Source of the DNA: Zhongshania aliphaticivorans
GTDB taxonomy: Bacteria; Pseudomonadota; Gammaproteobacteria; Pseudomonadales; Spongiibacteraceae
Length of the DNA: 64,000 bases
Direction of reading: 5' to 3'
Assembly (NCBI RefSeq): GCF_001586255.1
Contig: NZ_CP014544.1
Span: 2,201,501-2,265,500, forward strand
Within the stretch, counting starts at the first letter, position 1; each line of letters opens with the position of its first letter. The notes beneath the pieces are model-generated. The model was not told where the DNA came from, did not search any database, and worked only from the letters and a program-made list of their open reading frames with translations. Positions 1 to 64,000 of the stretch are shown piece by piece. The position numbers and the translations under genes were made by a program.

Positions 1-449
1 TCGATAATTGCTTTGAGAATCTTCTCTGGAGTCTCTTCTGCAACTTTCTCGATTTCAACACCACCTTCGGTAGATGCCATGAAAACGATACGGCGTGATG
101 AACGGTCTACAACGGCACCTAAGTACAATTCTTGATCGATATCAGTGCAAGATTCAACTAGGATTTTAGACACTGGCTGACCGTGCTCATCGGTCTGATA
201 GGTTACCAGGTTTTTGCCCAGCCACTTTTCAGCAAATGCCGCGATCTCTTCTTTGCTGCTAACCAGCTTAACGCCGCCAGCTTTGCCTCGGCCACCGGCG
301 TGAACCTGGGCTTTAACAACCCATTTATCACCGCCAATCTTATCAGCTGCTGCGGCAGCTTCTTCCGGGGTATCACAGGCATAACCTGTAGAAACAGGTA
401 GCCCGTATTCGGCAAACAACTGTTTGCCCTGGTACTCGTGAAGGTTCAT
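1..449 (-). CDS. sucC: Succinyl-CoA ligase (ADP-forming) beta subunit, N-terminal part
   Basis: Beta subunit of succinyl-CoA synthetase, the TCA step that makes ATP or GTP from succinyl-CoA. The gene runs off the left edge, so only about 149 N-terminal residues are present. The protein starts [18 protein letters not shown], the family's normal start, and continues into the ATP-grasp domain with the [17 protein letters not shown] glycine-rich nucleotide-binding segment. It is the last gene seen of a minus-strand sdhCDAB-sucAB-lpd-sucC series; sucD would be expected just outside the window. A 140-nt gap holding a hairpin separates it from lpd. The identification is very secure. Confidence 0.97.
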
Positions 450-540
450 GTTGGAATTACCATCTCGGTCTGTGGAAGTGTTAAGCGAGTTAGATCCTGT
501 CAGTGACTTGGCCCGCTCCCTCTGCACATTGCAATAACAA

Positions 541-576
541 CGCGAAATCGGGATGCGTATTTTCCCGAATTTCGCG
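541..576 (-). terminator. Hairpin between lpd and sucC
   Basis: Inverted repeat CGCGAAAT-CGGGA / TCCCG-A-ATTTCGCG, a 13-bp stem with one bulged base. On the minus strand it is followed by a short, weak T-rich stretch (TTGTTATT). It sits just after the lpd stop and could be a partial terminator or an RNA-processing and stability element that sets sucCD expression relative to sucAB-lpd. A strong U-tract is missing, so complete termination is doubtful. Confidence 0.45.
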
Positions 577-589
577 CACTACCGCAAAT

Positions 590-2035
<1,446 letters not shown>

Positions 2036-2112
2036 CTATTTCCTTTTGTGCTGAGAGAGCGCATAGCGACGCTCACAGCAATCAAACTGATTCAAGCGCC
2101 GCGTAAGGGGCT

Positions 2113-3315
2113 TTAGACTTCGAGCAAAATCCGCGCCGGATCTTCAATGAGGTCTTTTATTGCCACCAAAAACTGTACGGCGTCTTTGCCATCGACCAAG
2201 CGATGATCGTAAGACAAGGCCAAGTACATCATTGGCAGAATAACGACTTCCCCGTTCACCGCCATGGGTCGATCTTGGATTTTATGCATGCCCAAAATCG
2301 CGGTTTGCGGTGGATTCAAAATCGGCGTAGATAGCAATGAACCGAACACGCCACCGTTGGTAATCGTGAATGTACCGCCGGTCATGTCTTCCATGCTAAG
2401 TTTGCCGTCTTTAGCGCGCAGACCGTACTCTCTAATCTTTTCTTCGATCTTGGCCATGCTCATGTTTTCTGCGTCGCGCAGTACTGGAACAACCAAACCT
2501 TTTTCGGTAGATACAGCCACACCCACGTCTTGGAAACCGTGGTAGACAACATCATCGCCGTCAATGGACGCGTTCACAGCGGGGAAGCGTTTCAATGCTT
2601 CACACGCGGCCTTAACAAAAAAGCCCATAAAACCTAAACGCGTGCCATTGTGCGACTTTTCAAACAAATCTTTGTACTGGCTACGCAGATCCATAACTGG
2701 CTTCATATTGACTTCATTAAAGGTCGTCAACATGGCGGTGGTGTGGGTCGCTTCCAGCAGGCGCTCGGCAATACGCTTACGCAGGCGGGTCATAGGCACC
2801 CGCTTTTCTACACGCTCACCGGCAGGCACATCGACAGCAACAGGAGCCGAAGGCTTAGCAGCAGCTGCGCTTGGCGCTGAAGTAGACACCGCGGGCTTGT
2901 GATTGACCACATCCTCTTTGGTAATCACACCGCCTTTACCGGTGCCAGTAACCGCAGCCGCATCAATGCCCTTTTCTTCAAGCATTTTACGCGCAGCTGG
3001 ACTAATTTTTAAATCTTGCGCACTGGCAGCGGGCGCCGCTTCGGCTTCAGCTGGAGCACTCGCTGCAGACGCCGCCGCCCCTTCTTCAAAAAGAGCAACC
3101 ACTTCGTCGCTCAGCACGGTTTCGCCTTCTGGTTTCAGTATTTCTTTTAGTACGCCGTCAGCGGGCGCCACAACTTCTAACACCACTTTATCGGTTTCTA
3201 TATCGACCAGCGGCTCATCACGCAGCACTGCTTCGCCTACCTGCTTATGCCATGTCGCAATAGAGCCATCGGCAACGGATTCTGGAAATGTTGGCGCTTT
3301 AATTTCAATGCTCAT
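2113..3315 (-). CDS. sucB: 2-oxoglutarate dehydrogenase E2, dihydrolipoyl succinyltransferase
   Basis: Core of the 2-oxoglutarate dehydrogenase complex (400 aa); it transfers succinyl groups to CoA. In order it has one lipoyl domain (about residues 2-75, lipoylated Lys in [11 protein letters not shown]), an Ala/Pro/Ser-rich linker, a peripheral subunit-binding domain (about 105-140, [15 protein letters not shown]) and the catalytic domain with the active-site [13 protein letters not shown] near the C-terminus. The ATG at 3315 is chosen because AGGAAAG lies 6 nt upstream and [14 protein letters not shown] is the normal family start; an in-frame codon 15 nt earlier lacks this support. It follows sucA by 60 nt. 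Confidence 0.97.
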
Positions 3316-3375
3316 TATCTTTCCTGTCAATTAATATTGCTGTACGAGACAGTCTCTATAAGTGTGCAGACACGG

Positions 3376-6210
3376 TTAAAGCTTGAGTGCCTGAGTGATG
3401 AATTTTTCTTGTTGCGCCAAATGCAAAGCCATATAACCCGCTGCAGGCGACGCCGAAGGCTCTCGGCCAACATAGCCTAACAATAGGTTCTTTTCTGGCT
3501 TAAAGCTGCGAATTACCCGTGTCATACGATGGCGGCTGTTATACCACGCTCCTTGGTTACGGGGCTCTTCTTGGCACCAAACGACCTTTTTCAAGTTCGG
3601 GTACTGTGCAATCGCATTTCGCAAGTCATCGTAAGGGAACGGGTACACCTGCTCCAAGCGCACAATCGCAATAGAGTCTTTGCCGTGCTCCCGGCGCGCA
3701 GCACGTAAATCGTAATACACCTTACCACTGCACAATAACATGCGCGTGACTTTAGACTTATCGATGTCATCGGTCTCATCAATCACGTTTTGGAATTGAC
3801 CAGTAGTTAACTCTTCAAGTGTCGACACAGCCTCTTTATGTCGCAACAAACTCTTAGGCGACATCACCACCAAAGGCCGACGCAATGGGCGAATCGCCTG
3901 GCGTCGCAACATATGATAAACCTGCGCCGGCGTCGACGGCACGCAAACCTGAATATTGTGTTCTGCACACAACTGAAGGAAGCGTTCCAAACGCGCCGAA
4001 GAATGCTCAGGTCCCTGACCTTCGTAGCCGTGGGGCAACAACATTGTTAAGCCGCACAAACGGCCCCACTTGAGCTCACCACTGCTAATAAATTGGTCGA
4101 TAACAACTTGAGCGCCGTTGGCAAAATCACCGAACTGCGCCTCCCAAATAACCAGTGAGTCTGGCTGAGTAGTTGAATAACCATATTCAAAAGCAAGCAC
4201 GGCTTCTTCAGACAACAGCGAGTCAAATATAGAGAAGCTCGGTTGATCGGCGCTCATATTTTGCAGTGGCACGTAGCGACTACCGTCGTTTTGGCTGTGC
4301 AGCACGGCATGACGATGCGAGAACGTACCACGCCCAACGTCTTGGCCTGTCAAACGAACCTTATGCCCTTGTTTAAGCAAGGTGCCATAGGCGAGGACTT
4401 CAGCAAAGCCCCAGTTAATATCCATCGCGCCAACGGCCATCTTGCGGCGGTCTTCATATATCTTGGCTACCTGACGTTGCACCACGATACCTTCTGGGAC
4501 CGCGTTCACCGCTTCAGAAACTTCTTTCAGCAGCTTGGCGTCAATCGATGTATCGCCAGCCACATCCCAGGCATGGCCAAGGTATGGTGTCCAGTCGACA
4601 AACATTTCTGAGTTGGGCTGCATCACTAGGCTTTTTGCAACATGTTCGCCATTATCTAGCGCCTGGCGGTAATCGTCCGCCATTTTTTCTGCGAGAGCCT
4701 TGTCTATAATGCCTTCGTCGAGCAGCTTATTCACATACAGCTCGCGAGTCGTTTTCTGCTTGCTAATTTTGCTGTACATCAACGGCTGCGTACCGGACGG
4801 TTCATCCGCTTCGTTATGACCGCGACGACGGTAGCAAATCAAATCCACAACCACGTCTTTTTTAAATTCCTGGCGGTAGTCGGCAGCCATTTGGCTAACG
4901 AACAACACCGCTTCGGGATCGTCACCATTAACGTGGAAGATTGGCGCCTGCACCATTTTTGCCACATCAGTACAGTATTCTGTAGAGCGGGCATCTTCCT
5001 GTAGGCTGGTGGTAAAACCAACTTGGTTGTTAATAACAATGTGTACCGTACCGCCAGTTTTATATGCGCGGGTCTGGGACATTTGGAAGGTTTCCATGAC
5101 CACACCCTGACCGGCAAACGCCGCATCACCGTGTAATACAATGGGTACCACTTTGTCGCCAATGGGATCGTTGCGGCGATCTTGACGGGCCCGTACAGAG
5201 CCCTCTACTACCGGTGACACAATTTCCAAATGCGAGGGGTTAAATGCCAGCGCCAAATGCACTTCGCCACCCGGTGTCATCACATTAGATGAGAAACCCT
5301 GGTGATATTTAACGTCCGCAGAGCCTTGGTACTTAACCTTGCCTTCAAACTCGTCGAACAATTCCGCAGGGCTCTTGCCGAGAATATTTACCAAAAGATT
5401 AAGGCGGCCACGGTGAGCCATACCAATCACAATCTCTTTGGCGCCATAAGCACCGGCACGCTGGATCATCGCATCCATCATTGGAATTAAGCTTTCACCG
5501 CCTTCCAAACCGAAACGCTTAGTACCGGGATACTTAGAGCCTAAAGATTTTTCCAAGCCCTCTGCCGCGGTCAATCGCTCGAGCAAATGAGTACGGGTCT
5601 CGAGCCCGTATTGCGGCTGAGAGCGAACACTCTCCATGCGCTGTTGGATCCACGTGCGCTCACGGGTATCCACAATATGCATGAATTCAGTGCCCACCGA
5701 ACGGCAGTAGGTTGCCCGCAAGGAGTCGTAAATTTCACGTAGCGTTGCCTGGTCCTTACCAATGTAAAGACTACCGGTTTGAAAGACGGTATCAAAATCG
5801 GCTTCGCTTAACTGGTGATACTGCAATTCGAGATCCGGGACTCGGGGCCGCTGCCAGAGACCCAGAGGATCTAATTGGGCTTCCTGATGACCGCGCTGAC
5901 GATAGGCGCTGACCAACTGAATAACCCTAACCTGCTTGCGCTCGTGGTCACTAACTTCGTTATTGACTGCGCCATTGTAGCGAACAGGGGTCTTTGCTAA
6001 TTGCGCAAAATGATCGCGAATTGGCGAATGAGGGATATCGTGAGTTGTGTTTTCACTAACGCGGGGTAATTGTTGAAAATAGCTACGCCATTCATCAGAA
6101 ACAGCGTTTGGATCAGTGAGGAAGGCCTCATACAACTCTTCTACGTAAGTCGCATTTCCGCCGGATATATGGGAGCTTTTCCAGAGTAGCTCCATCGAAT
6201 TTTTCTGCAT
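3376..6210 (-). CDS. sucA: 2-oxoglutarate dehydrogenase E1 component
   Basis: Thiamine-diphosphate-dependent decarboxylase of the 2-oxoglutarate dehydrogenase complex (944 aa, normal length). The N-terminal LLWKSSHISGGNATYVEELY segment, the ThDP region around HGDAAFAGQGVVMETFQMS, the GRGTFSHRHAVLHSQ transketolase-like region and the C-terminal domain with the LLCSGKVYYDL motif are recognisable. The start is placed at the ATG giving MQKNSMELLWKSS, the conserved family start, instead of 45 nt upstream where the residues resemble no SucA. It heads sucA-sucB-lpd-sucC and lies 268 nt after sdhB, so it may be read through from the sdh promoter or have its own. Confidence 0.97.
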   Translation of the reverse strand: MQKNSMELLWKSSHISGGNATYVEELYEAFLTDPNAVSDEWRSYFQQLPRVSENTTHDIPHSPIRDHFAQLAKTPVRYNGAVNNEVSDHERKQVRVIQLVSAYRQRGHQEAQLDPLGLWQRPRVPDLELQYHQLSEADFDTVFQTGSLYIGKDQATLREIYDSLRATYCRSVGTEFMHIVDTRERTWIQQRMESVRSQPQYGLETRTHLLERLTAAEGLEKSLGSKYPGTKRFGLEGGESLIPMMDAMIQRAGAYGAKEIVIGMAHRGRLNLLVNILGKSPAELFDEFEGKVKYQGSADVKYHQGFSSNVMTPGGEVHLALAFNPSHLEIVSPVVEGSVRARQDRRNDPIGDKVVPIVLHGDAAFAGQGVVMETFQMSQTRAYKTGGTVHIVINNQVGFTTSLQEDARSTEYCTDVAKMVQAPIFHVNGDDPEAVLFVSQMAADYRQEFKKDVVVDLICYRRRGHNEADEPSGTQPLMYSKISKQKTTRELYVNKLLDEGIIDKALAEKMADDYRQALDNGEHVAKSLVMQPNSEMFVDWTPYLGHAWDVAGDTSIDAKLLKEVSEAVNAVPEGIVVQRQVAKIYEDRRKMAVGAMDINWGFAEVLAYGTLLKQGHKVRLTGQDVGRGTFSHRHAVLHSQNDGSRYVPLQNMSADQPSFSIFDSLLSEEAVLAFEYGYSTTQPDSLVIWEAQFGDFANGAQVVIDQFISSGELKWGRLCGLTMLLPHGYEGQGPEHSSARLERFLQLCAEHNIQVCVPSTPAQVYHMLRRQAIRPLRRPLVVMSPKSLLRHKEAVSTLEELTTGQFQNVIDETDDIDKSKVTRMLLCSGKVYYDLRAARREHGKDSIAIVRLEQVYPFPYDDLRNAIAQYPNLKKVVWCQEEPRNQGAWYNSRHRMTRVIRSFKPEKNLLLGYVGREPSASPAAGYMALHLAQQEKFITQALKL

Positions 6211-6455
6211 TCCTGTCCACCTAGTAGCAAGGGAAGTGGCAGTCCGAATGATCATTGCCCGATAAGGCCTTTTTCATCCTGTGAAGTCCAGCAGCATTCA
6301 GTGTACGCCGCAGAACCGACTCGCACCACAGGGAACGTCCCTTCCCTCTTAATACGCTTTTTAGCTCGTAAAGTGCCGGTAAGCACCGAGTTGTATTGTT
6401 CTAGCGCCGTTCGTGAACAGCGCCCGAGGACTTACATTTCGCAGAGTTTTTTATA

Positions 6456-6471
6456 CCCGGCCGAGGCCGGG
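6456..6471 (-). other. GC-rich hairpin between sdhB and sucA
   Basis: Perfect CCCGGCC-GA-GGCCGGG inverted repeat eight bases beyond the sdhB stop. On the transcribed strand it is followed by an A-run and not by a U-run, so it does not look like a standard intrinsic terminator. It more likely stabilises the sdhCDAB message 3' end or slows polymerase between the sdh and suc parts of the cluster. Confidence 0.4.
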
Positions 6472-6478
6472 GGAATAC

Positions 6479-7195
6479 TTAAGTTGCTCTGCTTAGCAAC
6501 ATATTCCGAATGTGACCAATTGCCTTAGTTGGGTTCAAGCCCTTAGGACAAACGTTCACACAGTTCTGAATACCATGGCAGCGGAACACACTGAATGGAT
6601 CGTCGAGATCACTCAGGCGCTCTTCTGTTGCGGTGTCACGGCTGTCCGCCAAAAAGCGGTAAGCCTGCAGCAAGCCGCTGGGCCCGATAAAACGATCTGG
6701 GTTCCACCAGAATGACGGACAAGCGGTTGAGCAGCAAGCGCACAGGATGCACTCATATAAACCGTCAAGCTTGGCGCGCTCTTCTGGGGACTGCAGACGC
6801 TCAATAGCGGGCGCTGGCGTGTCATTCAGCAAGAAAGGCTTAATCTTTTCATATTGCTTGTAGAAAAGACTCATGTCGATAACGAGGTCGCGAATAACAG
6901 GCAGGCCTGGCAGCGGACGCAAAACCAGCTTATTGCCGCCTTTGCCGTTTTTCAGGGCTTCGGAAATTGGCGTAACGCAGGCCAAACCGTTTTTGCCATT
7001 GATATTCATACCATCTGAACCACACACGCCTTCACGGCATGAGCGGCGGTAAGCCAGCGACGGGTCGCTGCCTTTTAACAGTTCAAGAACATCCAATACC
7101 ATGAGGTCTTTGCCACCGGTATCCAGTTCGACTTCCTGCATGTACGGTTCCTGATCGACTTCAGGATTGTAACGATAGAGACTGACTTTCAACAT
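6479..7195 (-). CDS. sdhB: Succinate dehydrogenase iron-sulfur subunit
   Basis: Electron-transfer subunit of complex II (238 aa). Three cluster motifs are visible in order: 2Fe-2S (SCREGVCGSDGM plus the distal LAC), 4Fe-4S (CILCACCSTACPS) and 3Fe-4S (CHGIQNCVNVCPKGLNP). The start is the ATG at 7195, giving MLKVSLYRYNPEVD with AGGGGA upstream; an in-frame extension 26 codons longer has a basic sequence foreign to the family and overlaps sdhA. The gene lies 16 nt after sdhA and closes the sdhCDAB series before the suc genes. Confidence 0.97.
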   Translation of the reverse strand: MLKVSLYRYNPEVDQEPYMQEVELDTGGKDLMVLDVLELLKGSDPSLAYRRSCREGVCGSDGMNINGKNGLACVTPISEALKNGKGGNKLVLRPLPGLPVIRDLVIDMSLFYKQYEKIKPFLLNDTPAPAIERLQSPEERAKLDGLYECILCACCSTACPSFWWNPDRFIGPSGLLQAYRFLADSRDTATEERLSDLDDPFSVFRCHGIQNCVNVCPKGLNPTKAIGHIRNMLLSRAT

Positions 7196-7211
7196 GTTCG
7201 TTTCCCCTGAA

Positions 7212-8984
7212 TCAGTACGTACGAATTTTTGGTGCAAACGCTTCGCGTGTCTTCGGCGTGAAGTTAACCGCACGCTTACCTACCCGCTTCTCGCTGGGGA
7301 AGTAAACTGAGTGACACAGCCAGTTTTCGTCGTCGCGCTCAGTGAAATCTTCACGAGCATGGGCTCCACGGCTTTCAGTACGCGCTTCAGCAGCGATCGC
7401 CGTTGCTTCAGCCACTTCAAACAAATTATGAAGTTCAAGGGCTTCAATACGCGCGGTATTGTAGGCATTACTCTTGTCTTCCAAGTGCGCGTTATCGATA
7501 CGCACTCGCAGCTCGGCCAGCTTCTTAATGCCTTCTTGCATGAAGTCACCGCGACGGAAAACGCCGAAGTGGTTCTGCATGATGGTCTGCAACTCAGTGC
7601 GCAGTGCGGAAACACTCTCGCCACCGGTCGTGTTGTTGATCTTATTCAAGCGGCTCATCGCGCGCTCAATATCAGCCTCGGAAGCATCACGCATTTCAAC
7701 GCCTTCACGCAGACTCTTCTCAATAAACAAGCCGGCCGAACGACCAAATACCACAAGATCCAACAGCGAGTTACCGCCCAAACGGTTAGCGCCGTGTACC
7801 GATACGCAAGCCACTTCACCACAGGCAAACAAACCAGGAATGACGGTGTCGTTGCCATCTGCATCAACGGTCAAGGCCTGACCGTTAACATTGGTGGGAA
7901 TACCACCCATCATGTAGTGGCAAGTAGGGACAACTGGCACTGGCTCTTTTACTGGATCGGCGTGAGCGAATGTACGTGACAACTCGCAAATACCGGGCAA
8001 ACGGCTCTCAAGAACCTCTTCACCAAGGTGATCCAGCTTCAGATAAACGTGATCGCCATTAGGACCACAACCGCGGCCTTCAAGAATTTCCAAGGTCATT
8101 GAGCGAGCAACAACGTCGCGACCAGCCAAGTCTTTGGCGTTTGGCGCGTAGCGCTCCATGAAACGCTCGCCGTCTTTATTGACGAGGTAACCACCCTCAC
8201 CGCGACAGCCTTCAGTAACAAGTACACCCGCGCCGGCTATACCGGTGGGGTGGAACTGCCACATTTCAATATCTTGCACTGGGAAGCCAGCACGCAGCGC
8301 CATGCCAACACCGTCGCCGGTGTTGATGTGGGCATTGGTAGTAGAGGCGTAAATACGGCCAGCACCACCGGTAGCAAATACAGTCGCCTTAGACTTAACG
8401 TAAACCACTTCACCAGTTTCAATACAAATAGCGATAACGCCAACGACTTCGCCGTCTTCGTTTTTCACCAAGTCAGTGGCGTACCACTCATTGAAAAACA
8501 CCGTGTTGTTTTTCAGATTGCCCTGATAAAGGGTGTGCAACAGTGCATGACCAGTACGGTCGGCCGCTGCGCAGGTACGAGCAGCCTGACCGCCCTCACC
8601 GAAATTCTTAGACTGACCGCCAAAAGGACGCTGATAAATACGACCTTCTTCAGTACGCGAGAACGGCATACCCATGTGATCCAGTTCGTAAACCGCTTCC
8701 GGCCCAACCTGACACATATATTCAATCGCTTCCTGATCACCAATGTAATCAGAGCCTTTAACGGTATCGTACATATGCCACTGCCACTGATCTTGGGGGT
8801 CAGAGCTGGCAATTGCACAGGTAATACCACCCTGCGCAGATACCGTGTGTGAACGCGTGGGGAATACTTTAGAGATTACTGCTGTTTTATAGCCTGACTG
8901 CGCCAACTGCAGTGCCGCGCGCATACCTGCACCGCCACCACCAACAATCACACCATCAAAAGAAATTGTACGAATATTAGCCAT
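7212..8984 (-). CDS. sdhA: Succinate dehydrogenase flavoprotein subunit
   Basis: Catalytic subunit of complex II (590 aa), which oxidises succinate to fumarate with covalently bound FAD. The N-terminal FAD-binding [17 protein letters not shown], the flavinylation site His in [14 protein letters not shown], the substrate-binding HPTGIAGAG and the late [18 protein letters not shown] motif are all intact. The length is normal. It lies three bases after sdhD and 16 nt before sdhB, inside one transcription unit that faces the inner membrane cytoplasmic side. Confidence 0.98.
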
Positions 8985-8987
8985 TGC

Positions 8988-9356
8988 TTAACTCCAAAGA
9001 ATCTGGATGCCCCAAACGAGGTAGGTGAACAACACAACAGCCGAAGCTGCCTGAAATGCCAAGCGTAAAACCGTCGCTCGGCCACCCATTAGTCGCTCTG
9101 TTAAATAGTCGGTCGATACCGACCACAAACCAATCCATGCATGAGACACAATGGACAAAACTGCTGCGGTACTAAACACACGCATAAAAGTGCTGTCGAA
9201 ATAGCCACTCCACTGCTCGTAGCTTAAATCAGAGCCACTGCAAAGCAGGTAAAAACCAACCACCAGCATATAAGCCAGCAGCACAACACCACTAACACGT
9301 TGCACCAGCCAATCTGCTAAGCCGTTGCGACCCAAATTCGTTACTGAATTTACCAT
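8988..9356 (-). CDS. sdhD: Succinate dehydrogenase membrane anchor subunit
   Basis: Small hydrophobic anchor of complex II (122 aa from the ATG used here) that helps bind haem b and ubiquinone. Three membrane segments are evident (about residues 20-40, 55-80 and 95-118), and HAWIGLWSVSTDYL matches the conserved haem- and quinone-site helix. The ATG at 9356 gives MVNSVTNLGRNGLADWLVQR, close to known SdhD starts, and overlaps the sdhC stop by 7 nt. A GTG 6 nt upstream is an alternative. The overlap implies translational coupling with sdhC. Confidence 0.93.
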   Translation of the reverse strand: MVNSVTNLGRNGLADWLVQRVSGVVLLAYMLVVGFYLLCSGSDLSYEQWSGYFDSTFMRVFSTAAVLSIVSHAWIGLWSVSTDYLTERLMGGRATVLRLAFQAASAVVLFTYLVWGIQILWS

Positions 9357-9736
9357 ATCCACAACCCCGCAAGCACCGCCAATACTGCTGTTGCAGCAAG
9401 AACTAATTTCGCGCCAGTTTCGCCGCCTTCCATCGACTCACCAATACCGGCATCCATCACCAAGTGTTTAACACCCGCCGCCGAGTGATAGCTCAAACCA
9501 ACTAACACAATCCAAAGGCTCAACTTACCCCAGAACGAAGCCAAACAAGCTTTTGCCTGTTCAAAGCCCTCAGGACCATCAAGACTGGTGCCAAGCAACC
9601 AAAACAGCAGGGCAACGCCAGCTACAAGAAAAACACCACTCACGCGGTGCAAAATAGAGGTATATGCGGTAATCGGCAGTGCGATTGTCCCGATATCCAG
9701 ATTTACAGGTCGTTTATCGTTCACGGTTTGCCACAC
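9350..9736 (-). CDS. sdhC: Succinate dehydrogenase cytochrome b556 subunit
   Basis: Haem-binding membrane subunit of complex II (128 aa). The family signature RPVNLDIGTIALPITAYTSILHRVSGV covers the quinone-site Ser and Arg region, and the haem-ligand helix with SYHSAAGVKHLVMD follows. Three membrane helices are predicted. Both possible starts are GTG: 9736 (MWQTVNDKRPVN) or 9724 (MNDKRPVN). Neither has a strong ribosome-binding site; I use the longer because it leaves about eight residues before RPVNLD, as in E. coli. It is first in sdhCDAB, about 120 nt downstream of a good promoter. Confidence 0.93.
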   Translation of the reverse strand: MWQTVNDKRPVNLDIGTIALPITAYTSILHRVSGVFLVAGVALLFWLLGTSLDGPEGFEQAKACLASFWGKLSLWIVLVGLSYHSAAGVKHLVMDAGIGESMEGGETGAKLVLAATAVLAVLAGLWIW

Positions 9737-9861
9737 TTTTAATTTCTGGCTCGAATTCTCAAGCGGTTTAAAGGAAGTGGATCAATAAATCTCCGAATCT
9801 CATATTCGGCTGAGTTTCAGTATGTGCAAGGCAGTAATAAACCCCACAAGAAACGCCGCGC

Positions 9862-9890
9862 ATTATAGGGCCAAGCCCGAGCAATTACAA
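9862..9890 (-). promoter_or_regulatory. Sigma-70-like promoter of sdhCDAB
   Basis: On the minus strand TTGTAA and a perfect TATAAT are separated by exactly 17 nt. The predicted transcript starts near 9854 and runs into sdhC after a leader of about 120 nt. It is the only promoter-like match found in this part of the gap. Confidence 0.65.
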
Positions 9891-10102
9891 ACCCCCCAAA
9901 ACGCCCCTCGCTTACGGCAAAAAACTCCAATATCAAGGGCTTAAGACATCATTTCGCACCATTATGGCGCCATAGGAGGTCTTTCCCAGAACTAATTGTG
10001 CACAAAAAAAGACGCAAACAGACATCCACCCAAGAAAATCACTGATTCAAACCACAAATACAATTCCATCTACAACAATTGCACGTTAAAATGTTCTCAC
10101 CG

Positions 10103-10130
10103 TTGACAAAACATTTCATCTCTCTATATT
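10103..10130 (+). promoter_or_regulatory. Sigma-70 promoter of gltA
   Basis: Perfect -35 box TTGACA, a 16-nt spacer and -10 box TATATT, about 115 nt upstream of the gltA ATG. It is strong by inspection and fits constitutive citrate synthase expression. Confidence 0.75.
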
Positions 10131-10245
10131 TGTCACTCCCGCGTAAGCGGACCTTCCAGTGTTACATTCACGCAATACCATGCCGAATGCTAGACATAGG
10201 AAGCTAACGCCACAAGCTAGCTAAAAGTTACAGGAGCCCGTCACA

Positions 10246-11529
10246 ATGAGCGATAAGAAAGCAAGTCTGAGTATCGATGGTAAAACACTGGACCTTAAAG
10301 TCCACTCCGGCACCATCGGCCCCGACGTCATCGAAGTCAGCGCCCTGACGGGCAATGGTTACTTTACCTACGACCCCGGTTTTGTCTCTACCGCAGCCTG
10401 CGAGTCTAAAATCACCTATATCGACGGTGATAAAGGCATTCTTCTGCACGGCGGCTACCCCATTGAGGAACTGGCAGAGCAGTCTGACTACCTAGAAACC
10501 TGCTTCTTGTTACTGTACGGCGAGCTACCAAATGCCGATCAGAAAGAAGCGTTTTTCAATAAAGTCCGCATGCACACCATGGTCAATGACCAGATGAGCA
10601 CCTTTTTCAAAGGCTTCCGTCGCGACGCTCACCCCATGGCGATCATGTGTGGCGTAGTTGGCGCACTGTCTGCGTTCTACCACGACTCACTCGACATCAC
10701 TGACGAGAAACACCGCGAAATTTCTGCCATTCGCTTGATTGCAAAAATGCCAACCTTGGCGGCCATGACCTATAAATACACCATTGGTCAGCCTTTCATG
10801 TACCCGCAGAACCACCTGAGCTATTCAGAAAACTTCCTGCACATGATGTTCGGCAACCCCTGCGAGCCAAGCAATGTAAACCCTGTACTGGCCAAAGCAA
10901 TGGATAAAATCTTCTTATTGCACGCCGATCACGAGCAAAACGCATCTACTTCTACTGTGCGCCTCGCCGGCTCAACTGGCGCCAATCCTTTTGCCTGTAT
11001 TTCTGCGGGTATCGCTGCACTGTGGGGCCCTTCTCACGGCGGCGCCAACGAAGCCGTACTGGATATGCTCAACGAAATTGGCGATGCTTCGCGCATTGAC
11101 GAGTTCGTGGCAAGAGCTAAAGACAAAGACGACCCATTCCGCCTAATGGGCTTTGGTCACCGCGTTTACAAAAACTTTGACCCTCGCGCCAAGGTAATGA
11201 AAGTGGCCGCTGACGAAGTATTGGCTGAACTTGGCCTAGAAAATGACCCATTACTGAAAATTGCTAAACGCTTGGAGCAAATCGCACTGGAAGATGAGTA
11301 CTTCATTGAAAGAAAACTCTATCCAAACGTCGATTTCTACTCAGGCATTATCCTCAAGGCAATTGGCATCCCGACTAGCATGTTCACTGTAATCTTTGCT
11401 CTGGGCCGCACCCCAGGCTGGATTGCACACTGGAATGAAATGATCAGCGGTAGCTACCGCATCGGTCGTCCACGCCAGCTGTATACCGGCCCTGCCCAGC
11501 GCGATTTTGTCAGCCTAGAAAAGCGTTAA
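10246..11529 (+). CDS. gltA: Citrate synthase, hexameric type II
   Basis: Condenses oxaloacetate with acetyl-CoA at the entry of the TCA cycle (427 aa, typical of the NADH-sensitive gammaproteobacterial enzyme). Visible motifs are [11 protein letters not shown] (first catalytic His), [13 protein letters not shown] (second catalytic His), [15 protein letters not shown] and the catalytic Asp region NVDFYSGI. The start is supported by CAGGAG 10 nt upstream. It is divergent from sdhCDAB, the usual gammaproteobacterial arrangement, and ends in a strong palindromic terminator. Confidence 0.98.
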
Positions 11530-11545
11530 GCTAAATGAAAGTAAT

Positions 11546-11574
11546 AAAAAAGGTCGCCTAGGCGACCTTTTTTA
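11546..11574. terminator. Bidirectional terminator after gltA
   Basis: Perfect palindrome GGTCGCCTAGGCGACC flanked by A6 on the left and T6 on the right. It can end both the gltA transcript and the convergent lipoprotein transcript from 12012. Confidence 0.92.
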
Positions 11575-11601
11575 TTGCCTAAAATTCGGTAGCACAAGCT
11601 T

Positions 11602-12012
11602 TTAACGGGTTTTATATTCAAAACCGACTTCGGCGCCATTAACACTGTCCGCAAAACTACTGAAGGAATACTCCAACTCAGTAGCCTCTTTTAACAGCAG
11701 CTTAGATTTGACTTTGAGTCGAGCGTCTTTACGACTAGCATCCGTATTAAACCACTCCCCAACGCGATAGCGGCTTCGCGCACCGTCGTCCCAAATATCT
11801 TGAATAACAGTTCCAGTTGCTCTCGGCAAACTCAGATCCAAAACAGGAATAGGCACAACTGCACTCCCGCGTGGCGACGGTGACTCTTCCGCTAACACAG
11901 CCACTTTTTCAACGATCTGCTTACCCGCTACCGGCATAACACTCTGAACAGACTCCCTAGCCTGACAGGCTGTTAAAACGTGATACAAACCAACGATTAC
12001 GACCAAACGCAT
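11602..12012 (-). CDS. Putative lipoprotein, function unknown
   Basis: A 136-aa protein that I do not recognise. The N-terminus MRLVVIVGLYHVLTAC is a short lipoprotein signal with a lipobox (L-T-A-C, Cys16), so the mature protein should be anchored to the inner or outer membrane; the following Q-A-R gives no inner-membrane Asp+2 retention signal. The mature part has a Pro-rich region (about residues 45-65) and a C-terminal half rich in beta-prone and charged residues that ends in a run resembling outer-membrane strands (ELEYSFSSFADSVNGAEVGFEY). It is a single gene, convergent with gltA and sharing its terminator. Confidence 0.72.
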   Translation of the reverse strand: MRLVVIVGLYHVLTACQARESVQSVMPVAGKQIVEKVAVLAEESPSPRGSAVVPIPVLDLSLPRATGTVIQDIWDDGARSRYRVGEWFNTDASRKDARLKVKSKLLLKEATELEYSFSSFADSVNGAEVGFEYKTR

Positions 12013-12130
12013 TCATTATCCCCAAAAAATTACTCTTACTAGCGCCGCATCGTCCACTTGGAGCATGGCCTGCAAAAAAAACCATCGCTAAAGTGAGCGC
12101 CTTGTTCACTCGAAATTAGATACCAAAATC

Positions 12131-12904
12131 ATGAAAAGACTCACTGGCAAAGTTGCCATTATTACCGGCGCAGCGCGCGGTATGGGCGCAGTTACCGCTA
12201 AACTTTTTATTGAGCACGGCGCTAGCGTCATTATCGCCGACATTCTTGATGATGCGGGTGAACAACTCGCTCAGGAGCTTGGCAATAACGCCTATTATGT
12301 TCACGCAGACGTATCTAATGAAGACGACTGGGCACGCCTAAGCCGTGCGGCTGAAGCCATCGGCCCACTAACAACCGTCGTTAACAATGCTGGAATTCTT
12401 CATATTGCCGCAATTAAAGACTCCGACGCGGCCGATTATATGCGGGTAATCCAAATTAATCAGCTAGGTACATACCTCGGTATTCGGGCGGCGATTGAAC
12501 CAATGAAGCGCGCCGGAGGCGGGTCTATTATCAATATCTCCTCTATCGACGGACTTCAAGCAAAGAACGGCTTATCCGCTTATGTATCGAGTAAATGGGC
12601 GGTGCGAGGCATCAGCAAATCCGCAGCCCTCGAGCTAGGCCCTTATAATATTCGAGTCAACACTGTGCACCCCGGCGGGGTCTTTACCGCAATGCATGGT
12701 GCTGAGGGAAAAACTGGGCCCACCGCCGAAGACAATGCTTTTTATGCCAATCACGCACTCCCCCGTGTCGGCCTCCCGATAGAAGTCGCCAACACCACGC
12801 TGTTTTTAGCCTCAGACGACAGCAGCTATTCAACAGGAGCAGAATTTATTGTTGATGGCGGCTGGAGCGCAGGCATGCGATTAGATCTTTTACCAAGTTC
12901 CTAA
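12131..12904 (+). CDS. SDR family NAD(P)-dependent oxidoreductase
   Basis: Classical short-chain dehydrogenase (257 aa). It has the cofactor motif TGAARGMG (residues 12-19), an Asp after strand 2 (IADILDD) that suggests NAD preference, the NNAG motif, the catalytic Ser in NISSIDG and the YxxxK pair in YVSSKWAVRG. The C-terminal DGGWSAG is typical. The overall pattern resembles 3-alpha/20-beta-hydroxysteroid dehydrogenases and related alcohol dehydrogenases, but the substrate cannot be read from sequence. It stands alone, with no operon partners that would suggest a pathway. Confidence 0.9.
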   Translation: MKRLTGKVAIITGAARGMGAVTAKLFIEHGASVIIADILDDAGEQLAQELGNNAYYVHADVSNEDDWARLSRAAEAIGPLTTVVNNAGILHIAAIKDSDAADYMRVIQINQLGTYLGIRAAIEPMKRAGGGSIINISSIDGLQAKNGLSAYVSSKWAVRGISKSAALELGPYNIRVNTVHPGGVFTAMHGAEGKTGPTAEDNAFYANHALPRVGLPIEVANTTLFLASDDSSYSTGAEFIVDGGWSAGMRLDLLPSS

Positions 12905-13020
12905 GGTAGTTCTTTTAAGGACGGCTAATTATTCTCACCGCGCTTGCCGACAAATACTGGAAAGCTAGCGCGGGGTCTTCTATATTGGGCTTAGCAACAC
13001 CGCGCTCACCTACGGAGGAC

Positions 13021-13257
13021 ATGATGGAAACCGAACTACACACAATGAATATGCTTTTTCAACAGCTCGGCCTGCCCGACAGCGACGAAGAAGTAGAACG
13101 ATTCATTGTACGTCACCGCCCACTTCCCAGAGGGTTGATGATTCATGAAGCCAGTTTTTGGAAGCCCGCACAGGCAAAGTTACTGAAGGAGTCCATTGAC
13201 CTCGACGCCGAATGGGCTGAAATAGTCGATGAACTTGATGCCCGTCTACGCTACTAG
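13021..13257 (+). CDS. DUF2789 family protein
   Basis: Small soluble protein of 78 aa. The pattern MMETELHTMNMLFQQLGLP, a DSDEEVERFI segment, HRPLP and a C-terminal acidic helix with W and L residues match the DUF2789 family, which is common in Pseudomonas and relatives and has no known function. The start is the first of two adjacent ATG codons, preceded by GGAGG at 5-nt spacing; an in-frame start 36 nt earlier lacks such a site. It is monocistronic. Confidence 0.85.
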   Translation: MMETELHTMNMLFQQLGLPDSDEEVERFIVRHRPLPRGLMIHEASFWKPAQAKLLKESIDLDAEWAEIVDELDARLRY

Positions 13258-13416
13258 GTAACAAACCGTCGTTTAAAAGGCGGGACACGAACAAGGCTTT
13301 TAGCGGGCGCTCTCGTCTAATCCAATATACGCGATCTTCGGATAAGACAGCCACTTAAAGCGTTGTTCGTGGCGAAAAATCATGCATTTATGCTGTTCCA
13401 CGCCATTGGCAGCACC

Positions 13417-13803
13417 CTACAGTGGCCCGTTACCATTTGGCGTTAACGACGGATCAGCTTGAGGATCAGCACCCCCACCGGCATTCCCGGCCGGCTTATC
13501 AAACCCCTTCTTAGCGCGTTGTAGCTCTTTTTCTACCGTATCAATCATTGCCGACCAGCCCTGAATCAAAGCGTCGTTGGCATTTTCAATCAAACCACCA
13601 AGAGACGACTGCTCCAACTTATCGAGTTTATCTCGTGCCAGCTGAACCCGCTCATCAACACTGTCTACCCGCGTCGACAACAATACCAACTGGGCATTCA
13701 TCGTCTCTCGGTAGGCCTTGGCATCCAGGTATTGCCACACCTCAAACACCAGTAACACAAGAACAATGCATCCAGCAAGAATTTCCCCTGACGACAACTT
13801 CAT
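13417..13803 (-). CDS. Membrane-anchored coiled-coil protein, unknown function
   Basis: A 128-aa protein not assigned to a family. The start at 13803 gives MKLSSGEILAGC with GAGGAAGGG upstream; a longer in-frame version adds 16 residues without support. Residues about 7-25 form one membrane segment (ILAGCIVLVLLVFEVWQYL). The rest is a predicted coiled coil, with heptad-like Leu and Val through LVLLSTRVDSVDERVQLARDKLDKL, and a Gly/Pro/Asn-rich tail. A single N-terminal anchor with an extended helix suggests a scaffolding role at the membrane, but nothing nearby indicates what it serves. Confidence 0.75.
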   Translation of the reverse strand: MKLSSGEILAGCIVLVLLVFEVWQYLDAKAYRETMNAQLVLLSTRVDSVDERVQLARDKLDKLEQSSLGGLIENANDALIQGWSAMIDTVEKELQRAKKGFDKPAGNAGGGADPQADPSLTPNGNGPL

Positions 13804-13948
13804 ACCCTTCCTCTCAGGATAATAACGACAATCATTAGAGCATAGGCCCAAAAAACATTACTATGCTATCAATGACTAAACGGCTTACTCCGCTAAATAT
13901 ACCGCTTAGCGCCACCGTTAAACAACGATCAAAATGGATGTGAATTGA

Positions 13949-15217
13949 ATGAAGCTAAACCTGCTCCTCACCGGCAATGAACTGATGGCCGGCGATATTA
14001 TAGATTCCAACTCCGCCATGCTCGCTGAACAAATTAAAGATTTTGGCTGGCGCATCAACAAAAAAGTAACGGTGGGCGATGAGCTAAGCATTCTATGTGA
14101 TGAAATCGATCAGCTCTGCACAGCTGCAGACGTGCTTATCATTAATGGGGGGCTTGGCCCTACCGTTGACGACCTCACCGCAGTCGCCCTAGCCAAGGTC
14201 ACCAACACGGCCATTGCTGAACACCCAGAAGCACTAAACCACCTAACAGCATGGTGCACATTAAGAGGCTTCGCCCTAAATGCATCTAATCGCAAACAAG
14301 CGATGTTACCCCAGGGCTGTGAGATTATTGCCAATGCTAAAGGCAGCGCCGTTGGCATTAAATTACGACATCGCAACTGCCTCATTTTAGCAACACCCGG
14401 CGTACCCAGTGAATTAAAGCCAATGCTCGCGAATGAAATAATTCCCGAGCTGGTCACGCTTTTCCACTCAGACCATATAAAAACCATACGCTTAGGCGTA
14501 TTTGGTTTAGGTGAATCCGCCATTCAAGAACTCGTTAATGAAAAATTGGCAGACTGGCCAGCAGACATCGAGCTCGGATTTCGGGCGTCCATGCCGGTTT
14601 TGGAAGTCAAGCTGACGGCAAGAGGCGAAAATGCAAGCGCCGAACTTGCGCCGTGGCGAGCAAAAGTCGCCGAACTAATGGGCGACCATCTACTGGGCGA
14701 GCTGCCAATTAACCTGCCGCTAGCGACCATAAATGCGTTAAAGCAGAAAAATTTACAGATATGTACTGCCGAATCTTGCACTGGCGGCCTTATTGCATCG
14801 CAGCTAACCAGTATTCCCGGCGCCTCTCAGGTTTTCCCCGGCGCAATTATTAGCTACTCCAATGCCGTAAAAAACCAGCTGCTTAAGGTTTCAAAAACGA
14901 CGTTGGCAAGCGAGGGTGCCGTTAGCGAAACTGTCGTTAGACAAATGGCACTAGGCGCCCTTGATTGCACCGGCGCTGATATCGCAATTGCGGTAACCGG
15001 TATCGCCGGGCCCGATGGCGGCAGCCCTGAAAAACCGGTCGGCACCGTATGGATCGCTTGGGGTACAGCTCAAAACCTCAAAACCCAGCGCTTCCACCTG
15101 CCCTTTGAGCGCACAGGTTTCCAAAACTGGGTAGCGGCCTTAAGCCTGGACTTGGTGCGCCGCTTTGTTCTCGATCTTCCTGAAGGCCCTGATTTACTAA
15201 AACGCTACCAACGTTAA
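13949..15217 (+). CDS. cinA: CinA family protein, NMN deamidase and nucleotide pyrophosphatase-like
   Basis: Two-domain CinA of 422 aa. The N-terminal MoaB-like domain (about residues 1-170) has LLTGNELMAGDIIDSNS and INGGLGPTVDDLT. The C-terminal domain (about 260-410) has AESCTGGLIASQLTSIPGAS, ISYSNAVK, GAVSE and VTGIAGPDGG, the signature of PncC-type nicotinamide mononucleotide deamidase in pyridine-nucleotide salvage. Full-length CinA proteins may also hydrolyse ADP-ribose. The start has only a weak ribosome-binding site. Its last 4 nt overlap the convergent SRPBCC gene. Confidence 0.93.
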   Translation: MKLNLLLTGNELMAGDIIDSNSAMLAEQIKDFGWRINKKVTVGDELSILCDEIDQLCTAADVLIINGGLGPTVDDLTAVALAKVTNTAIAEHPEALNHLTAWCTLRGFALNASNRKQAMLPQGCEIIANAKGSAVGIKLRHRNCLILATPGVPSELKPMLANEIIPELVTLFHSDHIKTIRLGVFGLGESAIQELVNEKLADWPADIELGFRASMPVLEVKLTARGENASAELAPWRAKVAELMGDHLLGELPINLPLATINALKQKNLQICTAESCTGGLIASQLTSIPGASQVFPGAIISYSNAVKNQLLKVSKTTLASEGAVSETVVRQMALGALDCTGADIAIAVTGIAGPDGGSPEKPVGTVWIAWGTAQNLKTQRFHLPFERTGFQNWVAALSLDLVRRFVLDLPEGPDLLKRYQR

Positions 15218-15636
15218 GCCGCAGTCAGGTGATCGTGAATCCATTGGAGCAACATTTCATAGGTACCGGTTAGCATCGCGCCAAGCTCCTTTTCGCTTAT
15301 GCCAACGGGCTCCGCGCGACCGTACCAGTCAACATGGCAACGCCCCTCACCCAAGGGAGTCACTTTGGCATTGGCTGAGTAATCCGTGACCGGCATCGGT
15401 ATGCCTCGGGGAATATTGTAGGAAAACGTCATTGCCGATTTATCCATCGCCGTTAACACCTCGTCAATAGGCTCCATCCCGGCAATGTGTAGACGGCGTG
15501 TCATACCAACACCCTCGCCGATAACCTCGGTTTTATCGATGCCCGGCGCCCAACTAATATTGCCAAAATCTTCTAACAGGGCCCACACCTTGTCTGCAGC
15601 AATATCAAAATCACGTGCCAAATGTACGTTTACCAT
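15214..15636 (-). CDS. SRPBCC (START-like) family protein
   Basis: A 140-aa single-domain protein of the polyketide cyclase/MxaD-like SRPBCC fold. It starts with a strand (MVNVHLARDFDIAADKVWALL), followed by DFGNISWAPGID and GVGMTRRLHI, typical of the beta-strand-loop region lining the hydrophobic cavity, and ends with the long helix (EKELGAMLTGTYEMLLQWIHDHL). Such proteins bind lipids or small hydrophobic ligands; the ligand here is unknown. The start at 15636 gives the canonical domain beginning; the in-frame extension upstream is Arg-rich and unsupported. It overlaps cinA tail to tail. Confidence 0.85.
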   Translation of the reverse strand: MVNVHLARDFDIAADKVWALLEDFGNISWAPGIDKTEVIGEGVGMTRRLHIAGMEPIDEVLTAMDKSAMTFSYNIPRGIPMPVTDYSANAKVTPLGEGRCHVDWYGRAEPVGISEKELGAMLTGTYEMLLQWIHDHLTAA

Positions 15637-15856
15637 TTTTCGAGTCCAGCCATTGTCTATAAAAGTCGCGATAATCATGCCGGATAAGCGGCGGCGCAAC
15701 CTCACCCGAACGGCGTAGCCCCGTGCACTATTTATGACAATTCGGTAATAGGTCGGTATTCAAAAGGCTGCTACTCTTAGCTAAAGTAAGTCATTTCCAA
15801 CACCGAATGACGCCGCGCCTTGGCAAGACTAAGGCCTCTGCCGGAATGAAATAATA

Positions 15857-17776
15857 ATGAATGCACTGCCCTGCCCCGTATTCCTGTTCAGCATGGATTC
15901 TGATCAATTTTGGGCCGCACCGACGACTACCGGCGGACTTAAGGCTTACTACCAAGCCTATGGAAAACACACATCACAGTATCAGTTAGAGTTGATACAT
16001 TTTCGCGATAGCGACGCGGTTGCCGCTTGGCAGAGCCAATGGCACAACACTGTATTACCCATGTTAAAATCAGCATTAGACGCAGGCCAACGACCAGTAG
16101 TTGGCTTTAGTATGTACACGTGGAACGCGGCGGAATTTTTAAGTTTAATCCATCAAATAAAAGTTGCCTGCCCCGAGGTGCTCTGTATCGCCGGCGGCCC
16201 CCATGTTCAACAAGCCGAAGATTATCTATTTGAAGACCCTATTGACCTAATTATTCTCGGTGAAGGCGAAACCACCTTTCAGGAAATTCTGGACACCCCT
16301 CTAGGCAATCCATGGACAGACGTTAAAGGCCTCGCGTTTTTAGAAAATGGCGAGATAGTCAAAACTCCAGAGCGCCAGCGGCGCACTCTGCTTGACGAAT
16401 TGCCGTCGGCACTTGATGTTATTGACTTGGTCGATGCGGATGGCAACTGTCTGTACGACTCAATATCCTACGAGACCAGCAGAGGCTGTCCGTTTAAATG
16501 TGCGTTTTGCGAGTGGGGAACCGGTGCGATTGGCACCAAGATGTATCAGTTTTCTATGAAGCGAGTACGCAGCGATTGGCGTCGTATAGTCGACGCTGGC
16601 ATTAAAGACATCTGGTTGGCAGATTCCAACTTTGGTGCATTAAAAGAAGACCTCGAAAAAGCCCAGTACATTTGTGAACTCAAGGCCGAGACCGGCCTAC
16701 CGAGTAGCTTCGCAACATCTTGGTCAAAAAAACACAGCCCGCGGGTTCAAGATATTGTATTGCTATTACACCGCAATGGCCTGCTCCCCCACTACCAACT
16801 GGCCTTGCAAACATTGACCCCACTGGCCTTGGAATTAAGTAACCGCAAAAATATGGGCGCCAACAAATACGAACCCATCGCCAAACAGATGGCCAGCGAG
16901 GGCGTTCCTATTGCGGCAGAGCTAATATGGGGCTTACCTGGCGACAATTTACCGGAGTTCGAACGTAATTTAGATCAATTACTGCGTACCTTCCCCAACT
17001 TGAATATCTTTGCCTATACACTGCTGCCCGGCACTGAGTTTTATGAGCGACGCGACGAATATAAGATCGAAACTATTCCTGTCGCTGGCTATGGCAAAGC
17101 CAAGGGCGAGTATGTGGTCGCTTGCCATACCTTTGATCGCGACCAAGGTATTGAAGGCTATTTTTTGATTACTGCGCACATTTTATTTGCCCACGGCCAC
17201 CTGCTTCCGCTATCGATTCGCTACTTAGCCCTGCAAGACAATATCACCACCGCACCACTGCTGCGCAATTTACTACGCGCCGTCTGCGCAGAATACCAAA
17301 ATGAATTACGTGATATTGATTTAAGTGATCGCATGGTGGTCTATGAAAACAGGGCCCGCCTCTACACGGCTATATTGCAAAACCCTGATGCGCTGTACAC
17401 ACTGCTTCGTCAGCAGGTCTTTGCCTATTTGGATGCCGCAAATTGCAAGCAACATAGCGACGCCATTGCCAATATTATCGATTTAGATCAAGCCCTATCA
17501 CCCCGCGTTGGCGGGCCGACTGAAACCGAGTACAGCTTCAACTTCGATGTTATCAGCAGTAAAACGGCACTCGACTGCCTGAGTTTGCCAACGCCCGAAG
17601 ACCTGTCACCTAAAGCCCAACGTTTCAAAATTAAAAGCCCGGGGGGCGTCGGTACTATTCTGAAAGACCCCGACGGCGGTGGCTGGCTGCGGGGCGAAAT
17701 ACTTAGCCCCACGATTGAGCTGCAAACCGTGCGAATTATACATCCCAATGTTAAACCTCAGCTCAGTCCTCAGTGA
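15857..17776 (+). CDS. B12-binding domain-containing radical SAM protein
   Basis: A 639-aa class B-type radical SAM enzyme (COG1032-like). Residues about 5-150 form a cobalamin-binding Rossmann domain (VVGFSMYTWNAAEF, CIAGGPHVQQA, LGEGETTF). The radical SAM core begins with C211-x3-C215-x2-C218 in SRGCPFKCAFCEW, followed by a TIM-barrel pattern including WLADSNFGAL and IAAELIWGLPGD. A long C-terminal extension (about 440-639) is not assignable to a known family. Cobalamin-type enzymes usually do methylations or ring rearrangements, but nothing here names the substrate. It is monocistronic, without biosynthetic neighbours. The class is secure; the reaction is unknown. Confidence 0.9.
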   Translation: MNALPCPVFLFSMDSDQFWAAPTTTGGLKAYYQAYGKHTSQYQLELIHFRDSDAVAAWQSQWHNTVLPMLKSALDAGQRPVVGFSMYTWNAAEFLSLIHQIKVACPEVLCIAGGPHVQQAEDYLFEDPIDLIILGEGETTFQEILDTPLGNPWTDVKGLAFLENGEIVKTPERQRRTLLDELPSALDVIDLVDADGNCLYDSISYETSRGCPFKCAFCEWGTGAIGTKMYQFSMKRVRSDWRRIVDAGIKDIWLADSNFGALKEDLEKAQYICELKAETGLPSSFATSWSKKHSPRVQDIVLLLHRNGLLPHYQLALQTLTPLALELSNRKNMGANKYEPIAKQMASEGVPIAAELIWGLPGDNLPEFERNLDQLLRTFPNLNIFAYTLLPGTEFYERRDEYKIETIPVAGYGKAKGEYVVACHTFDRDQGIEGYFLITAHILFAHGHLLPLSIRYLALQDNITTAPLLRNLLRAVCAEYQNELRDIDLSDRMVVYENRARLYTAILQNPDALYTLLRQQVFAYLDAANCKQHSDAIANIIDLDQALSPRVGGPTETEYSFNFDVISSKTALDCLSLPTPEDLSPKAQRFKIKSPGGVGTILKDPDGGGWLRGEILSPTIELQTVRIIHPNVKPQLSPQ

Positions 17777-17798
17777 GGCTAAGTTGACTCCTCAGGCC

Positions 17799-18197
17799 TT
17801 AACTCGCTGCTAAGGCCGCGCGAATTTTTGCAGCTGCCGCGGCGAGGTCTTCTTGCTCTGCCATTTTAGCATTACCGAAGTTGGCATCTTCCATGGTGTT
17901 GATTGGCACTAAATGCAAATGTGTGTGGGGCACCTCAAGGCCAATAATCATCATGCTGACACGCTGACACGAAAATGCCTTCTTAATTGCCTTGGCAATG
18001 GTCTGACTAACAGCCATCAAATGCGCGGCAAGAGCTTCAGGCAGATCATCCCAATGGTCTACTTCTTGACGGGGAATAACGAGAACATGTCCGGCCTGAA
18101 TCGGCGCAATTGTCATAATAGCGACAGCCTGCTCATCTTCCCACACAAAATGGCCGGGTAATTCACCTTGAATAATCTTCGTAAAAAGCGTCGACAT
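17799..18197 (-). CDS. HIT family (histidine triad) protein
   Basis: Nucleotide hydrolase or transferase of the HIT superfamily (132 aa), with the triad motif PHTHLHLVP near residue 105 and the upstream AIMTIAPIQAGHVLVIPR strand pair. It is HinT/Fhit-like, so nucleoside phosphoramidates or dinucleoside polyphosphates are possible substrates. It is the last gene of a minus-strand series DUF2288, unknown small gene, tmcA, HIT, only nine bases after tmcA and with a GAGG ribosome-binding site, so it is probably co-transcribed. A functional link to tRNA acetylation is not established. Confidence 0.92.
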   Translation of the reverse strand: MSTLFTKIIQGELPGHFVWEDEQAVAIMTIAPIQAGHVLVIPRQEVDHWDDLPEALAAHLMAVSQTIAKAIKKAFSCQRVSMMIIGLEVPHTHLHLVPINTMEDANFGNAKMAEQEDLAAAAAKIRAALAAS

Positions 18198-18206
18198 AAT
18201 AAAACC

Positions 18207-20306
18207 TCACACTAGGGTAGAAATTAATTGTTTAAATATGCGTTTAAGATTTAGCTCGATGTCAGCTTTGCCCGTTAAGGCAAATTGCTCCGCGATGGCA
18301 GCCCAATCATGGCCCAATAATAAGCGCGCAACAGCCAAGTCTGCATCGCTCACTGCCCGTAAATCACAAGCTAAACATAACTGCGCCAAGCTTGCTGCCG
18401 CCTGTTCGAAAATCAGTTCACCGTCGCAGTAGCGCTGTGCAGCCACAACGGCTGATGTCGGCACAACGCGCGCAGGATCTCGCGTTGACGCAAGTAAAAC
18501 GATAAGTAAATCTGGACCTAGCCCAACATAAACACTCGCTAAACTGAAACTCAAATCCTTATTCAATTGTCGCGCGAGTCGCACCGCCGCCGCGTCTCGC
18601 GGTGGGCTGAGGCCTTTTACGACAATCAGTGAATACAAACCGCTAGCACTGTCGCGACGACTACCCAAATAGGCCGGAGCGAAACCCTGTGCCAACCAAA
18701 AATTTATTACTTGCAAGTCCGCCGCGAAACTCGAAGACAAATACGCAATATTTCGGCTGCGTGCATAGCGTTCCGCCGCCGTCAGCATGGCCATTCCTAG
18801 CCCCTTGCGACGCCAATCCGCCGCTACTGCAATCCTATTTATGCGCAAACTTTTCGCCGTTAGATAGCCTGATTCGGCGCTGCAATGTGCTAAGCGCTGT
18901 GCAGCCAGATGCCCCGCTGGGCGTCGCCGACCTTTAATCACGTCTACGGCCAAGTCCTCCGCAAAATCGCCCTCGGGCAATAATTGGCAAACACCCAGAA
19001 CACAGTTGCCGCGAAGGGCAATAATTAACACTGCGTCACCATCAAGCAAATACTGTAAATCTTGTGGCGTGGTTTGGTAATGGGCTTGCACCAGCAAGCC
19101 AAATACTTGGCGCAATAAATCATCGTTGCATAGCGCCTCGCGATCAACAACGCGAACCGTCAGCTCGCCGTGCTCGTCGTCGCCAGACCGTGGCTCGGCA
19201 TTCAATAAAAATAAGGTATTCAAGGCCTGTTCCAGCGGATCATCCACCGCCCAACGGATCGGCTCAACCAAGGATTGCCGCCGCCACTGAGGTCGCTCAG
19301 CGTCTAATATCGCCTTAAATCGAATATCAAAGCCACGGCCACTGCCCTCATAGCCGTGAACCGTACTGGAAAAAACAATACGAGGACAGCGAAGCAGCAA
19401 GGCACGCAAACCTGCCACGGGGAGTGCGGCCGCCTCATCAACAAGCACTAAATCCCAGTGATCACGGCTTTTTAGCGCCTCATCAAAAGGCAAGTACTTG
19501 AGAAAATTAGCTCCAACAAAGCAACTGTCGTCACGCCATTGCGTCGCAGTGAGCACGCCGGCTAAATGTTCAAAGGCGCCTTTCACCGCAGCAAAGCTCG
19601 GCGCGGTAATTAGTACTCGTCGACAGTCATTATCTTCTGATGCAAAAAGCGCCGCCACCGCCAAACCGAGGACGCTGGTTTTACCCCGGCCCCGGTCTGA
19701 ACGAATCACCAAGGGCCGCTTTGCCCGCCCCGTCGCGACGGTTTTAATCGCAGCTAAGGTAGCGATTTGGCTAGGTGTTGGCAGGGTTTTCCGCCATTTA
19801 TCACCTGTGTTTGGCGCATTACCACTGAAGCCATTTTCTTGATCCCAAATGAAGCAGCCTTCTAGGCCGACCGCGAGTCGAAGCAATCGCTGCATAAAAA
19901 CAGAGGGCCGAACATTGCCGAAGTTTGACTGATCGCTAAAATAGCCCGGCCACTCAGAAAAGCGCGGACACAGTAATAACAGCACACCACCCGCTGTTAA
20001 ACAGCCCGCGGCAGCCAGCCAATCATTAAGTTTTTGGTGATTATGCGCATTGATAAGCAGCGACGAATACTCACTGCCAAGCGTATTTTCTGTTTTGCTA
20101 GGCGTAAGCCCGCACAATTCGTGTCTGGCCACCAGTAGACAATTAACAAGAGCCGTAGGCACATTCAATAACTGTGTTTCACACCACGTGGCGGAACCTG
20201 AAATGAACACCAAATACCGGTGTCCGCTGTGCAGAGCCTGGGCGCGTAACCGTGCATAGACATCCGCTAAGCTGAGCTCAGAATCGCTCCTAAAATGAAG
20301 GTTCAC
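18207..20306 (-). CDS. tmcA: tRNA(Met) cytidine acetyltransferase
   Basis: Forms N4-acetylcytidine at the wobble position of elongator tRNA(Met), using acetyl-CoA and ATP (699 aa). The N-terminal DUF1726-like domain is followed by an RNA-helicase module with Walker A (SDRGRGKTSVLG) and Walker B (LVLVDEAAALP), then a GNAT acetyltransferase domain (RINRIAVAADWRRKGLGMAML) and a C-terminal tRNA-binding region. The start is a GTG that overlaps the preceding stop (GTGA), implying translational coupling to the small upstream gene. Confidence 0.94.
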   Translation of the reverse strand: MNLHFRSDSELSLADVYARLRAQALHSGHRYLVFISGSATWCETQLLNVPTALVNCLLVARHELCGLTPSKTENTLGSEYSSLLINAHNHQKLNDWLAAAGCLTAGGVLLLLCPRFSEWPGYFSDQSNFGNVRPSVFMQRLLRLAVGLEGCFIWDQENGFSGNAPNTGDKWRKTLPTPSQIATLAAIKTVATGRAKRPLVIRSDRGRGKTSVLGLAVAALFASEDNDCRRVLITAPSFAAVKGAFEHLAGVLTATQWRDDSCFVGANFLKYLPFDEALKSRDHWDLVLVDEAAALPVAGLRALLLRCPRIVFSSTVHGYEGSGRGFDIRFKAILDAERPQWRRQSLVEPIRWAVDDPLEQALNTLFLLNAEPRSGDDEHGELTVRVVDREALCNDDLLRQVFGLLVQAHYQTTPQDLQYLLDGDAVLIIALRGNCVLGVCQLLPEGDFAEDLAVDVIKGRRRPAGHLAAQRLAHCSAESGYLTAKSLRINRIAVAADWRRKGLGMAMLTAAERYARSRNIAYLSSSFAADLQVINFWLAQGFAPAYLGSRRDSASGLYSLIVVKGLSPPRDAAAVRLARQLNKDLSFSLASVYVGLGPDLLIVLLASTRDPARVVPTSAVVAAQRYCDGELIFEQAAASLAQLCLACDLRAVSDADLAVARLLLGHDWAAIAEQFALTGKADIELNLKRIFKQLISTLV

Positions 20307-20599
20307 GACGTATTACTGCTGGGATAAACCGGCGCTTCGTTCATACGCATATGTAGAATTAAGCGATAATCCTGCCGGTAAAAATCGGCAATCTCGGTAC
20401 TAAGATATTGCTCGGCGCCGTCGACAAACCTTTGTTTAACCTCAGATTCGAGGACAAAGCCCGCAAGCAAGCCCGCTTCAATGAACCCTTCAAGTCGATA
20501 TAATTCCGCGGGAGGAATATCTAAACCTTGTTGCTGATCGCTGAAAAAACAGTTAATTTTCACTGATAACTGCGCGCAAAAGTCTTTTGCAGTGCTCAT
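20303..20599 (-). CDS. Small protein of unknown function, coupled to tmcA
   Basis: A 98-aa protein that I do not recognise. It starts MSTAKDFCAQLSVKINCFF and is mostly helical, with an acidic middle (PPAELYRLEGFIEAGLLAGF) and a basic C-terminal part (FYRQDYRLILHMRMNEAP). No signal peptide or membrane segment is seen. Its ATG overlaps the DUF2288 stop (TAATG) and its stop overlaps the tmcA GTG start (GTGA), so the three genes are probably translationally coupled. That context makes it a real gene and suggests an RNA-related or housekeeping role, which is inference. Confidence 0.75.
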   Translation of the reverse strand: MSTAKDFCAQLSVKINCFFSDQQQGLDIPPAELYRLEGFIEAGLLAGFVLESEVKQRFVDGAEQYLSTEIADFYRQDYRLILHMRMNEAPVYPSSNTS

Positions 20600-20910
20600 T
20601 ATTTTGCCAATTTGCGTTCGCGCTGCACTAGCACCCAAGGCGCGACAACCACTGCCCACACCTCACATTTTTCTGCCAGCCAGGCTTTAGCCTGAGTTTC
20701 ATCTGCTTTCTGAAGCAAGCCTTTTTCCAACAGCTCTGCAATGTACTCCGCTTTATCTTCCGCAAGCGCCACCGCCGTGGCAACCAAATCTAGTTCCGCA
20801 GCAACCACCAAAACCGTGCCTTGGGCATAGAAGCGCTGAAGCGCTTCCCAATCAATTTTCGAGGTTTCGCGATTGAGTTTAATACTTAATTCAGAGGGCA
20901 ACGCGGTCAT
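20599..20910 (-). CDS. DUF2288 family protein
   Basis: A 103-aa soluble protein. LSIKLNRETSKIDWEALQRFYAQG followed by a VLVVAAELDLVATAVALAEDKAEYI helix and a C-terminal WVLVQRERKLAK tail fits the DUF2288 family of proteobacteria, of unknown function. The ATG at 20910 is preferred over a GTG two codons earlier because GGA lies 8 nt upstream of it. It is the first gene of the tmcA operon, and its stop codon overlaps the next start by one base. Confidence 0.82.
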   Translation of the reverse strand: MTALPSELSIKLNRETSKIDWEALQRFYAQGTVLVVAAELDLVATAVALAEDKAEYIAELLEKGLLQKADETQAKAWLAEKCEVWAVVVAPWVLVQRERKLAK

Positions 20911-20964
20911 GTTCACAATCCATCTACAATGCAGACCCTGTTAATAGAATAACAAGGCTACTCA

Positions 20965-21672
20965 CTAATTTAGGCTAGGCCACGGTAGAGCCCAAGGTGT
21001 TTGGCAGTCTAACAAAGCCGCTGCCAAGCCTCCATCAGCAAATAGCTGGCCCTCCTTGGGAAGCGAAATATATTCGCGCTGCTCGCCGCGAAACGTAAAA
21101 CGCAAGGCGGTAGCGTGGAGATACATACGGTCACTGTCTTGAATTGTAGGCCCGTAGCGACGATCGCCAAAAATCGGCACCCCAAGGCTTTTCATTACCA
21201 CCCGCAACTGATGGGTTTTTCCGGTATAGGGCTTCAACAAATACGCCCGTCGCCCCTCACCTAGGCTGTAACTAAAAAACTGAGTGAGCGACGGATTGCT
21301 GCGCGTTCGACTAAGTAAATAGCTGCCACTGCGACTTTTTTTAATATCGCCAACGACTGCGCCCTGCTTTTTACTCGGTTTGCCGTCAGCGACAGCAAGA
21401 TAGTATTTCTCTACTTCGCGATTGGCAAAAAGCGCACCGAATTCAGCGGCTGCAACAGGGTTCTTGGCTAGTAGTAATAATCCAGAGGTAGCATCGTCTA
21501 AACGATGCACTAAATGCAGCGACTCCCCTGGAAAATCCGCGTTCAAGATGTCGACCAAGCTTTGCTTGGTGTTATTGCGATGAAGATTAACGCCAGGGCG
21601 TTTATCAATAACGATGTAGTCCGCAGTATCTTTTACAAGTTCATAGTGCTTAGTTTGATCCACAACAGTCAT
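20965..21672 (-). CDS. RluA family RNA pseudouridine synthase
   Basis: Converts a uridine in rRNA or tRNA to pseudouridine; the exact site is not predictable. The protein (235 aa) has the RluA catalytic motif HLVHRLDDATSGLLLLAK with the essential Asp, followed by EKYYLAV, the KPYTGKTHQLRV motif and a C-terminal LHATALRF strand. There is no S4 domain, so it is a single-domain RluA/TruC-like enzyme. The ATG at 21672 comes one base after the fimV stop, so it is probably read from the fimV transcript; an in-frame codon at 21735 lies inside fimV and adds 21 unlikely residues. Confidence 0.9.
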   Translation of the reverse strand: MTVVDQTKHYELVKDTADYIVIDKRPGVNLHRNNTKQSLVDILNADFPGESLHLVHRLDDATSGLLLLAKNPVAAAEFGALFANREVEKYYLAVADGKPSKKQGAVVGDIKKSRSGSYLLSRTRSNPSLTQFFSYSLGEGRRAYLLKPYTGKTHQLRVVMKSLGVPIFGDRRYGPTIQDSDRMYLHATALRFTFRGEQREYISLPKEGQLFADGGLAAALLDCQTPWALPWPSLN

Positions 21673-21673
21673 A

Positions 21674-23809
21674 TTAATCAGCGTGGCGCTTACCGCTCTC
21701 ATGGCCGTCGTGAAGCAAAGCGCGCAAGAGATCAATCTCGTGCATTATTTCGTCATCGGCATCTGAAAACTGGATCTGCAGCGCCATTTCCTCGAAACGC
21801 TCAGTATCATTACTGCGGGCTAGGACATCGAGTAATTGCATCTTTAGGCCCACATCATCGTGTTCAGCAATGGCAGCTTCTAGAATTAATTTAGCGCCAG
21901 CAAAATCGCCTAATTCAAGCGCGGCGGCGGCGCGATGATTGGCGTCGTCGTCCGCAGCTAAACTTTCCTGCGCGTGAAAACTATCATCACGTGAATCACT
22001 AAGCCAATCATCATCTATTGCTGACAAATCAAAGTCGACCAAGTCCGGCTCATCAGCCTCAGGAGCCGCGTCTTCATCTAAATTCGCGAACAACTCATCA
22101 TCTAATTCAATTTCATCAATACTGATCGTTTCTTCTGCATCAGCAGAATCAAGAAGCAGTTCGTCGGTATGCGCCTCTGTAGAATCATTGGGTATCAAAT
22201 TCAGTGCGGCAAAAACATCCTCACCGATCACCGCGCTTGCGGACTCGACTTGATCTGCCGACGCCGCTGGGCTCGGCGCCGAATCAAAGACATCGGATTC
22301 GCGCGGCTCGTCTCGCAAAGTAGGTTCAACAAGCGGATTAACACTCGGTTTTACAACACCTGAATGGGAATCCAGTGACGAAAACACATCATTAAAGGCT
22401 TCTTTGGTATTCGCTCTCGCAGCTACTGCCGCATTTACGTCACTCAAATCCACATTAAAGGCAGCATCTTTCTCTTCTCGACGACGCCGTACCCAAAGCA
22501 ATAGGCCAAAGGCGAAGGCCGCAAGCGGTAACAGCCAGCGCCAATTGAGCTGCCAGCCCGTCGACGTCGGCGCGCTACTGATCGGCATTGCCGTATCGGC
22601 AGCTACCACAGGTTCTGGCTGCAATTCCGTTGACGCCACCAATAGTTCATCAGTCACAACTACGTCGGCATCGGCCACCGTATTATCAGCGTTTGGCAGG
22701 CCCTCATCGGCACTGGCCAAAGTCTCGCCGCCCAGCTCAGCGTCGAGACTTGTTGCTTGTACTTGACTGTATTGACTATTGAGACTGTCGAGCTGGCTCT
22801 GCAATGCGGCCAAGCGGGCCGTCATTGCCGTAATATTCTCTGACACTCGATCAACTTCACTGCGAACATCGACCAGACTTTGCTGTAAAAACTGCTTTTC
22901 AGTTAAAGCGCCATCGCTGTCGTCGGCTACAGACGAATTATTACCGTCATCCTCGCGACGATTTAAAATGACCTTGTCTTGCCCAAGCTGCCCCCCTGGG
23001 TTACCAACAGAACCGGTGGCGACGACCTCCGTTTTTTTAATTGTGGGCTTTGCCGAGATTGTTTGTGGATCTGGATCCAAGGGTTCTGGGATACTTTCAA
23101 ACAAATCCAGAGTCATACGTTCTTTAAGTAAATTTCGATTGCCCCGGATAAACGCCTTGGGGTTATTGGCGTAAAGCCTATCCATCCACAGCGTAACCGA
23201 ACCGCTTTTCACCTTGGCAAGACGAAGGGCAATAGTCCACAAGCTATCACCGCGGACCGTAGTGTATAAACTCGACTCAGCGGTTATTGCTTCGGCAACT
23301 GGAAGAGGCCTAGTTTGACGGGGCTCACTGCGACTCACGATAGCCGATGTTGAGCTTCGGTTGATGTTTTGTAGCGCAGACACGCCCTGCGCCGTATCTG
23401 CCGCCGCATTGACCGGTGGATCAAATAACAAGGTGTAAGCGCGGCTTAAACTACCATTTGGCCAGCGAACGGTAAGCATAAAATGTAAAAAAGGCTCGAC
23501 TAAGGGACGATCACTGCGCAAGTAGACCGTGCCATTTCCACTCAAATCTACTTCGCCAACCGCCGAGATAGCGCGAGTATCGACCGAGCCGACTTCTATG
23601 CCGCTATCGTCGTCCTTAACCGGACTCAGGGTAACGAGCAATTGCTCACTTCCCAAACCATCTGCCCGAAAAATGGGGATCCGCGCAAACAAGGGCTCCC
23701 CGAGTTCAGAATCTAAGCTGGCTGGACCAAGCCCCAGTGCCATCGCATTCTGACTAACTAAAACCGCCAAGCACAGCGGCAGCATCGCCGGCATTTTGTA
23801 TTTAGTCAT
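21674..23809 (-). CDS. fimV: FimV/HubP-like polar landmark protein
   Basis: A 711-aa protein with a signal peptide (cleavage near ALG, residues 23-26) and the conserved FimV N-terminal domain (LGPASLDSELGEPLFARIPI). A LysM peptidoglycan-binding domain follows (about 182-236, VRGDSLWTIALRLA), then a coiled coil (about 310-350), one membrane segment (about 428-445, LLPLAAFAFGLLLW) and a long acidic cytoplasmic part. It ends in the FimV C-terminal TPR-like motif (AKLILEAAIAEHDDVGLKMQLL). FimV organises the cell pole, type IV pili and twitching motility. It is shorter than the Pseudomonas protein, mainly in the acidic region. A pseudouridine synthase gene follows one base later. Confidence 0.9.
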   Translation of the reverse strand: MTKYKMPAMLPLCLAVLVSQNAMALGLGPASLDSELGEPLFARIPIFRADGLGSEQLLVTLSPVKDDDSGIEVGSVDTRAISAVGEVDLSGNGTVYLRSDRPLVEPFLHFMLTVRWPNGSLSRAYTLLFDPPVNAAADTAQGVSALQNINRSSTSAIVSRSEPRQTRPLPVAEAITAESSLYTTVRGDSLWTIALRLAKVKSGSVTLWMDRLYANNPKAFIRGNRNLLKERMTLDLFESIPEPLDPDPQTISAKPTIKKTEVVATGSVGNPGGQLGQDKVILNRREDDGNNSSVADDSDGALTEKQFLQQSLVDVRSEVDRVSENITAMTARLAALQSQLDSLNSQYSQVQATSLDAELGGETLASADEGLPNADNTVADADVVVTDELLVASTELQPEPVVAADTAMPISSAPTSTGWQLNWRWLLPLAAFAFGLLLWVRRRREEKDAAFNVDLSDVNAAVAARANTKEAFNDVFSSLDSHSGVVKPSVNPLVEPTLRDEPRESDVFDSAPSPAASADQVESASAVIGEDVFAALNLIPNDSTEAHTDELLLDSADAEETISIDEIELDDELFANLDEDAAPEADEPDLVDFDLSAIDDDWLSDSRDDSFHAQESLAADDDANHRAAAALELGDFAGAKLILEAAIAEHDDVGLKMQLLDVLARSNDTERFEEMALQIQFSDADDEIMHEIDLLRALLHDGHESGKRHAD

Positions 23810-24148
23810 ACTTAATTCTCATTAAACGCATCGCGCCCAACTTCGGACAGGGATTAGTATAATACCTGATTGCTCTTTATTTTTAGCAAGAAACTCTAAC
23901 ACCTGCCATTAAACGTCGCAAAAACCACGAAAACAATGTTGAAAATCGATCAAAGTGGGGTATCTAAGCGCATCTTAAATGATTCTAGACCAATACTGGC
24001 AAAATAATCCCCCACGCCACAAACAATGAAAGTTTTCCCCATTTAGCGTGAATAAGCTTGTGGATAACTTTGTAGGAAACCACCTTGAGCGAGGATTCAT
24101 GGGCACTGTCAGCTTACGGATAAAAATTAACCAAACTGCCTTGGCCTT
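23810..24148. other. Intergenic region upstream of fimV
   Basis: A 339-nt AT-rich stretch between the MFS gene stop and the fimV start. It has promoter-like TATTAT/TATACT runs around 23855-23870 on the minus strand that could serve fimV. It also holds one perfect DnaA-box sequence, TTATCCACAA, on the minus strand at 24058-24067. No other DnaA boxes or origin-type repeats accompany it, and no gene, RNA or terminator with a U-tract is evident. Confidence 0.5.
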
Positions 24149-25417
24149 TTATTTAGCTTGACTTCCCTCCCGCTGACCTTGGGTAAAAAGAAATACAATA
24201 ACGGCAAACATAATCGCGGCGGCGCACCAGTACGGGTAGCTAGGGGATATTCGATAGAGGCCTCCACCAACAAGTGGGCCAATCATAAACCCCAAGCCTG
24301 CAGTCGACCCGAGCAGACCCGCCAGCCCGCCCTGTTCATTGCTTTGCACTGCCATGGTTGCGCTGGCGGCCAGCGCAGAAGCAGTTAATGCCATGCCAAA
24401 ACCAAATAGAGACATCGCCAGCAATAGCGTTGGCAGCGTCGTTGCGTTTGCAAGCAAGGCATAACCGAGACATATAAACGGCAGGCCCCGTCGCAGCAAG
24501 CGCATAGGCGGTCCCGCATAGCGCTGTACTACAAGAAATTGCGCTATTAGCATAGCAGCGGAAGAGACGACCATCGCCATCGAAAAAATCTGCGAGGCAC
24601 GAACACCATCTATATGTAGTAGGTCTTGAAAATAGAACCCCAAGGTCTGCTGAACCATTCCGAACAGACCATACATAATAAAACTGAGCAGTATGTACAA
24701 TTTATAACGAGGATCAAAAAATGACATCGATACGACTTTCTGATCTTTTCGACGCGTGACCGGCAGTGGCGGTAAAAACCGCCAAACCATCAGCGCCACC
24801 ACAAATGAAATACCAGCTTGGATGTACAGCGGCGCTAAATAACTAATATGAACAAACCACGCCAACGCGGGCCCAATCATAACGCCAAGCTGATTGAACG
24901 CTTGCATCTTCCCCATCCCCTTAGTCCGCTCGCTGACCGAAGTCACATCCGCCATATAAGCAGCAGACGCAGGATGCGTTGAACACATCAAAACCGCATG
25001 AAATACCCGACTTAGCACCAGCAACAGGTAGAGCATAGTTCCCACTAGCACACCGCTTAAGCCTAAAGCAGCGACCCCATTAAATATAAGCGTGCCCACC
25101 GCATAACCACAAAGGCCAAATATAATGAGGGGCTTGCGTCCAAGACGATCGCTAAGGCGGCCCATATAGGGCGCGGCCATAAAAAAGCTGAATGCGGTTA
25201 ACGCTGACAAAGAGGTGATCGTCAACTCTTTACCCTGCAAAGCACCTAGACCAAAGGGAAGTTGAAAAACCAATTGATCTAGCGCCAATTCCCGACCTAG
25301 CATGGGTAAAATAGCAAACACGACCGTCTGGCCCATACCGACGCTCATCATGGCCAAATACAGTGTAATCATCATTTGCCATGTGGGTTTAAGGCCACTT
25401 TGTTGAGAGTGAGTCAC
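24149..25417 (-). CDS. MFS drug:H+ antiporter-like transporter
   Basis: A 422-aa major facilitator protein with about 12 membrane segments. The motif A loop is present between helices 2 and 3 (GRLSDRLGRKPLIIF), and an exporter-type motif C is seen in helix 5 (FNQLGVMIGPALAWF) and again near the C-terminus (GLGFMIGPLVGGGLY). These features point to an efflux pump of the DHA1/TetA kind; the substrate is unknown. The GTG start at 25417 has AGGA unusually close; an internal ATG pair at residues 15-16 is an alternative. It is divergent from an AbgT transporter, 129 nt away. Confidence 0.88.
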   Translation of the reverse strand: MTHSQQSGLKPTWQMMITLYLAMMSVGMGQTVVFAILPMLGRELALDQLVFQLPFGLGALQGKELTITSLSALTAFSFFMAAPYMGRLSDRLGRKPLIIFGLCGYAVGTLIFNGVAALGLSGVLVGTMLYLLLVLSRVFHAVLMCSTHPASAAYMADVTSVSERTKGMGKMQAFNQLGVMIGPALAWFVHISYLAPLYIQAGISFVVALMVWRFLPPLPVTRRKDQKVVSMSFFDPRYKLYILLSFIMYGLFGMVQQTLGFYFQDLLHIDGVRASQIFSMAMVVSSAAMLIAQFLVVQRYAGPPMRLLRRGLPFICLGYALLANATTLPTLLLAMSLFGFGMALTASALAASATMAVQSNEQGGLAGLLGSTAGLGFMIGPLVGGGLYRISPSYPYWCAAAIMFAVIVFLFTQGQREGSQAK

Positions 25418-25546
25418 TTCCTATGCATTCCTATTTTTTATAATTCGAACGGCGTAGTTTACAAATATCGCCAAGCACTCGCGCCCCTGCTTTAAGTATG
25501 GTTATAGTACACTGCTAACGCCCTCTAACTGCAACGGAAGCTCTTA

Positions 25547-27052
25547 ATGCCCGACAGTCATACCAATACCCCTATTAGTCAGCGCTGGCTCAACCACCTC
25601 GAAAGCGCGGGAAATAGACTCCCAAACCCCGTTATGCTATTTCTCTATTTTTGCCTTGCGGTAATACTGGCCTCGGCAATAGCGCAGTTTCTGGGTTTAA
25701 GCGCAAACCACCCGATTAGTGGCGACACCATTGCCGCAAAATCGCTACTGTCTGGCGACGGCGTGCGCTGGATGATTAGCAATGCTGTCAGCAATTTCAT
25801 TCACTTTGCACCCGTCGGCTCGGTTATCGTCGCGATACTGGGCATTGCGGTTGCTGAAGAATCCGGATTACTTGCCTGCGCCCTTCACGGTCTGGCGAGC
25901 AAGGCCCCGCAACGTTTCCTCAGTAGCTTTGTCGTCTTTGCGGGCGTCATGTCCAGCATTGGCTTTGACTCAGGCTATGTGGTGCTAATACCGCTCGCAG
26001 CATTGATCTTTCGCGCCGCCGGTCGCTCTCCGCTGGCGGGTATTGCGGCGGCGTTTGCTGGAGTCTCCGGTGGCTATAGCGCCAACTTATTACTCGGCCC
26101 AGTCGACGCTATTTTGTCTGGCATCAGCAGCGAAGCCATCCATTTGGTGGCGCCAGGCAGAGAGGTACTGACTAGCGCCAATTATTATTTCACCCTCGCC
26201 TCCACGCTGTTTATCACTGTTGCTGGCACGTGGATAAACGAAAAATTCGTCGAGCCGCGACTTCCGAAGCCGCAGGGCAGCGCAGACAAGCCCCTCGCAA
26301 TCGATGACTCCCGCCAAGGCACAGCCTTGCGCAGAGTCGGCCTTTTTAGTCTGGTATTTGTCGGTATATTGTTTGCTTTGGTTCTGCCCGCCAGTGGTTT
26401 GATGAGAAATCCTGATCCAAACGGCCTTGCTGCACTGCCCTTGCTTAACGGCATCGTGGTGTTTATCGCCCTATACGCAATCATCGCGGGGGTTATTTTT
26501 GGCTACACTACCGGCAAATTCCGCGCCCAACACGACTGGATAAAAGCCATGGAAACCGGCCTATCAAGTTTATCTGGGTATTTGGTGCTCATGTTCTTTG
26601 CGGCGCAGTTTGTAAATTATTTCAACTGGACCGGGCTTGGCGCAATCGCTGCGATTAACGGCGCCCATTGGCTTGCAGGACTCGCACTTTCAAAAATAAG
26701 CCTGCTACTAAGCTTTATTCTCATCAGCGCCCTTATTAACCTATTAATTGGCAGCGCATCAGCCAAATGGGCATTGATGGCCCCCATTTTTGTACCTATG
26801 CTTTTTTTATTAGGTGTCGATCCCGAATCTGCTCAAATGGCTTATCGGATTGGCGATTCAAGTACCAATATTATAACGCCCTTAATGCCCTACTTCGGCG
26901 TGGTTGTGGCCTTTGTCCAACGTCACGACAAAACCGCAGGCATGGGTACGCTCATGGCATTAATGCTGCCTTATTCGCTGAGTTTTTTACTGGGATGGTC
27001 GCTATTACTAGGATTGTGGCTAGCAGCTGGACTGCCGCTAGGCCCGGGCTAA
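25547..27052 (+). CDS. AbgT family transporter
   Basis: A 501-aa inner-membrane protein of the AbgT/MtrF family. Characteristic stretches are the N-terminal LESAGNRLPNPVMLFLYFC, SSIGFDSGYVVLIPLAALIF, the FAGVSGGYSANLLLGPVD re-entrant hairpin, and the C-terminal SAKWALMAPIFVPMLFLLG with RIGDSSTNIITPLMPYF. Members take up p-aminobenzoyl-glutamate or export sulfonamide-like folate antimetabolites using the proton gradient. No abgA/abgB hydrolase genes are nearby, so export or general aminobenzoate transport is as likely as folate catabolite uptake. It is divergent from the MFS gene. Confidence 0.93.
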   Translation: MPDSHTNTPISQRWLNHLESAGNRLPNPVMLFLYFCLAVILASAIAQFLGLSANHPISGDTIAAKSLLSGDGVRWMISNAVSNFIHFAPVGSVIVAILGIAVAEESGLLACALHGLASKAPQRFLSSFVVFAGVMSSIGFDSGYVVLIPLAALIFRAAGRSPLAGIAAAFAGVSGGYSANLLLGPVDAILSGISSEAIHLVAPGREVLTSANYYFTLASTLFITVAGTWINEKFVEPRLPKPQGSADKPLAIDDSRQGTALRRVGLFSLVFVGILFALVLPASGLMRNPDPNGLAALPLLNGIVVFIALYAIIAGVIFGYTTGKFRAQHDWIKAMETGLSSLSGYLVLMFFAAQFVNYFNWTGLGAIAAINGAHWLAGLALSKISLLLSFILISALINLLIGSASAKWALMAPIFVPMLFLLGVDPESAQMAYRIGDSSTNIITPLMPYFGVVVAFVQRHDKTAGMGTLMALMLPYSLSFLLGWSLLLGLWLAAGLPLGPG

Positions 27053-27074
27053 GCGGGCGACATTTGTCGCCCGC
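27053..27074. terminator. Hairpin between AbgT transporter and phoU
   Basis: A near-perfect inverted repeat, GCGGGCGACA-TT-TGTCGCCCGC, with a 10-bp stem between two convergent genes. It has no T-run on either side, so it may be a factor-assisted or weak bidirectional terminator. Confidence 0.5.
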
Positions 27075-27081
27075 CACGCAT

Positions 27082-27804
27082 TTACGACTGGTCTTGGACA
27101 GTTGCCGCCATTTCTTCAATATTAACGTGGCGAACATTCGCCCCCTTAACCAAATAGATTACATGTTCGGCGATGTTACGCGCGTGATCGCCAACCCGCT
27201 CTAGCGAGCGCAAGGCCCACATCACCTGTAGAACCGACGAAATAGTGCGGGGGTCCTCGATCATATACGTCACCAAGCTGCGCATGGCCGTGCCGTATTC
27301 AAGATCTACTGCCTTATCTTCTTCAGCAACCTCAAGCGCGAGGTCAATATCGAGTCGCGCAAACGCGTCAAGTGAACCTCGCACCATACCGGCAACATGA
27401 TCACCAATATGGCGAATTTCAAGCACGCTGCGTGGTAAGCCACCGAGTTCAGTCAATTTAATAGCACTATCAGCAACCTTACTCGCTTCGTCGCCCATTC
27501 GTTCGAGGTCACTTAAAATTTTGCTTATCGACAAAACCAAGCGTAAATCGCTCGCAGCGGGTTGACGCCGAGCCAGGATGATTGTGCAGTCTTCGTCAAT
27601 AGAGACTTCTAAGGCATTTACCAACGCGTCGCCTTTACGAACCTCTTCAGCCAAGCCCGTATCCAATTGCATAAAGGCATTGGTCGCATCTGCAACTTGT
27701 TTTTCGACCAAGCCACCCATCTCCAGCATGCGCGTTTTAATATCATCGAGCTCGGTATTAAACTGCTGGGATATGTGGTGGGTATGTGAATTCTTTTCTT
27801 TCAT
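27082..27804 (-). CDS. phoU: Phosphate transport system regulator PhoU
   Basis: Negative regulator that links the Pst transporter to the PhoR kinase and stops the Pho response when phosphate is plentiful (240 aa). It has two PhoU helical-bundle repeats with the metal-binding signatures DLERMGDEASKVA and SLERVGDHARNIAEHVIYL. It is the last gene of the pst series, 58 nt after pstB. The length and motifs are typical. Confidence 0.97.
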   Translation of the reverse strand: MKEKNSHTHHISQQFNTELDDIKTRMLEMGGLVEKQVADATNAFMQLDTGLAEEVRKGDALVNALEVSIDEDCTIILARRQPAASDLRLVLSISKILSDLERMGDEASKVADSAIKLTELGGLPRSVLEIRHIGDHVAGMVRGSLDAFARLDIDLALEVAEEDKAVDLEYGTAMRSLVTYMIEDPRTISSVLQVMWALRSLERVGDHARNIAEHVIYLVKGANVRHVNIEEMAATVQDQS

Positions 27805-27861
27805 GCTTATGCTCCCAATAATTCATCAGCAAACAGTGATCGACAACAACTCAGCGTCAGC

Positions 27862-28704
27862 TTAACCATAGCGCCCAGTAATATAATCTTCGGTCTGCTT
27901 ATTCGTCGGGTTAGTAAAAAGAACATCGGTATTGTCAAATTCAATTAGCTTCCCGATATACATAAACGCCGTATAGTCCGACACCCGCGCCGCTTGCTGC
28001 ATATTGTGTGTAACAATTACGATTGTGTATTTATCTTTTAGTTCGTAAATTAACTCTTCAATTTTCAAGGTCGAAATTGGATCGAGAGCCGACGCAGGCT
28101 CGTCCAAAAGCAGAACCTCAGGCTCTACTGCGATGGTGCGGGCAATAACCAAACGCTGTTGCTGACCACCAGACATACCAAGTGCATTATCGTGCAGGCG
28201 ATCTTTAACTTCATCCCACAGCGCAGCGCCGCGCAAAGAGCGCTCCACCACTTCGTCTAAAACCCGTTTTTTATTAATACCCTGAATTCGCAAGCCATAG
28301 GCCACATTTTCATAAATTGATTTAGGGAAGGGATTGGGCTTCTGAAACACCATACCTACCCGGCGGCGCAAGGTTGCTACGTCGACACGCTTATCGTAAA
28401 TATTAGAACCGTCGAGAGAGATGCCACCGTCGACTCGGCAGGTATCAACCAAGTCATTCATTCGATTAAAACAGCGCAATAAGGTCGATTTACCGCAGCC
28501 ACTTGGACCGATAAACGCGGTTACCTTTTTCCGAGGAATGACCATATTGACGTCAAACAAGGCCTGCTTCTCACCGTAGTATAGGTCGAGATTATCTACC
28601 GACAGAGTAATATCCTCATCGTGAATAGATTGCTCGCTACGATTGCGACCCAGTGATTCCATATTGATGGCATGTGATTTCACTGCCGCTTTATCTGTCG
28701 TCAT
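27862..28704 (-). CDS. pstB: Phosphate ABC transporter ATP-binding protein
   Basis: ATPase of the high-affinity phosphate importer (280 aa). It has Walker A ([13 protein letters not shown]), the Q-loop region ([19 protein letters not shown], the PstB-specific motif), the ABC signature ([13 protein letters not shown]), Walker B ([13 protein letters not shown]) and the switch His (IVTHNMQQA). The ATG at 28704 (MTTDKAAVK) is preferred over a codon 66 nt upstream that would overlap pstA. About 35 N-terminal residues precede the conserved domain. It follows pstA by 37 nt. Confidence 0.96.
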
Positions 28705-28741
28705 AAAATTCGCCGCCTTTTCATTTACTTTATTCACGCGC

Positions 28742-30448
28742 TTACATTTCCAGTGATTTGTATTTTTCACGTAAATGATTACGCAACGCTACCGCACTTA
28801 AATTCAGTAGCGCAATAATCACCACCAACAGCAGCGCAGTCGCGTAAACCAGCGGGCGCGCAGCCTCAACATTGGGACTTTGGAAACCCACATCGTATAT
28901 ATGAAAGCCTAAATGCATAAACTTTTGGTCGAGATGAAAATAGGGAAAATTGCCATCTACCGGCAGGGACGGCGCTAACTTCACCACCCCAACCAACATA
29001 AGTGGCGCGACCTCACCCGCGGCCCTCGCCACAGCCAGAATCAGGCCGGTCATCATCGCCGGGCTCGCCATGGGTAAAACAACCCGCCACAAGGTTTCTG
29101 CCTTGGTGGCCCCTAAGGCTAGGCTGCCTTCACGCAAATTGCGAGGAATCCGCGCCAAACCCTCTTCCGTGGCCACAATGACTACCGGTAAGGTCAGTAG
29201 CGCAAGTGTAACCGACGCCCACAATAACCCGGGCGTACCAAAGGTTGGCGCTGGCAATGCCTCGGCAAACAAGGCCTTATCCATCTCGGCACCGAGAAAG
29301 TAGATAAAAAAGCCTAAACCAAACACGCCGTAAACAATTGACGGCACACCGGCAAGGTTGTTCACCGCAATTCTTACGATACGGGTCATTAATCCCTGTT
29401 TGGCGTATTCCCGCAAGTAAACTGCGGCAACCACACCAAAGGGCGTCACCAAGACCGACATAATGAGCACCATAATAACGGTGCCAAAAATTGCCGGAAA
29501 GATGCCACCTTCGGTATTGGCCTCACGGGGTTCCTCGGTAAGAAATTCGCCAAATTTTTGGACATAAAATACGATTTTTTGCCCTAGGTGCATGGCATTG
29601 GGGCGGTAGGCTTTTACCACGGTGGCCATTCGCTGCTCGCGAATTTCGCCACTGCTGGTTTCAATAGTAAAGCTATCTCGATTCCATTGGGTATACAGAT
29701 CCGCTAATTGTCCTTGCAGCGCTTTATATTGAATATCCAGTTCTGCTCGTGATAGTGCAATATCCGTTTCAATTGCCTGACGACGCGATAAATCAAGCTC
29801 TGGGTCTAGCGCTAAACCCCGCTCTTTTAACCGCAGCTTTTCAAACTGATAATTAATACTACCAATTTCCTTTTTTTCAATTTTAGTAATTTTCTCGTGT
29901 ATTTCACTGGCCCGCGCAATTCTTTCTTCGAAGGCTGCCCACACCGAACCAGCATCGTCAGAGCCGCTAGCCACAACCTGCCCCTGCTCTTTCACCTCGC
30001 GCAAGAAGCCGTAAAAATTACCCCATTCTCGGCGCTCTACAACCACCGCATCAACTGGGTATTCTGGGTTCTCAAGATGACGAGTGATTACCCACTGAAA
30101 ATCCGCGCCGCCGACGTCGCGGTTCCCCACCTTAACCAGCTCACGCTTAACAAAAGCTTCATCGGCATTGATTTTAAAACCTGCACTCAAGAGCTGTTCA
30201 ATGGGCACACTCTCGGCTTCGACTCGCTCCGCCAAGATCGGAACCGAGGACTCGCCAGGCAAGCTGTATTGCGCCTGTACGACCGATGCAGGCCAAAAAT
30301 GGCCAAACCCGCGTACGGCTAACAGGAGCAATAAGCCGATAACGGCGAGTGTACTCACAGTAACCGCGGCTGCATTCATCCAAATCATGGGTTCGCCGCG
30401 TTTACACCACTCGACGAGGCCCTGCTTGTTATCATCGTGCAAAGACAT
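28742..30448 (-). CDS. pstA: Phosphate ABC transporter permease PstA, extended form
   Basis: Inner-membrane permease of the Pst importer (568 aa against about 300 in E. coli). The C-terminal part (about residues 300-565) is the canonical ABC permease with the EAA-type loop [17 protein letters not shown]. The extra N-terminal part has one membrane segment (about 22-45) followed by roughly 250 residues predicted to lie in the periplasm, including a long charged coiled coil (about 165-245, [19 protein letters not shown]). Pseudomonads carry a similar extension, whose role is not known. AGGAAA lies upstream of the ATG. Confidence 0.95.
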
Positions 30449-30488
30449 TGGTAAATTTCCTGTAGTTCAGCCTACTGCGACAGTAATA

Positions 30489-32720
30489 CTAAAGATTTCC
30501 GTAACGCAGGCGCAGGCGCTGACGCACTGTTTCCGCAATCGTGTTCACAAAGAAGGTAAACATGAACAACACAAATGCTGCCAAGAACAAAATTCGATAA
30601 TGGGAGCTAGCGACTTCAGTCTCGCCAATTTCTACGGCGATATTCGCCGCGAGCGTGCGCATGCCTTCAAAGATATTTGCATCCATAATTGGTGTGTTGC
30701 CGGTGGCCATCAGTACGATCATGGTTTCACCTACCGCCCTACCCATACCAATCATCAGCGCCGAGAAAATACCGGGGCTTGCCGTTGGCATAACGACCCC
30801 GACTAAACTCTGCCACGGGGTCGCGCCCAGCGCCAAAGAGCCATAACTGAGGTGTTTTGGCACCGAAAATATCGCGTCTTCGGCAATCGAAAATATGGTC
30901 GGAATTACCGCAAAGCCCATGGCAATACCAACCACCAAGGCATTGCGCTGGTCGAAGGACACGCCCATATCACTGGTAAGCCAAGCGCGCATATCGCCGC
31001 CAAAAAACGCACGTTCCATTGGCGCGCCCAAAAGGACGCACGCGCTAACAATGCCAAGCACAACCGGCACAAGTAGCACTGGGTGCCAGCCGTCGGGGAC
31101 TAGTCGTCGCAAACTTATCGGGACTTTTGACCAGCACCAAGCAAATAACAAAATTCCAAAGGGTAAAATCAAAAACATTGAAAATACCGCAGGCATATTT
31201 TTTTCAATAAATGGTGCCAGCCATAAACCGGCAAGAAAACCGAGAATTACAGTAGGTAACGCCTCCATTAACTCGATAAGGGGTTTTACTTTTCTACGCA
31301 GTGCCGGGGCCATAAAATAAGCGGTGTAAATCGCGCCACATATTGCCAAGGGCGCAGCGATAAGCATGGCGTAAAAAGCAGCTTTAAGCGTGCCGAAAGC
31401 CAATGGCGCAAAGCTGTATTTAGGTTCGAAATCATTGGTGGACGCCGAAGACTGCCAAACATAATCCGGCTCGGGATAGCTTTCGTACCACACTTTACTC
31501 CACAGCGCTGACCACGACAGTTCGGGGTGTTCATTGTGAAGTTTATAGCTGTAGCGAGTTCCACTCTCATTCTCGATCAAGAGCATATCTGCCCGCGGCG
31601 AAATGGCGATAGCGCTGATTCGCCCCACGTCTAAATCGGCATTGAGCAGACGGCGGTGCGAGGTCGTGTAAAATAAATCCAAATGACCTTCTTTACTAAC
31701 GCTGACAAAGCCCTTGCGACGATGCTCAGTAACCAAGGTGGCACCACTGCCTTTGGGCACCTCAAATTTCCTTACCGCTTGTAAGCGGTAGCCCGATTCT
31801 CGTTCGCTGTCGCGCACCACAAACCACTGGCCCACTTCGCCGTGGTCACTGGCGGTCAGCAGCGATATTCCGCCGAGCAAGAAGCGCGCTTCGTTTAGTT
31901 TGCCGCTGTCAAAAAGGTAGCCGCGATCAGCGACATTCACGCGACGTAAGTCGATGAGTCGATAACCGCCATCGTTGCTCATGACGTAAAGCCATTGTTG
32001 ATCTGGCCCAACGAGCACTCGATCAGCACTCATATCTAATACTGGCAGATCAACCGACTCTTCAACTAAAGTCACTTCTTCGCTAAGAAAATCTTCTTCT
32101 TTTACCCAGCGGCGCCCAATAAGCTTGCCATTACTCACCGCCACTAGCAGCAGCTCGTCGTCACTATCGCTAATTGCCAGTTGATCTATAGGACCCTCTT
32201 CACTCAGCAACAAACTTTGCTCGCCATAGGGGAAACGTAATTCCGGACTAATTAGGCGTTTATCGTTCGGGAAGCTGGTGCGGTAATCATGCTTGGCTAT
32301 AACCACTCGGCCATTGCTTAAGCCAAGTGCAAATATCCGGCTTACCTCAGAGTCTAAGGCGAAGCTGCTTATCTCGGCGCCATTCAGCGGAATAGCTTTG
32401 CTGAGCAGTAATTTGCCGTCGTTGGTTTGGAAAAAGTCTGCCCGACCTGAACCGTCTAAGCTAAAACCCACTTCCGCCTGCTCTTCCATTGCCAAATACA
32501 GGCTGGGAGCTTGGCTATTAGCAGAAAACTCATTGCCGTCCTCCAGTGAGGCCGACTCAAATAGCGGCATAATCTCAAAGAGAAGATAGAAAAAGATCAG
32601 CAGTATCGCAAAGAGTACGCTTATACCACCCGCGGTGATCGTAGCCGTTGCCATACCATCTTTGACTTTACGCCACTGACGATAAGCGGAAGCGGTAGCT
32701 CGAACCTCAGACTGACTCAT
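30489..32720 (-). CDS. pstC: Phosphate ABC transporter permease PstC, extended form
   Basis: Second permease of the Pst importer (743 aa against about 320 in E. coli). After one membrane segment (about residues 26-52) comes a periplasmic insertion of roughly 380 residues. It has repeated short strand motifs such as FFQTNDGKLLLSK, LSNGRVVIAKHD, VAVSNGKLIGRRW and YVMSNDGGYRLIDL, which look like beta-propeller blades. The canonical permease follows (about 440-743) with the loop LALGATPWQSLVGVVMP. It is preceded by its own triple Pho box and separated from pstS by a terminator. Confidence 0.95.
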   Translation of the reverse strand: MSQSEVRATASAYRQWRKVKDGMATATITAGGISVLFAILLIFFYLLFEIMPLFESASLEDGNEFSANSQAPSLYLAMEEQAEVGFSLDGSGRADFFQTNDGKLLLSKAIPLNGAEISSFALDSEVSRIFALGLSNGRVVIAKHDYRTSFPNDKRLISPELRFPYGEQSLLLSEEGPIDQLAISDSDDELLLVAVSNGKLIGRRWVKEEDFLSEEVTLVEESVDLPVLDMSADRVLVGPDQQWLYVMSNDGGYRLIDLRRVNVADRGYLFDSGKLNEARFLLGGISLLTASDHGEVGQWFVVRDSERESGYRLQAVRKFEVPKGSGATLVTEHRRKGFVSVSKEGHLDLFYTTSHRRLLNADLDVGRISAIAISPRADMLLIENESGTRYSYKLHNEHPELSWSALWSKVWYESYPEPDYVWQSSASTNDFEPKYSFAPLAFGTLKAAFYAMLIAAPLAICGAIYTAYFMAPALRRKVKPLIELMEALPTVILGFLAGLWLAPFIEKNMPAVFSMFLILPFGILLFAWCWSKVPISLRRLVPDGWHPVLLVPVVLGIVSACVLLGAPMERAFFGGDMRAWLTSDMGVSFDQRNALVVGIAMGFAVIPTIFSIAEDAIFSVPKHLSYGSLALGATPWQSLVGVVMPTASPGIFSALMIGMGRAVGETMIVLMATGNTPIMDANIFEGMRTLAANIAVEIGETEVASSHYRILFLAAFVLFMFTFFVNTIAETVRQRLRLRYGNL

Positions 32721-32753
32721 GTATTTCGCTCTCTATAAACCTGCGCATACAAT

Positions 32754-32782
32754 ATGACAAATTTATTACATTAATATGACAG
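32754..32782 (-). promoter_or_regulatory. Triple Pho box upstream of pstC
   Basis: On the minus strand CTGTCAT-ATTA-ATGTAAT-AAAT-TTGTCAT: three 7-bp PhoB half-sites in exact 11-nt register, with AT-rich 4-nt spacers as in the known Pho box. It lies 34 nt upstream of the pstC ATG, downstream of the pstS terminator, so phosphorylated PhoB can probably start pstCAB-phoU transcription independently of pstS. Confidence 0.8.
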
Positions 32783-32795
32783 ACGGTCTTTCTAC

Positions 32796-32829
32796 AAAAA
32801 AAATGCCGCGAATCCATTCTGCGGCATTT
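32796..32829 (-). terminator. Terminator after pstS
   Basis: On the minus strand AAATGCCGC, an 11-nt loop, GCGGCATTT, then a run of T residues. It is placed directly after the pstS stop, as in other pst operons where the binding protein must be made in excess over the permeases. Confidence 0.9.
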
Positions 32830-32851
32830 GCATCACCAGTAAAAACTGGCG

Positions 32852-33820
32852 TTATAGCTCGAGCTTGGCTTTAATTTTCGCTACAACGCTGGCGGGTAAT
32901 GGGATATAACCGTCCTTAACCACTACTTCCTGACCTTGCTTAGACAAAACCAACTTTATGAACTCACGCTCCAGCGGCGCTAGCGGCTTGTTCGGCGCCT
33001 TATTCACGTAAACGTAGAGGAAACGAGACAAGGGATAGCTGCCTTTAGTCGCATTTTCAGCGTTAGCGTCTACAAAACTGCTCTTTTCATCTTTGGCCAG
33101 CGGTACGGCGCGAACACTGGAGGTTTTGTAACCAATCCCAGAATAACCAATACCGTTAATAGACGTCGAAACCGACTGCACAACCGACGCAGAGCCAGGC
33201 TGCTCGTTCACGCCATTTTTAAAATCACCTTTACACAGCGCTTCTTCTTTAAAGTACCCGTAGGTACCCGACACAGAGTTACGGCCAAACATTTGGATAT
33301 CGCGCGATTTCCAGCCGCCAGTCATGCCTAGTCCACCCCAGGTGTTCACATTCGCGCTATGACCGCACTTGTGGGTACTGGAGAATACCGCATCGACCTG
33401 CGCCATGGTCATGCCAGCAATCGGGTTATCCTTGTGAACAAAAACAGCTAAGGCGTCGATTGCGACAGGAACTGCGGTGGGCTTATAGCCAAACTTGGTT
33501 TCAAAGGACTCAAGTTCTTTGTCCTTCATTTTACGGCTCATGGGGCCGATATTCGAGGTGCCTTCAGTTAAAGCCGGTGGCGCCGTAGATGAACCTGCGG
33601 CTTGGATTTGGATATTAATATTGGGGTAGTTACGTTTGAAGTCTTCGCCCCACAAGGTCATTAAATTGGCTAGGGTATCTGAGCCGACGCTGGACAAATT
33701 ACCTGACACACCAGACACGGTGACGTAGTCTGGCAAAGCGCTGTCCACGCGGGTATCAGCAACTGCGCCCACTGCAGACGCGGCCACAACTGCACTTGCT
33801 ACTAAATATTTAATCTTCAC
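32852..33820 (-). CDS. pstS: Phosphate-binding periplasmic protein
   Basis: Periplasmic phosphate receptor of the Pst importer (322 aa). A signal peptide ([21 protein letters not shown], cleavage near residue 21) is followed by [27 protein letters not shown] and the phosphate-binding loops [12 protein letters not shown] and [10 protein letters not shown]. It belongs to the Pseudomonas-type PstS branch, which lacks the E. coli-type N-terminal sequence. The start is a GTG with AGGAG 8 nt upstream. A Pho box and a -10 element lie directly upstream; a terminator follows. Confidence 0.96.
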
Positions 33821-33863
33821 TTCGACACTCCTAAACCAATGTAAGCTACTTCAGTGAAGCTAC

Positions 33864-33895
33864 TTTATAGTCGAATTATGACAACTTTGTGACAG
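33864..33895 (-). promoter_or_regulatory. Pho box and -10 element of pstS
   Basis: On the minus strand CTGTCAC-AAAG-TTGTCAT (33878-33895) is a near-consensus PhoB box. It is followed after 8 nt by TATAAA (33864-33869) at about the spacing seen for E. coli pstS. It sits 44-75 nt upstream of the pstS start. Confidence 0.9.
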
Positions 33896-33913
33896 AGACT
33901 GTAATAATTGCGC

Positions 33914-35224
33914 TCAGTTTAGCTGCTTCGCCTTAACAGGCACCGCCACCGACTTAGGAAAAACACAGGTAAAGACACTGCCTTTACCGGGCACACTGCG
34001 AATTCGCAATTCAGCTCGGTGACGAATCAGCACATGCTTAACTATTGCCAAACCAAGGCCAGTGCCCCCTGTATCAAGGGATCGGCTCTGATCGACGCGG
34101 TAAAATCGTTCGGTTAATCGAGGAATGTATTGGGGCTCGATGCCGATACCGGTGTCTTCCACTTCAAAATAGGCGTGGTAATCATCCTGATACCAGCGCA
34201 GGATGATTCGATCATTCTCCTTAGTGTAGCGCGCCGCATTGACCGCTAAATTTGAAAATGCACTGCGCAATTCATTTGGATTGCCATTAATTGCAATATT
34301 ATCGTCACATTCAATTTCAATACGCCGGGCACTCTTGGCCGCCGTGCCGCTCTCTTCGCGAATCATTTCCATCAAGGGACGCAGCTGAATGACACTCTCG
34401 TCGGCCAATTTCGGTACCGACTCCAAACGCGACAGCATCATCAGGTCATGAATCAATAGATTCATGCGCCGAGATTGCTGCAGCATTTGATCCACAGCTC
34501 TGTCCCAGCGGGGATTTGCACCGCCATGCTCAGAAAACGTCTCTAGGTACCCGTTAATAACCGTGAGTGGCGTGCGCAACTCATGGGAGACATTAGCAAC
34601 GAAATCCTTGCGCATTTGTTCTAAGCGGTGGGTTCGGGTGACATCGCGGGCAAACAAAAGACGATTGCGCTTACCAAAGAAGCTGACGCTAATACTCAAA
34701 TTAATGAGGCCATTGACTGGCGACACCATTTCCAGCGGGGCTTGATAGCGCTCAGCCTCGAAATAGCGGAGAAACGCCGGACTGCGCAGCAAATTAACCA
34801 GCTGACGGCCTTTATCACCCTCTTCTCTTAAACCCAATAAATCGTGGGCAGAGGCATTACACCACTCGATATTGCCGTAGGGATCAAGCATGACTACCGC
34901 GTCCGACATCGAGGCAAACGAAGCGTGCAAATAATCAATCATTGCCTGCAAGCGGTCACTGTCCTGCGACGATTCCCGCTGCATATCGTAGATTACATCA
35001 AAAACTTGACCCCACATCCCTGCAGCCTCTGGTGGATCTGACTTCGCGCCGCTATACAGCCAGTCAGACAACCGCTGTAAATGCCGCAACAGCCACGCGC
35101 ATGCCAACAACGCCGCCGCCAATAGCGGCAATAGCCCAAGATCGAATAACGCGCAGCCTGCCGCAACCACTAGGAGTGGTATGCCGACCCGCAATAATTC
35201 TGCCTTCCAACTGTAATACCGCAT
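33914..35224 (-). CDS. phoR: Phosphate regulon sensor histidine kinase PhoR
   Basis: Membrane kinase that phosphorylates PhoB when phosphate is scarce (436 aa). It has two N-terminal membrane segments (about residues 12-46), a PAS domain (about 95-200, MSDAVVMLDPYGNIEWCNASA), the H-box (FVANVSHELRTPLTV), the N-box (NLAVNAARYT) and G-boxes (DTGIGIEP, GTGLGLAIVKHV). The small periplasmic part agrees with sensing through PstSCAB-PhoU and not by direct ligand binding. It lies nine bases after phoB and is co-transcribed with it. Confidence 0.97.
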   Translation of the reverse strand: MRYYSWKAELLRVGIPLLVVAAGCALFDLGLLPLLAAALLACAWLLRHLQRLSDWLYSGAKSDPPEAAGMWGQVFDVIYDMQRESSQDSDRLQAMIDYLHASFASMSDAVVMLDPYGNIEWCNASAHDLLGLREEGDKGRQLVNLLRSPAFLRYFEAERYQAPLEMVSPVNGLINLSISVSFFGKRNRLLFARDVTRTHRLEQMRKDFVANVSHELRTPLTVINGYLETFSEHGGANPRWDRAVDQMLQQSRRMNLLIHDLMMLSRLESVPKLADESVIQLRPLMEMIREESGTAAKSARRIEIECDDNIAINGNPNELRSAFSNLAVNAARYTKENDRIILRWYQDDYHAYFEVEDTGIGIEPQYIPRLTERFYRVDQSRSLDTGGTGLGLAIVKHVLIRHRAELRIRSVPGKGSVFTCVFPKSVAVPVKAKQLN

Positions 35225-35233
35225 TATTTTGCG

Positions 35234-35941
35234 CTATGCGCAGACACCTGTTGTCGAAAACCGGTAACCGGTTCCACGAACTGTTTGAATTAAAAGGCCG
35301 CAGTCTCTTAGCTCAGTTTGCAATGCTTTGCGAAGGCGACGAATATGGACATCGACCGTACGCTCTTCAACGTAAACATTGGTGCCCCATACCTGATCAA
35401 GAAGCTGGCCGCGACTATACGCTCGCTCCTGATGAGTCATAAAGAATTTTAATAATTTAAATTCGGTGGGCCCCATATCTAATGGAGTTGCATCAACAAA
35501 TACTCGGTGGCTACTGGGGTCTAATTTCAGCCCCGCGACTTCGATACTTTCTTCCTCGTCACGATTTGTCGATCGACGCATAATGGCTTTAATGCGCGCC
35601 ATCAGCTCACGAGACGAAAAAGGCTTGGTGATATAGTCATCGGCACCGACATCAAGACCTTGCACCCGATTGTCTTCATCATCTTTGGCGGTCAACATAA
35701 TCACCAGCAAATCCCTGGTCAGTTCATCCCGGCGTAGGCGCCGCAACAATTCCAAACCACTAGTGACCGGCATCATCCAGTCCAGCAGCACAAGATCAGG
35801 GCGCTGATCAACAATTATACCGTGGGCATCCTGGGCATTGCTTGCCTCCAGACATTCATAACCCGCCAATTCAAGACCCACCCGTATCATTTCACGGATT
35901 GCGGTTTCATCGTCGACAATCAATATGGTGGCTGACGTCAT
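35234..35941 (-). CDS. phoB: Phosphate regulon response regulator PhoB
   Basis: OmpR-type transcription factor (235 aa). The receiver domain has the acidic pocket DDE (residues 10-12), phospho-acceptor Asp54 in VLLDWMMP, Thr in [11 protein letters not shown] and Lys in DDYITKPFS. The C-terminal winged helix has [19 protein letters not shown] and [12 protein letters not shown]. It should bind the three Pho boxes in this window, including its own. Confidence 0.98.
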
Positions 35942-35992
35942 TCCATTAACCTTTTTTTGTAAAATTCGTAGGCTGCATTAAAACCATTTTAA

Positions 35993-36010
35993 GTGACAAT
36001 TTTATGACAG
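35993..36010 (-). promoter_or_regulatory. Pho box upstream of phoB
   Basis: CTGTCAT-AAAA-TTGTCAC on the minus strand is an almost perfect PhoB box, followed after 10 nt by TTTAAT as a likely -10 element. It lies 52 nt upstream of phoB and implies autoactivation of phoBR. Confidence 0.9.
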
Positions 36011-36026
36011 TTTAAATTTCACTTGA

Positions 36027-36881
36027 TTAATCAAACACTACGGTCTTGTTCCCATGCACCAAAACGCGATCTTCCAAGTGGTTGCGCAGCGCTCTCGCCA
36101 ACACCGATTTTTCGACGTCCTTGCCGAGTCTAACAAGGTCATCTTTGCTATGCCGATGGGACACCCGAATTACGTCTTGTTCAATAATCGGACCTTCATC
36201 CAGCCGCTCAGTAACGTAGTGGCAAGTGGCACCGATTAACTTAACCCCCCTATCAAAAGCTTTCTGATAGGGGTTTGCGCCGATAAATGAGGGCAGGAAG
36301 CTATGGTGTATGTTAATCATTCGCCCTGCATAAGCTTGGCAAAACTCGGGCTGAATAATTTGCATATAGCGCGCTAACACCACGCAATCTGCCTCATAGC
36401 TCTGGGCCAGCGCCATAATCTTGGCGTGTGCGGGTGCTTTGTTGTTTGGGTCAATGGCGACAAACTCAAAGGGAATACCATGCCACTCCACCATGCTACG
36501 CAGGTTTTCGTGGTTAGAAATAACACAGGGTATATCGCAGTCTAATTCGCCACTGTGCCAACGGTGCAATATATCAGCCAGACAGTGGGAGGCGTGACTC
36601 GCCAGTATTACAACCTTGCGCTTAACAGCAGAATCGACCAGCGCCCAGTGCATGCCATATTCAGCCGCTAATGGCGCAAAGGCCTCGCGACAGGCCTGAG
36701 CGCTAACTTTTAAGGATTCCGCGCGAATCTCATTGCGCATAAAAAACCAGTTACTTTCTGCATCTGCGTGATAATTCGCCTCGGTAAGCCAACCGCCGTG
36801 CTCCGCGACAAATTGGCTAACCCGCGCAACAATGCCCACGCGGTCGGGACAGCTAATCACTAAACGATAAGTATGATCCAT
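36027..36881 (-). CDS. purU: Formyltetrahydrofolate deformylase
   Basis: Hydrolyses 10-formyl-tetrahydrofolate to formate and THF, which supplies formate to PurT and balances one-carbon pools (284 aa). An N-terminal ACT domain (YRLVISCPDRVGIVARVSQF) is followed by the formyltransferase-like catalytic domain with MINIHHSFLPSF, ATCHYVTERLDEGPII (catalytic Asp) and VSHRHSKDDLVRLG. The ATG at 36881 (MDHTYRLVIS) is preferred over a GTG three codons earlier. It is followed by a separate phoB unit and preceded closely by the SPFH gene on the same strand. Confidence 0.95.
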   Translation of the reverse strand: MDHTYRLVISCPDRVGIVARVSQFVAEHGGWLTEANYHADAESNWFFMRNEIRAESLKVSAQACREAFAPLAAEYGMHWALVDSAVKRKVVILASHASHCLADILHRWHSGELDCDIPCVISNHENLRSMVEWHGIPFEFVAIDPNNKAPAHAKIMALAQSYEADCVVLARYMQIIQPEFCQAYAGRMINIHHSFLPSFIGANPYQKAFDRGVKLIGATCHYVTERLDEGPIIEQDVIRVSHRHSKDDLVRLGKDVEKSVLARALRNHLEDRVLVHGNKTVVFD

Positions 36882-36901
36882 GTAAAACACTCAATCCTAA
36901 A

Positions 36902-37750
36902 TTAGGCTTTATTCAATATGCCACGCAATGCCTGAGGCAAATCAGCCGGTAAAACAACCGTTTTTGCGTTATTAGACGAAGACAGGCGCAATAGGGCCTC
37001 GGTGTATTTTTCGCCCAATAAATACAATACCGGCAACTCTTCATTACCCACTGCCTCAGAAATCAAAGTAATTGCGGCGCCACTGGCCTTAGCCAATACA
37101 ACCTGCGCCTGGGCATCACGGCGCGACGCCTCCAAGCGGCCATCTGCCTCTAGAATAGCTGCTTGCTTCTCTCCCTCAGCCTTGGTCACTGCGGCGCGAC
37201 GTTGACGCTCTGCCGCCGCCTGCTCTTCCATCGCTGCCTGCATCGTCGGTGAGGGATTGATATCCTGAATCTCGACGGTTTTCAGGGTTATCCCCCAGTC
37301 TGCAATATCCTCTGAAATCGCCGCTTTCAATTTCGCTTTGATCTGATCTCGCGATGACAGTGCAGAATCCAGCGCCATTTCGCCGACAATAGAACGCAAT
37401 GCAGTCTGTACCAAGTTTTGAATCGCAAAGGTGTAGTTTTCAACCCCATACACTGCTTTTTCTGGGGCAACAATATTAATATAAGCAACCGCATTGGCAA
37501 TGATCACCGCATTATCTTCGGTAATAACTTCCTGCGAGGGAATATCGAGCACGATATCCTTGGTCGTTAATTTATAAGCCACGTCATCGATATAGGGAAT
37601 AATGAAGTTCAATCCCGGATTCAAGGTTACATGGTATTTACCCAAGCGCTGCACAATATGTTTATAGCCTTGCGGTACCGTGCGCACCCCCTTCATAAGC
37701 GTGACAATAACCAAAATTGCCAATGCTATTACTACTGCCAAGCCATCCAT
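36902..37750 (-). CDS. SPFH/Band 7 (stomatin-like) membrane protein
   Basis: A 282-aa stomatin/QmcA-like protein with an N-terminal membrane segment (MDGLAVVIALAILVIVTLM), the SPFH start VPQGYKHIVQRLGKYHVTLNPG, the conserved central region (SQEVITEDNAVIIANAVAYI) and a coiled coil (AAMEEQAAAERQRRAAVTKAE) ending in the MLxGxxYxxA-like LLGEKYTEALLRL. Such proteins form membrane microdomain oligomers and protect membrane-protein quality control. The start at 37750 has AAGGAG upstream. It lies 40 nt after an NfeD partner, the usual two-gene arrangement. Confidence 0.93.
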   Translation of the reverse strand: MDGLAVVIALAILVIVTLMKGVRTVPQGYKHIVQRLGKYHVTLNPGLNFIIPYIDDVAYKLTTKDIVLDIPSQEVITEDNAVIIANAVAYINIVAPEKAVYGVENYTFAIQNLVQTALRSIVGEMALDSALSSRDQIKAKLKAAISEDIADWGITLKTVEIQDINPSPTMQAAMEEQAAAERQRRAAVTKAEGEKQAAILEADGRLEASRRDAQAQVVLAKASGAAITLISEAVGNEELPVLYLLGEKYTEALLRLSSSNNAKTVVLPADLPQALRGILNKA

Positions 37751-37790
37751 CGCAATACTCCTTGTTCTCTGATTCAGTTGGTCTTGTATG

Positions 37791-38261
37791 TTACGCCGCG
37801 CCGCGCTGAGACCGGACAATAAGCGTGTTCCCCGATATGTCCTCCACAACTAATCTGTCGCCAACGGCAACGTGTTCTCGGCATATAAACTGCCACTCAT
37901 CGCTGCCCAGCACCGGTATAGAAAAACGTATGGTGCCTTGCTCTATTTCCGGGCCAAGCCGAATAACCATGCCCTCCTGCCCTATCACTTGCTCTCGGGA
38001 CATACCCGACAAAGTCTTATTCTTCATTTTGGGGTGAATAAATTTAAACCACACCACTAAATCGAGCACCGACAAGCTCAGCCAAAATAACATTTGCACG
38101 ACCAAGCTCAGGTCGACCACCAACAATATCAAGCCGACCGCAATGGCGCTGGCGCCAAACCAAATCATGACAAAAATAGGAACAAATAACTCAGTCGCAA
38201 CCAACAAAAGACCCAAAACCATCCAGTGCCAGTAGGCAATATTTGCGTCTAACCATTCCAT
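37791..38261 (-). CDS. NfeD family membrane protein
   Basis: A 156-aa NfeD-short protein with 2-3 N-terminal membrane segments (about residues 10-75) and a C-terminal OB-fold domain (MSREQVIGQEGMVIRLG through GDRLVVEDISGNTLIV). NfeD proteins act with stomatin-type SPFH proteins, and the partner gene follows directly. The ATG at 38261 with GAGGTTAA upstream is chosen; an in-frame ATG 12 nt earlier overlaps that ribosome-binding site. Confidence 0.92.
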   Translation of the reverse strand: MEWLDANIAYWHWMVLGLLLVATELFVPIFVMIWFGASAIAVGLILLVVDLSLVVQMLFWLSLSVLDLVVWFKFIHPKMKNKTLSGMSREQVIGQEGMVIRLGPEIEQGTIRFSIPVLGSDEWQFICREHVAVGDRLVVEDISGNTLIVRSQRGAA

Positions 38262-38398
38262 TTTTAACCTCATTCCGTAGCGAGTCGCGTTTGAGACACT
38301 CATTTATCCCTTATTTACCTAAAAATTCAAGCACTTAGTAAAGCTATTTATATTTAGCCGCGACAGCTTAACATCCAGCAAGTGTCGCCGTTTTCACG

Positions 38399-38404
38399 TA
38401 TAAT
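38399..38404 (+). promoter_or_regulatory. -10 element upstream of ygiQ
   Basis: A perfect TATAAT placed 31 nt before the ATG at 38436; the -35 region 17 nt further upstream is a poor match. It supports initiation at 38436 over the in-frame GTG at 38382, which lies upstream of this -10 element. Confidence 0.5.
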
Positions 38405-38435
38405 GCTCGTTTATTCGGATTCCTGCGCTACCTCT

Positions 38436-40586
38436 ATGTCTTCAGCAATACAAACTCCAAAACTCATCTTTAGTCACCGCCCCTACTGGGCCGAGTGTTT
38501 CGGTACCGCATCCTATTTGCCCACCTCTCGCGAGGAAATGGACGCATTGGGCTGGGATAGCTGCGACATCATCATTGTGACCGGTGACGCCTATGTCGAC
38601 CACCCCAGTTTTGGCATGGCGGTTATCGGCAGAGTACTGGAAGCCCAAGGCTTTCGCGTGGGCATCATTGCCCAGCCCGACTGGCAATCCGCCGAACCCT
38701 TTAAAGCCCTAGGGCAACCCAATCTGTTTTTTGGGGTGGCGTCTGGCAATATGGACTCCATGATTAACCGTTACACCGCCGACCGTCGCCTTCGCCATGA
38801 TGACGCCTACACGCCGGGCAACGAAGGTGGTAAGCGTCCAGATCGCGCGGTGATTGTCTATTCCCAGCGCTGCAGAGAAGCCTACAAAGACACGCCAATT
38901 ATTATTGGCTCGATTGAAGCCAGTTTGCGCCGAATCGCCCACTACGACTATTGGAGCGACAAGGTTAGACGTTCGGTACTACTCGATTCCAGAGCCGATT
39001 TACTGCTCTATGGCAACGCCGAACGTGCAATTATTGACGTGGCACACCGTCTTGGCCGTGGCGACAGCATTGACAGTATTCGCGATCTGCGCGGCACTGC
39101 TTTTGTTACCCGCGATGTGCCCAGCGGCTGGACAGTCATTGACTCCTCCAGTGTTGACCAGCTCGGCAAGGTCGATCCGATCACCAGCCCTTACGTTGAC
39201 ACCAGTGCCACCGAGAGCTGTAAAAAGAACGAAGAAAATCCCGACGCAGAGGCCGCAGTTGAAGCGGTGCAGGCGGTAAGAATTATCGATCCCCTGCAAG
39301 CCCGTAAAGCAGGTACTGACGCTGCCAAAACCGTCATCCGCCTGCCTGATTACGAGGTCGTTAAAAACGACCCCGTAAATTATGCGCACGCCGCCCGGGT
39401 GTTGCATTTGGAAACCAATCCAGGCAACGCCAGAGCTTTGATTCAACGTCACGGCGACCAGGAAGTATGGTTGAACCCACCACCAATTCCATTGAGCACT
39501 GAAGAGCTCGACTGGGTCTTTGAGCGTCCGTTCCAGCGCAAGCCTCATCCAATTTATGGCGAGGCCAAGATCCCTGCCTACGAGATGATCCGCTTCTCAG
39601 TAAACATCATGCGCGGCTGCTTTGGCGGCTGTAGTTTCTGCTCGATCACTGAGCACGAGGGACGGATCATTCAAAGCCGCTCTCACGAATCTATCGTCAA
39701 AGAAGTAGAAAAAATCAGGGATATGACCCCAGAATTCACCGGCGTCATTTCTGATTTAGGCGGTCCCACCGCCAATATGTGGCGCCTAAATTGCAAAAGC
39801 ACCGAAATCGAAAGCCGCTGTCGCCGCCTGTCCTGCGTTTACCCCAGCATTTGTAAAAGCCTGAATACGGATCAAACGCCACTGATTGATTTGTACCGCG
39901 ACGTGCGGGAGCTGAAAGGCGTCAAAAAAGTCTTAATCGCCTCGGGTCTGCGTTATGATCTCGCGATTGAAACCCCAGAATATGTCAAAGAATTAGTGAC
40001 CCACCACGTTGGTGGCTATTTAAAAATTGCTCCAGAACACTCCGAAGAGGGTCCGCTATCGAAGATGATGAAGCCGGACATGAGCAGCTACAACAAATTC
40101 AAAGCCATGTTTGATAAATATTCCAAACTGGCAGGTAAAGAGCAGTATTTAATTCCCTACTTTATCGCCGCCCACCCCGGCACCAGTGATAAAGACATGA
40201 TGAATTTAGCCATGTGGCTAAAGGGTAATAGCTTTCGCGCCGACCAGGTGCAAGCTTTTTACCCCTCGCCAATGGCCAATGCCACCGCAATGTATTACTC
40301 CGGCAAAAACCCGCTTAAGAAAGTTTCGCGGACCAGTGAAGACGTGGTGAGTGCCAAGGGCCTGAAACAGCGTCGATTACACAAAGCGTTACTGCGCTAC
40401 CACGACCCTGAAGGCTGGCCCTCTATACGTGAGGCACTGCTGTCGATGGGCCGTAAAGACCTGATTGGCTATGGTAAAAAGCATTTAGTACCGCCACGCC
40501 AGCCAGTAAACTGGACACCCAAGCATGGCAAGGGTCGCCGAATATTGACGCAACACACGGGCCTGCCACCACGGAAAACGAAATAA
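38436..40586 (+). CDS. ygiQ: YgiQ family radical SAM protein
   Basis: A 716-aa UPF0313/YgiQ radical SAM protein of unresolved biochemical function, broadly conserved in gammaproteobacteria. The N-terminal part has the family block [29 protein letters not shown] in essentially E. coli form. The cluster motif is C395-x3-C399-x2-C402 in [19 protein letters not shown], followed by [14 protein letters not shown] and a C-terminal basic tail rich in Lys and Arg. The start at 38436 ([12 protein letters not shown]) matches the E. coli beginning better than a longer GTG start. A strong hairpin overlaps its stop codon. Confidence 0.94.
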
Positions 40587-40603
40587 AATTTCATTTTCCG
40601 TGG
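40569..40603 (+). terminator. Long hairpin overlapping the ygiQ stop codon
   Basis: CCACGGAAAA-c-GAAAT, loop AAA, ATTTC-a-TTTTCCGTGG: about 15 paired positions with one mismatch. The ygiQ TAA lies inside it. No U-run follows, so it could be a transcript-end stabiliser or a factor-assisted terminator. Confidence 0.5.
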
Positions 40604-40638
40604 ACTAAAGCTCTTCCAAAGCGACTTTTTTCTATGTA

Positions 40639-40644
40639 TATAAT
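40639..40644 (+). promoter_or_regulatory. Probable -10 of the cold-shock gene
   Basis: A perfect TATAAT within an AT-rich run, about 145 nt upstream of the ATG. No good -35 box is seen. It would give a 5' untranslated region of about 135 nt, similar in length to the temperature-responsive leaders of cspA-type genes. Confidence 0.45.
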
Positions 40645-40788
40645 AATCATGCTGGCTACGGATGCAGCTTGGTTTTATGTATAAGCACCACGAAGTCGTT
40701 TTAAGTACCTCGTTCTGTTTCATAAGTCCCTGCCTATCTCAGCTCAAGCACCATAAAAGGCATTTATTAACACAACGAGGCACATGTT

Positions 40789-40995
40789 ATGTCCAGAAGC
40801 ACCGGAAAAGTAAAATGGTTTAATGAAACAAAGGGCTTTGGCTTTATTGAGCAAGATTCTGGCCCAGATGTTTTTGTTCACTTCAGCGCTATCGGCGGCA
40901 CCGGTTTCAAAACCCTAGCCGAAGGTCAAGCCGTAGAGTTTGATGTACAGACTGGCCAAAAAGGGCCGCAAGCGGCTAACGTTATTGCGCTTTAA
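40789..40995 (+). CDS. CspA family cold-shock protein
   Basis: A 68-aa single cold-shock domain protein. The RNA-binding motifs RNP1 (KGFGFIEQ) and RNP2 (VFVHFSAI) are intact, and the start [18 protein letters not shown] is typical. It acts as an RNA chaperone; whether it is cold-induced or constitutive cannot be told from the protein. A long leader precedes it and a strong terminator follows, so it is monocistronic. Confidence 0.97.
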
Positions 40996-41008
40996 AGCAA
41001 TATTCAGC

Positions 41009-41046
41009 AAAAAAGCCCGCAGTGAATTATCACTGCGGGCTTTTTT
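41009..41046. terminator. Terminator after the cold-shock gene
   Basis: AAAAAAGCCCGCAGTGA-ATTA-TCACTGCGGGCTTTTTT: a 17-bp perfect inverted repeat with an A-run and a T-run, usable in both directions between the convergent csp and rlmKL genes. Confidence 0.95.
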
Positions 41047-41067
41047 GTTTCAGCCTTGTTCCCACTC

Positions 41068-43239
41068 TCAGCGGGTAATATACCAACAGTAGTGGATTGG
41101 TTTACCGCCACGCGAAAAGTCTTCGTCGAGGGACCATCGCGTTCGATCTTCCATTTTATAACGACTAGATAAGTCCTGATCTAAAATAAAATCGCGCTTA
41201 TTGGTAGAGAATATTAACAAGCCCTCTGGTGCCAACAGCGCCATTGCATCGTTAATTAATTCGCTGTGATCGCGCTGAATATCTAAGACGTCATCCATAC
41301 GTTTAGAGTTTGAGAACGTCGGCGGATCCAATAAGATAAGGTCGTACTGATCTTTACAGTCTTTCATCCAACGCCGACAATCACCGTGCTCTGTGCGATG
41401 GCGGGATTCACTCAAACCATTTAGCGACAAATTGCGTCGCGCCCACTGTAAATAGGTGTGAGACATGTCCACCGAGGTGGTGACCTTGGCGCCACCGATA
41501 CCCGCCTGCACCGAGGCAACGGCCGTATAACTAAACAAGTTTAAAAAGCGTTTATTCTTCGCTCTTGCCGCAATATCAAGACGCACCGGGCGATGATCCA
41601 AAAACAAACCGGTGTCTAAATAATCATGCAGATTAACCAAAACCTTAGCCTGGCCTTCTTTAAGTTCCATTACCGTATTGCGCGGTGCTTGACGCTGGTA
41701 TTGATCTTTACCGCGCTGACGACGACGCTCCTTAACCGCAATATTATTGGCCGAAACATTAAACACCTGGCTAACCGCCTCAATGACTTCGCGCAAACGA
41801 CGCTCAGCATCTTCCTCCGGCACCGAGATTGGCGCCATGTATTCGGCAATATGTACCGCGCTGCCATAACAATCGACTGCTACGGCGTATTCGGGCATAT
41901 CTGCGTCATAAACACGAAAGCACTCGATGCCGTTTTTAGCTCGCCATTTCGACAGACGCTTTAAGTTTTTACGCAGACGATTGGCAAACATTTGTCCGCC
42001 CGAGGTGAGCTGAAGCGTTTCTGCAGGGCTCTCTTGCTGAACATCAGGACGGCGCTCTCGCACTTGCGCCTCTGGCCCAATATTAAACAGCAACAACTTG
42101 GCGGGGATGGTGCCGTTGAGCAATTGATATTGCTTGTAACTGCGAATCCCCATGCGCTTGCCCAAATCGGCATTGCCTGTAAAGACCGCGCCTTGCCAAC
42201 CGCCAAAGTGCGCGAGCATCGACTGCCCTAAATGACGATACAAATGCAGCAACTCCGCCTGCTCACCCAAGCGCTCGCCATACGGTGGATTCGTAATTAA
42301 TAGGCCGTGGTCCAACTCGCGGTGTGTTGGCTTAGCCAACTGAGCAAGCTCCCGCCGAGAGACTTTAATAAAACGCTCCAACCCCGCGTTTTCAATATTC
42401 TCTTGTGCTTGAGCAACAATTTTACCATTGGCATCGTAGCCGCGGATTTCTGGCCACTCCCGCGTTAAGGCTAAGCTGCGGTGAGCCTCAGCCTGCTCAA
42501 CAACCCCCTCCCACAGCGCCTGATCATGGTCGAGCCAGCCGCGAAAGCCCCAGCGCTGGCGCAGCAGACCCGGCGCAATATTCATGGCCATCATTGCGCC
42601 TTCAATAAGCAAGGTACCGGAGCCACACATGGGATCAATTAACGCCCCTGCGCGACTCGCAATACCTGGCCAATCGGCTCGAAGCAACAGCGCCGCCGCC
42701 AAGTTTTCCTTGAGCGGCGCCATCGCGCCACTGGAACGGTAACCGCGACGGTGCAAGCTTTCACCAGACAGGTCGATACAAGCGGTGATTTGGCCCCGGT
42801 TTAAGCGAATATTAATGCGAATATCTGGCGCATTTTTATCAACACTTGGTCGCGCCTCGCCTCGGGCCAGAAAATAATCGACAACCGCGTCCTTACTTTT
42901 TAAGGCGCCAAAATGGCTGTTGCGAATTTCATCCGTCTGGCCATTAAAGTCGACGCTAATACTATTACTGGCCAGCATGTGATCCTGCCAATCGATAGCA
43001 GACAATCCTTGATAGAGATCATCGGCACTTTCACCGCGAAATTCCGACAGTATCAACAGAACGCGGTTGGCCAACCGCGACCACAAACACAGGCGATACA
43101 TCGCCGCGAGATCGGCGTTAAAAATCATCGCGCCGACGGTTTCCCGCAATGGCTCACCACCTAAGCTGGCGATTTCTGCCGCAAGCAACTGCTCCAGACC
43201 TTTAGGACAGGTGGCGATAAAAGAACGCTTTTGACTCAT
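41068..43239 (-). CDS. rlmL: Bifunctional 23S rRNA methyltransferase RlmKL
   Basis: Makes m2G2445 and m7G2069 in 23S rRNA (723 aa, the fused RlmK/RlmL form). The N-terminal THUMP domain (SFIATCPKGLEQLLAAEI) is followed by the RlmL methyltransferase with LIDPMCGSGTLLIEGAMMA and the catalytic NPPYGERL, then the RlmK half with FLNLFSYTAVASVQAGIGGA and LILLDPPTFSNSKRM. Both halves look intact. It shares the terminator with the convergent cold-shock gene. Confidence 0.97.
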   Translation of the reverse strand: MSQKRSFIATCPKGLEQLLAAEIASLGGEPLRETVGAMIFNADLAAMYRLCLWSRLANRVLLILSEFRGESADDLYQGLSAIDWQDHMLASNSISVDFNGQTDEIRNSHFGALKSKDAVVDYFLARGEARPSVDKNAPDIRINIRLNRGQITACIDLSGESLHRRGYRSSGAMAPLKENLAAALLLRADWPGIASRAGALIDPMCGSGTLLIEGAMMAMNIAPGLLRQRWGFRGWLDHDQALWEGVVEQAEAHRSLALTREWPEIRGYDANGKIVAQAQENIENAGLERFIKVSRRELAQLAKPTHRELDHGLLITNPPYGERLGEQAELLHLYRHLGQSMLAHFGGWQGAVFTGNADLGKRMGIRSYKQYQLLNGTIPAKLLLFNIGPEAQVRERRPDVQQESPAETLQLTSGGQMFANRLRKNLKRLSKWRAKNGIECFRVYDADMPEYAVAVDCYGSAVHIAEYMAPISVPEEDAERRLREVIEAVSQVFNVSANNIAVKERRRQRGKDQYQRQAPRNTVMELKEGQAKVLVNLHDYLDTGLFLDHRPVRLDIAARAKNKRFLNLFSYTAVASVQAGIGGAKVTTSVDMSHTYLQWARRNLSLNGLSESRHRTEHGDCRRWMKDCKDQYDLILLDPPTFSNSKRMDDVLDIQRDHSELINDAMALLAPEGLLIFSTNKRDFILDQDLSSRYKMEDRTRWSLDEDFSRGGKPIHYCWYITR

Positions 43240-43462
43240 AAAACCTCTGGAGAGAACTAGTAGTAAATTTAAATTCTTTTACAAACAATAGCATACCGTC
43301 TTATACGACCTGCTTCTAAAAGACTATATACATATAAGTAATAGGTCTTCGACGAGCACCATGAAAGTTTGATTACATGGGGTTCCCACCGCGATAAGTC
43401 TCGCGATGGTGCCAGAAAACTGGGTTAGGCGCACTGACGATAACCCAGAGCGACATGTTGAC

Positions 43463-43468
43463 TATAAT
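43463..43468 (+). promoter_or_regulatory. -10 element of rmf
   Basis: CTATAAT directly upstream of the ribosome-binding site, with no convincing -35 box. An extended CTATA-type -10 without a -35 is compatible with stationary-phase sigma factor use, as known for rmf in E. coli, but the transcript would have a very short leader. Confidence 0.4.
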
Positions 43469-43486
43469 GCTGGAGGCGTATGCCCA

Positions 43487-43690
43487 ATGAGAAGACAGAA
43501 ACGCGACATGACCGAAAGAGCTTACCAACGCGGCTATCAGGCCGGTATAGCTGGAAGACAAAAAGACAACTGCCCACATAATCAAGACCAACTCAGACAG
43601 GAATGGCTAACCGGCTGGCGAGAAGGCCGAACCGACCACTGGGATGGCATCGACACCGCTACCGCGCTTGAAAAACAAGCAATCCACTGA
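43487..43690 (+). CDS. rmf: Ribosome modulation factor
   Basis: A 67-aa basic protein that dimerises 70S ribosomes into inactive 100S particles in stationary phase. MRRQKRDMTERAYQRGYQAGIAGR and WLTGWREGRTD closely match E. coli RMF; the C-terminus is about 12 residues longer. The ATG at 43487 is supported by GGAGG 10 nt upstream; a 27-codon in-frame extension has no homology and is rejected. A terminator follows 31 nt later. Confidence 0.96.
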   Translation: MRRQKRDMTERAYQRGYQAGIAGRQKDNCPHNQDQLRQEWLTGWREGRTDHWDGIDTATALEKQAIH

Positions 43691-43721
43691 CTCCATGACA
43701 AACCTTTGACCATCACCATTC

Positions 43722-43745
43722 AAAAGGCCCTTGCGGGCCTTTTTT
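43722..43745. terminator. Terminator between rmf and rluB
   Basis: AAAAGGCCC-TTGC-GGGCCTTTTTT, a compact stem with a T-run for rmf; the A-run on the other side allows it to end the convergent rluB transcript too. Confidence 0.9.
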
Positions 43746-43753
43746 GTGCCTGT

Positions 43754-44542
43754 CTAACGCGATTTCCGACCCCGCCCGCCCTCTGGGGCGCTTAACGGTG
43801 CGGGCATATCTGCCATTTGGTATACCGTGGCTATTTCAGGGTCGCTCAATTCAGTCCATTGCCCGACCTTGACCTTAGAGGGTATGAAAACCGAACCATA
43901 GCGGACACGCTTTAAGCGGTTCACCTGTAAACCTTGAGACTCCCACAAGCGGCGAACTTCCCGGTTTCGACCCTCCATAATCACCACGTAATACCAGTGA
44001 TTAAAGCCTTCTCCACCGCCGTCAGCGATGTCGGCAAACTTCGCTAAACCGTCCTCTAACTGCACGCCATCGCGCAATTGCTGCATCATCGCGGGGGTTG
44101 CGCTGCCCATGACTCGGCATAAATATTCCCGCTCAATGGTCGTTGAAGGGTGCATCAGTTTATTTGCTAGATCGCCATCGGTCGTAAATAACAGCAAGCC
44201 AGTCGTATTAAAATCCAGTCTACCAACCGAAATCCAACGCTCTCCTTGGAGACGAGGAAGACGATCAAATACCGAGCGCCGCCCCTCAGGGTCTTTACGG
44301 CTGCAGATTTCGCCCTCGGGCTTGTTATAGAGCAGTATCCGGGGCTTAGCAGCAGCGCCTTCAATACGCAGCGGTTTACCGTCAAGTTGAATCTTGACAC
44401 CCACGGCGACCCGATCACCCAAGCCCGCCACCCGGCCGTCGACGGTCACTCGACCTTCGCTGATGACTTTTTCCATTTCCCGGCGCGAGCCTAAACCAGC
44501 ACGGGCCAGAACTTTTTGTAGCTTTTCATCAGTTGGTATCAT
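43754..44542 (-). CDS. rluB: 23S rRNA pseudouridine(2605) synthase RluB
   Basis: RsuA-family pseudouridine synthase (262 aa). It has an N-terminal S4 RNA-binding domain ([22 protein letters not shown]), the catalytic motif [19 protein letters not shown] with the essential Asp, and the C-terminal [15 protein letters not shown], followed by a short Gly/Arg tail. The ScpB stop and the RluB start overlap as TAATG. The order scpA-scpB-rluB is common in gammaproteobacteria. Confidence 0.95.
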
Positions 44543-45303
44543 TAAAGAAGGGTCTCGGGTGGGAAATTTGGGTCACGGTTATCTTCGTCTTCATCATCGC
44601 CATTTTCGGCAACGGTGAGCTTGAGTTCGATACTGTCGTCAGCATCGTCATTCAAGGCTAAATCACTGCTTTCGTTATCACCATGTTCATCGCTGGCTTC
44701 TGCTTCCGACTCAGTATTATCTGGGGTGGGACTAAACTCGCCAGTGTCAAGATCCAGCTCACCATTTAGGGTGTCTAAATCGGCAATGTCGGCGAGGCTG
44801 GGCAATTCATCTAAATTGCGCAAATTAAAATAATCTAAAAATTTTCTGGTTGTGGCATACATTGCAGGGCGCCCCGGCACGTCTTTATGGCCAACGACCC
44901 GAACCCACTCCCGCTCGAGCATGGTTTTAATGATTTGCGAGCTCACTGCCACACCGCGAATATCTTCTATATCGCCACGGGTGATTGGCTGGCGATAAGC
45001 AATCAAGGCCAATGTTTCAAGCATCGCCCGCGAATAACGCTGTGGCTTTTCCTCCCAGAGGCGGCCAACCCAGGGCGCAAGGTCTTCACAGACTTGCATG
45101 CGGTAGCCGCTGGCAACCACTTTGAGCTCAAAGCCTCGACCATCGCATTCTTCGGCAATTGTTTTCAAGGTGTCCAAAATATCAGGCGTGGTTGGCCTGT
45201 CCTCGGGGTCAAAAAGCTCGCTGAGCTGCTGCACCGAGAGTGGGCGACCAACCGCCATAAGCGCGGCTTCTAAAATACGTTTTAATTGTTGTTGCTCGAG
45301 CAT
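44542..45303 (-). CDS. scpB: Segregation and condensation protein B
   Basis: Winged-helix subunit of the SMC-ScpAB condensin complex, which is involved in chromosome organisation (253 aa). Two winged-helix domains are seen ([25 protein letters not shown] and [19 protein letters not shown]). After residue about 185 the protein has a long acidic tail of Asp, Glu, Asn and Ser residues, longer than in the minimal family. It overlaps both neighbours by one base (TAATG), indicating translational coupling. Confidence 0.95.
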
Positions 45304-46250
45304 TAGATCACTTTCGCTTTCACGTGAATGGGGCCAAAAGCTTCGGATTGCACTATTTCAACCAGCGACTCTTTAATCAATTCCATAATCGCCAGAAAAG
45401 TCACCACCACGCCCAAACGCCCCTCTTCCGCCTTAAACAGACTGACAAAAGGTACAAAACTGTCGGAACGCAGTGCGGCAAGCACTTCTGACATACGCTC
45501 GCGGGTAGATAATTTTTCGCGTTGCACTTGGTGGCTTTCAAATAAATCAGCGCGGCGAAGCACGTCGCCAAGTACCAGCATCAGCTCTTTAAGGTCGACA
45601 TCGGGCTCTGCCCGGCGTTTTTCCGCAGCGGGGGGATCAATGAGCGCAATATAATTATCCCGGCCAATACGAGGAAGTTGATCAATACTTTCGGCAGCTT
45701 GCTTAAAACGCTCATATTCTTGGAGACGCCGAATTAGCTGCGCGCGCGGGTCTTCCTCATCGTCAAGGGCTTCCGCTGAACGAGGTAATAACATCCGCGA
45801 TTTTATTTCAGCGAGCATCGCTGCCATCAACAGATATTCCGAGGCCAACTCAAACTGCATGGCGCTCATCATATTCACGTATTGCATATACTGTTCAGTA
45901 ATTTGCGCAACGTTGATCTCTAAGATGTCCAGATTCTGACGTTTTATCAGGTAAAGAAGGAGATCCAGCGGGCCTTCAAAGGCCTCGAGAAAAACCTCAA
46001 GCGCTTCAGGCGGGATATATAAATCTTTGGGGATTTCAGTAAGCGCTTTGCCCTGCACTACGGCAAAAGGCATTTCCCCTTGTTGGGGCTGCTGGCGAAT
46101 GGCTTTTAAGCTAATAATTTCCAGAGGGGCAATCGGTGGCTCCACAACCGGCTCCAAACGCCCAGCGCGGAGTTCTGCCGCCAATGAGGCATCATCTGCT
46201 GCGCTTTGCACAACCGCGTCGGGCTGCTGTTCTGTCTGCTCGTCTTGCAC
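45303..46250 (-). CDS. scpA: Segregation and condensation protein A
   Basis: Kleisin subunit that bridges SMC heads with ScpB (315 aa). The conserved part begins near residue 85 with LEVFLEAFEGPLDLLLYLIKRQNLDIL and ends with the kleisin C-terminal winged helix (VVTFLAIMELIKESLVEIVQ). The first 80 residues are low-complexity (Gln, Ala, Glu) and lack known motifs. The start is a GTG with a poor ribosome-binding site and an in-frame stop close upstream; internal initiation nearer the conserved domain is possible. It is the first gene of scpA-scpB-rluB. Confidence 0.93.
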   Translation of the reverse strand: MQDEQTEQQPDAVVQSAADDASLAAELRAGRLEPVVEPPIAPLEIISLKAIRQQPQQGEMPFAVVQGKALTEIPKDLYIPPEALEVFLEAFEGPLDLLLYLIKRQNLDILEINVAQITEQYMQYVNMMSAMQFELASEYLLMAAMLAEIKSRMLLPRSAEALDDEEDPRAQLIRRLQEYERFKQAAESIDQLPRIGRDNYIALIDPPAAEKRRAEPDVDLKELMLVLGDVLRRADLFESHQVQREKLSTRERMSEVLAALRSDSFVPFVSLFKAEEGRLGVVVTFLAIMELIKESLVEIVQSEAFGPIHVKAKVI

Positions 46251-46313
46251 TGTTACTGAGATCTCACGATATCATCCACCAAGGGCGCGATTATACGTGG
46301 ATCTGGCCGCCGG

Positions 46314-46943
46314 TCACAGTGAATCCTCGAATTGACTGACATCACCGAGGCCTCTGCGTATTATTACCGGAACTTCGTCCACCAAATCAATGACTGAGGT
46401 TGCTTCCATACCGCAATAGCCCCCATCAATCACCAAATCGACCAAGCCACCGATCGTATCGCGAATATCATAGGGGTCGGTCATCGGAAGTTCTTCACCA
46501 GGCAATATCAAGCTCACACTCATCAGTGGCTCACCAAGCTCCGCCAGCAAATCCAAACAAATTTGATTAGCGGGCACGCGCAAGCCCACACTTTTACGCT
46601 TGGGCTGTAGCAAGCGCTTCGGCACCTCTGGGGTAGCCCGCAAGATAAAAGTGTACGGCCCCGGAATGTGCGCTTTTAATAGACGAAATGCAGAATTATC
46701 AACCTTCGCATAGGTGCCCAGTTCAGAGAGATCACTGCACATCAGGGTAAAATTATGTTTGTCGTCGAGACGACGAATAGCCCGCACTCGCTCCAGGGCG
46801 TTTTTATCTCCCAAATGGCAACCCAAGGCATAGGCAGAATCAGTTGGGTAAGCCACCACCCCGCCGCCGCGAATAATATCGGCGGCCTGCTTTATCAATC
46901 TGGCTTGTGGATTTTCGGGGTGTATCTGAAAAAATTGGCTCAC
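46314..46943 (-). CDS. yciO: YciO/TsaC/Sua5 family protein
   Basis: A 209-aa protein of the YrdC fold (threonylcarbamoyl-AMP synthase superfamily). MSQFFQIHPENPQARLIKQA matches the E. coli YciO beginning almost residue by residue. The KxR/STNxSG-like substrate regions are YPTDSAYALGC, RRLDDKHNFTLMCSDLSELG, PGPYTFIL and VGLRVPANQIC. YciO enzymes resemble TsaC but may not be the main t6A enzyme. The GTG at 46943 is preceded by GGAGG at 5 nt; a longer TTG start is rejected. It lies 31 nt after the PHP gene, as in many gammaproteobacteria. Confidence 0.93.
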   Translation of the reverse strand: MSQFFQIHPENPQARLIKQAADIIRGGGVVAYPTDSAYALGCHLGDKNALERVRAIRRLDDKHNFTLMCSDLSELGTYAKVDNSAFRLLKAHIPGPYTFILRATPEVPKRLLQPKRKSVGLRVPANQICLDLLAELGEPLMSVSLILPGEELPMTDPYDIRDTIGGLVDLVIDGGYCGMEATSVIDLVDEVPVIIRRGLGDVSQFEDSL

Positions 46944-46974
46944 TGCAGCCTCCAATAATTATGTTCCAATCGAT

Positions 46975-47802
46975 CTATTGCGTACACCAGCGATCCCAAA
47001 CGGCCTTGCAAGGCGCAATGATTTTCGCGTCGCAACCCAATTCAGACCAGCTGCTTGGGTGATGAAAATCACTACCGGCAGAGGCTTCCAGCTCAAACTG
47101 CTGACAAAGCTGCCTAAGATACGCCAAGTCCTGATTAGAAGGCTTGCCGTTGCACACTTCCAAGCCCTCGCCACCCACTTCTTTAAATTCAGCCAGCATG
47201 CGCCGCAACTTCGCATTCGTCATTTTATATTGCAGCGGATGCGCCATAACCGCGACGCCACCAGCATCACGAATCCAACTAACGACTTCGCCCAAATCGG
47301 GCCACACAGCCTTTATATCACCTAATTTACCGGAGCCAAGGTACTTATCAAAGGCCGCCGCCATTGAGCTGACATGCCCCTCGGCCACCAAAAATCGAGC
47401 AAAATCCGGACGACCAATTGCTCGCCCGGCCGCCAGCTCTGCGGCAGCTTCATAACTGCCGACAAAACCCAGTTTATCCAAGCGCTGGCCGATAAGCTGG
47501 GCGCGCGAATCTCGTGCGCTGCGCTGCCCCTCTAGCTCACTGACAAACGCGGGGGCCATAGTATCAATGCCCAAACCGAGTACATGGATATTCACGCCGG
47601 ACCACGTGCAAGACAACTCTATTCCGGCCAGCAACTGCATTCCAGCACCGGCCTCATCCTTAAGCGCAGCAAAACCGGCAACGGTGTCATGATCGGTGAT
47701 CGCCAATAATTGCACACCCCGCTCACGAGCACGCTGAACCAACTCCAAGGGCGAAAGTCCGCCGTCAGAAGCCGTCGTGTGGGTGTGTAAATCAACAATC
47801 AA
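46975..47802 (-). CDS. PHP domain phosphoesterase, RNase AM/YciV-like
   Basis: A 275-aa PHP metal-dependent phosphoesterase. Metal-binding motifs are DLHTHTTASDGG (residues 4-15), LLAITDHDT, the catalytic GIELSC and VAVMAHP, with SDFH near the end. The E. coli homologue YciV/TrpH is a 5'-3' exoribonuclease that matures rRNA 5' ends (RNase AM) and also acts on 3',5'-nucleoside bisphosphate. It pairs with the YciO gene in the same order as in other gammaproteobacteria. Confidence 0.93.
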   Translation of the reverse strand: MIVDLHTHTTASDGGLSPLELVQRARERGVQLLAITDHDTVAGFAALKDEAGAGMQLLAGIELSCTWSGVNIHVLGLGIDTMAPAFVSELEGQRSARDSRAQLIGQRLDKLGFVGSYEAAAELAAGRAIGRPDFARFLVAEGHVSSMAAAFDKYLGSGKLGDIKAVWPDLGEVVSWIRDAGGVAVMAHPLQYKMTNAKLRRMLAEFKEVGGEGLEVCNGKPSNQDLAYLRQLCQQFELEASAGSDFHHPSSWSELGCDAKIIAPCKAVWDRWCTQ

Positions 47803-47945
47803 AGCTAATCCCCTTGGAGGCTAGTGATGGATTTTGAAAATAGGTATAGTGGGCGGATTATCACTGGCCTGCCGCAGTGACGCAACAGCAGGTCGCGTTA
47901 ATCAATCATTACCCGCTAAACAGCAAGCCCACATTAGGATCCAAT

Positions 47946-48647
47946 ATGCCGGAACAGGCGCCAAACAAACAACGTCACAGTGTCATCGTTAACCTGTTGT
48001 TCAATATCGTTATCCCCACCTTAATACTGACCAAACTCAGTAGCGATGTGTACCTTGGCCCACGCTATAGCATCGTAATTGCCCTGGCCTTCCCGCTTGG
48101 CTTCGGTTTTTACGACTTTGTAAAAACCCGCCGTGCCAATATGTTTGCAATTTTGGGCTTTATCAGTGTCTTGCTAACCGGTGGCATCAGTCTATTAGAG
48201 CTCGATGCAGGGTATATCGCCATCAAGGAAGCAAGCATCCCAGCGCTTATTGGCCTCGCGACGCTAATTTCACTTTATACCCCCTACCCGCTGATAAAAA
48301 CCTTTATCTTTAATGATGAAATTATCGACACTGAAAAAGTCACCAACGCACTCAATCAAAACAATAGCGACGCGCTATTCCAAAAGGCATTGCAAACCGC
48401 AACCTATATGATTGCCTTTTCGTTTTTCTTGTCCGCCACCCTCAATTATGCGCTTGCCAAAATATTACTTATCAGCCCCCCTGGCAGTGCGGAATACAGC
48501 GCTGAACTCGGCAAAATGACTGGTCTAAGTTTTCCGGTTATCGCCCTGCCTTGCACAATAGTGATGTTGGGCGCGATGTTTTATCTGGTAAAGCGCATAG
48601 AAAAGCTCACATCGCTGAGCTTTGAAGAAATCTTCCGACTCAATTAA
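47946..48647 (+). CDS. VC0807-like inner-membrane protein
   Basis: A 233-aa hydrophobic protein with about six membrane segments. The first pair ([20 protein letters not shown] and [23 protein letters not shown]) has the LGP-containing link typical of the VC0807 family of conserved proteobacterial membrane proteins. Its function is unknown. The ATG at 47946 is preceded by GGA at 6-nt spacing; an in-frame GTG 69 nt earlier adds a polar N-terminus and is less likely. It heads a plus-strand run of small genes (YciI, SH3 protein, cyclophilin) with short gaps. Confidence 0.75.
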
Positions 48648-48655
48648 GGATCACC

Positions 48656-48955
48656 ATGCTATACGCCGTAATCAGCGAAGATGTAAGCAATAGTTTAGCC
48701 AAACGTCTAGAGGCGCGCCCAGACCATATTGCTCGCTTGCAAGACTTAAAGAACCAAGGCCGCCTGATCATGGCCGGGCCGCACCCCGCCATCGACTCCG
48801 AAGATCCCGGCGAGGCGGGTTTTACTGGCAGCTTAATTATTGCCGAGTTCCCAAGCTTGGCCGATGCTCAGCATTGGGCAGATACAGACCCCTATATTGC
48901 AGCCGGCGTGTACGCCAAAGTAACCGTGAAACCCTATAAAAAGGTTTTGCCCTAA
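48656..48955 (+). CDS. YciI family protein
   Basis: A 99-aa single-domain protein of the YCII fold: a ferredoxin-like alpha-beta dimer with a conserved His ([24 protein letters not shown]) and the C-terminal [22 protein letters not shown]. Its enzymatic role is not known; family members resemble muconolactone isomerase in fold. It starts 9 nt after the preceding membrane-protein gene, with AGGA upstream, so the two are co-transcribed. Confidence 0.95.
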
Positions 48956-49040
48956 AAGTAAGAAAATTGAAGAAAGCCTCCAAGTGCTTTATTCTTTATT
49001 TTTTAATCGTTTATTGCAGCTTATTAACGTGGAAAATCCA

Positions 49041-49712
49041 GTGAAAAAATCGATTATTGTCGGCGCATCTTTTCTCCTACTGAGTGTCGGCAGCATGGCC
49101 TTCGCAGAAACTCGCTACATCAGCGACAAGATATACGTGCCATTGCGCGTCGGCGACAGCACCAAACACCGCATTATTCATCGCGGCCTGCCCAGTGGCG
49201 AAAAACTCGAATTACTCGAAACAAACGAAGACAGTGGCTACTCTCGCGTAAAGACGGATCGCGGCGTTGAAGGTTGGCTACCCAGCCACTACTTGGTCGA
49301 AAACCCCGTTGCTCGCACATTGCTAAACGCCGCAAAGCAACAAGTCACCGAACTGTCGAATTCCAATAAAGAGCTCCGCGAACAGCTTAAGAGCACCACC
49401 CAAACCAGCACTCAAACCAGCAACATCGTCAGCGAGCTTGAACAAGAAAACACCGCGCTCAATGAGGAGCTTGGCGAAGTCAAACGAATCTCAGCAAACG
49501 CGATCAAGCTAGACGAGGACAACAGACGCCTGCTGGAATCCAATCAAATGCTCGCCAGCGAAGTTGACGTATTAAAGACTGACAATGCGCGCCTACGAGA
49601 AAACAAAGAAAACGAATTTTTCTTGAACGGTGCTTTTGCCGTTTTAATTGGCGTTATGATCACCTTGATTATTCCAAAGATGATGCCAAAACGACGCTCT
49701 GATTGGAGTTAA
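49041..49712 (+). CDS. SH3 domain-containing envelope protein (TIGR04211/YgiM-like)
   Basis: A 223-aa protein with an N-terminal signal peptide (VKKSIIVGASFLLLSVGSMAFA, cleavage after AFA). A bacterial SH3 domain follows (about residues 24-90, YVPLRVGDSTKHRIIHRGLPSGEKL and GWLPSHYL), then a long coiled coil (about 100-190) and one C-terminal membrane segment (GAFAVLIGVMITLIIP) with a basic tail. This is the YgiM/TIGR04211 architecture, anchored in the inner membrane and facing the periplasm. The start is probably the GTG at 49041 with GGAAA upstream, which gives a canonical signal peptide; no ATG is available nearby. Confidence 0.88.
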   Translation: MKKSIIVGASFLLLSVGSMAFAETRYISDKIYVPLRVGDSTKHRIIHRGLPSGEKLELLETNEDSGYSRVKTDRGVEGWLPSHYLVENPVARTLLNAAKQQVTELSNSNKELREQLKSTTQTSTQTSNIVSELEQENTALNEELGEVKRISANAIKLDEDNRRLLESNQMLASEVDVLKTDNARLRENKENEFFLNGAFAVLIGVMITLIIPKMMPKRRSDWS

Positions 49713-49717
49713 AAACC

Positions 49718-50308
49718 ATGCGCTATTTGTCGGCACTAGTCATTGTATTAGGTTTATTGTTACCCGCTATTGGCCACAGTCAGACTGCGACTAATCCAGT
49801 AGTGATTATAGAGACCAGCAAAGGCAATATTACCGTTGAATTATATGCCGACAAAGCACCGATAACCGTTGAGAACTTTCTAGGCTATGTTCGCAGCGGT
49901 TTTTATAATGGCACAATATTTCACCGCGTTATTCGGCGTTTTGCGGTGCAAGGTGGCGGTTTCACCCCAGACCTCGTTGAAAAAGACAATGGAGAGCCGA
50001 TCATCAACGAGTCTAAAACGAGCAAACTGAGTAATGAACGCTGGACCATCGCGATGGCCAGAACAAATGATCCAAACAGTGCACAATCTCAATTTTATTT
50101 TAATATGGGTATGAACCTAAATCTCGACGCCAGAATGGGCAGAGACGGTTACGCCGTATTTGGAAAAGTCATAGACGGACAAAACGTTGTTCGAGACATC
50201 GCTGTCAGTCGCACTCACAGCGTTGGTGGCTTCGATGATGTTCCCGTCGAACCCATTTTAATCACTAATACTAGCATCAAGCAGGCAAGTGGTGTCCAGC
50301 AACCATAA
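49718..50308 (+). CDS. Periplasmic cyclophilin-type peptidyl-prolyl isomerase
   Basis: A 196-aa cyclophilin with a signal peptide (MRYLSALVIVLGLLLPAIGHS), so it acts in the periplasm. Conserved parts are VIIETSKGNITVELYADKAP, the active-site FHRVIRRFAVQGGG (catalytic Arg), AMARTNDPNSAQSQFYFNM and DGYAVFGKVIDG. The ATG at 49718 has GGAG 9 nt upstream and starts 6 nt after the SH3 gene stop, so it is probably in the same operon. Confidence 0.95.
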   Translation: MRYLSALVIVLGLLLPAIGHSQTATNPVVIIETSKGNITVELYADKAPITVENFLGYVRSGFYNGTIFHRVIRRFAVQGGGFTPDLVEKDNGEPIINESKTSKLSNERWTIAMARTNDPNSAQSQFYFNMGMNLNLDARMGRDGYAVFGKVIDGQNVVRDIAVSRTHSVGGFDDVPVEPILITNTSIKQASGVQQP

Positions 50309-50337
50309 TCCATGCGCATTAGCGCAAGGGATCTACC

Positions 50338-51096
50338 GTGACCGACCTAAGTATTAATTTAAATAAAATCGCGCTAATTCGAAACTCTCGGGATACTGAC
50401 TATCCGAGCGTAACACTCCATGCTGCACGCTGTATTGCCGCCGGCGCTCACGGGATTACCGTACACCCTCGACCAGATCAGCGCCATATTCGGGTAAGCG
50501 ACTGCTTTGAGCTCGCAGAGATGTTAAATGTTGAATTTAATATCGAAGGAAACCCCTTTGCACCAGCAATGAAGTCTACGCGCAAAGACGTTGCTGACTA
50601 CCCCGGCTTTATGGAAATCATTCGCCAAATACGCCCCGCTCAGTGCACCTTAGTTCCCGACAGCGACGCCCAATTAACATCAGACCATGGCTTTGATCTG
50701 CATCGTGACGGCGAACGCCTAAAGCCAATTATTAGCGAATTAAAAGATCTTGGCGTGCGGGTGAGCTTGTTCATGGATCCCGAGCCCGAACAAATTCGCC
50801 TAGCTAAAGCCATTGGCGCAGACCGAATTGAGCTCTACACGGGGCCCTACGCAGAAGCCTTCGGCGCGAAACATCAAGATAAGGTTTTACAGCGCTTTAT
50901 CGACGCCAGTATTTTAGCGGCCGATATCGAACTAGGGCTAAATGCCGGTCACGACCTGAATTTGCATAATTTATTATTATTTAAAAATAGCGTGAGCGAT
51001 TTGCGGGAAGTATCTATTGGTCACGCCTTTACAGTAGATGCCATTGAAATGGGCTTAGACGCCTGTATTAAGGCGTATTTACGCTGCCTCCGCTAA
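50338..51096 (+). CDS. pdxJ: Pyridoxine 5'-phosphate synthase, divergent branch
   Basis: Condenses 1-deoxyxylulose-5-phosphate with 3-amino-1-hydroxyacetone phosphate in vitamin B6 synthesis (252 aa). The active-site segments ITVHPRPDQRHIR (His), FNIEGNP (Glu) and LNAGHDLNLHNL (His) are intact. The N-terminus LSINLNKIALIRNSR replaces the NIDHVATLRQ pattern of E. coli-type enzymes, and an insertion after the active-site Glu (about residues 72-90) resembles the Xanthomonas/Bacteroidetes-type branch. The start is a GTG with AAGGGA upstream. It lies apart from recO and acpS, its usual gammaproteobacterial neighbours. Confidence 0.93.
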   Translation: MTDLSINLNKIALIRNSRDTDYPSVTLHAARCIAAGAHGITVHPRPDQRHIRVSDCFELAEMLNVEFNIEGNPFAPAMKSTRKDVADYPGFMEIIRQIRPAQCTLVPDSDAQLTSDHGFDLHRDGERLKPIISELKDLGVRVSLFMDPEPEQIRLAKAIGADRIELYTGPYAEAFGAKHQDKVLQRFIDASILAADIELGLNAGHDLNLHNLLLFKNSVSDLREVSIGHAFTVDAIEMGLDACIKAYLRCLR

Positions 51097-51116
51097 ACAT
51101 ACATCTCTCAAATAAA

Positions 51117-51153
51117 ATCGCTGCACAATCAAGCCGAGCTGTTGTGCAGCGAT
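51117..51153. terminator. Terminator between pdxJ and the first barrel gene
   Basis: A perfect 12-bp stem, ATCGCTGCACAA, 13-nt loop, TTGTGCAGCGAT. On the minus strand it is followed by TTTTATTT, so it ends the OmpA-repeat/TpsB-like operon; it may also end pdxJ. Confidence 0.88.
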
Positions 51154-51160
51154 ATCCAAT

Positions 51161-52867
51161 TTAAAAGACTTTTTTCAGTACAACGTAAAAATCCGCCTCT
51201 AAGCGCTCCAACTCTGATGACGACACGAAGCCATCATCTGTCAGCGGCGTCGCGGCCACGGCATCCAGACTAACACCCCAACCTAAGTCAGCCGAAACAC
51301 GCACGCCAGCGTCGGCTATGCTTCGCTCATCGCCAGCTGAGCCCGACACATTCTCAAACCACGCCGCGCCGTATTCAGCAAACACCGCAGCACTCACGTC
51401 CATACCGGCAATATTCAATTTGCGCTGCAGACTTACATCAGCAAAATACCCAGAATCGCCCGACAATACTCCAGGCAAATAGGCGCTTATTGACTTCATA
51501 CCACCGAGCACCCACTGCTGCTGCTGCGGCAATTGCTCATCCGCGTATTGGGCAAAAAAGCTTGCATTCAGCTCTGTTTCTTTTGACAAGGGAAACTTGG
51601 CGGCAATCTTTGGCAAGACCGCAATAAATTCAGCGGTACGCGCCGCAGGCGTAACTTCTGGCGCCGACGCTGCACCGGGATTCTCAGCTAAATAACGCGC
51701 TCTAAAACTGTCATAACTACCAAGCGTGCCGCTGTCACCAGTAAGCCCGCCTTTAAGCGATAATTGCGCCGACCAGCGAAATTGTCCATCCCCCACGGTT
51801 TCCGCAGAGAAATACTTCGCCCCAAGCTCGAGGGTGGCGTAGCTCTCATCTTGCAAGCTGCCAAACCCACTAATATCAAGCGTGGAGTCGACATACTCAA
51901 GACGCTGAAATAAATTTATGCGATAGGAGAAGTCACTTGCCAGAACCTGCTCACCAGTTAACGCCAGCGCATTGATATCAGCATCTAAATCAATACTCTG
52001 TCCAGCGGTTGCGCCGGTCGTCGGCAGGCACAAGCCCAAGACAGAGAGCAGGTCACACACCACACCGCCACCAGGGGCGCTGGCACTACCAGCACGGTAG
52101 CCAAGATGCTGACTATACTCAGTGTGGCTTGCTGTGATGCCATACAAACCTGAAGAAAAGGGTTTGTCGGCGGTGAGCTGGAAGCGATGGTAATCCTCTC
52201 CTCCTCGAGACTCGCCCAAGTCGGTGAATGCCGTTTCATAGCCCAAGCCAACCCGACTGCCATTTGCGAAATTATGATTCATGCCGATGTCACCAAAATA
52301 TCGCCCGACATACCGGCTACCTTGGTTACCAAATTGCACAAAAAAATCAGTCGCGTCGTAATCTTCAACTGGAGCGGCCTCAAACAACAAACTTACTGCT
52401 TCTGGGTCATTGTCATCAACAAAGAACGTGGCTGAATAATTGATTCCTGTGCGCTGGCTTTTCACATTAGCCATCACGCGCGCGCGCTCAAACTCAGCGC
52501 GGGTTAAGTCTGGATCACCCTTTAAATCGCTGAAATATTCGGCAACGCCTTCACCGTCTATCGCAACCACTGACGCCTGTACCGCGTGAATATAGACGGT
52601 ACTCCCTTCTGGTGCATACTGGGTTAACACTAAAAGATGGCCCTTACGCAGGGTTAATGAATTCATTAAAAAAATTGCTTGGGAGGGCGTCTTGGCCGTC
52701 TCAAAAATAGCGGCCAACTCGGTCTCATTTAAATAATGACTCCCGGTTACCCGCAATTCGTACCCATTGACCAAGCCAATATACGGCGCACTTGCACCCG
52801 CCGTCGTGCTTATTTCGGCGACGGTAGTCAACTGCGGCGGTAAGGCTGGGGGAAAATCAATAGCCAT
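51161..52867 (-). CDS. POTRA and beta-barrel outer-membrane protein, TpsB/Omp85-like (copy 1)
   Basis: A 568-aa protein related to two-partner secretion transporters. After a Pro-rich start (FPPALPP) come one or two POTRA-like domains (about residues 33-105 and 110-165), then an alternating-strand barrel (about 170-568) ending in a terminal Phe (YVVLKKVF) as in outer-membrane porins. The late motif LGGMKSISAYLPGVLSGDSGY occupies the place of the LGG-SVRGY-gdrGY block of TpsB/Omp85, but the Arg-Gly is absent. No signal peptide is present, and an in-frame TAG lies two codons before the ATG; AAGGA precedes it. A loop holds a C-x8-C pair (Cys271, Cys280). It follows a repeat/OmpA-domain gene, probably its cargo or partner. 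A close paralogue lies at 55392-57104. Confidence 0.82.
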   Translation of the reverse strand: MAIDFPPALPPQLTTVAEISTTAGASAPYIGLVNGYELRVTGSHYLNETELAAIFETAKTPSQAIFLMNSLTLRKGHLLVLTQYAPEGSTVYIHAVQASVVAIDGEGVAEYFSDLKGDPDLTRAEFERARVMANVKSQRTGINYSATFFVDDNDPEAVSLLFEAAPVEDYDATDFFVQFGNQGSRYVGRYFGDIGMNHNFANGSRVGLGYETAFTDLGESRGGEDYHRFQLTADKPFSSGLYGITASHTEYSQHLGYRAGSASAPGGGVVCDLLSVLGLCLPTTGATAGQSIDLDADINALALTGEQVLASDFSYRINLFQRLEYVDSTLDISGFGSLQDESYATLELGAKYFSAETVGDGQFRWSAQLSLKGGLTGDSGTLGSYDSFRARYLAENPGAASAPEVTPAARTAEFIAVLPKIAAKFPLSKETELNASFFAQYADEQLPQQQQWVLGGMKSISAYLPGVLSGDSGYFADVSLQRKLNIAGMDVSAAVFAEYGAAWFENVSGSAGDERSIADAGVRVSADLGWGVSLDAVAATPLTDDGFVSSSELERLEADFYVVLKKVF

Positions 52868-52925
52868 AATCTAGTCCTTTAATATGCATTGAATAAGCTC
52901 GTTGTTAACGGTAAAGGCATAAGCT

Positions 52926-52966
52926 GTAGCAACAAGGAGCTCTTAAAGCTCCTTGCCCGTAGCTAC
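52926..52966 (-). other. Hairpin between module-1 genes
   Basis: Extended inverted repeat: inner CAAGGAGCT-CTTAA-AGCTCCTTG (9 bp), outer GTAGC/GCTAC, between the OmpA-repeat gene stop and the barrel-gene start. No U-run follows. The same position in module 2 holds a terminator-like hairpin, so differential expression of the two genes is likely. Confidence 0.65.
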
Positions 52967-52987
52967 CAACTTGCCTCGCGCTAACGA

Positions 52988-54658
52988 CTAATTTGTGAGG
53001 TTTTCTTCTTTGGTCAATTGAAAGGTTTCACCGTCGAGAATATTTAACTCGACCCGGCGGTTTTCAGCACGCCCCTCGGGGCTATCACTACCATCGTCAT
53101 TCGCATTGGGCGCGACAGGCGAGCTCTCACCGTAGCCTCGGAACGCTAAACGCTTTTCATCGATGCCAGCATCAATCAAGTATTTGTAAACCGTGTTCGC
53201 ACGACGATATGACAGACGAAGATTATAGGCATCGCTACCCATCCAGTCGGTATGTCCGTCTACCGCCACCAGCGCTTCTGGCTGAGCGGCCAAGACGCGC
53301 ACGGCGTGTTCTAATATGGGCAAAGACTCAGGCGTTAAATCTGCCTTGTCAAACTCAAAATTGACGCCCCGCAACACTAGCGGCGCATCCTCAGTTAAGT
53401 GACAACCCGTCAAAAACACAGGCATATTAGCCGGTGTATTCAGGCACTCATCACGCTCATCACAAACGCCGTCGGCATCACTGTCCTCACAGGCGTCCAG
53501 CATTGCAAGTTGCAGCGGGCCACCGCAAGCAAGGCCACCAGCACTGGCGCAGCTTCCGTCATTGCCGCCGCCATTATTACCATCGCTACCCGGTTCATTG
53601 GCCACGCCAACCGATATCAAACCACCAGAGCCCGATCCCGGACCATTCAATGCACCAACGCCAACTACGCCGCCATTACCTGAATTGGCGTCGTTTATCG
53701 CCGCGATCGTGATCGTCTCAGAGTTGCCCGAATTGGCACCATTCAATACCGCAATTGCGCCTAAATCAGCGTTTCCGGAGTTATCACCGTTTAATACCCC
53801 AATGCCTGCACTATCGCCGTTACCCGCATTATTCCCATTTAAAACGCCGACCCCAGCGGTGTCACCATTGCCTGAATTATTGCCATTTAATACGGCAATG
53901 CCCGCAGCGCCGCCATTACCAACATCGCTACCAGACAATACCCCTGCCGAAATCCCGTCGCTGTTTCCAGAGTTACTTCCCGACAGGGCGGCAAGCCCTA
54001 GAACGCCACCGTTGCCACTATTCGCACCACCCAAGATGCTAATACCAGCGTATTCGCCATTTCCGGAGTCACTACCAGACAATACGGCCACACCAATTGC
54101 GCCGCCATTACCACCGGAACCAGAATCAAGTAGCGACAAGCCCAAAAGGCTGTTCTCAGCGCCGTCGAGAACTAATCCCTCGCCCTGACCCAAGCCAGGA
54201 AGCTCAAACTCGGTCGGTATACTCTTGAGTAAATCGACCGCCGCATCAGTCACCATGCCATTCGGCCCGACTAAACTGCGAAGCTGCGTCGCCAAGCCCG
54301 CCTCATAAGTTAAACCTAACGTATTGAGTAACTGGGACAAACCCAAAGCATCGAGCGGAAGCATAGCCTCGCCGCCAGTTTTGTTGCCGGACCCAGCCAT
54401 CTCTTCAGAACCCATTGTCACACCGAGATCATTTTCTGGGTTGAGAACATCGGCGCCAAGAAAATCGTTATCGCCAGTGCCTACAGGGTCTAACACTGAG
54501 GCACCAATGGTACCGACCGTGGAGCCTACCTCCGAAAATAATTGCTGAAGGCCTAAACTATTGAGTAGATCCGTTAAACCATCTGCCGAGGCAATTGGCG
54601 CGAACATCATCATTGATATGATTAGCGGGACAGACAGCAGTCTGCGAATAGACTTCAT
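52988..54658 (-). CDS. Secreted 16-residue-repeat protein with OmpA C-terminal domain (copy 1)
   Basis: A 556-aa surface or periplasmic protein. In order it has a signal peptide (cleavage after ASA, residue 25), a leader region shared with its paralogue (SVLDPVGTGDNDFLG, VLNPEND), and twelve 16-residue repeats in perfect register (residues 173-364; consensus G-I/V-A/G-V-L-N/S-G-x-N-S-G-N-G). A Cys-rich segment with a thrombospondin-3-like Ca-binding motif (DSDADGVCDERDECLNTP, 391-408) follows, then an OmpA-family domain (430-541: NFEFDKADLTPES, VDGHTDWMGSDAYNLRLSYRRA, GRAENRRVEL) that should bind peptidoglycan. GGAG precedes the ATG. It lies directly upstream of a TpsB-like barrel gene, which is probably its partner. 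The family of the repeats is not recognised; adhesin, matrix or ice-interacting roles are guesses. Confidence 0.85.
   Translation of the reverse strand: MKSIRRLLSVPLIISMMMFAPIASADGLTDLLNSLGLQQLFSEVGSTVGTIGASVLDPVGTGDNDFLGADVLNPENDLGVTMGSEEMAGSGNKTGGEAMLPLDALGLSQLLNTLGLTYEAGLATQLRSLVGPNGMVTDAAVDLLKSIPTEFELPGLGQGEGLVLDGAENSLLGLSLLDSGSGGNGGAIGVAVLSGSDSGNGEYAGISILGGANSGNGGVLGLAALSGSNSGNSDGISAGVLSGSDVGNGGAAGIAVLNGNNSGNGDTAGVGVLNGNNAGNGDSAGIGVLNGDNSGNADLGAIAVLNGANSGNSETITIAAINDANSGNGGVVGVGALNGPGSGSGGLISVGVANEPGSDGNNGGGNDGSCASAGGLACGGPLQLAMLDACEDSDADGVCDERDECLNTPANMPVFLTGCHLTEDAPLVLRGVNFEFDKADLTPESLPILEHAVRVLAAQPEALVAVDGHTDWMGSDAYNLRLSYRRANTVYKYLIDAGIDEKRLAFRGYGESSPVAPNANDDGSDSPEGRAENRRVELNILDGETFQLTKEENLTN
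53567..54142 (-). repeat. Tandem 48-nt (16-residue) coding repeats, 12 units
   Basis: Codes for residues 173-364 of the copy-1 repeat protein. Every unit is exactly 16 residues (for example GIAVLNGNNSGNGDTA), with alternating small and aliphatic residues (G-I-A-V-L) and an Asn/Ser/Gly turn, a pattern expected of a beta-solenoid. The last unit is degenerate. The copy in the paralogue has eight units. Confidence 0.9.
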
Positions 54659-54909
54659 TTGGCAACTCCATTTGTAAAGAAAGTAGATAGCAATTCAGAA
54701 TGTGAAACTTTGGACATTTTCAAATGAACGCGGCGACTGCGCACTGCAAACCCCATCATCTCCCAGGACATTAGCAAAGTAGCTAAGTAGCGATTTTTTC
54801 TAGACAAGAAGGAATAGGACTTTGTAAAAACCTCATTACAAAACACAGCTTTAAAATACTTAGAGGGGTATTTAGCTGTACTTGACGCTGCTTCGCTTTC
54901 GAAAAACAT
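54655..54909 (-). CDS. Possible small protein upstream of repeat protein 1
   Basis: An 84-aa open frame with a good ribosome-binding site (GGAG, 10 nt before the ATG) whose stop overlaps the next gene's start (ATGA). The protein MFFESEAASSTAKYPSKYF is basic and rich in Ser, Phe and Lys; there is no signal peptide, membrane segment or family that I recognise. The paralogous module has no counterpart at this position. The overlap and ribosome-binding site suggest a real coupled gene or a leader peptide, but a chance frame in the long upstream region is equally possible. Confidence 0.35.
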   Translation of the reverse strand: MFFESEAASSTAKYPSKYFKAVFCNEVFTKSYSFLSRKNRYLATLLMSWEMMGFAVRSRRVHLKMSKVSHSELLSTFFTNGVAK

Positions 54910-55042
54910 AGGTACTCTCCGTGTAAGCAGAAACTTCTACTGCGGCATGAACGTCACTGTTCAATTCCCAATTCCAAAGATGACAATGCACAACCATTAG
55001 CAGGAAACTAATAAGTGGCACTGCATTAACATTAGGGAAAGT

Positions 55043-55066
55043 ATCTTAATGAAATTGTATTAAGAT
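55043..55066. promoter_or_regulatory. Operator-like palindrome upstream of module 1
   Basis: ATCTTAAT-GAAATTGT-ATTAAGAT, a perfect 8-bp inverted repeat with an 8-nt spacer, about 135 nt before the small frame and 385 nt before repeat gene 1. The length and symmetry fit a dimeric regulator site; no regulator is encoded nearby. Confidence 0.45.
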
Positions 55067-55348
55067 GGGAGAAAAAGTCATCTTTACACTCGTAATGATG
55101 CGATATATGAGAACAGCGTCACAGATATTTTTTTGGATATGAAGACAAAGTCACACTAAAAAAGATATGAGAAATAAATTTTTGCTATAAAATATTTTTG
55201 AGCATCAGCACCAAAAAACTCAAAATAGGTGGTAAGTATTTTATATGTAGCAGCACCTAGGCTGTAGCTCACACAAAATTACGATATACCGAGTAAGAAA
55301 AAGGGATGTTTAAATTTCGAGGGGAAAGAGAAAATAATATATTTCGAA

Positions 55349-55374
55349 TAACTGGCACGCGAACGCGCCAGTTA
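55349..55374 (-). terminator. Hairpin after the second barrel gene
   Basis: TAACTGG...CCAGTTA with an inner CGCG/CGCG stem, 18 nt beyond the stop codon on the minus strand. The following sequence is AT-rich but without a pure U-run, so it is a probable but not certain terminator of module 2. Confidence 0.6.
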
Positions 55375-55391
55375 CCATTGACAAGAAAAGA

Positions 55392-57104
55392 TTAGAATAT
55401 TTTCTTAACCGTAAAGAAAAAATCTGCTTCGAATGCATTCAGTGCGGACGAACTTGCAAAGCCGTCATCAGCCAAGGAGCGTGCAAATACGGTGTCCAAC
55501 TGCACGTCCCAACCCAAATCAGCACTAAATTTAACACCGGCATCCACAATACTACGGGTTTCACCCTCAAGACCTGAGGCATTTTCGAACCATGCTGCGC
55601 CGTACTCAACAAAGATTTCTGGCTCGACCTCAATACCGAGTACAGTAATCGTTTTAGCGTAATCTAACTTACCGTAGTAGCCAGAATCACCCGACAAAAC
55701 CCCTGGTAAATAGGCGCTAATTGATCCCATACCGCCCAGCACCCATTGCTGTTGCTGGGGCAATTGCTCATTGGCGAACTGGGCCATCGCATTCAGCCGT
55801 AAATTTCCACTATCAGCAAGCGGAAGCTTGGCCGTAAAGCGCGGCAATACGCTTACAAACTCCGCCGTTCGCGCCGCTGGCACCACCTGCGGCGTACTTG
55901 TCGCACCAGGGTTGTTGCTCAAATACTGAGTGCGATACCCAGGATAGGTCCCTAAGCTACCGCTATCGCCAGTTAATCCGGTTTTAACTGAAAGCTGAGC
56001 AGACCACCGCAAAGACTTTGGTCCACGCAGGTCAGCAGCAAAATACTTTGCACCAACTTCAAGGGTTGCGTACTTTTCGTCTTGTAAATTACCAAAAACA
56101 CCTACATCGATTTGTGAGTCGATGTAATCGATACGCTCGAACACATTTAGTCTTGAGCTTAAATCGCTGGCCAATACTTGTTCACCCGATATACCAAGCG
56201 TATTAATTTTGGCATCTAATCCCACTTTTTGGGTACTGGTCGTTGTGGTTGAGCTAGGACTGCACAAGCCGAGCATACCCAAAGCATCACAAATCGGATC
56301 TGAGCCCGACGCTGTCGTTGTTGAGCTCGTTGTACTGCCTAGATCTTGAGAATACTCAGTATGCCCCGCACTAATGCCGTACAAGCCCTGCGTAAATGGA
56401 CGATCTGCGGCTAACTGAATACGGTAGTAATCTTCGCCGCCGCGAGATTCGCCTAAATCGGTAAACGCTGTCTCTAAACTGCCGGTGGCGCGACTACCAT
56501 CTTTAAAATTATGACTGAGTCCAACATCGCCAAAATAACGTCCAACGTAACGACTACCTTGGTTGCCAAATTTCAACACCAAATCCGTGGCATCGTAGTC
56601 TTCACGGGGTTCACCAGAAAACACCATAACAACACGTTCAGGCGCATTTTCATCAACGACATAACTAACCGAATAATCAACTCCCGTGCGCTCACTGCGC
56701 ACGTTAGCCATCACTCTAGCGCGATCAAATTCACCGCGAGTTAGGTTTGGGTCATCTTTTAAGTCTGCAAAAAACGTGCTTATTTCGCCGCCCTTAAATC
56801 CCGTAACACGAGCCTGAAGAGCGTGAACATAAATAACATTACCCTCTGGCGCATACTGCATAGAAACCAGCATATGCCCTTTTCTAAGCGCGGCCGAACT
56901 CATCAGAAAAATCGCCTGTGATGGCGTTTTTGCCGATTTAAAAATCTTATCTAATTCATCGCGGCTCAATTGATGGGCGCCGGAAACGCGGACTTGGTAT
57001 CCATTCACCAAGCCCTGATAAACACTACCGGTACCTGCCCACTCAGCAATCTGCGCTACGCTCGCCTGTTGCGGAGGAAGCGCGGAAGGAAAATCAATTG
57101 CCAT
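55392..57104 (-). CDS. POTRA and beta-barrel outer-membrane protein, TpsB/Omp85-like (copy 2)
   Basis: A 570-aa paralogue of the protein at 51161-52867, with the same beginning (MAIDFPSALPPQ), POTRA-like part (about residues 33-165), barrel and terminal Phe (TVKKIF). The blocks QLPQQQQWVLGGM, SISAYLPGVLSGDSGY and EYGAAWFEN are identical or nearly so. It likewise lacks a signal peptide and the VRG[FY] Arg. The largest difference is a Ser/Thr-rich loop (about 257-292, SSTTTASGSDP and SPSSTTTTSTQ) around the conserved C-x8-C pair, a likely surface loop. The ATG at 57104 is chosen because it matches copy 1; a TTG 45 nt earlier adds a non-signal sequence. It follows repeat gene 2, from which a hairpin separates it. 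Confidence 0.82.
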   Translation of the reverse strand: MAIDFPSALPPQQASVAQIAEWAGTGSVYQGLVNGYQVRVSGAHQLSRDELDKIFKSAKTPSQAIFLMSSAALRKGHMLVSMQYAPEGNVIYVHALQARVTGFKGGEISTFFADLKDDPNLTRGEFDRARVMANVRSERTGVDYSVSYVVDENAPERVVMVFSGEPREDYDATDLVLKFGNQGSRYVGRYFGDVGLSHNFKDGSRATGSLETAFTDLGESRGGEDYYRIQLAADRPFTQGLYGISAGHTEYSQDLGSTTSSTTTASGSDPICDALGMLGLCSPSSTTTTSTQKVGLDAKINTLGISGEQVLASDLSSRLNVFERIDYIDSQIDVGVFGNLQDEKYATLEVGAKYFAADLRGPKSLRWSAQLSVKTGLTGDSGSLGTYPGYRTQYLSNNPGATSTPQVVPAARTAEFVSVLPRFTAKLPLADSGNLRLNAMAQFANEQLPQQQQWVLGGMGSISAYLPGVLSGDSGYYGKLDYAKTITVLGIEVEPEIFVEYGAAWFENASGLEGETRSIVDAGVKFSADLGWDVQLDTVFARSLADDGFASSSALNAFEADFFFTVKKIF

Positions 57105-57147
57105 ATCATCGTCTCTAAACAATAAAAGCCAAGGGAGACCACTCCCC

Positions 57148-57180
57148 AAAAAATGAGCGCTAGCCCTTACGCGCTAGCGC
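57148..57180 (-). terminator. Attenuator-like terminator inside module 2
   Basis: On the minus strand GCGCTAGC, 8-nt loop, GCTAGCGC, then TCATTTTTT, between repeat gene 2 and its barrel gene. A second small hairpin (GGGAG/CTCCC) follows. It looks like an intrinsic terminator that lets only part of transcription reach the barrel gene. Confidence 0.8.
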
Positions 57181-57189
57181 CGACACACC

Positions 57190-58683
57190 TCAACGCTGCG
57201 ACAAGTTTTCTTCTTTCACCGCTTCAAAAACATCGGGCTGCAGAACATTTAGTTCTACGCGACGGTTTTCTGCACGCCCTTCGGGATTATCGCTGCCGTC
57301 TTCGTTTGCGTTCGCCGCAACCGGAACACTTTCCCCATAGCCACGAAATACTAGGCGATTTTCCTTAATTCCAGCATCAACCAAATAGTGATAAACCGTT
57401 CTCGCACGCTTATATGACAAGCGAATATTGTAACTATCGCTGCCCATCCAATCAGTGTGGCCATCTACCGCCACCAGAAAATCAGGCTGTGCATTCAACA
57501 CTTTAACGGCCTGCTCCAAAATTGGATAAGATTCCGCGGTTAAGTCCCACTTATCAAATTCAAAATTAACGCCACGCAACACCAGCGGCGCATCCTCAGA
57601 CAAATGACAGCCCGTTAAAAATACCGGCATATCGGCGGGTGTATTTAAACACTCGTCTAACTCGTCGCACACACCGTCAAGATCAGCATCTTTACACGAA
57701 TCCAACAGCGCCAAAGCGCCGATATCACCGCAGCCCACGCCGCCTGACGCAGAGCAACTACCATTATTGCCCACTCCGCCGCTTTTACTATTTGGCCCGA
57801 GGGGCGCATTGGCAACGGCAAGCGTAATTAAACCACCAGAACCCGAGCCTGGGCCGTTTAAAACCCCTGCACCGACCACGCCGCCATTGGCGGAATTGGC
57901 GCCGTTTAAGATACCCACTGCAACGGTGCCCGAGTTCCCTGAATTGGCACCATTTAATACCGCGACACCAGCCAGCTCGGAATTACCGGAATTCGCCCCG
58001 CCAAGCACTGCAATACCGGCGCTATCGCCGTTGCCCGAGCCACTCCCAGAGAGCACCGCCACACCGGCACTACCACCGTTACCAGAGTTATCACCCGACA
58101 GAACCGCGATCCCAACCGCTTCGCCATTACCCGATGAACTAGCACCCAGAACCGCCAAACCCACGGGCTGATCACTCAATCCTGGCAGAGGCGCATTTGA
58201 ACCCACTGCCGTGCCGATTTGCCCAGCACCATCTTTAACACCCGCCGCCGCCGGTGCAGTAATTGATCCGTCTGGCCCGATAACGCCACGAATTCGTTCG
58301 GCACTACCACTTTCATAGCTTAAGCCGTATTCATTAGCTGCCTCAGAACCACCGAGCTCATCCAAGGGAATTGCCGTACCGGAGCCGGTCTTATTACCAA
58401 ATCCTGTCACCTCTTCTGAATTCGCGGTCAAGCCGAAATCATTCTCAGGGTTGAGCACATCAAGCCCCAGAAAATCGTTATCGCCGGTGCCGACGGGATC
58501 AAGCACCGAGCCGCCAACCGTACCTACCGATTTACCAAATTCGGAAAAGAGCCCTGAAAGCCCTAGCGAATTTAAAAAATCAGTCATTGCATCAGCCTTG
58601 GCCACATTTGCTGTTAACAGCATAGGGGCTATTAACAACGCACTCACCAGCACAGCTACTAGATACCGACGAACAGATCTCAT
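57190..58683 (-). CDS. Secreted 16-residue-repeat protein with OmpA C-terminal domain (copy 2)
   Basis: A 497-aa paralogue of the protein at 52988-54658. It has a signal peptide (cleavage near AKA, residue 30), the shared leader (SVLDPVGTGDNDFLG, DVLNPENDFG), eight 16-residue repeats (residues 175-302), the Cys-rich thrombospondin-3-like segment (DADLDGVCDELDECLNTP) and the OmpA domain (about 370-481, VDGHTDWMGSDSYNIRLSYKRA). The ATG at 58683 has GGAG upstream; six extra in-frame residues are rejected. The C-terminal half is far more conserved between copies than the repeats. It heads module 2, with its barrel partner 85 nt downstream. Confidence 0.85.
   Translation of the reverse strand: MRSVRRYLVAVLVSALLIAPMLLTANVAKADAMTDFLNSLGLSGLFSEFGKSVGTVGGSVLDPVGTGDNDFLGLDVLNPENDFGLTANSEEVTGFGNKTGSGTAIPLDELGGSEAANEYGLSYESGSAERIRGVIGPDGSITAPAAAGVKDGAGQIGTAVGSNAPLPGLSDQPVGLAVLGASSSGNGEAVGIAVLSGDNSGNGGSAGVAVLSGSGSGNGDSAGIAVLGGANSGNSELAGVAVLNGANSGNSGTVAVGILNGANSANGGVVGAGVLNGPGSGSGGLITLAVANAPLGPNSKSGGVGNNGSCSASGGVGCGDIGALALLDSCKDADLDGVCDELDECLNTPADMPVFLTGCHLSEDAPLVLRGVNFEFDKWDLTAESYPILEQAVKVLNAQPDFLVAVDGHTDWMGSDSYNIRLSYKRARTVYHYLVDAGIKENRLVFRGYGESVPVAANANEDGSDNPEGRAENRRVELNVLQPDVFEAVKEENLSQR
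57778..58161 (-). repeat. Tandem 48-nt (16-residue) coding repeats, 8 units
   Basis: Codes for residues 175-302 of the copy-2 repeat protein, in the same 16-residue register as copy 1 (for example GIAVLSGDNSGNGGSA). The last two units (GAGVLNGPGSGSGGLI and the next) match the last two of copy 1 closely, so they form a conserved cap, while the internal number differs by four. Confidence 0.9.
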
Positions 58684-59135
58684 GCCAAACTCCACACCCA
58701 ATACAATGAAATTGCAACTGGACGCCAGCCAAAGCTGCTACCCAGACAGGAACCTTAGGCACCGCAAAATTCCGCTATATAAAGCGGCTATTCGACACCT
58801 AAAACAAAATAATTATGAAAAACCACAGCGACGAATGCGCTATTTTCAGACCCTCACCGCCAGTTTTAAACTGCCGCCAAAACGCGCCTATCATAGGTTA
58901 AGCGCCGGAATACGCAATAGCCCCGATCATTAGTACTGTGTGAATATTCCATAATTGCGGTGTAGGTAGGGATCTAGCATTAAAGACCAAGACGGTCAGG
59001 CAAATTTATATAATTAAAAGCACAGAACAAAAATTCCGCTAGTAAGAATTCGGCATATTAATTTGGAGGGAAGATCAGATCTGCAAAACTTAGCAACTTG
59101 GAGTAAGTGACTTGGGTAATGCGTGCATTAAATAA
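58684..59135. other. Intergenic region upstream of module 2
   Basis: A 452-nt gap between repeat gene 2 and tRNA-His. On the minus strand TTGTTT and TTTATA, about 18 nt apart near 58780-58810, could be the module-2 promoter; CCGCT-ATATAA-AGCGG there forms a small palindrome over the -10. The tRNA operon should end in this gap, but I see no clear terminator with a U-run. Confidence 0.4.
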
Positions 59136-59212
59136 TGGGGTGGCCGACGGGGCTTGAACCCGCGACAACAGGAATCACAATCCTGGACTCTACCAACTGA
59201 GCTACGGCCACC
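59136..59212 (-). tRNA. tRNA-His (GTG)
   Basis: A cloverleaf with the anticodon GTG in CCAGGATTGTGATTCCTGT, T-arm GGTTCAAGCC, encoded CCA end and an extra 5' G (position -1, at 59212) facing C73, which is diagnostic of tRNA-His. It is third in a Pro-Arg-His tRNA operon. Confidence 0.97.
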
Positions 59213-59249
59213 ATTGGGGATACTGCTAAGGGTACTACAAACCTGTAAG

Positions 59250-59326
<77 letters not shown>

Positions 59327-59354
59327 AAAATCGCCTTAACTGAGATACGAAAAA

Positions 59355-59431
59355 TGGTCGGGGTAGAGAGATTCGAACTCCCGACATCCTGCTCCCAAAG
59401 CAGGCGCGCTACCAGACTGCGCTATACCCCG
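59355..59431 (-). tRNA. tRNA-Pro (TGG)
   Basis: A 77-nt cloverleaf starting CGGGGTATAGCGCAGTCTGG, with the anticodon TGG in CCTGCTTTGGGAGCAGG, T-arm AGTTCGAATCT and encoded CCA. It is first in the tRNA operon, about 40 nt after the promoter. Confidence 0.97.
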
Positions 59432-59469
59432 TTTTTCGTTTCCCGTATGCCTCGCTACAGGAGGTGGGC

Positions 59470-59498
59470 ATAATACGCAGCGGTCCTTTCTCCGTCAA
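59470..59498 (-). promoter_or_regulatory. Promoter of the tRNA-Pro-Arg-His operon
   Basis: On the minus strand TTGACG, a spacer of exactly 17 nt, TATTAT, followed by a GC-rich GCCC discriminator typical of stringently controlled stable-RNA promoters. Confidence 0.85.
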
Positions 59499-59599
59499 CG
59501 CTTTTAACAAAATTATTTCATTTCATTTGTTGGCCTGCCGTTTCGCAGCGTGCGACAATAACACCTTAATTTGAATCACCTTTTTTGAGACTACTTGAC

Positions 59600-60445
59600 A
59601 TGGCAGCTCTGATCTTAGATGGCAAAACACTGGCGGCAAGCTCGGAAGAACAACTGGCGGCGCGGGTTACCGCCCTCAAGAATAGCTGTGCAGGTAGAAG
59701 CCCTATATTAGCAACGATATTGGTTGGCGATGACCCTGCCTCCGCCACCTACGTAAAAATGAAAGGTAATGCCTGCCGCCGTGTTGGCATGGAATCACTC
59801 GCCGTAGAAATGCCTGGAGCCACCACCACCGAGCAGCTGCTGGCCAAAATAAATGAGCTAAACAACAACCCCGACATACACGGCATTTTGCTCCAGCACC
59901 CAGTGCCCGAACAAATTGACGAGCGCGCCTGCTTTGATGCAATCGCACTGCATAAAGATGTCGATGGTGTTACCTGCCTAGGCTTTGGCCGTATGGCCAT
60001 GGGTGAAGACGCCTACGGCTGCGCCACGCCCAAAGGCATTATGCGCATACTTGAACACTACAATATTGCCATAGAAGGCAAGCACGCCGTTGTGGTTGGC
60101 CGCAGCGCCATTTTGGGCAAACCCATGGCCATGATGCTATTAGAGGCCAACGCCACGGTGACCATCTGCCACTCTCGCACTCAAAACCTGCCAGAGCTTA
60201 TTAAACAAGCCGATATTTTAGTTGGCGCGGTAGGCAAGCCCGAATTTATTAAAGCCGAATGGATTAAGGACGGCGCCGTTGTCGTAGACGCTGGCTACCA
60301 CCCCGGTGGCGTTGGTGACATTGAGCTCGCACCCTTAGTCGACCGCGTCAGCGCTTATACTCCTGTACCCGGCGGTGTTGGCCCAATGACGATTAATACC
60401 TTGATATTCCAGAGTGTTGATTCTGGTGAAAAAGCACTAGGCTAA
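59600..60445 (+). CDS. folD: Methylene-THF dehydrogenase/methenyl-THF cyclohydrolase
   Basis: Bifunctional one-carbon enzyme (281 aa) interconverting 5,10-methylene-THF and 10-formyl-THF with NADP. The catalytic Lys in [16 protein letters not shown], the [13 protein letters not shown] block, the cofactor site [18 protein letters not shown] and the C-terminal [14 protein letters not shown] are intact. The ATG at 59600 (MAALILDGK) is the family start; an in-frame codon 15 nt earlier is unsupported. It works on the same folate pool as PurU at 36027-36881. Confidence 0.97.
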
Positions 60446-60458
60446 GCCGGAAAACACA

Positions 60459-61109
60459 ATGGGACGCATTAAACCCCCCAAAAAAATCAGTGCCACCCAA
60501 AAAATAGCCCGCAGGATCTTAACCGAGATACTGCAGCTGCTTTTCTGGGTAATGAATACCCTGCGCTTTAAAAATCAGCTCAATATTGAACGCCCTTGTG
60601 TGATGGCGGTCTATCACGATGAACTAATGCCCTTAATCCATTATTTTCGTGACGCCGACGTAACCGCCATCGCCTCGCAAAACCACTTTGGCTATGCCAT
60701 AGCCAAAGCGATGGAGCGCTACGGCTACGAAGTTGCCCTAGGCTCACGTAGCCGAGGCGGTATGGATGCGTTCTTTCAGCTGCTGAAATCAGCACGCAAG
60801 GGCAAAACCATTGCCTTTACTGTGGACGGCTCGCGCGGCCCTCGACACGAAATGAAAGAAGGTGCTGTTATGCTGGCCCGCAAAACCAAGCTACCCCTGT
60901 ATTTGATCCGCGCGGATTACCATGGCTTGCGGCTGGAAAGCACCTGGGACAAAACTAAACTACCCAAACCCTTTACTACGGTTAGCTTTAATTACGAACG
61001 CTTCCCCATGGAAGACTATGCCGACGAAACAGATATAAGTATTGTAGTGGCCGAGGCGCAGAAACGCTTACTCGCCTTACAGGCTGATGACTATGGAAGT
61101 CCTAAATGA
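60459..61109 (+). CDS. DUF374 lysophospholipid acyltransferase-like protein
   Basis: A 216-aa protein of the LPLAT superfamily, DUF374 branch. It has a basic N-terminus, a hydrophobic segment (ILTEILQLLFWVMNTL), the acyltransferase HxxxD-type region in AVYHDELMPLIHYF, GSRSRGGMDAFFQLL and the substrate-site FTVDGSRGPRHEMKEG. Such proteins transfer acyl chains to a lipid acceptor, possibly lipid A or a glycerophospholipid; the acceptor is unknown. Its end overlaps the VanZ-like gene by 4 nt (ATGA), so the two are translationally coupled. Confidence 0.9.
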   Translation: MGRIKPPKKISATQKIARRILTEILQLLFWVMNTLRFKNQLNIERPCVMAVYHDELMPLIHYFRDADVTAIASQNHFGYAIAKAMERYGYEVALGSRSRGGMDAFFQLLKSARKGKTIAFTVDGSRGPRHEMKEGAVMLARKTKLPLYLIRADYHGLRLESTWDKTKLPKPFTTVSFNYERFPMEDYADETDISIVVAEAQKRLLALQADDYGSPK

Positions 61110-61474
61110 GCTTAAGCCGTCGCAAGCGCATTTTATTGTTTTTGGCTTACGCACTTATTATTACCGTTCTGTCCTTACTCCCCGCCGAGCAGAGCCCAGC
61201 ACTGAATATATGGGACAAGCTTGAGCACTTTTGCGCTTATTTATTATTTATGATGCTGGCGTTTCCGCTTGGCCATAACCACCGCTGGCGCTTGGCTAGC
61301 GCTGCGGGAATAGTGGCTTACAGCATTGCCGTTGAATACGCCCAGCAACTGTCTCCCGGTCGCCACACATCGATTGAAGATGTTTTTGCCAATAGCCTCG
61401 GGGTAATAAGTGGCTACCTACTGGCCTGGCTTATAATGCATTTTGCGATGCGTAAGCGTCGAGCCTTAAGCTAG
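61106..61474 (+). CDS. VanZ-like family membrane protein
   Basis: A 122-aa protein with four membrane segments and the VanZ-like signature: LLPAEQSPALNIWDKLEHFCAYLLF in the first half and VEYAQQLSPGRHTSIEDVFANSLGVISGY in the second. The conserved His, Glu and Asp residues are present. The function of stand-alone VanZ-like proteins is unknown. It is coupled to the acyltransferase gene by a 4-nt overlap, so a joint envelope-lipid role is plausible but unproven. Confidence 0.92.
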   Translation: MSLSRRKRILLFLAYALIITVLSLLPAEQSPALNIWDKLEHFCAYLLFMMLAFPLGHNHRWRLASAAGIVAYSIAVEYAQQLSPGRHTSIEDVFANSLGVISGYLLAWLIMHFAMRKRRALS

Positions 61475-61490
61475 AAAAAACCAACGGCGC

Positions 61491-62894
61491 TTAATCACGC
61501 CGCCAAGTGGTCCCTTCCCGACTATCTTCTAAAATTACGCCCTGTGCTTTAAGTGAATCGCGAATCTCATCGGCACGGGCAAACTGACGATCTTTCTTGG
61601 CCTGCACACGCTCGGCGATTAAGGCCTCTATACTCGCGGCGTCCAACTGATCGGCGCTGCCAGACTGCAAAAAGTCATCTGCTTCTAACTGTAAAACACC
61701 CAGAACTGCGGCAAGAGATTTCAGAAGCTGGGCAAGAGAATTAATACGCTCACTATTGCCCGCCTCTTTCGCTGTATTGAGCTCGCGCACCATATCGTAT
61801 AAAACCGCGACGGCAAGCGGCACGTTAAAGTCATCTGCCATTGCCGCGTCAAAGCGCTGCACAAAGTCATTTTCTTGGGGCAAGTCCGCGTAAGCAATTA
61901 ACGTTACTGGCGGCAAACCCTTGTAAGCGTGATAAAACCGCTCCAGGTTCTGCTTCGCGATCTGCAAATTTTCTTCGGAGTAGTTTATAGCACTGCGATA
62001 ATGACTTGAGATCAGAAAATAGCGCACCACTTCAGGGTGATATTTATCCAAAATTTCGCGAATGGTGAAAAAATTGCCTAAGGACTTAGACATCTTCTCA
62101 TTATCGACCCGCACAGCCCCTGCGTGCATCCACGTCTGCGCGTATTTTTTTCCGGTGGCGGCTTCCGACTGGGCAATTTCATTCTCGTGATGAGGAAAAA
62201 CCAGATCCGGGCCACCGCCATGGATATCGAAGGTCTCGCCCAAGCAGCAGGTCGACATTGCCGAGCACTCAATATGCCAACCGGGGCGCCCCTCCCCCCA
62301 TGGCGACGGCCAACTGGTCGTTCCGTCATTCACCGCCTTCCACAACGCGAAATCCCGGGGATCATCCTTGGCTTCGTCCACCGCAATCCGTGCACCAGAT
62401 AAAAGCTCATCGGGCTTTTTGCCAGACAGCTTGCCATAATCGGCAAACGCCGTAACTCGGTAATAAACATCACCATTGCTTGCCTGATAGGCGTGACCAG
62501 TAGCAATTAAACGCGTAATCATGGCAATAATATCGCCGATATGCGCTGTGGCGCGTGGCTCGCGGTCAGGTGCAATAATACCAAGGCGCTCAGCGTCTTC
62601 ATTCATGGCCACAATAAAGCGCTCGGTCAAGGCCTCGTAAGGCTCGCCGTTTTCAGTGGCGCGACGCAAAATTTTGTCGTCGATATCGGTGATATTGCGC
62701 ACGTAATTGACCTCAAACGCCTTAGCGCGCAAATATCGCGTAATAACATCAAAGGCCACCAGCACCCGCGCATGCCCCAAGTGGCAGTAGTCATAAACCG
62801 TCATACCGCAGACATACATGCCGATCTTGCCGTCTTGTAATGGTTTTAGCGGCTGCTTGCTGCGGCTTAGGGTGTTGTAGATTTGAATCGTCAT
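61491..62894 (-). CDS. cysS: Cysteinyl-tRNA synthetase
   Basis: Class I aminoacyl-tRNA synthetase charging tRNA-Cys (467 aa, normal length). The zinc-ligand Cys in MYVCGMTVYDYCHLGHAR, the HIGH-equivalent HLGH, zinc ligands in WHIECSAMS and FPHHENEIAQSE, the KMSKS motif KMSKSLGNFF and the C-terminal anticodon-binding region are all present. It lies on the minus strand downstream of glnS, with an inverted-repeat element in the gap; the glnS-cysS order is common in gammaproteobacteria. Confidence 0.97.
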   Translation of the reverse strand: MTIQIYNTLSRSKQPLKPLQDGKIGMYVCGMTVYDYCHLGHARVLVAFDVITRYLRAKAFEVNYVRNITDIDDKILRRATENGEPYEALTERFIVAMNEDAERLGIIAPDREPRATAHIGDIIAMITRLIATGHAYQASNGDVYYRVTAFADYGKLSGKKPDELLSGARIAVDEAKDDPRDFALWKAVNDGTTSWPSPWGEGRPGWHIECSAMSTCCLGETFDIHGGGPDLVFPHHENEIAQSEAATGKKYAQTWMHAGAVRVDNEKMSKSLGNFFTIREILDKYHPEVVRYFLISSHYRSAINYSEENLQIAKQNLERFYHAYKGLPPVTLIAYADLPQENDFVQRFDAAMADDFNVPLAVAVLYDMVRELNTAKEAGNSERINSLAQLLKSLAAVLGVLQLEADDFLQSGSADQLDAASIEALIAERVQAKKDRQFARADEIRDSLKAQGVILEDSREGTTWRRD

Positions 62895-62909
62895 AGGTTA
62901 TCGCTTTAT

Positions 62910-63042
62910 GCTGGACGGTAAACGGGAGACGCAAAAACAACATCAAACCGTAAACCGCATATAAATTTAAATATGAACACTACCAGCTAAAAACAGACGC
63001 AAAACGAGAGAGATCTTTTGCGTCTCCCGTCTCCCGTCCAGC
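62910..63042. repeat. 133-bp element with 27-nt inverted ends between glnS and cysS
   Basis: The left arm (62910-62936) and the reverse complement of the right arm (63016-63042) agree at 25 of 27 positions; both contain GCTGGACGG and CGGGAGACGCAAAA. The right arm holds two adjacent CGGGAGA units. The central 79 nt are AT-rich and code for nothing. It has the look of a miniature inverted-repeat element or a long-stem transcript structure; no target duplication is evident. Confidence 0.65.
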
Positions 63043-63071
63043 CTCTAGCGCGCCATAGCTCTCGTCCGACT

Positions 63072-64000
63072 TCAGTCGTCGGCCTTACCCCAAGTATCCC
63101 GCAGGGCAATCGCCCGATTAAACACCAGCTTATCACTGCAGTGTTCGCGCCGATCAGCAACAAAATAGCCCGTGCGTTCAAACTGAAAACGCGCTTCGGG
63201 TGCAGCGTCAGCTAAGCCCGGTTCAATCCAACAGTTTTCTAAGACCGTCAGTGAGTCTGGATTCACGTGATCTAAAAACTCTTCGCCACCACGATCCGGT
63301 GCTTCATGGGTGAACAGACGGTCGTATAAGCGCACTACCGCCTGCTTACCATGACTCGCCGAAACCCAGTGAATAACACCTTTAGGCTTAACGCCATCTG
63401 CAGGGTCTTCACCCAATGTGCCGTCGTCATAGCTGCAATGCACCTCGATAATATTGCCCTCATCATCTTTAACAACAGATTCAGCAAGCAAAACGTAAGC
63501 GCTGCGCAGACGCACCTTTTTCCCTAAGACCAAGCGTTTAAACTTTTTATTGGCTTCTTCCCGGAAGTCTTCGCGCTCAATATACATTTCTCGACCAAAG
63601 GGCAGCGTGCGCTCGCCAAGGTCATCGCGATTCGGATGACCCGGTGCGGTGAGCTGTTCAAGCTTATCTTCTGGGTAGTTAGTAATGACCAATTTCAGCG
63701 GATCCATCACACACATGGCCCGAGGCGCATTTTTGTCGAGGTCGTCACGAATCGCGTGTTCCAGCATGGCCATATCAACCACGCCTTCACTGCGAGCCAC
63801 GCCGACCATATCGCAGAAATTGCGCAGGGCTGTGGCGGTATAGCCACGGCGACGCATACCCGCAATGGTCGGCATTCGCGGGTCATCCCAGCCATCAACC
63901 ACCTTCTCGTCCACCAGCATTTTTAGCTTGCGCTTGCTGGTCACGGTGTAATTGATGTTTAAACGAGCAAATTCATATTGTTTAGGCTGAGCTGGCACGG
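63072..64000 (-). CDS. glnS: Glutaminyl-tRNA synthetase, C-terminal part
   Basis: The C-terminal 309 or so residues of GlnRS; the N-terminal part with the HIGH motif lies beyond the right edge. Visible are YEFARLNINYTVTSKRKLKMLV (containing the KMSKS-equivalent SKRKL), GWDDPRMPTIAGMRRRGY and the two-barrel anticodon-binding domain through FERTGYFVADRREH and VFNRAIALRDTWGK. It is unambiguous in family terms. It would be transcribed towards cysS. Confidence 0.97.
   Translation of the reverse strand, partial: VPAQPKQYEFARLNINYTVTSKRKLKMLVDEKVVDGWDDPRMPTIAGMRRRGYTATALRNFCDMVGVARSEGVVDMAMLEHAIRDDLDKNAPRAMCVMDPLKLVITNYPEDKLEQLTAPGHPNRDDLGERTLPFGREMYIEREDFREEANKKFKRLVLGKKVRLRSAYVLLAESVVKDDEGNIIEVHCSYDDGTLGEDPADGVKPKGVIHWVSASHGKQAVVRLYDRLFTHEAPDRGGEEFLDHVNPDSLTVLENCWIEPGLADAAPEARFQFERTGYFVADRREHCSDKLVFNRAIALRDTWGKADD

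Follow-up and report, generated by a model that had tools for sequence, protein, structure and literature searches.

Composition of the duplicated gene pair

The window, a stretch of 64,000 nucleotides from the genome of the marine bacterium Zhongshania aliphaticivorans, carried between positions 51161 and 58683 two tandem copies of a gene pair, here named A1-B1 and A2-B2. All four genes were located on the minus strand. A1 and A2 shared 53% identity and B1 and B2 60%, which confirmed the duplication proposed in an earlier reading of the DNA alone (here referred to as the sequence-only reading). Both A1 (57190..58683) and B1 (55392..57104) start at an ATG within a longer ORF that opens with TTG. 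A2 (52988..54658) and B2 (51161..52867) are composed of the same parts as A1 and B1, respectively. The gap between A1 and B1 (57105..57189) contained stem-loops with a fold z of -3.22 compared to 200 dinucleotide shuffles, and a stem-loop was present in the gap between A2 and B2 (52868..52987; z -4.54).

The gene B was found in all 21 genomes of the family with a total of 73 copies. An ORF with an OmpA domain was located directly upstream and on the same strand in 74 of the 78 B ORFs examined, with gaps of 16 to 209 nt, and upstream of 72 of the 73 family copies. This neighbourhood survey had been suggested earlier, and the near-constant pairing bears out the assumption that the two genes belong together. 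Judged by gene order, A and B are partners. A read-through fusion of both proteins was rejected, since the gap lengths modulo 3 were distributed as 24/21/29 and hence showed no fixed frame. A low-complexity secreted gene (S) was considered as a general third component as well and was discarded, the filter being passed in only 8 of 77 loci.

Repeats, linker and OmpA domain of the A proteins

From the N- to the C-terminus, A1 and A2 consist of a hydrophobic N-terminal signal, a head, 16-residue repeats, a Cys/Asp motif resembling thrombospondin type 3 (TSP3) and an OmpA domain. The repeat region is spanning positions 57811..58170 in A1 (autocorrelation) and 53600..54148 in A2 (autocorrelation and structure model). 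Self-identity at a lag of 16 residues was 0.57 in A1 (z 13.0) and 0.47 in A2 (z 12.6), compared to a maximum of 0.28 and 0.25, respectively, over all lags in 500 shuffles, so that the period noticed before was confirmed. Tandem Repeats Finder detected no tandem array at the DNA level; the 16-residue repeat is therefore one of the protein. In the model of A2, 12 strands spaced 16 residues apart were found from residue 172 to 352. The pLDDT was 79–90 over residues 171–330, 65 and 62 beyond that and 29–52 in the head. The PDB matches listed for A were located in the OmpA part, not in the repeat region.

The OmpA peptidoglycan-binding domain (PF00691) is located at 57295..57564 in A1 (E 9e-19, 68.1 bits) and at 53090..53359 in A2 (E 1.7e-19, 70.4 bits), both well above the cut-off of 27.2 bits and as the sequence-only reading had stated. 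No further Pfam family was found at E<=1 in A2 and only a single sub-threshold DUF in A1. In particular, neither protein matched a barrel family, the modelled repeats forming one strand per 16 residues, or the TPS domain (PF05860), whose absence from the cargo had been claimed for these two proteins. A search for the TPS domain in 19 relatives gave no match, but neither did the control genomes. Where a Cys-rich, calcium-binding segment had been noted earlier, the linker is Ca-binding-like: the TSP3-like Cys/Asp pattern was present in 72 of 73 A proteins. Pfam TSP_3 gave no hit for A1 or A2.

The A proteins were heterogeneous in length, and their heads are variable and in many cases repetitive. 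Many A proteins are short (ORFs of approximately 260–375 aa) and contain little beyond the TSP3-like linker and the OmpA domain, whereas other heads are very long (1618 aa). At least four types of heads with little detectable similarity could be distinguished (hhalign probability of 13.3% or less, with the exception of one pair at 91.9%). A shared homology of the heads was thus not found besides that of type IV with the mixed group, and no common secretion signal was apparent among such dissimilar types.

Start site, fold and loop L6 of the B proteins

B1 and B2 are Omp85-type barrels with two POTRA domains and, by model, the TpsB fold. ShlB (PF03865) matched B2 and B1 with E-values of 3.4e-7 and 5.7e-7, respectively, and the POTRA/TpsB-like barrel assigned before is thereby supported. 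A PDB sequence search with the B profile gave no match at E<=1, whereas fold comparison did find matches.

Neither B1 nor B2 carried a signal peptide according to start-site tests and hydropathy, a feature the sequence-only reading had not mentioned. Starting from the initiator Met, B1 reads MAIDFPSALPPQ (57069..57104) and B2 MAIDFPPALPPQ (52832..52867), following the pattern M-A-I-D-[L/F]-P-P-x-x-P-P. Among the matches listed, 168 of 173 homologues fitted M-[APSV]-[ILTV]-[DE]-[LFM] and three more a looser form. The mean frequency of the commonest residue was 0.85 in residues 1–12 compared to 0.38 in residues 13–33.

We placed the start at the Met of MAID from the pattern of substitutions over codon positions, from Shine-Dalgarno sites and from the stop codons that precede it. 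Third-position bias was absent upstream of the start and strong within B, and 7 of 10 upstream indels were not multiples of 3. Shine-Dalgarno-like cores preceded the start in 70 of 75 cases. In-frame stops were located 0–33 codons upstream (in B2, a TAG two codons 5' of the ATG). The hydropathy peaks of A and B overlapped, one B protein reaching 2.29 and the lowest A protein 1.72. However, the six highest windows of B began at residues 27–33, and those beginning at residues 1–15 did not exceed 1.31. To our knowledge, proteobacterial outer-membrane barrels use a Sec signal peptide for entry into the periplasm.

The loop L6 contained GGMGSISAYLPGVLSGD in B1 (55677..55736) and GGMKSISAYLPGVLSGD in B2 (51446..51505), where a VRGY-type motif was expected. 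As far as we know, Omp85 proteins have one common lid lock, here the Arg of L6 and the Asp of strand beta-13. The (V/I)RG(Y/F) motif of TpsB proteins was absent from the L6 tip of B: the Arg was found in none of the 78 fetched ORFs, and of 175 database rows only three carried it, as RAF or RAY. The (F/G)xDxG motif on strand 13 was missing as well, Glu replacing Asp in all 78 fetched ORFs and in 173 of the 175 rows. As judged from the sequences, B has lost the lid lock. For FhaC, the L6 motif is reported to be essential for activity (PMC5422565), and its loss therefore speaks against an ordinary TpsB transport cycle in B. Outside L6, a VRGH string was present near residue 345 of two proteins.

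In 168 of 171 B proteins either no or two cysteines were present, nearly all within one loop, and the C-terminus was of the BAM type. By these two features B looks like an exported protein. None of the 73 copies in the 21 genomes contained an internal stop.

Relation to known systems and putative function

In a tree of 32 rows the B clade was separated from five canonical TpsBs, gathered by sequence search as outgroup. Compared to TpsBs of type Vb secretion such as FhaC and CdiB, B differs by the missing signal peptide and by the replacement of both lid-lock residues. Furthermore, FhaC carries helix H1 (residues 1–32) and a linker ahead of the POTRA domains, while only 33 residues precede the POTRA match in B. 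The adjacent partner of a TpsB has a TPS domain; that of B is an OmpA-domain protein in which none was found. However, two members of the distant family f182 adjoin cargo genes of the filamentous haemagglutinin type, so that the B clade does not stand wholly apart from two-partner secretion. The f182 cargo matched TIGR01901 above the cut-off and PF05860 with 26.7 bits, below its cut-off of 33.5, and tblastn with the cargo of G934 identified a 72% identical neighbour in G1174 (f182). The distinct export or assembly system suggested earlier is partly supported: the two genes belong together, no TPS domain was found in A1 or A2, and B has a two-POTRA TpsB fold by model, while export of A across the outer membrane and its transport by B are putative. 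Among the papers listed from the openly licensed PMC literature (CC0, CC BY, CC BY-SA), we recognised no description of an OmpA-paired TpsB or of TpsB/Omp85 barrels without a signal peptide.

Drawing on the gene pairing, the start site, the altered motifs, the 16-residue period and the fold model, all of them shown by sequence or prediction, we tentatively regard B, at a little short of an even chance, as a TpsB-like Omp85 variant of a deep clade, without signal peptide and with a replaced lid lock, and A as its peptidoglycan-anchored partner or passenger. We infer both the passage of B across the inner membrane and the transport of A. B would reach the periplasm without a cleavable signal, possibly through its conserved N-terminus MAIDLPPxxPP, and its C-terminal beta-signal would direct it to BAM. 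Its POTRA domains may then engage A. The head of A would be inserted into the barrel or passed through it, with the OmpA domain still attached to peptidoglycan, which it is expected to bind. The resulting structure would be fixed to the wall and extend to the outer membrane or to the cell surface. The altered L6 and the dissimilar heads of A, in which no common secretion signal was apparent, speak against this reading. That the N-terminal motif is a new export signal, or marks an unrecognised inner-membrane route to periplasm and BAM, for a split, peptidoglycan-anchored display of type V-like character is rather doubtful. Tat hitch-hiking of B on A, raised by the SVRR and SIRR starts of A1 and A2, was rejected, since by eye the A proteins of L007–L010 lacked the twin Arg.

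It is also possible, if somewhat unlikely, that B transports nothing and is a repurposed Omp85 barrel anchoring A in the outer membrane, with A tying the barrel to peptidoglycan as an envelope tether. The loss of the lid-lock pair in every fetched copy and the many short A proteins are consistent with this, but the POTRA domains retained in the model, the very long heads, repetitive like secreted passengers, and the haemagglutinin-type neighbours in f182 argue against it. A B protein remaining in the cytoplasm, dead or moonlighting, would explain the missing signal peptide. We consider this very improbable given the intact ORFs with strong third-position bias, the paired cysteines in one loop and the BAM-type C-terminus.

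Studied TpsBs are exported via a signal peptide, and an out-of-frame hydrophobic ORF was located upstream of B in 3 of 76 loci. Both would fit a conventional TpsB that does bear a signal, its start having been misread or its signal being frameshifted or separately encoded. This reading has hardly any credibility, as the upstream substitutions, indels and stops, the Shine-Dalgarno-like cores, the shortest gaps and their scattered frame all contradict it.

The fetched B copies of the home family thus depart from both rules, the Sec signal peptide and the lid lock, yet they keep the fold, the BAM-type end and mostly the cysteine pair of the loop. They represent natural material on the role of the lid lock and on barrel export without a signal peptide. 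The near-constant pairing with a peptidoglycan-anchored A provides a two-gene system whose small size would allow it to be rebuilt in a laboratory strain.

Inverse autotransporters (type Ve, intimin) unite binding to peptidoglycan, a barrel and a passenger in a single assembly and resemble A and B in idea only; here the parts are split over two genes, the barrel is of the Omp85 type and the anchor is C-terminal instead of N-terminal. With OmpA and OprF, A shares the C-terminal OmpA domain and the TSP3-like linker. The OmpA-domain gene of the f87 cluster has an N-terminal barrel domain (PF13505), and that of f115 looks so by eye, whereas the A proteins of the window carry a repeat head in place of an N-terminal 8-stranded barrel. 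The linker and OmpA region of A also matched TraB of the TraA/TraB outer-membrane exchange system with 102 bits, far under the family cut-off of 700 bits and covering only positions 350–500 of 522.

Recurrence of the A-B gene pair

The B profile (B being the two-POTRA Omp85 barrel of TpsB fold) matched in all 21 genomes of the home family, which we equated with the Zhongshania/Spongiibacter/Litorivivens group on the strength of protein names. In total 73 copies were found, none of them with internal stops. Together with four distant places and one duplicate locus these copies, some cut by contig ends, gave 78 B ORFs. The sequence-only reading had taken the two genes as a pair, and a neighbourhood survey for their co-occurrence agreed with it: an ORF with an OmpA domain, recognised with a profile made from four proteins of type A (N-terminal signal, variable and often repetitive head, C-terminal OmpA domain), lay upstream on the same strand, 16–209 nt off, in 74 of the 78 B ORFs. 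Since Spongiibacter pelagi was counted twice (L007 and L067), this corresponds to 73 of 77 distinct loci. The four B ORFs without such a neighbour were L052, where the contig ends, L120, and L122 and L123 of the distant family f87. In the source genome the five B genes were the sole matches to PF03865 (E ≤ 0.01), and five of the 15 OmpA-domain places adjoined a B gene.

Start codon and probable export of B

Database searches gave 173 listed B proteins, namely 120 of 149 matches in the first and 53 new ones among 89 in the second, where identity to the first query was at least 25% among the matches listed. Among these, 168 of 173 began with M-[APSV]-[ILTV]-[DE]-[LFM]. Looser forms were present in P0234 (MAIDIPP), P0271 (MPVAFPPALPPQ) and P0274 (MAIALPAP); in P0033 the gene call was longer and enclosed the motif, and P0230 was a fragment. 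In 70 aligned rows the frequency of the commonest residue averaged 0.85 at positions 1–12 (twelfth of 559 windows) and 0.38 at 13–33. The genome contained five occurrences of a DNA pattern for M-A-I-D-[L/F]-P, one at each B start, and the control contained none. The 78 B ORFs started with MAID (74), MPID (2) and, in f87, MPVV/MPVA (2).

The B methionine is regarded as the true start because of four observations. An in-frame stop was located 0–33 codons 5' of it in 76/76 loci (without f87, L007 and L067 both counted). In 14 disjoint close pairs, substitutions at codon positions 1/2/3 numbered 70/33/418 from the ATG on and 68/68/64 in the preceding 60 nt, where 7 of 10 upstream indels were not multiples of three. 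A Shine-Dalgarno-like core preceded the start in 70/75 cases versus 70/750 control windows, and a hydrophobic out-of-frame ORF reached the start in only 3 of 76 loci. Hydropathy of the first 45 residues is weaker evidence, as one B protein (2.29) overlapped the range of A; the six highest B windows started at residues 27–33, and windows from residues 1–15 reached at most 1.31. On the start-site tests and, more weakly, hydropathy, B is predicted to carry no signal peptide. Residues 1–20 were ordered in the B model (blockwise pLDDT 83 and 93). In relatives from f87 and f182, whose starts were placed by eye only, the N-termini read MPVVVADVPPEAP, MPVAVADVPPEAP, MSALPPPSPS, MFAMTVPPPAS and MFLPLLDPA.

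By its residues, B looks exported. Leaving out the incomplete rows P0087 and P0230, 168 of 171 B proteins had no or two cysteines (25 and 143, respectively), and 287 of 293 cysteines fell in one loop (258–290 of B1). The number was even in 48 of 49 representatives at 60% clustering. This pairing fits a disulphide made in an oxidising place. BAM substrates typically end in F, Y or W, and so did 153 of 171 B proteins.

Lid lock, relation to two-partner secretion and proposed mechanism

As described in passages of PMC4490367 and PMC5422565, the Arg of the L6 motif (V/I)RG(Y/F) and the Asp of (F/G)xDxG in strand 13 form a pair in Omp85 proteins, and the L6 motif is reported there as essential for activity (PMC5422565). 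In the 78 B ORFs the Arg place held S (63), A (5), N (5), H (2), M (2) or G (1) and the Asp place E throughout. Among 175 database rows (the 173 listed proteins plus B1 and B2, which nearly duplicate two of these) the residue at the Arg place was S in 145, A in 14, H in 7, R in 3 and others in 6, and the Asp place E in 173 and D in 2. Five canonical TpsBs had R and D in 5/5, and also a hydrophobic stretch after an upstream start codon in 5/5. Judged from these residues, the lid lock is gone in B. A tree of 32 rows split the 27 of the B clade from these five, a small outgroup chosen by similarity, by a fully supported branch. The main text of a 2014 superfamily survey with ten subfamilies (PMC4104836) has no occurrence of OmpA.

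Relatives were sought with the B profile in class and order samples (369 and 390 genomes, E ≤ 1e-10) and with a second profile, made from four distant members, in a phylum sample (398 genomes, E ≤ 1e-12). In these three samples, the genomes beyond the home family that carried a complete or nearly complete relative were limited to two of f115, two of f87 and one of f182. The remaining 13 matches (3 class, 10 order) were confined to a portion of the barrel; among these loci, five (L049, L050, L051, L129 and L130) supplied the canonical TpsBs. Including the one from the phylum sample, f182 had three carriers among 147 genomes searched. In one, G934, the clade member (start MSALPPPSPS, L6 GGWNSLSAWLPG) was followed about 160 nt downstream by a cargo-type gene. 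Its 829-residue product matched TIGR01901, the filamentous haemagglutinin N-terminal domain, with 38.2 bits (cut-off 29.1) and scored 26.7 bits against PF05860, under the cut-off of 33.5. A protein 72% identical to it held the equivalent position in G1174; in G1134 the contig ended about 140 nt past B. Because of these haemagglutinin-type neighbours, the B clade probably still serves secretion in this one lineage and reads as an offshoot of two-partner secretion, not as a separate system.

Beside the pairing, starts, motifs and fold model, which were observed, we infer each of the following transport steps. A would be exported through Sec, with its OmpA domain, a peptidoglycan-binding family, on the wall. 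B would be synthesised without signal, cross the inner membrane and be inserted by BAM. Its POTRAs would grip A, the head of A would enter or traverse the barrel, and A would thereby link barrel with wall. In the main competing model B and A form a pure tether and nothing is transported; the lost lid lock and the abundance of short A proteins, with ORFs of about 260–375 residues, favour it. The probable secretion role in f182, in turn, makes an action of B on A more likely.

Partner variants and intergenic DNA

In f87 (L122, L123) B was followed by a low-complexity secreted protein and a barrel-plus-OmpA protein. The order in f115 (L121) was low-complexity secreted protein, OmpA-domain protein (N-terminal half barrel-like by eye) and B. 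By our filter a low-complexity secreted gene was near the pair in 8 of 77 loci; these flanking proteins are possibly extra cargo. At L120 of a home-family genome, a Gly/Leu/Ser-rich low-complexity secreted protein without OmpA match (4724–5503, minus strand) took the place of A, next to a divergent B copy starting MAIDMLPAMQP. Low-complexity secreted proteins of 437 and 181 aa stood on either side of the A-B pair at L010 (10278–11591 and 6472–7017, minus strand), the smaller with LPGLP-type repeats. The A partner at L008 (3577–8433), a source-genome copy, had 1618 aa and, by eye, many near-identical units of about 90–100 residues ahead of the OmpA domain.

Stable stem-loops were present between A and B at 57105–57189 and 52868–52987 of the window (minus strand; z −3.2 and −4.5, respectively), and such stem-loops might set the A:B ratio. 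Among A-B gaps of at least 45 nt, 26/49 had a stem of 8 or more pairs and only 11/49 were better than shuffles at 0.05. The roughly 730 bases from B1 to A2 (54660–55391 of the window) contained no ORF of at least 120 aa; by eye they were AT-rich and had an inverted repeat near 55190–55260.
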